A stretch of DNA of 15,508 nt from NCBI GenBank assembly GCA_030696235.1, contig JAUYSN010000486.1, forward strand, positions 1-15,508, written 5' to 3'. The notes under the pieces were generated by a model, which had not been told where the DNA came from, did not search any database, and saw only the letters and a program-made list of their open reading frames with translations. The translations under genes and the position numbers were made by a program. Positions 1 through 15,508 of this stretch are shown here, in pieces (the stretch's first letter is position 1; every line of letters starts with the position of its first letter). This stretch comes from Sulfuricella sp. (GTDB lineage Bacteria > Pseudomonadota > Gammaproteobacteria > Burkholderiales > Sulfuricellaceae).

Positions 1-227
1 CGCATCAGGCCAATATTCGCATTATCCAGGCCACCGCCAAGAAGCTGGGCATGAGCATGGATAATGTGGTGGTTACGGTCGACATCCATGGCAACACCTC
101 GGCGGCCTCGATCCCCCTGGCGCTGGATGTCGCGGTTCGTGATGGGCGGATCAAGTCTGGTGACACCATACTGATGGAAGGCGTGGGCGGTGGTTTCACC
201 TGGGGTTCGGCCCTGGTAACTTGGTGA
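1..227 (+). CDS. fabH: 3-oxoacyl-ACP synthase III, C-terminal part (5' end outside window)
   Basis: FabH condenses acetyl-CoA with malonyl-ACP to start fatty acid chains in the cytoplasm. Only the last 74 codons are present, read from base 3. They begin exactly at the catalytic histidine of the HQANIRI motif (codon 3-5). The catalytic asparagine follows in HGNTSAAS (codon 93-95), 30 residues later, the same spacing as His244 and Asn274 of the E. coli enzyme. The C-terminal [12 protein letters not shown] segment is also typical. The distance from the histidine to the stop equals that of E. coli FabH, so this end is complete. It lies 14 nt upstream of fabD in the classical fab cluster. Identification is secure from motifs, spacing and context. 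Confidence 0.96.
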
Positions 228-241
228 GAAGGTAAGAAAAC

Positions 242-1171
242 ATGAGTTTTGCATTTGTATTTCCAGGACAGGGTTCGCAGTCGGTCGGCATGATGAATGG
301 CTTCGACGGTCTTTCTATCGTGCGCGAGACCTTCGAGGAAGCGGGGGATGTCCTCAAGCAGGATTTGTGGGGCATGGTCACGGGCGGTAGCGCCGAAGAA
401 CTCAACCTGACCGTGAACACCCAACCGGTCATGCTGACTGCCGGCGTGGCGGTGTATCGTGCCTGGAATGCCCTGCAAGGAGCGCGGCCGACTGTGCTGG
501 CCGGCCACAGCTTGGGCGAATACACCGCACTGGTTGCATCCGGAGCTTTGTCCTTTGCGGATGCGCTGCCGCTGGTGCGCTTCCGCGCTCAGGCCATGCA
601 GGAAGCGGTGGCCGAAGGTGTGGGCGGCATGGCGGCGATTCTGGGGCTCGATGACGATGCCGTGCGCGCCGTTTGCGCCGAAGCAGCGCAAGGCGAGGTG
701 CTGGAAGCGGTCAATTTCAATTCGCCTGGCCAAGTCGTGATCGCTGGCCATAAAACCGCAGTTGAACGAGGCATGGTTCTGGCCAAGGAAAAGGGCGCAA
801 AACGTGCGCTGCCACTGCCGGTCAGCGTTCCCTCCCATTGCGCCCTGATGCGCCCGGCGGCGGATGCGCTGACACAGCGCCTGCAGACGATTTCGCTCAA
901 AGCGCCGCAAATTCCGGTGGTGCATAACGCTGATGTCAAAAGTCACGGCGATGAAGCCGGTATCAAGGATGCGCTGGCGCGCCAACTGTACAGCCCGGTG
1001 AGATGGGTGGAAACGGTCAGGAGTTTTGCCGAGCTAGGCATCGTCTCACTCGCGGAATGCGGGCCCGGAAAGGTGTTGGCCGGACTGAACAAGCGCATCG
1101 ACGGCAATATGCAGGCATTTGCACTGTCTGATGAAGCGGCGCTGCGCCAGGCAATGGATACATTGAAATAA
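242..1171 (+). CDS. fabD: Malonyl-CoA:ACP transacylase
   Basis: FabD moves malonyl groups from CoA to the phosphopantetheine arm of ACP, giving the extender for fatty acid elongation. The 309-aa product has the usual family length. It shows FPGQGSQ (residues 7-13), the nucleophile elbow GHSLGEYTAL with Ser90, Arg115 in the RFRAQAMQ segment that binds the malonyl carboxylate, and His199 in VPSHCALM as the catalytic partner. These correspond to Ser92, Arg117 and His201 of E. coli FabD. The ATG is preceded by AGAAGG at 227-232 with 9 nt spacing, and the N-terminus MSFAFVFPGQG fits the family. The gene lies between fabH and fabG with short gaps, as expected for one operon. Confidence 0.98.
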   Translation: MSFAFVFPGQGSQSVGMMNGFDGLSIVRETFEEAGDVLKQDLWGMVTGGSAEELNLTVNTQPVMLTAGVAVYRAWNALQGARPTVLAGHSLGEYTALVASGALSFADALPLVRFRAQAMQEAVAEGVGGMAAILGLDDDAVRAVCAEAAQGEVLEAVNFNSPGQVVIAGHKTAVERGMVLAKEKGAKRALPLPVSVPSHCALMRPAADALTQRLQTISLKAPQIPVVHNADVKSHGDEAGIKDALARQLYSPVRWVETVRSFAELGIVSLAECGPGKVLAGLNKRIDGNMQAFALSDEAALRQAMDTLK

Positions 1172-1188
1172 TCAGGGAGAATAGTCAA

Positions 1189-1929
1189 ATGCTGGATGGG
1201 CAGATTGCTTTGGTGACAGGCGCCAGTCGTGGAATTGGCCAGGCTGTCGCGCTGGAGCTCGGCAAGCAGGGCGCAACCGTTGTCGGCACGGCGACCAGCC
1301 AGGCCGGCGCAGACAATATCAGCGGCTATCTGAGCCAAGCTGGCATCAAGGGGGCAGGGCTGGCTCTGAACGTCAAGGACCCTGCGCAGATCGAGCAGGT
1401 ATTGCAAGCCATACGAACTCAATTCGGTGAAATCTCCATTCTGGTCAATAACGCCGGCATCACGCGCGACAACCTGCTGATGCGGATGAAGGAAGAGGAA
1501 TGGGACGACATCATGGACACCAACCTGAAGTCCGTGTTCCGCTTGAGCCAGGCTGTTCTGCGTGCAATGATGAAGGCGCGTTATGGCCGCATCATCAGCA
1601 TTGCCTCGGTGGTAGGCGCGATGGGGAACGCCGGCCAGACCAATTATGCCGCTGCCAAGGCGGCCATCATCGGCTTCAGCAAGTCGCTGGCGCGCGAAGT
1701 CGGTAGCCGCAATATCACGGTTAACTGCGTCGCGCCGGGTTTCATCGATACGGACATGACCCGCGCCCTGAGCGAGGAGCAGCGCAATGATCTGCTCGGC
1801 CACATCCCGCTGGGACGCCTCGGTACGGTCCAGGATATCGCGGCTTCGGTCGCGTTCCTGGCTTCGCCGCAAGCAGGTTATGTCACGGGTACTACCATGC
1901 ACGTCAATGGCGGCATGTACATGAGTTAA
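1189..1929 (+). CDS. fabG: 3-oxoacyl-ACP reductase
   Basis: FabG is the NADPH-dependent short-chain dehydrogenase that reduces 3-oxoacyl-ACP to (3R)-hydroxyacyl-ACP in each elongation cycle. The 246-aa protein has the cofactor motif TGASRGIG (residues 10-17), NNAG (87-90) and the catalytic triad Ser140, Tyr153, Lys157 in the SxxxxxxxxxxxxYxxxK pattern. The C-terminal HVNGGMYMS ending is characteristic of true FabG rather than of general SDR proteins. The ribosome binding site AGGGAG (1174-1179) lies 9 nt before the ATG. It follows fabD by 17 nt and precedes acpP, the standard order. Confidence 0.98.
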   Translation: MLDGQIALVTGASRGIGQAVALELGKQGATVVGTATSQAGADNISGYLSQAGIKGAGLALNVKDPAQIEQVLQAIRTQFGEISILVNNAGITRDNLLMRMKEEEWDDIMDTNLKSVFRLSQAVLRAMMKARYGRIISIASVVGAMGNAGQTNYAAAKAAIIGFSKSLAREVGSRNITVNCVAPGFIDTDMTRALSEEQRNDLLGHIPLGRLGTVQDIAASVAFLASPQAGYVTGTTMHVNGGMYMS

Positions 1930-1947
1930 TTGGGCAAACTTCCCGGT

Positions 1948-1976
1948 TTGGTGAAGTGGGCAATTTTTGGTAAAAT
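1948..1976 (+). promoter_or_regulatory. Candidate sigma70 promoter for acpP
   Basis: TTGGTG (1948-1953) and TAAAAT (1971-1976) are separated by 17 nt, in the 87-nt gap between fabG and acpP. The -10 matches consensus at 5 of 6 positions and the -35 at 3 of 6. ACP is needed in large excess over the enzymes, and a dedicated acpP promoter inside the fab cluster is known in E. coli. The assignment rests on sequence match and position only. Confidence 0.5.
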
Positions 1977-2016
1977 GCGTCAGCTTTTTTATAGCGATTC
2001 AAGAGAGGGTACTGAG

Positions 2017-2253
2017 ATGGAAAATATCGAACAACGCGTCAAAAAAATTGTTGCCGAGCAACTGGGCGTGAACGAAGCAGAAGTAAAAATCGAATCCTCC
2101 TTTGTCGACGACTTGGGCGCTGATTCCCTGGATACCGTTGAACTGGTCATGGCACTGGAAGAAGAATTCAACTGCGAAATTCCTGACGAAGAAGCGGAAA
2201 AAATCACTACCGTCAAAGAAGCCGTTGATTACGTCAATGGCCATCTGAGCTAA
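2017..2253 (+). CDS. acpP: Acyl carrier protein
   Basis: ACP carries growing acyl chains on a 4'-phosphopantetheine arm. The 78-aa, very acidic product has the attachment serine in [20 protein letters not shown] (Ser37 counting Met, matching Ser36 of the mature E. coli protein). The start chosen is the ATG at 2017, giving [12 protein letters not shown], because it has a strong ribosome binding site GAGAGGG (2003-2009) 7 nt upstream and gives the family length. The same frame stays open back to a TTG at 1930, but that extension would run through the candidate promoter and has no family support. fabF follows after 43 nt. Confidence 0.98.
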
Positions 2254-2296
2254 GCTGTTCCTATCTATCCTGTAACCACTCGCAACTGGAGCTGTC

Positions 2297-3535
2297 TTGT
2301 CTAAACGCAGAGTCGTCATCACCGGCCTGGGCATCATTTCGCCTGTCGGTAATACTGTTGAGCAAGCGTGGTCGAACATTCTTGCCGGCAAATCCGGAAT
2401 AAGCCGGATTACCCGGTTCGACCCTTCGGCCTTTTCCACCCAGATCGCCGGCGAGGTCAAAGGGTTCGATGTCACCGAGTATATTTCCGCCAAAGAAGCT
2501 CGTCGCATGGATATTTTTATCCATTACGGGCTTGCAGCGGGAATACAGGCGATCAAGGACTCCGGTATTGTGGTTACTCCGGAAAACGCCGAGCGCATCG
2601 GCGTTAATATCGGCTCCGGCATCGGTGGTCTGCCGATGATCGAGGATACCCATAACACCTATCTGGAAGGCGGGCCGCGCAAAATTTCCCCGTTTTTCAT
2701 TCCTGGCACGATCATCAATATGATCTCGGGCAATCTGTCCATCATGTTTGGACTAAAAGGCCCGAACCTGGCGATGGTTACAGCCTGTAGCACGGCGACT
2801 CACTGCATCGGCGATTCCGCACGCATGATCGAATACGGCGACGCAGATATCATGATCGCGGGCGGAGCAGAATCCACTGTGACACCGCTGGCGGTTGGCG
2901 GCTTTGCCTCAGCGCGGGCGCTGTCCACACGCAATGATGACCCCGAAAAGGCGAGCCGTCCCTGGGATACCGGTCGGGATGGCTTCGTGCTTGGAGAAGG
3001 CGCAGGGGTGCTGGTACTCGAAGAGTACGAGCACGCCAAGGCGCGCGGGGCGAAAATTTATGCCGAAGTGCCCGGTTTCGGCATGAGTGCAGATGCCAAC
3101 CACATGACGGCCCCCTGCGAAGACGGTAGCGGCGCTGCTCGCTGCATGACCAATGCATTGCGCAACGCCGGGATTCCGCACAATCAGGTTGATTTCATTA
3201 ACGCCCACGGCACATCCACGCCCTTGGGCGATCTGGCCGAAACCAAGGCGGTCAAACTCTGCTTCGGCGAGCACGCCAAAAATATTGCGGTCAATTCGAC
3301 AAAATCCATGACCGGGCATCTGCTTGGCGCTGCAGGCGGGGTCGAAGCGGTATTTTCGGCGCTTAGCGTGCATCATCAAATTTCTCCGCCGACCATCAAT
3401 ATGGTCGAGCAGGATCCCGAGTGCGATCTTGACTATGTGCCGAATGTTGCCCGCAAGATGAAAATCGATGTCGCCCTGTCGAATTCCTTCGGGTTTGGTG
3501 GCACCAACGGCACCTTGGTGTTCCGCAAGATCTGA
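2297..3535 (+). CDS. fabF: 3-oxoacyl-ACP synthase II
   Basis: FabF is the elongating condensing enzyme that joins malonyl-ACP to acyl-ACP. The 412-aa product (E. coli 413) has the Cys-His-His triad: Cys164 in TACSTATH, His304 in [11 protein letters not shown] and His341 in [13 protein letters not shown]. The GFGGTNG loop lies near the C-terminus (399-405). The start is a TTG at 2297, preceded by GGAG (2288-2291) at 5 nt. It gives [12 protein letters not shown], which aligns directly with the E. coli N-terminus, and no better ATG exists. The TTG start may lower FabF output relative to ACP. It sits next to acpP as in most proteobacteria. Confidence 0.98.
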
Positions 3536-3548
3536 ATACCTGCAGCTG

Positions 3549-3570
3549 GGGCGACACGCCCATGGGTTTT
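3549..3570 (+). terminator. Weak hairpin with short T run between fabF and pabB
   Basis: GGGCG (3549-3553) and CGCCC (3557-3561) form a 5-bp stem with loop ACA. ATGGG and a run of four T follow at 3567-3570. The stem is short and the T run is not adjacent, so it may only attenuate read-through into pabB or do nothing. Confidence 0.25.
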
Positions 3571-3591
3571 CTCTCGTCATTAAGGTAGCTT

Positions 3592-4914
3592 GTGCCCGTC
3601 ATACAGCTCCCCGGTACGCCCGACTTGCTTGGCCTCCATGCGGCAAACCCGTTGCGCTATCCCTATCTGCTGCAAACTCTGGGTTGTCCTGGCTGGGATA
3701 TTCTTTTCGCTTTTCCAGTGCAGTCGCAAATATTCCCCTCCGATCCGACAGGACAGGAAAAATCATTTTTTTCCGTGCTGGATGAAGAATGGGGAAAAGC
3801 GGCGCGCCCATCAGAGCAGGGGGTGACCAAGCTTCCCTTTCACGGGGGCTGGTTCGTTTATCTCGGCTATGAATTGTTGCACCAGTTGGAGCCCTCCGTC
3901 GCGGTAAAGCAGCAGGCAAGCCAATTCCCGTTGGCCGCCCTGGTCCGCATTCCTGCGGCTATCATGGTCGACCGTGCCGAGGGGCAGACCTACTTGTTTG
4001 CCGAGGAAGCCTGTTCGCATCTTCTTGAAGACCTGCACACCGATTTGAACGGTGTTGCCGAATATATAACCAGCCCGGTAAAGGTGCATGAACTTGAAGA
4101 GGAAGACGAACAGATTTTCCTGCAAGGGGTGACTGAGATTAAGCGCTACATCCTGGAAGGGGACGTGTTCCAGGTCAATCTTGCACGCCAGTGGCGGGCT
4201 CGGATCGAACATCAAGACAGTGCAGCCGATGTTTACGCGCGTCTGCGCGAGAGTAATCCGGCCCCGTTTGCGGGTATCGCCGACTTCGGCAGACACCAGA
4301 TCATCAGCTCATCCCCGGAGCGATTGGCGAAGGTACGCGGTGGCGTGATCGAGACGCGCCCGATCGCCGGCACGCATCCGCGCGCTCCGCTGGCAGAAGA
4401 GGATGAGCTGCTGCGTCGACAGCTGATCGCCAGCCCCAAGGAACGCGCCGAGCACATCATGCTGGTCGACCTCGAGCGCAATGATCTGGGGCGGGTGTGC
4501 GAGCCGGGCAGTATCGAGGTCAGCGAACTGATGACGGTGTGCAGCTACGCTCACGTTCACCACATCGAATCCAGCGTGCGCGGTCGTTTGCGCGAGAATA
4601 CGACTCCTTCCGAAGTGATGCGGGCGCTGTTTCCAGGAGGCACTATTACCGGTTGCCCCAAAGTCCGCACCATGCAAATCATCAGTGAGATTGAACCCTC
4701 ACCCCGTTACGCTTATACGGGCAGCATGGGGTATCTTAATCTCGATGGCAGCATGGATCTCAATATCGTGATCCGCAGTTTCATGCTCGAAGGGAATGCG
4801 CTGACCTTCAAGGCCGGCGCAGGCATCGTTGCCGACTCCGACCCCTTACGCGAACTTGCCGAAACCCGCGCCAAGGCAAAGGGCCTGCTCAGGGCTCTAG
4901 GAGCGGCTCAATGA
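3592..4914 (+). CDS. pabB: Aminodeoxychorismate synthase component I (PIAGT class)
   Basis: PabB converts chorismate, with ammonia from a PabA glutaminase, to 4-amino-4-deoxychorismate on the way to p-aminobenzoate and folate. The 440-aa protein has an N-terminal anthranilate-synthase-I-like part (about 1-160) and a C-terminal chorismate-binding domain. Motifs in that domain are GDVFQVNLARQW (190-201), SSSPERL (239-245), PIAGT (257-261), LVDLERNDLGRV (291-302), FPGGTITGCPKVRTM (347-361) and KAGAGIVADSDP (407-418). The start is GTG with AAGG (3582-3585) 6 nt upstream. PIAGT replaces the PIKGT of E. coli PabB, whose lysine forms a covalent intermediate. PIAGT is usual in anthranilate synthase TrpE but is also known in a subclass of PabB. 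The overlap with pabC (ATGA, 4 nt) and a length shorter than typical TrpE favour PabB. No pabA is visible here. Confidence 0.88.
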   Translation: MPVIQLPGTPDLLGLHAANPLRYPYLLQTLGCPGWDILFAFPVQSQIFPSDPTGQEKSFFSVLDEEWGKAARPSEQGVTKLPFHGGWFVYLGYELLHQLEPSVAVKQQASQFPLAALVRIPAAIMVDRAEGQTYLFAEEACSHLLEDLHTDLNGVAEYITSPVKVHELEEEDEQIFLQGVTEIKRYILEGDVFQVNLARQWRARIEHQDSAADVYARLRESNPAPFAGIADFGRHQIISSSPERLAKVRGGVIETRPIAGTHPRAPLAEEDELLRRQLIASPKERAEHIMLVDLERNDLGRVCEPGSIEVSELMTVCSYAHVHHIESSVRGRLRENTTPSEVMRALFPGGTITGCPKVRTMQIISEIEPSPRYAYTGSMGYLNLDGSMDLNIVIRSFMLEGNALTFKAGAGIVADSDPLRELAETRAKAKGLLRALGAAQ

Positions 4915-5888
4915 CCCTGGTTAACGGTCTTCCGAGCGAACATGTCCGGGTCTTTGACCGGGGTCTGACGTACGGTGACGGGGTTTTCCGAACCTTGCTG
5001 GCGAGGGCGGGCCATCCATTGTGCTGGCCACGCCATTATGACAAGCTGTACGCGGATTGTGCGGCGCTCGGCATTATGTGTCCGCCTGAAGCTTTCCTGG
5101 CTGCGGAAATGGCCGAATTGATAGCGGAAACACCAGACTGCGTGCTGAAAGTGATCGTCACCCGTGGAGAAAGCCAACGTGGTTACGCGATTCCGGAGCA
5201 CATGGAGCCGACCCGCATCCTGACGGCGGGTCCTGCTCCGCAGTACCCGGCAAACTATTTGACGGATGGGGTGCGGCTACACCTTTGTTCCACACGCCTT
5301 GCCATACAGCCCTTGCTGGCCGGGATCAAGCATCTCAACCGCCTGGAAAACGTGCTGGCGAGGCGGGAATGGACCAATTCCGAAATTGCCGAGGGGTTAA
5401 TGCTCGACATGGATGGAAATGTAATCGAAGGGACGATGAGCAATCTGTTCCTTCTCAAGGGCAAGACCTTGCACACCCCGGACCTTGGACGTTGCGGCGT
5501 GGCCGGCGTGCAGCGGGAGCGCATCATGGATCTGGCCAGCAGGCTCGGCATGACGGTCAGGGTGGAAAATCTGCCGTTGGCCCGAATCTACGACGCGGAC
5601 GAGGTTGTGCTTTGCAATAGCATCATCGGCGTCTGGCAGGTCAGGGAGCTGCTAGGAACCTGTCGGACTTATGGGGATCGAAGCGAGAATTCGGCTGGGC
5701 GAGGACAGATTTTGCCGGTTTTGCAGGTTAATAGTCATTCTATTGACCAAAAAAGCGGCGAAATATGGACCGCCCAGGCGGATTCGCAGCCGATTCATCA
5801 TAAGTCCGACAGGCTCCCAGGAAAAACATGGCAGGCCGGCAAGCTGGCGGCACGCTTGAGGAGTTTGCTGGATGATGACTGTCATTAA
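4911..5888 (+). CDS. pabC: Aminodeoxychorismate lyase with an in-frame repeat insertion
   Basis: PabC is a PLP enzyme of fold type IV that releases pyruvate from aminodeoxychorismate to give p-aminobenzoate. The N-terminus VRVFDRGLTYGDGVFRTL (residues 12-29), the PLP lysine Lys140 in GIKHLNRLENVLARRE, Glu173 in GNVIEGTMSNLF and CNSIIGVW (235-242) are all intact. The product is 325 aa, whereas the family is usually about 270 (E. coli 269). The excess lies between VREL (244-247) and the family-like tail KTWQAGKLAARLRSLL (305-320), and is encoded by the palindromic element at 5652-5820. Removing 55 codons restores about 270 aa. The start overlaps the pabB stop by 4 nt, and the 3' end overlaps mltG by 17 nt. 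The frame is open throughout, so the gene is probably still functional, but activity cannot be judged from sequence. Confidence 0.93.
   Translation: MTLVNGLPSEHVRVFDRGLTYGDGVFRTLLARAGHPLCWPRHYDKLYADCAALGIMCPPEAFLAAEMAELIAETPDCVLKVIVTRGESQRGYAIPEHMEPTRILTAGPAPQYPANYLTDGVRLHLCSTRLAIQPLLAGIKHLNRLENVLARREWTNSEIAEGLMLDMDGNVIEGTMSNLFLLKGKTLHTPDLGRCGVAGVQRERIMDLASRLGMTVRVENLPLARIYDADEVVLCNSIIGVWQVRELLGTCRTYGDRSENSAGRGQILPVLQVNSHSIDQKSGEIWTAQADSQPIHHKSDRLPGKTWQAGKLAARLRSLLDDDCH
5652..5820. repeat. 169-bp palindromic (MITE-like) element inside pabC
   Basis: The ends are inverted repeats of 22 bp (5652-5673 and 5799-5820) that match at 20 positions. Their core CCTGTCGGACTTATG is perfect on both sides. 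The symmetry continues inward: 5687-5701 and 5771-5785 match at 13 of 15 positions as reverse complements, so the arms reach at least 50 bp. AGGA occurs at both edges (5654-5657 and 5819-5822), possibly a 4-bp target duplication. The distance between these copies is 165 nt, exactly 55 codons, so the pabC frame is kept. No transposase is encoded. It resembles a MITE, or the in-frame palindromic elements described in Rickettsia. Family membership cannot be settled without finding other genomic copies. Confidence 0.85.
5858..5863 (+). promoter_or_regulatory. Ribosome binding site deciding the mltG start
   Basis: GAGGAG lies 8 nt before the ATG at 5872 and inside the pabC reading frame. It supports 5872 rather than the adjacent ATG at 5875. 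It is only 37 nt after the right arm of the palindromic element. Confidence 0.7.
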
Positions 5889-6885
5889 GCGCGGCATTGC
5901 CGCGCTCATCGTGTTGGGAATGTCGGCTGCGGGCTGGGAGCTGTATTTCGCCAATACCCCCGTACACCTGCCACTATCCCCCTACGAGTTTACGCTCAAG
6001 CATGGCAGCAGCCTGCGTACCATTGCCAGACAGTTCAGTGCCGAAGGACTGATTCCGGAGCCGTGGAGCTTTATTGTGCTGGCAAAAACCTTGGGCAAGG
6101 AAGGGGAGATCAAGGCCGGCAACTATCAACTGGATCGTGAAATCACCCCGTTCCAGCTGCTTCAAAAGATCACCAAGGGCGATGTCAGCCAGAGCGAAAT
6201 CGTGTTCATAGAAGGATGGAATTTCAGTCAGATGCGCAAGGCGCTCGACGAGCATCCGGCTATCAGGCACGATACCGCCGGTTTGAGCGACAGGGAGCTG
6301 TTGAATCGCCTGGGGGTGCAGGAGGAAAACGCCGAGGGGCTGTTTTTTCCAGACACTTATTATTTCAGCAACGGGATGAGCGACTTGTCCGTGCTCAAAC
6401 GTGCCTACCAGATCATGGGGCAGCGACTGTCCGATGCCTGGCGGGAACGCAGCCCGAATCTGCCGTATTCCACACCTTACGAGGCTTTGATCATGGCTTC
6501 CATCGTCGAGAAGGAGACCGGTCGATCTGGAGAGCGCCAGATGATCGCTGCAGTCTTTATCAATCGTCTGCGTATCGGCATGAGGTTGCAAACGGATCCG
6601 ACCGTCATTTACGGCCTTGGTGAGACGTTTGACGGCAATTTGCATAAGCGCGATTTAACCACCGATAATGCCTATAATACTTACACTCGCGCAGGCCTTC
6701 CGCCCGGTCCGATTGCCATGCCGGGATGGGCTTCTATCCATGCGGCTCTACACCCAGCGGCGACCTCCGCGCTGTATTTCGTGAGCAGGGGAGACGGTAC
6801 CCACCAGTTTTCCCGCAGTTTGGCGGAGCATAATCAGGCTGTGGCGCGTTACCAGAAGACCGTACCCAGAAAAAAGATTAACTAA
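5872..6885 (+). CDS. mltG: Endolytic murein transglycosylase MltG (YceG-like)
   Basis: MltG is an inner-membrane lytic transglycosylase that cuts nascent peptidoglycan strands and is thought to set glycan chain length. The 337-aa protein has one N-terminal membrane segment (about residues 5-25). A LysM-like region follows around [20 protein letters not shown] (40-59), and then the YceG domain. The catalytic glutamate is Glu213 in ASIVEKETG, corresponding to Glu218 of E. coli. [20 protein letters not shown] and [17 protein letters not shown] are hallmark segments. The start overlaps pabC by 17 nt and has a good ribosome binding site. pabC-mltG-tmk is the conserved order. Confidence 0.97.
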
Positions 6886-6898
6886 ATATCACAATATA

Positions 6899-7519
6899 AT
6901 GATTTTAAAAAAAAACAATGCAAAATTTATCACGCTTGAGGGGATAGATGGCGCCGGCAAGAGTACCCACCTGAATTGGCTGGCGGAGCGCCTGCGCAGC
7001 CAGGGGAAAAATGTCCTGGTCACCAGGGAGCCGGGCGGGACACCGCTCGGTGAGGCGCTGCGCGAATTGCTCCTGCATCAAGCCATGAACCTTGAGACCG
7101 AGGCCCTGTTGATGTTCGCTGCCAGGCGCGAGCATCTGGACAAGGTCATTATTCCGGCGTTGCGCGAGGGAACCTGGGTCATTTCAGACCGCTTCACCGA
7201 TGCCAGTTTTGCCTATCAGGGCGGGGGCAGGGGGCTGGATGAATCCAAGCTGAAAATCCTTGAGCAATGGGTTCAGCAGGACCTGCAGCCGGACCTGACC
7301 TTGTTGTTTGACGTGACACTCGAAGTCAGTCGGCAGCGATTGTCCGCCAATGCATCTCTGGACCGATTCGAACAGGAAAAACAGGATTTTTTCCAGCGCG
7401 TGCGGGAGGCTTATTTGAAGCGCGCAGCGCAATTCCCGGAGCGAATCCGGGTGATCGATAGCGGGCGGACGCTGAATGAAATTCAAGTCGATCTTGAAGA
7501 CATTGTTTCATCCATCTGA
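6899..7519 (+). CDS. tmk: Thymidylate kinase
   Basis: Tmk phosphorylates dTMP to dTDP for DNA synthesis. The 206-aa protein has the P-loop [10 protein letters not shown] (residues 14-23), the substrate segment [11 protein letters not shown] (42-52), the DRF motif in [13 protein letters not shown] (96-108) and a lid region around LDRFEQE (154-160). Length and motifs match the family. The start is uncertain: the ATG at 6899 is the only reasonable one, yet no Shine-Dalgarno sequence is visible and the surroundings are AT-rich. The first codons include a run of nine A (6907-6915). It begins 13 nt after the mltG stop, so translation may depend on coupling. holB follows after 5 nt. Confidence 0.96.
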
Positions 7520-7524
7520 CTAAT

Positions 7525-8559
7525 ATGATTTATCCATGGCAAAATGATATTTGGCGGCGACTGATGTCGAGCAAGGCGACTTTGCCTGGCGCTCTATTGC
7601 TGCAAGGCCGTGGCGGAATCGGGAAATTTCATTTGGCCTATACGCTGGCACAGGCGTTGCTGTGCGAATCCCCCCTGGAATCGGGCGAGCCTTGCGAGCA
7701 TTGCGGCGCATGCAACTGGTTCAAGATCGGCGGGCATCCCGATTTTCGCCTGCTTGAGCCAGAAGCACAGAGCGCCGCGGCAGAATCGACGGGCGAAACG
7801 GCAGAGCAGGGCAAGGCGACCGACAAAAAGGCGAGCCAGTTTATTACCGTGGCCCAGATTCGCGAACTGGCGGATTTCGTCAACCTGACGACTCACCGCA
7901 ATGGCTTGCGCATCATTCTGGTTCACCCGGCGGAAGCGATGAACGTTCACGCCGCCAATGCGCTGCTGAAAACATTGGAGGAGCCGCCGCCCGGCACGCT
8001 GTTCATCCTGGTGTCGCACCAACCCCAACGCCTGCTGCCTACAGTTCGCAGCCGCTGCCAAAAGATTAACGCCCCGCTGCCTGGGCGTGCGGAGGCATTG
8101 CAGTGGCTACGGGAGCAGGAGGTCGCGGAAGCCGAGGCCTGTCTGGCGCAATCGGGCGATGCCCCGCTTGCCGCCCTGCGGTTAAGTGCGGAAGATTACC
8201 AGTTGAAACGCGGCCAGATTCTGGAACAGCTTGGCGCGCCGGATCGATTTGACCCCCTTACCCTGGCGGAGCAGGGTGACAAGATGGAGCTGGCCTGGAT
8301 ACTGAACTGGATGCAGCAGTGGGTCTATGATCTGGCAAGCATCGGCATGGCGGGGCAGGCGCGATACCAGCCTGAGTCGTCAGCGGAAATGAATCGCTTG
8401 GCAAAAACCGTTAACTTGATAGAATTGTTTCGGTTCCAGCAGGAGTTATTGGCAGCGCAGCGCGCATTGCACCATCCGCTGAACAACCGATTGGTGCTGG
8501 AGCAATTGTTTTTTTCTTATTGGCAACTCGTGAACCGTCAGGACGCCGCTTATGTCTGA
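7525..8559 (+). CDS. holB: DNA polymerase III subunit delta'
   Basis: HolB is the delta-prime subunit of the clamp loader that places the beta sliding clamp on primed DNA. The 344-aa protein has an AAA+ fold with a modified P-loop GRGGIGKFHLA (residues 28-38) and a zinc module with Cys47, Cys57, Cys60 and Cys63. Other landmarks are VHPAEAMNVHAANALLKTLE (133-152) and the SRC motif (176-178). A hydrophilic low-complexity stretch (about 79-105) sits between HPDF and ITVAQIRELADF. The P-loop lysine is kept but is followed by Phe instead of Thr or Ser, in line with a subunit that does not hydrolyse ATP. It is between tmk and pilZ, and overlaps pilZ by 8 nt. Confidence 0.95.
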   Translation: MIYPWQNDIWRRLMSSKATLPGALLLQGRGGIGKFHLAYTLAQALLCESPLESGEPCEHCGACNWFKIGGHPDFRLLEPEAQSAAAESTGETAEQGKATDKKASQFITVAQIRELADFVNLTTHRNGLRIILVHPAEAMNVHAANALLKTLEEPPPGTLFILVSHQPQRLLPTVRSRCQKINAPLPGRAEALQWLREQEVAEAEACLAQSGDAPLAALRLSAEDYQLKRGQILEQLGAPDRFDPLTLAEQGDKMELAWILNWMQQWVYDLASIGMAGQARYQPESSAEMNRLAKTVNLIELFRFQQELLAAQRALHHPLNNRLVLEQLFFSYWQLVNRQDAAYV

Positions 8560-8914
8560 TCCAAAAGCTTCAGCCGCTCCGCGACCGGGCGTGCTTTCTT
8601 TGAGCATCAAGGAAAAACCCGCGCTGTATGCGGCTTATATGCCTTATCTGAAGGGCGGCGGGATTTTTATCCCAACCAACAAACCTTATCGACTGGGTGA
8701 CGAGGTTTTTATGCTGCTCTCCTTGATGGAGGATCCGAACAAGTTGCCGGTAGCCGGCCGTGTTGTCTGGATCACCCCGGAAGGGGCGCAGGGCAATAAG
8801 GTGCAGGGAGTGGGTGTGCAGTTCGGCGATAACGAGAGCGGGGTCTCCGCGCGCAACAAAATCGAGGGCCTGCTTGGCGGCAGCAAAACATCCCGCCCCA
8901 CCCACACCATGTAG
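8552..8914 (+). CDS. pilZ: Type IV pilus assembly protein PilZ
   Basis: This 120-aa protein closely resembles Pseudomonas PilZ, an essential factor for type IV pilus biogenesis that works with the PilB ATPase and FimX. Visible family segments are LYAAYMPYLKGGGIFIPT (residues 27-44), LGDEVFMLLSLME (48-60), PVAGRVVWITPEGAQGN (66-82), GVGVQF and the C-terminal RPTHTM. The N-terminal RxxxR needed for cyclic-di-GMP binding in other PilZ domains is absent, as in the pilus-assembly PilZ itself. It overlaps the end of holB by 8 nt, the same neighbourhood as in Pseudomonas (holB-pilZ-tatD). It implies type IV pili in this organism, although no other pil genes are in view. Confidence 0.95.
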   Translation: MSDPKASAAPRPGVLSLSIKEKPALYAAYMPYLKGGGIFIPTNKPYRLGDEVFMLLSLMEDPNKLPVAGRVVWITPEGAQGNKVQGVGVQFGDNESGVSARNKIEGLLGGSKTSRPTHTM

Positions 8915-8926
8915 ATGTAGATGTAG
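8909..8926 (+). repeat. Three tandem ATGTAG hexamers at the pilZ stop
   Basis: ATGTAG occurs three times in a row. The first copy contains the last codon and the stop of pilZ, so the two extra copies are silent repeats of Met-stop. Any change in copy number would leave the PilZ protein unchanged. Confidence 0.9.
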
Positions 8927-8941
8927 ATCCAGTCAAACCAC

Positions 8942-8961
8942 GCCGCCACCCCTGGGGCGGC
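8942..8961 (+). other. GC-rich hairpin between pilZ and tatD
   Basis: GCCGCC (8942-8947) pairs with GGCGGC (8956-8961) around an 8-nt loop. No T run follows, so it is not a standard terminator. It ends 17 nt before the tatD ATG and could influence tatD translation or mRNA stability. Confidence 0.4.
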
Positions 8962-8978
8962 ATACTCTTGTGCAAGCC

Positions 8979-9743
8979 ATGCTAGTCGATTCCCACTGCC
9001 ACTTAAACTTTCCCGAGCTCGCCTCAAATCTGCCCGAGATATTCGCCAACATGGAAAAAAACGGGGTTGGCCTTGCGCTATGCGTGAGCGTCAATCTGAC
9101 TGATTTTCATGAGATTATCAGCCTGGCTGAAACCTATCCTCAACTCTACGCATCGGTCGGAGTTCATCCCGATTATGAAGACGAGGAGGAGCCAACAGTT
9201 GAAAGACTGGCTGAATTGGCGAACCACCCCAAGGTGATTGCAATCGGCGAAACTGGTCTGGATTACTTCAGACTGAAAGGCGACCTGGAATGGCAAAGAA
9301 AGCGTTTCCGCAACCATATCCGCGCCGCAAAACTCTGCGGCAAGCCGTTGATTATCCATACCCGCGAGGCGGCAGCCGATACGCTGCGCATCATGGAAGA
9401 GGAGGGGGCGGCAAGCGTGGGCGGTGTAATGCACTGCTTTACCGAAAGTCTGGAGGTTGCGGAACATGCGATAGCTCTTGGCTTTTATATCTCTTTTTCA
9501 GGTATTGTTACCTTTAAGAACGCGATACAAGTCAAGGAAGTTGCAAAGAATATCCCCCTGGACAGAGTGCTGGTTGAAACCGATTCACCTTATCTTGCGC
9601 CCGCCCCATTCCGTGGAAAAACCAACCAGCCGGCATTCGTAAAGCATGTCGCAGAAGAAGTCGCACGATTGAGAGGGATAAGCGAAGAAGAATTGACTGA
9701 GGCCACCACTAGAAATTTTATGAGCCTATTCAAAGTAAAATGA
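8979..9743 (+). CDS. tatD: TatD-family metal-dependent hydrolase (DNase)
   Basis: TatD proteins are TIM-barrel, metal-dependent nucleases linked to DNA repair and turnover. The 254-aa protein carries the expected metal ligands: His6 and His8 in DSHCHL, Glu91 in GETGLDYF, His127 in IIHTREA, His152 in MHCFTE and Asp202 in ETDSPYLAP. The frame is open upstream into pilZ, but the ATG at 8979 (MLVDSHCHLNFPE) fits the family N-terminus. The GTG at 8970 is a weaker alternative. No clear Shine-Dalgarno sequence is seen. The position after holB-pilZ matches Pseudomonas, and after holB matches E. coli ycfH. The end overlaps the next gene by 4 nt (ATGA). Confidence 0.94.
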   Translation: MLVDSHCHLNFPELASNLPEIFANMEKNGVGLALCVSVNLTDFHEIISLAETYPQLYASVGVHPDYEDEEEPTVERLAELANHPKVIAIGETGLDYFRLKGDLEWQRKRFRNHIRAAKLCGKPLIIHTREAAADTLRIMEEEGAASVGGVMHCFTESLEVAEHAIALGFYISFSGIVTFKNAIQVKEVAKNIPLDRVLVETDSPYLAPAPFRGKTNQPAFVKHVAEEVARLRGISEEELTEATTRNFMSLFKVK

Positions 9744-10378
9744 TATATAGAATAGTAGGTAAGGCATTATTTCTTCTAATGTTGGTTAGCAACATTTCTT
9801 TAGCCGATGAATTTATTGATGATTTCTTTATATCGATAACTCTTGGTGATGCGGGCGCAATCCAACATTTTCTTGCCAGGGGTGTCGATGCCAATGTAAT
9901 GGACGCCAATGGCAACACGGCTTTAATTATTGCCGCGCGCGAAGGGCAAAATGATATTTTACGTACACTCCATAGGTCCGGCGCGAAACTAAACACCAAA
10001 AACCAATTCGGCGAATCTGCCATCATGCTTGCGGCGCTCAATGGTCACGTCCAAGTGGTCAACACTTTGCTCGGCCTGGGGGCGGATACAGGGGCAAACC
10101 ATCAGGGCTGGACACCGATGATGTACGCGGCATTTTCTGGCCACAGTGAGATTGTCGAAAATCTGCTGCGTGCGGGTTCGGACGTGAACGCGGCGACCAA
10201 CAACGGCACAACCGCATTGATGCTGGCATCGAAGGGCGGGCACATCGAAGTAGTCAAAGTGCTGCTCAAATATCATGCCAAAGCAGGTATCAAGAATGAA
10301 AATGGTGCATCAGCCTGGAGCTGGGCGATGGAGAGTGGCAATACCGATATCGCAAGCCTGTTGCAGGGCAAAAGGTAG
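9740..10378 (+). CDS. Exported ankyrin-repeat protein
   Basis: The 212-aa protein begins with a signal peptide (Arg4, Lys8, hydrophobic 9-19, probable cleavage after LA at 21-22). Five to six ankyrin repeats follow, at about 26-57, 58-90, 91-123, 124-156, 157-189 and a partial one at 190-209. Consensus pieces such as TALMLASKGGHIEVVKVLL are clear. Ankyrin repeats bind proteins, so this is probably a periplasmic or surface-associated binding protein with an unknown partner. The start overlaps the tatD stop by 4 nt, so it is likely translationally coupled. The first about 100 nt are noticeably AT-rich compared with the neighbours. No enzyme domain is present. Confidence 0.9.
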   Translation: MIYRIVGKALFLLMLVSNISLADEFIDDFFISITLGDAGAIQHFLARGVDANVMDANGNTALIIAAREGQNDILRTLHRSGAKLNTKNQFGESAIMLAALNGHVQVVNTLLGLGADTGANHQGWTPMMYAAFSGHSEIVENLLRAGSDVNAATNNGTTALMLASKGGHIEVVKVLLKYHAKAGIKNENGASAWSWAMESGNTDIASLLQGKR

Positions 10379-10407
10379 TCTGAATGCATTAATTAAAAGC
10401 ATCGCCG

Positions 10408-10440
10408 ATAATATTTTATACTTCGTATAATGTATATTAT
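10408..10440. terminator. AT-rich hairpin between convergent genes, probably bidirectional terminator
   Basis: TTATAC (10416-10421) and GTATAA (10425-10430) form a 6-bp stem with loop TTC. Outside it, ATAATAT (10408-10414) pairs with ATATTAT (10434-10440) across a small internal loop, giving 13 bp in total. It lies between the ends of the ankyrin gene and the minus-strand CapA-like gene, with T-rich stretches on both sides. A terminator role is inferred from position. The 16 nt at 10420-10435 also equal part of the phage P1 loxP site, and TATAAT at 10426-10431 matches a -10 box but has no -35. Confidence 0.5.
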
Positions 10441-10474
10441 GTTAAATAGTATGGTCATCGAGAAATGGCTGCTG

Positions 10475-11599
10475 TTATTGCGCCCATCGCAGCATCAAGG
10501 CATTATCCTCATTCAGCTCCACCCAAGTTGCGAACTCTTGGCCTTCCCTGTTCAGGACATCACGCAGCCAAATGGCTTCTTCCCTGGACGCACGGTTAAC
10601 CTTGAAGTTTTTGATCCGGGTGGGCGTCATTTGCAGGCAAACCAGCTTGCCGGTCGATGGCTCCATGCTCGCAAAATACATCAAGCCCAGGTCGTCGCGG
10701 TAGGCTTCATGCCCGGCGATGCCCTCGTAGTCGTTGAGGAAGTCGCCGCAGCCGTAAAGGATAAGCTTCCCTTTGTACACCTCGATGCCCTTCACATGGT
10801 GGGAAGAGTGCCCGTGGACGACATCGACGCTCGCCTCGTCGATCAGCCGATGAGCGAATTCCTGCTGCTTATGGGGAACCGGATAGCCCCAGTTGCCTCC
10901 CCAGTGGATCGAGGCAATGACAATGTCGCCGGGCCGCCTTGCTTGCCCGACGCACTTCCGCATGCTCCGGACAGTGTCATCGGAGTAGTCCTGCAACAGG
11001 TTCACTCCGGGCTTTCCCTCGGAGGCGGCCCAGCTCCAAGGGATGCCGCTGGTTTCAGACCCGAACGCGAATACCAGCACCCTCCCCTTGCCGGGAACGG
11101 CCATCACCGCGGGTGCCTCGGCCTCGCGCAGATCCCGGCCTGCACCAGCGGTTTTTATATTGGCCTTGCTCAATGTTTCCAGCGTCTCGGCCAGCCCCGG
11201 ATAGCCCCAATCCAGAACATGGTTGTTCGCCAGGGTGCAGCAATCGATCTTTGCCGCGATGAGTGAAGGGGTGTTTTCCGGATGCATTCGGTAGTTGATG
11301 CCCTTGTCTTCCGCCGCATCGCTTTGGGTGATGCTGGTTTCCAGGTTGATGATGCGCACGTCGGGCCCGACTCGTTCCAGTTCAGCCAGGGCGTCCCCCC
11401 AGATATAGGAAAAGCCCGCGGGTTTCGGGATCGGGCCGTTCGCCTCTACGGCAATTGCCACGTACCCGGCTGCACTTTTCATGTACGGCTCGTAGAGGAC
11501 GGGGTCGCTGGGGTGCGGCAGCACCTGGTCGACCCCCCTTCCCGTCATGACATCGCCGCACAGGAACACGGTGATGAGACTTGAAGCATCGGGTTTCAT
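10475..11599 (-). CDS. CapA/PgsA-like metallophosphatase-fold protein, cytoplasmic form
   Basis: The 374-aa protein belongs to the CapA family (PGA_cap), a calcineurin-like metallophosphatase fold named after poly-gamma-glutamate capsule synthesis. Visible motifs are FLCGDVMTGRG (residues 12-22), NLETSIT (85-91), LANNHVLDWG (123-132), IHWGGNWGYP (231-240), VHGHSSHHVKG (261-271) and ILYGCGDFLNDYE (280-292). Together they give the Asp, Glu, Asn and His ligands of a two-metal site. There is no signal peptide or membrane segment, unlike the membrane-anchored capsule enzyme. No capB, capC or ligase genes are nearby. A capsule role is therefore unlikely to be safely inferred, and the substrate is unknown. 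It is transcribed divergently from the truncated gene at 11745. Confidence 0.85.
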   Translation of the reverse strand: MKPDASSLITVFLCGDVMTGRGVDQVLPHPSDPVLYEPYMKSAAGYVAIAVEANGPIPKPAGFSYIWGDALAELERVGPDVRIINLETSITQSDAAEDKGINYRMHPENTPSLIAAKIDCCTLANNHVLDWGYPGLAETLETLSKANIKTAGAGRDLREAEAPAVMAVPGKGRVLVFAFGSETSGIPWSWAASEGKPGVNLLQDYSDDTVRSMRKCVGQARRPGDIVIASIHWGGNWGYPVPHKQQEFAHRLIDEASVDVVHGHSSHHVKGIEVYKGKLILYGCGDFLNDYEGIAGHEAYRDDLGLMYFASMEPSTGKLVCLQMTPTRIKNFKVNRASREEAIWLRDVLNREGQEFATWVELNEDNALMLRWAQ

Positions 11600-11680
11600 G
11601 GCTCTTTCAGTGGGGTATCGCTCATATCCGGTGCTCCGGCAATGTCTGTCGTTTCATTTTAGATCATACCGGAGGCTTTC

Positions 11681-11709
11681 TTGTAATCCGCAAACCCGCC
11701 CTCTAGACT
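11681..11709 (+). promoter_or_regulatory. Candidate sigma70 promoter upstream of the truncated gene
   Basis: TTGTAA (11681-11686) and TAGACT (11704-11709) are 17 nt apart. Each matches consensus at 4 of 6 positions. Transcription would start near 11716, giving a short leader with the ribosome binding site AAGGGG (11731-11736). It may now drive nth and the genes after it. Confidence 0.45.
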
Positions 11710-11744
11710 GAATCAAAGCATGTTAATTCAAAGGGGTAACAGCC

Positions 11745-11843
11745 ATGAAACTGACCTTGAGCGTCATCAAAGCCGACATCGGCTCCATCGGTGGCCACAT
11801 CGCGCCGCCCCAGGCGCTGCTCGAGACGGTTCGCACCCAATAA
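11745..11843 (+). pseudogene. 5' remnant of fructose-1,6-bisphosphate aldolase/phosphatase gene
   Basis: The frame encodes 32 residues beginning MKLTLSVIKADIGSIGGHI, which I recognise as the N-terminus of the bifunctional FBP aldolase/phosphatase (class V FBPase). This enzyme is best known from archaea and some deep-branching or autotrophic bacteria. A full protein is about 360-400 aa, but here a TAA follows after ETVRTQ and no other frame downstream continues the family. The ATG keeps a good ribosome binding site (AAGGGG, 8 nt spacing) and a candidate promoter. It looks like a gene that lost its body by deletion just before nth. A short expressed leader peptide for the downstream operon is a less likely alternative. 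Confidence 0.75.
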
Positions 11844-11921
11844 TCCAACCTGCGGAGATGGCCGCGATGTCAGCCATTGATGCTCCAATGGCTCATTTCA
11901 GCAAAGCGCGTAATCAGTCAT

Positions 11922-12554
11922 ATGCCAAGAAATTGCCATGAGGTGGCGAGTTTGCTGCTGGCGCAATACCCCGCGCCGAGGCTCGCCCTGAACTATGCCA
12001 ACGCCCTCGAACTGCTGGTCGCGGTGATCCTTTCCGCCCAGTGCACCGATGCGCGGGTGAATGAAGTGACCCGGCACCTGTTCAGGATATACCGGACTGC
12101 GGCTGACTTCGCCGCAGCGGACCCTTCGGCGCTGGAGGAAGATATCCGCCCCACCGGCTTCTACCGCAACAAGGCGAAAGCGGTGATCGGCTGTTGCCGC
12201 AAGCTGGTGGAAGAATTCGGAGGCAAAGTGCCGGAAACGCTGGAAGCGCTCATCACCCTGCCAGGAGTAGGAAGAAAAACCGCCAACATGGTGCTGGGCA
12301 ACGCTTTCGGCAAGCCGGGCATCGCCGTGGATACCCATGTGCTGCGCGTGACCAACCGCCTCGGCCTCGTTTCATCAGACGATCCCGAGGAGGTGGAAAG
12401 GCAGCTGATGGGGCAACTTCCACCGGCGCAGTGGACGGCGTTCAGCAATGCCATGATCCTGCACGGCAGGCAGGTGTGCACGGCAAAAAAGCCGAAATGC
12501 GGCGAGTGCGTCCTGTATGCCGAGTGCGGGTGGGCTGGCAAAATGTCGGCCTGA
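11922..12554 (+). CDS. nth: Endonuclease III (DNA glycosylase/AP lyase)
   Basis: Nth removes oxidised pyrimidines and nicks the resulting abasic site in base excision repair. From the chosen ATG the protein is 210 aa (E. coli 211). It has the helix-hairpin-helix LPGVGRKTA (residues 113-121) with catalytic Lys119, and Asp137 in AVDTHVLRV. The 4Fe-4S ligands Cys186, Cys193, Cys196 and Cys202 have the exact C-x6-C-x2-C-x5-C spacing. MPRNCHEVASLLLAQYP fits the family start. A longer frame from 11880 (ATG) or 11877 (TTG) has no better ribosome binding site. Several family-diagnostic segments (LSAQCTDARVN, RPTGFYRNKAK) resemble the deltaproteobacterial/archaeal-type Nth more than the common enteric form. 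The next gene starts 10 nt later. Confidence 0.95.
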   Translation: MPRNCHEVASLLLAQYPAPRLALNYANALELLVAVILSAQCTDARVNEVTRHLFRIYRTAADFAAADPSALEEDIRPTGFYRNKAKAVIGCCRKLVEEFGGKVPETLEALITLPGVGRKTANMVLGNAFGKPGIAVDTHVLRVTNRLGLVSSDDPEEVERQLMGQLPPAQWTAFSNAMILHGRQVCTAKKPKCGECVLYAECGWAGKMSA

Positions 12555-12564
12555 TGGGATGCTT

Positions 12565-13080
12565 ATGAAAACCCTGCTTTTAACCGGTGTCCCCGGCGTG
12601 GGCAAAACCACGGTGCTGCGCAAGGTGGCCGACGTCTTGTCGGACCGGCGGCTGGCCGGTTTCTATACCGATGAAATCCGCTCCGACGGCGAGCGGCGCG
12701 GTTTTCGCATGGTATGCTTCGATGGGCGCGAGGGAGTGATGGCGCGGATGGAATTCCCTGGCCCCCACCGCGTCGGCAAATACGGCGTGGATGTGGCGGT
12801 GATCGATGCGTTGGCCGCTTCTTCCTTGAAGCTGGAGCAACACGCGGATGTTTATCTGGTGGATGAGATCGGCAAGATGGAATGTCTATCGGAACAATTC
12901 GTCGCCGCCATTGGCAGAATCCTGATGTCGGGCAAGCCGGTTGTCGCCACCGTCGCTTTGCACGGCGAGGGGCTCATCGACGAAGTCAAGCACCGCCCAG
13001 GTGTCCAGATATGGCAGGTGACCCGGGAGAACCGCGACCGCCTGCCGGATGACATCCTGGCCTGGCTGAGGAAGCCGTAA
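12565..13080 (+). CDS. THEP1-type nucleoside-triphosphatase
   Basis: THEP1-family P-loop NTPases (NTPase_1) hydrolyse NTPs or dNTPs with broad base preference. The physiological role is unclear, and most characterised members are archaeal or thermophilic. The 171-aa product has Walker A GVPGVGKTT (residues 8-16), GFYTDEIR (32-39), RRGFRMV (44-50) and Walker B VYLVDEIGKME (96-106), the family order. The ATG at 12565 gives MKTLLLTGVPGVGK. The in-frame ATGs at 12559 and 12517 are possible but would lengthen the N-terminus, the latter into nth. It lies 10 nt after nth and 6 nt before the phosphodiesterase gene, which suggests one transcript and a nucleotide- or DNA-related role. Confidence 0.9.
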   Translation: MKTLLLTGVPGVGKTTVLRKVADVLSDRRLAGFYTDEIRSDGERRGFRMVCFDGREGVMARMEFPGPHRVGKYGVDVAVIDALAASSLKLEQHADVYLVDEIGKMECLSEQFVAAIGRILMSGKPVVATVALHGEGLIDEVKHRPGVQIWQVTRENRDRLPDDILAWLRKP

Positions 13081-13086
13081 TAGCTC

Positions 13087-14244
13087 ATGGTCCTGCCCGA
13101 CTATCAAGGCGTCAGCATCCTCAACCTGATGGCCTCCATCGAGTCGGCCTGCGGCGGAAACCCGCCCTATCTGCCGCTGCGTGCACTGCCGCCGGATGAG
13201 ATTGCCGGTGCCCGAAATCTCATCCTGCTGATCATCGATGGCCTGGGCCATGAACGCCTGATCAGCGGTTGCGCCGGTGGTGCGCTGCACCGCCACCTGC
13301 GGGCCAAAATCACTTCGGTATTTCCCTCCACCACTGCCACCGCCATCACTACTTTTCTCACCGGCCTCGCACCCCAGCAGCACGGACTGACCGGATGGTT
13401 CACCTATTTTCGCGAGATCGGCAGCGTGGCCGCCGTGCTTCCGTTCCGCCCCCGGCACGGCGGGCGATCTTATCGGGAAGCGGGTATCGAGGTGAACGCC
13501 TTGATGGGCCATAAGCCATTTTTCGACAAGATCGCTGTGCCGTCCTACGTGGTGTCGCCGGAGTGGATCGTGCATTCCGACTTTAACGCTGCGCATTCCG
13601 GCCGGGCGCAAAGGCGGGGCTACGATACCCTGGACACGATGTTTCAGAGCATCGCCGGGATCGTGCGCGAGAGCCCCGAGCGCAAGTATGTTTATGCCTA
13701 TTACCCCGGCCTGGATACGCTGGCGCACGAATACGGCATTGGCAGCCCGCGTGCAACGACGCTCCTGTCCCGACTGGATGAGGCTTTCGAGCGTTTCCTT
13801 GCGGAAATTGGCGGCAGCGATAGTACCGTGATCGTCAGTGCCGACCACGGTTTTATCGATGCCAGTCCAGGAAGTCAGATCGAGCTGGAAGATCACCCTT
13901 CCCTGGCAGAAACACTGCTGTTGCCGCTGTGCGGCGAACCACGGGCCGCATACTGTTACGTGCATCCGGAAAAAACCGAACAGTTCGAGACCTATGTACG
14001 CAGCGAACTGTCTGCCCAGGCCGGGCTGTTCAAGAGCCGTAAGCTGGTGGAAGAAGGCTGGTTCGGTCCTGGCGAGCCCCATCCGCGCCTGCTGGATCGG
14101 GTTGGGCATTACACCCTGGTAATGCGGGAGAATTACGCCATCAAGGATTGGTTGATCGGGGAAAGCCGCTATACCCACATCGGTCAGCACGGCGGGGTGA
14201 GCGAGGCGGAAATGCAGGTACCCCTGATTGTTGCCCAGGCTTAG
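13087..14244 (+). CDS. Alkaline-phosphatase-superfamily phosphodiesterase (nucleotide pyrophosphatase type)
   Basis: The 385-aa protein has the pattern of type I phosphodiesterase/nucleotide pyrophosphatases. Asp51 in LLIIDGLGHE binds metal, and SVFPSTTATAITTFLTG (77-93) has a threonine nucleophile (probably Thr83). Asp210 and His214 lie in GLDTLAHEYG, Asp253 and His254 in SADHGF, and His368 in GQHGG, completing a two-metal site. No signal peptide is visible, so it is probably cytoplasmic. The substrate is not determined by these motifs: nucleotides, phosphonates and phosphosugars all occur in this superfamily. It follows the THEP1 gene by 6 nt. Its stop codon lies inside the left inverted repeat at 14243. 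Confidence 0.88.
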   Translation: MVLPDYQGVSILNLMASIESACGGNPPYLPLRALPPDEIAGARNLILLIIDGLGHERLISGCAGGALHRHLRAKITSVFPSTTATAITTFLTGLAPQQHGLTGWFTYFREIGSVAAVLPFRPRHGGRSYREAGIEVNALMGHKPFFDKIAVPSYVVSPEWIVHSDFNAAHSGRAQRRGYDTLDTMFQSIAGIVRESPERKYVYAYYPGLDTLAHEYGIGSPRATTLLSRLDEAFERFLAEIGGSDSTVIVSADHGFIDASPGSQIELEDHPSLAETLLLPLCGEPRAAYCYVHPEKTEQFETYVRSELSAQAGLFKSRKLVEEGWFGPGEPHPRLLDRVGHYTLVMRENYAIKDWLIGESRYTHIGQHGGVSEAEMQVPLIVAQA

Positions 14245-14257
14245 AAGCTGTTTTGAA
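14243..14257 (+). repeat. Left inverted repeat flanking the orphan-gene segment
   Basis: AGAAGCTGTTTTGAA is the reverse complement of 15274-15289 apart from one missing T. It overlaps the stop codon of the preceding gene. See 15274-15289 for the partner. Confidence 0.6.
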
Positions 14258-14303
14258 AATGGATATCCGGAATCGGGTGCTGACGACAGCCAGCCCTCTA
14301 ACT

Positions 14304-14325
14304 CCCCATAAAGGAAGGGGTTTTT
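14304..14325 (+). terminator. Candidate terminator after the phosphodiesterase gene
   Basis: CCCC (14304-14307) and GGGG (14317-14320) can pair around a 9-nt loop, and TTTTT follows directly. The stem is only 4 bp but the T run is well placed. The 14245-14338 gap otherwise shows no gene. The ATG at 14339 has no clear Shine-Dalgarno sequence. Confidence 0.4.
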
Positions 14326-14338
14326 CAACACACTGCCT

Positions 14339-15070
14339 ATGCCCAAACTCTCTCTCATCGTATCCGAAGCCGAACGCCTGATCGGGCGCTTGCCCGAGCC
14401 GAAGCAACGTGTGCTGCAACAGGCGTTGACCGATTTGTGCGAAGCCCATTGGCGCGAGATGCGCGGGCCGGAGCCGGCAACAACGCTGGCGCATGTGCTG
14501 TGGTCGGTGACGCCGCCGCTTGCCGATCTATTTGCTGACTTGTACGCGGCGGTCGACCCACGACTCGATCATGTTTTGCAAGGGCACAAGCCAGCGCTGG
14601 GGTTGGCATTGCTCGTGCTGGCGGAAATCTGGCGCGGCGATGCCGAAGGCGCGCGTCTCGCGCATGAGCCTATGATGGTATTCGAGTCAGCAGAAGTGGG
14701 GGCGCATTACGCGGAGCGCATCGCCGCAGCGCTCCGCGGCCAGTTAGAGGCACTGCCTGTGCATCGACATACCTCAAGCCCGCCATTGTGGAAAGCGCTC
14801 GCTGTTATTGCGGCACATACCGGGCGCTGCGATCTCAAGGCGATCATCCAAGTGATCGGGCTCCTGGTTGCTGCACCGCCCCCTTTGGGCCAGCCTTCGG
14901 ACGAAGCGCTTGAACGACTGAGCAACGAGCTGTGCGATTTGGGTATTCGCTTCCTGGGCATCGACGACAATCATATCCGCTACGAGCAGCATGATCATGA
15001 GCACAAACCCTTAAGCGTCAGGCAACTGGGTGACATACTGGTCGAGATTAGGCAAGCGCGGCTTGCCTAG
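14339..15070 (+). CDS. Unrecognised protein, mostly helical
   Basis: I do not recognise this 243-aa protein. It starts MPKLSLIVSEAERLIGRLPE and appears largely alpha-helical. It has alternating acidic and basic residues, a hydrophobic stretch LALLVLAEIW (94-103), a second hydrophobic region IIQVIGLLVAAPPP around 164-177, and a His/Asp/Glu-rich patch YEQHDHEHKP (215-224) near the C-terminus. No signal peptide, P-loop, helix-turn-helix or transposase triad is visible. Codon usage looks like that of its GC-rich neighbours and no antisense reading is more convincing. It stands alone between inverted repeats at 14243 and 15274, and converges with the radical SAM gene. A function cannot be offered. 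Confidence 0.65.
   Translation: MPKLSLIVSEAERLIGRLPEPKQRVLQQALTDLCEAHWREMRGPEPATTLAHVLWSVTPPLADLFADLYAAVDPRLDHVLQGHKPALGLALLVLAEIWRGDAEGARLAHEPMMVFESAEVGAHYAERIAAALRGQLEALPVHRHTSSPPLWKALAVIAAHTGRCDLKAIIQVIGLLVAAPPPLGQPSDEALERLSNELCDLGIRFLGIDDNHIRYEQHDHEHKPLSVRQLGDILVEIRQARLA
15049..15069. repeat. Perfect hairpin overlapping the end of the unrecognised gene
   Basis: TAGGCAAGC (15049-15057) and GCTTGCCTA (15061-15069) form a perfect 9-bp stem with a GCG loop. It includes the last codons and most of the TAG stop (15068-15070). No T run follows. It could stabilise or terminate the transcript. Confidence 0.6.
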
Positions 15071-15135
15071 AAGCCTGTCGAGGTGCCGCTGCAACGGAAA
15101 TTGTCATCAACATCAAAGTTCTCGTGACCCCAAAA

Positions 15136-15261
15136 TTCCCGCGCTGGCCGGGAACACCGCTCTTGGTCGTATCCGGCTATTCACTCCAAAGCGGGATCCG
15201 ATATCCACGTTTCGTTTCAACACTGAGGGTCATGGAATCCAGTGCCGACTAATCCGGCACT
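15136..15261. repeat. Cluster of short palindromes in the convergent intergenic region
   Basis: The 233-bp gap 15071-15303 holds no gene but has several hairpins. TTCCCG/CGGGAA (15136-15141 and 15149-15154, 7-nt loop) resembles the TTCCCGCG-type dispersed repeats common in proteobacterial genomes. AGTGCCG/CGGCACT (15241-15247 and 15255-15261) is perfect over 7 bp. CACTG/CAGTG (15221-15225 and 15240-15244) overlaps it and would compete with it. Together they look like a REP or BIME-like unit that could end transcription from both sides. Confidence 0.5.
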
Positions 15262-15273
15262 TCCCACACTAAG

Positions 15274-15289
15274 TTCAAAAACAGCTTCT
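15274..15289 (-). repeat. Right inverted repeat flanking the orphan-gene segment
   Basis: TTCAAAAACAGCTTCT is the partner of 14243-14257 and matches at 15 positions with one extra base. It lies 14 nt beyond the stop codon of the minus-strand radical SAM gene (15304-15306). The two repeats enclose 1047 bp with one gene and no transposase. Confidence 0.6.
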
Positions 15290-15303
15290 TAGACTTTCTT
15301 GGC

Positions 15304-15508
15304 TCAGAGCCAGCGCAGGCTGCCGGGCTTATCCAGCCGCCGTAGACCGTAGCGTTCCGCCAGCGCCAGAGCTTGCCGGTATTCTTCCGCGGTGATCGGG
15401 CGGTCGAGGGGTGGGCATTCGTAGGCGCGGTAGCAGGGATAGTACTGATCCATGAGGTTGAGATAGGTGTTCGGGGAGATTTCGCGGGCAAGAAACGCCA
15501 GCACCTTC
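15304..15508 (-). CDS. PflA-like radical SAM protein, C-terminal part (5' end outside window)
   Basis: Only the last 67 codons are in the window. The segments YLNLMDQYYPCYRAYECPPL and RPITAEEYRQALALAERYGL are typical of the C-terminus of COG1313 proteins, radical SAM enzymes annotated as putative pyruvate formate-lyase activating enzyme homologues. The iron-sulfur CxxxCxxC motif would be upstream and is not seen. The substrate of this family is not established. It converges with the unrecognised gene at 14339. Confidence 0.75.
   Translation of the reverse strand, partial: KVLAFLAREISPNTYLNLMDQYYPCYRAYECPPLDRPITAEEYRQALALAERYGLRRLDKPGSLRWL

Follow-up and report, generated by a model that had tools for sequence, protein, structure and literature searches.

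In a Sulfuricella-like bacterium the gene for aminodeoxychorismate lyase (pabC) contains a palindromic segment that is very probably an IS1182-type MITE, moved in trans, whose in-frame insertion survived by filtering and left the enzyme working. The element is present in multiple copies, shares its ends with IS1182-family insertion sequences, is bordered by CTAG at most of its own ends, has empty counterparts of its sites in two other genes, and lies in frame in ten genes. This pattern suggests that an IS1182 transposase moves the element, that its genic copies persist by filtering and that the interrupted PabC still functions. For the pabC copy the data support the wording 'tolerated, recent in-frame insertion'; insertion in frame is an established habit of the element family, and neither adaptation to genes nor use of the peptide finds support.

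The insert in pabC and the anatomy of the element

The window, i.e. the whole stretch of 15,508 nucleotides analyzed here, is a metagenome contig from a genome of 1.97 Mb in 501 contigs (90% complete). The host is Sulfuricella-like, its PabC sharing 87–92% identity across the aligned region with close homologues, including those of S. denitrificans and other named Sulfuricella. Positions 4911..5888 of the forward strand form an open reading frame of 325 residues, which runs without a stop across the palindromic segment (ORF listing). The relevant features are:

3592..4914, + strand: presumed pabB-like gene, directly upstream and overlapping the pabC start (coordinates from the ORF listing)
4911..5888, + strand: pabC (aminodeoxychorismate lyase; NF004761, TIGR03461), 325 aa, with a 55-residue insert at about residues 249–303; relatives have about 270 aa
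5652..5655, no strand: left target copy CTAG, reading CTA G (Leu) in the pabC frame
5656..5816, + strand: MITE core, 161 bp, of the 165/204-nt ('ATGG') subfamily, open in the pabC frame
5656..5673, + strand: left terminal inverted repeat GAACCTGTCGGACTTATG, with a near-identical terminus in IS1182-family IS ends
5726..5748, + strand: central hairpin of the palindrome, GGTTAATAG-TCATT-CTATTGACC (RNA fold and sequence)
5799..5816, − strand: right terminal inverted repeat (inverted-arm match; IS-end comparison)
5817..5820, no strand: right target copy, now CCAG (sequence)
5872..6885, + strand: presumed mltG-like gene, its start overlapping the pabC end (coordinates from the ORF listing)

Both NCBIfam models, NF004761 (PRK06092) and TIGR03461, match the window PabC above their cut-offs up to residue 247, the Pfam match covers residues 24–246, and the best solved relatives of the protein are aminodeoxychorismate lyases (2y4r, 1et0). 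After the insert the PabC tail GKTWQAGKLAARLRSLL resumes, and in an alignment of ten proteins the relatives align straight across this point, with a continuous C-terminus and no unrelated extension. At 17 related loci, several of which appear to be one genome under two names, the insert at residues 249–303 is absent from every PabC. Fifteen of these proteins have 267–271 residues, in agreement with an earlier sequence-only reading, which had placed an uninterrupted PabC at about 270, and the remaining two have 291, with a different insert of 21 residues elsewhere. None of the best 120 of 7,810 PabC homologues is longer than 291 residues, and across these two sets the insert is seen in the window genome only. 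For two genomes of the same genus (G008 and G009) no close PabC match was found, and they are hence uninformative on the insert. A different in-frame insert of 21 residues, PLLNPLPRTGEEANVKGACF, is present near residue 75 in PabC of a sister species (L044 of G002, P0043 and P0046), and the DNA encoding it is similar to short palindromic repeats seen elsewhere.

The sequence-only reading had described inverted ends of 22 bp with 20 matches and AGGA borders 165 nt apart that add 55 codons without a stop to give a product of 325 residues. All of this holds: the arms at 5652–5673 and 5799–5820 (22 nt each) are 91% complementary (20/22), and the spacing of the borders is as described. The 169-bp segment that it delimited is likewise real, but the element proper is 161 bp, both 4-bp target copies (CTAG on the left, CCAG on the right) having been included in the count. 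Thus 161 bp plus a 4-bp CTAG-type duplication make up the net 165 nt added to pabC, and by keeping the frame the insert would also spare the overlap with the start of the downstream gene. The element is imperfectly palindromic over its full length. Its predicted RNA fold has −100.6 kcal/mol, compared with a mean of −47.9 for shuffled sequences (z −13.2), and none of 200 shuffles folds as well. The element peptide alone matched nothing in PADLOC or Pfam, and the two matches of the element in Rfam were both under their gathering scores.

Copies, target sites and kinship with IS1182 insertion sequences

The proposal that the segment is a non-autonomous mobile palindrome is borne out by its multiplicity, both in its own genome and in relatives. 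The 169-bp segment matches five distinct places in its own genome; because three of these are cut by contig ends, further copies are likely. The 15-nt core occurs there four times at one mismatch or fewer, against none for a reversed control. In the search of relatives the element is present in 24 of 61 genomes and in 12 of 12 of the genus, its own one counted. Among 369 genomes drawn from the class, with at most two candidates scored per genome, 20 carry it at E 1e-8 or better, its own included, and the copies outside its own genome are 69–92% identical. Among 80 loci retained for comparison, the named hosts of element copies include Sulfuricella, Gallionella, Massilia, Aromatoleum and Polaromonas. 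In all, 103 distinct complete copies were collected, mostly of 164/165 or 203/204 nt net, and a plasmid search with the element gave no match. Conservation of the insert in PabC of distant lineages, a lack of other copies and an unrelated C-terminal extension in orthologues were each looked for, and none of them was found. Two copies in the same genome as the window (L006 on C174 and L008 on C227) seem to provide neighboring ORFs with their stop codons; we take these ORFs to encode a pdxJ-like protein and a response regulator.

CTAG is found at both ends of 76 of the 103 complete copies, at one end of 21 and at neither end of 6. In AsmA, the sister genome G009 retains a single, unfilled CTAG (CTA GAC) and G006 reads CTAG-element-CTGG, while three other AsmA loci that were tried proved unalignable at the element site. 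In FolC the element is absent from all ten other genomes that have the gene, four of which read CTG GAG where G004 has CTA-element-CTA AAG. One of these ten, G007, has an unrelated insert in its folC (L229), in frame and about 91 residues long, a few residues from the site used in G004; parts of this insert recur at other loci. The AmgK-like kinase carries the element at two sites, such that each form is the empty control for the other. At the pabC site itself, none of the 17 related loci has the exact pre-insertion CTAG; they mostly read GCC GG(A/G) where CTA GGA would be needed, and in G011 a CTAG lies three bases further upstream. Target duplication at insertion is found in the family, and the family pattern suggests that the pabC copy also entered at a CTAG and duplicated it.

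Ten IS1182-type loci were checked for comparable ends. Six of these (L182, L190–L194), on plasmids and in genome G181, have CTAG flanks and inverted ends of the form CTAG[G/C]AG[C/T][C/G]TGTCGG, with 16/16 positions matching between the ends; in L184 both ends are imperfect, L172 and L181 have one end each, and L183 has none. Over 23 nt, the IS in L172 (G017) is identical at its right end to the 164-nt subfamily of the element (see below), which suggests that the 164 type is the older form. At positions 1–140 of the same locus (contig C33) an IS1182 transposase gene without its 5' part abuts another inverted-repeat sequence, GGTCAGGTCTAGCTAA...TTTAGCTAGACCTGACC. Searches for an IS1182-type transposase gave no match in the window's own genome (90% complete), only 8 of the 250 genomes searched within the order yielded a close transposase, and a search with PF13751 recovered the end sequence at only 1 of 12 loci. 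When a parent transposon was sought by end pairs in the first 148 loci, the sole spacing above 203 nt joined the ends of two MITE copies. The element shows the features of a MITE of the IS1182 (ISAzo1-like) group, namely shared terminal repeats, small size, no transposase and many copies. It matches these insertion sequences in its terminal repeats and CTAG flanks, but differs from them in lacking a transposase and in having only about 20–23 terminal bases in common. To judge from the ends, IS1182-family (ISAzo1-like) insertion sequences are the likely source of the transposase that serves the element.

In the proposed mechanism, an ISAzo1-like IS1182 transposase acting in trans would recognize the element ends CTAG-[G/C]AGCCTGTCGGACTT and insert the element at the tetranucleotide CTAG, duplicating 4 bp. 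The net addition of 165 (or 204) nt by the subfamily seen in pabC is a multiple of three, and its consensus has one stop-free frame, which would enter and exit in phase CTA|G. Landing at CTA-G in the right orientation would extend a host gene by 55 (or 68) codons with the gene still open; such insertions would therefore survive, whereas other genic ones would be purged. In pabC the added peptide would loop out flexibly after the last strand of the core, ahead of the C-terminal helix. With a known target, defined ends and a candidate transposase, it becomes possible to test how such elements move and how they survive within genes.

The two subfamilies and in-frame copies in other proteins

The 103 copies comprise 73 of the GAAG type (67 at 164 or 203 nt net), 24 of the ATGG type (22 at 165 or 204) and 6 others. 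A host gene is thrown out of frame by the 164/203-nt type but not necessarily by the 165/204-nt type, to which the pabC copy belongs, and the two subfamilies together amount to a natural experiment. Phase 0 of the GAAG consensus runs into a stop within the terminal repeat, and the open frame exits in a different phase; phase 0 of the ATGG consensus is uninterrupted throughout, with 8 of 24 single copies having a stop there. Coding calls were made with a periodic Markov model that assigned 210 of 225 held-out windows correctly, 10 wrongly and 5 as non-coding; a first coding-potential model had been dropped, as its best false frames outscored the median true frame. In-frame copies inside genes number four of 23 classed for the ATGG type (pabC, FolC, AsmA and FHA) versus none of 69 for the GAAG type, with one ATGG and four GAAG copies at locus edges left unclassed. 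The frame model called two of these four, and pabC and FHA were added by homology, a treatment that the GAAG copies did not receive. The corresponding hypergeometric probability (by hand) is 0.003, or 0.013 without the window copy and 0.06 for the model calls alone, and the genic enrichment of the ATGG type as seen in the DNA copies is weak. Two GAAG copies were called in a gene on the opposite strand, which they disrupt, and two further ones are in frame only when the element is present.

Searches of 5.8 billion proteins with two peptide-region queries gave 19 and 11 hits, corresponding to 23 different proteins. In 11 of these the element is flanked by host sequence on both sides, always as the ATGG (165/204) type and with the same peptide. 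These proteins are RsmE, RimI, AnmK, FolC, AsmA, two histidine kinases, an FHA protein and an AmgK-like kinase, the last represented by three proteins with two insertion sites between them (P0009 and P0022 share one site, and P0008 scores under the AmgK cut-off). Once PabC is included, the element occupies 11 sites in ten genes. A GcvT/YgfZ-like protein with the element is truncated at a contig end. All ten proteins with the GAAG type, and likewise one with the ATGG type, have the element at one end of the protein. The contrast in internal placement (11/12 versus 0/10) has a chance probability of 1.7e-5 (by hand), with both queries being of the ATGG type, lengths lying between 0.55 and 1.75 of the query, and a protein database showing only open frames. 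Several 164-type copies (P0011–P0015, P0018, P0019 and P0023) form the predicted N-termini of TonB, NlpD-like, RlmN, TyrA, Hsp70-like, AlgH-like and HypF proteins; these may reflect wrong start-site annotation or genuine starts inside the element, and the N-terminal 164-type fusions (TonB, NlpD-like, RlmN, TyrA, HypF and others) were excluded from the insertion count. The element-bearing FolC belongs to a 90% cluster of 11 sequences on 20 contigs, and the hybrid kinase to one of 14 sequences on 18 contigs, these being cluster sizes and not numbers of insert carriers.

The occurrence of the same peptide in several proteins could in principle point to an immobile element, the shared segment being an ancient domain or extension. 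This explanation is effectively refuted by the unrelated folds and positions in which the peptide lies, by its copies outside genes, by the CTAG ends and by the empty sites. For annotation this serves as a warning that the same peptide in ten unrelated genes marks a transposon and not a domain. A further alternative is that the RNA hairpin is bypassed or removed and the peptide never made, as reported for the palindromes of Magnusiomyces mitochondria. The hairpin of −100.6 kcal/mol spans the insert and could hinder ribosomes, and palindromic elements that are bypassed in a yeast mitochondrion have been described (PMC6649704). Yet all 11 internal insertions keep the frame and are free of stops, which would be needless under bypass or splicing; even with this argument weakened by databases that show open proteins only, we consider bypass very improbable.

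An open frame in itself was rejected as a sign of adaptation, because when the element consensus is shuffled by dinucleotides, at least one open frame still occurs in 939 of 2000 shuffles. It is conceivable, albeit somewhat doubtful, that the 165/204-nt form is a translation-compatible subfamily, one base longer, which emerged from the frame-shifting 164/203-nt element with stops in its ends and uses genes as landing places. If so, a standard disordered 55-residue linker would have spread through the proteome of free-living bacteria.

State of the enzyme and comparison with known coding repeats

In the AlphaFold2 model of the window PabC the core has a pLDDT of 80–98 by ten-residue block, residues 253–296 fall below 50, and residues 301–320 are back at 92–95, with the helix at 312–321 restored. 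The model of the uninserted S. denitrificans PabC (mean 92.9) also has this C-terminal helix. The comparison with and without insert that the sequence-only reading had called for thus predicts a retained PabC core and an insert that is a disordered loop of low confidence. The dN/dS values of the window pabC against five relatives are 0.15–0.22, versus 0.12–0.22 among the relatives, although these are pairwise values and the divergence is probably for the most part older than the insertion. Along with the structure model, they argue that the inserted PabC is probably a working enzyme.

The insertion might instead have killed pabC, with the frame open by luck, leaving a recent pseudogene. The insert is seen in this genome only, which allows little time for decay, and close to half of the dinucleotide shuffles mentioned above contain an open frame by chance. 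Against this stand the low dN/dS, a weak point given the age of most of the divergence, the element in frame in the FolC and hybrid kinase clusters, and the predicted retention of core and tail; on balance a pseudogene appears unlikely. The reading of the element as 'domesticated', which had been proposed, is not supported, as the insertion is seen in this genome only and the peptide is without a sign of selection. Selection on the element peptide for its own sake was sought in the 165-nt copies: relative to the consensus, the three genic ones have 4 synonymous and 11 non-synonymous changes, and the 15 others have 37 synonymous and 77 non-synonymous changes and 7 stops.

The comparison with the palindromic elements of Rickettsia (RPE), also made in the sequence-only reading, holds at the functional level, the same peptide lying in frame in ten genes, PabC included. 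We know of no transposase or fixed target for the RPEs. The element described here has identified ends, a CTAG target, IS1182 relatives and a frame-shifting sister subfamily as a contrast. In the available portions of their descriptions, RPEs are palindromic repeats of about 100–150 nt, located between genes as well as in frame in unrelated genes, with a conserved peptide (PMC10969869, PMC4316617). Both are thus palindromic repeats that lie in frame in unrelated genes and keep the ORF, but the host here is Sulfuricella-like and not Rickettsia, and the likeness is drawn from their descriptions. Although it works like an RPE, the element is placed in a family of its own that derives from a transposon. 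The best-known protein-coding palindromes are those of Rickettsia, with its small genome and intracellular life, and such palindromes are now seen in Sulfuricella and apparent relatives.

Among the matches listed, titles and abstract openings on Sulfuricella repeats, coding palindromes, IS1182 MITEs and ISAzo1, a scope that takes in few subscription papers, contain no report of the element family, and a literature search by element sequence returned an unrelated match only. Other MITE-like repeats overlap genes in a different manner. The enterobacterial repeats RU-1, RU-2 and RU-3 (Delihas 2007) are MITE-like with open frames in annotated genes, but in the accessible text they are found at the ends of proteins or within a hypothetical ORF, whereas the present element is inside conserved enzymes (PMC2759123). 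QMITE1 and QMITE2 of Coxiella overlap ORFs, sometimes in frame in mid-ORF, but the mid-ORF cases named in the portion available are hypothetical proteins, and the direct repeats are variable and not CTAG (PMC5896051). REP/BIME sequences are described as extragenic palindromes of 20–40 bp, many with GTAG-type tags (PMC3733652), from which the element differs in its 161 bp, its CTAG and its additional presence in genes.
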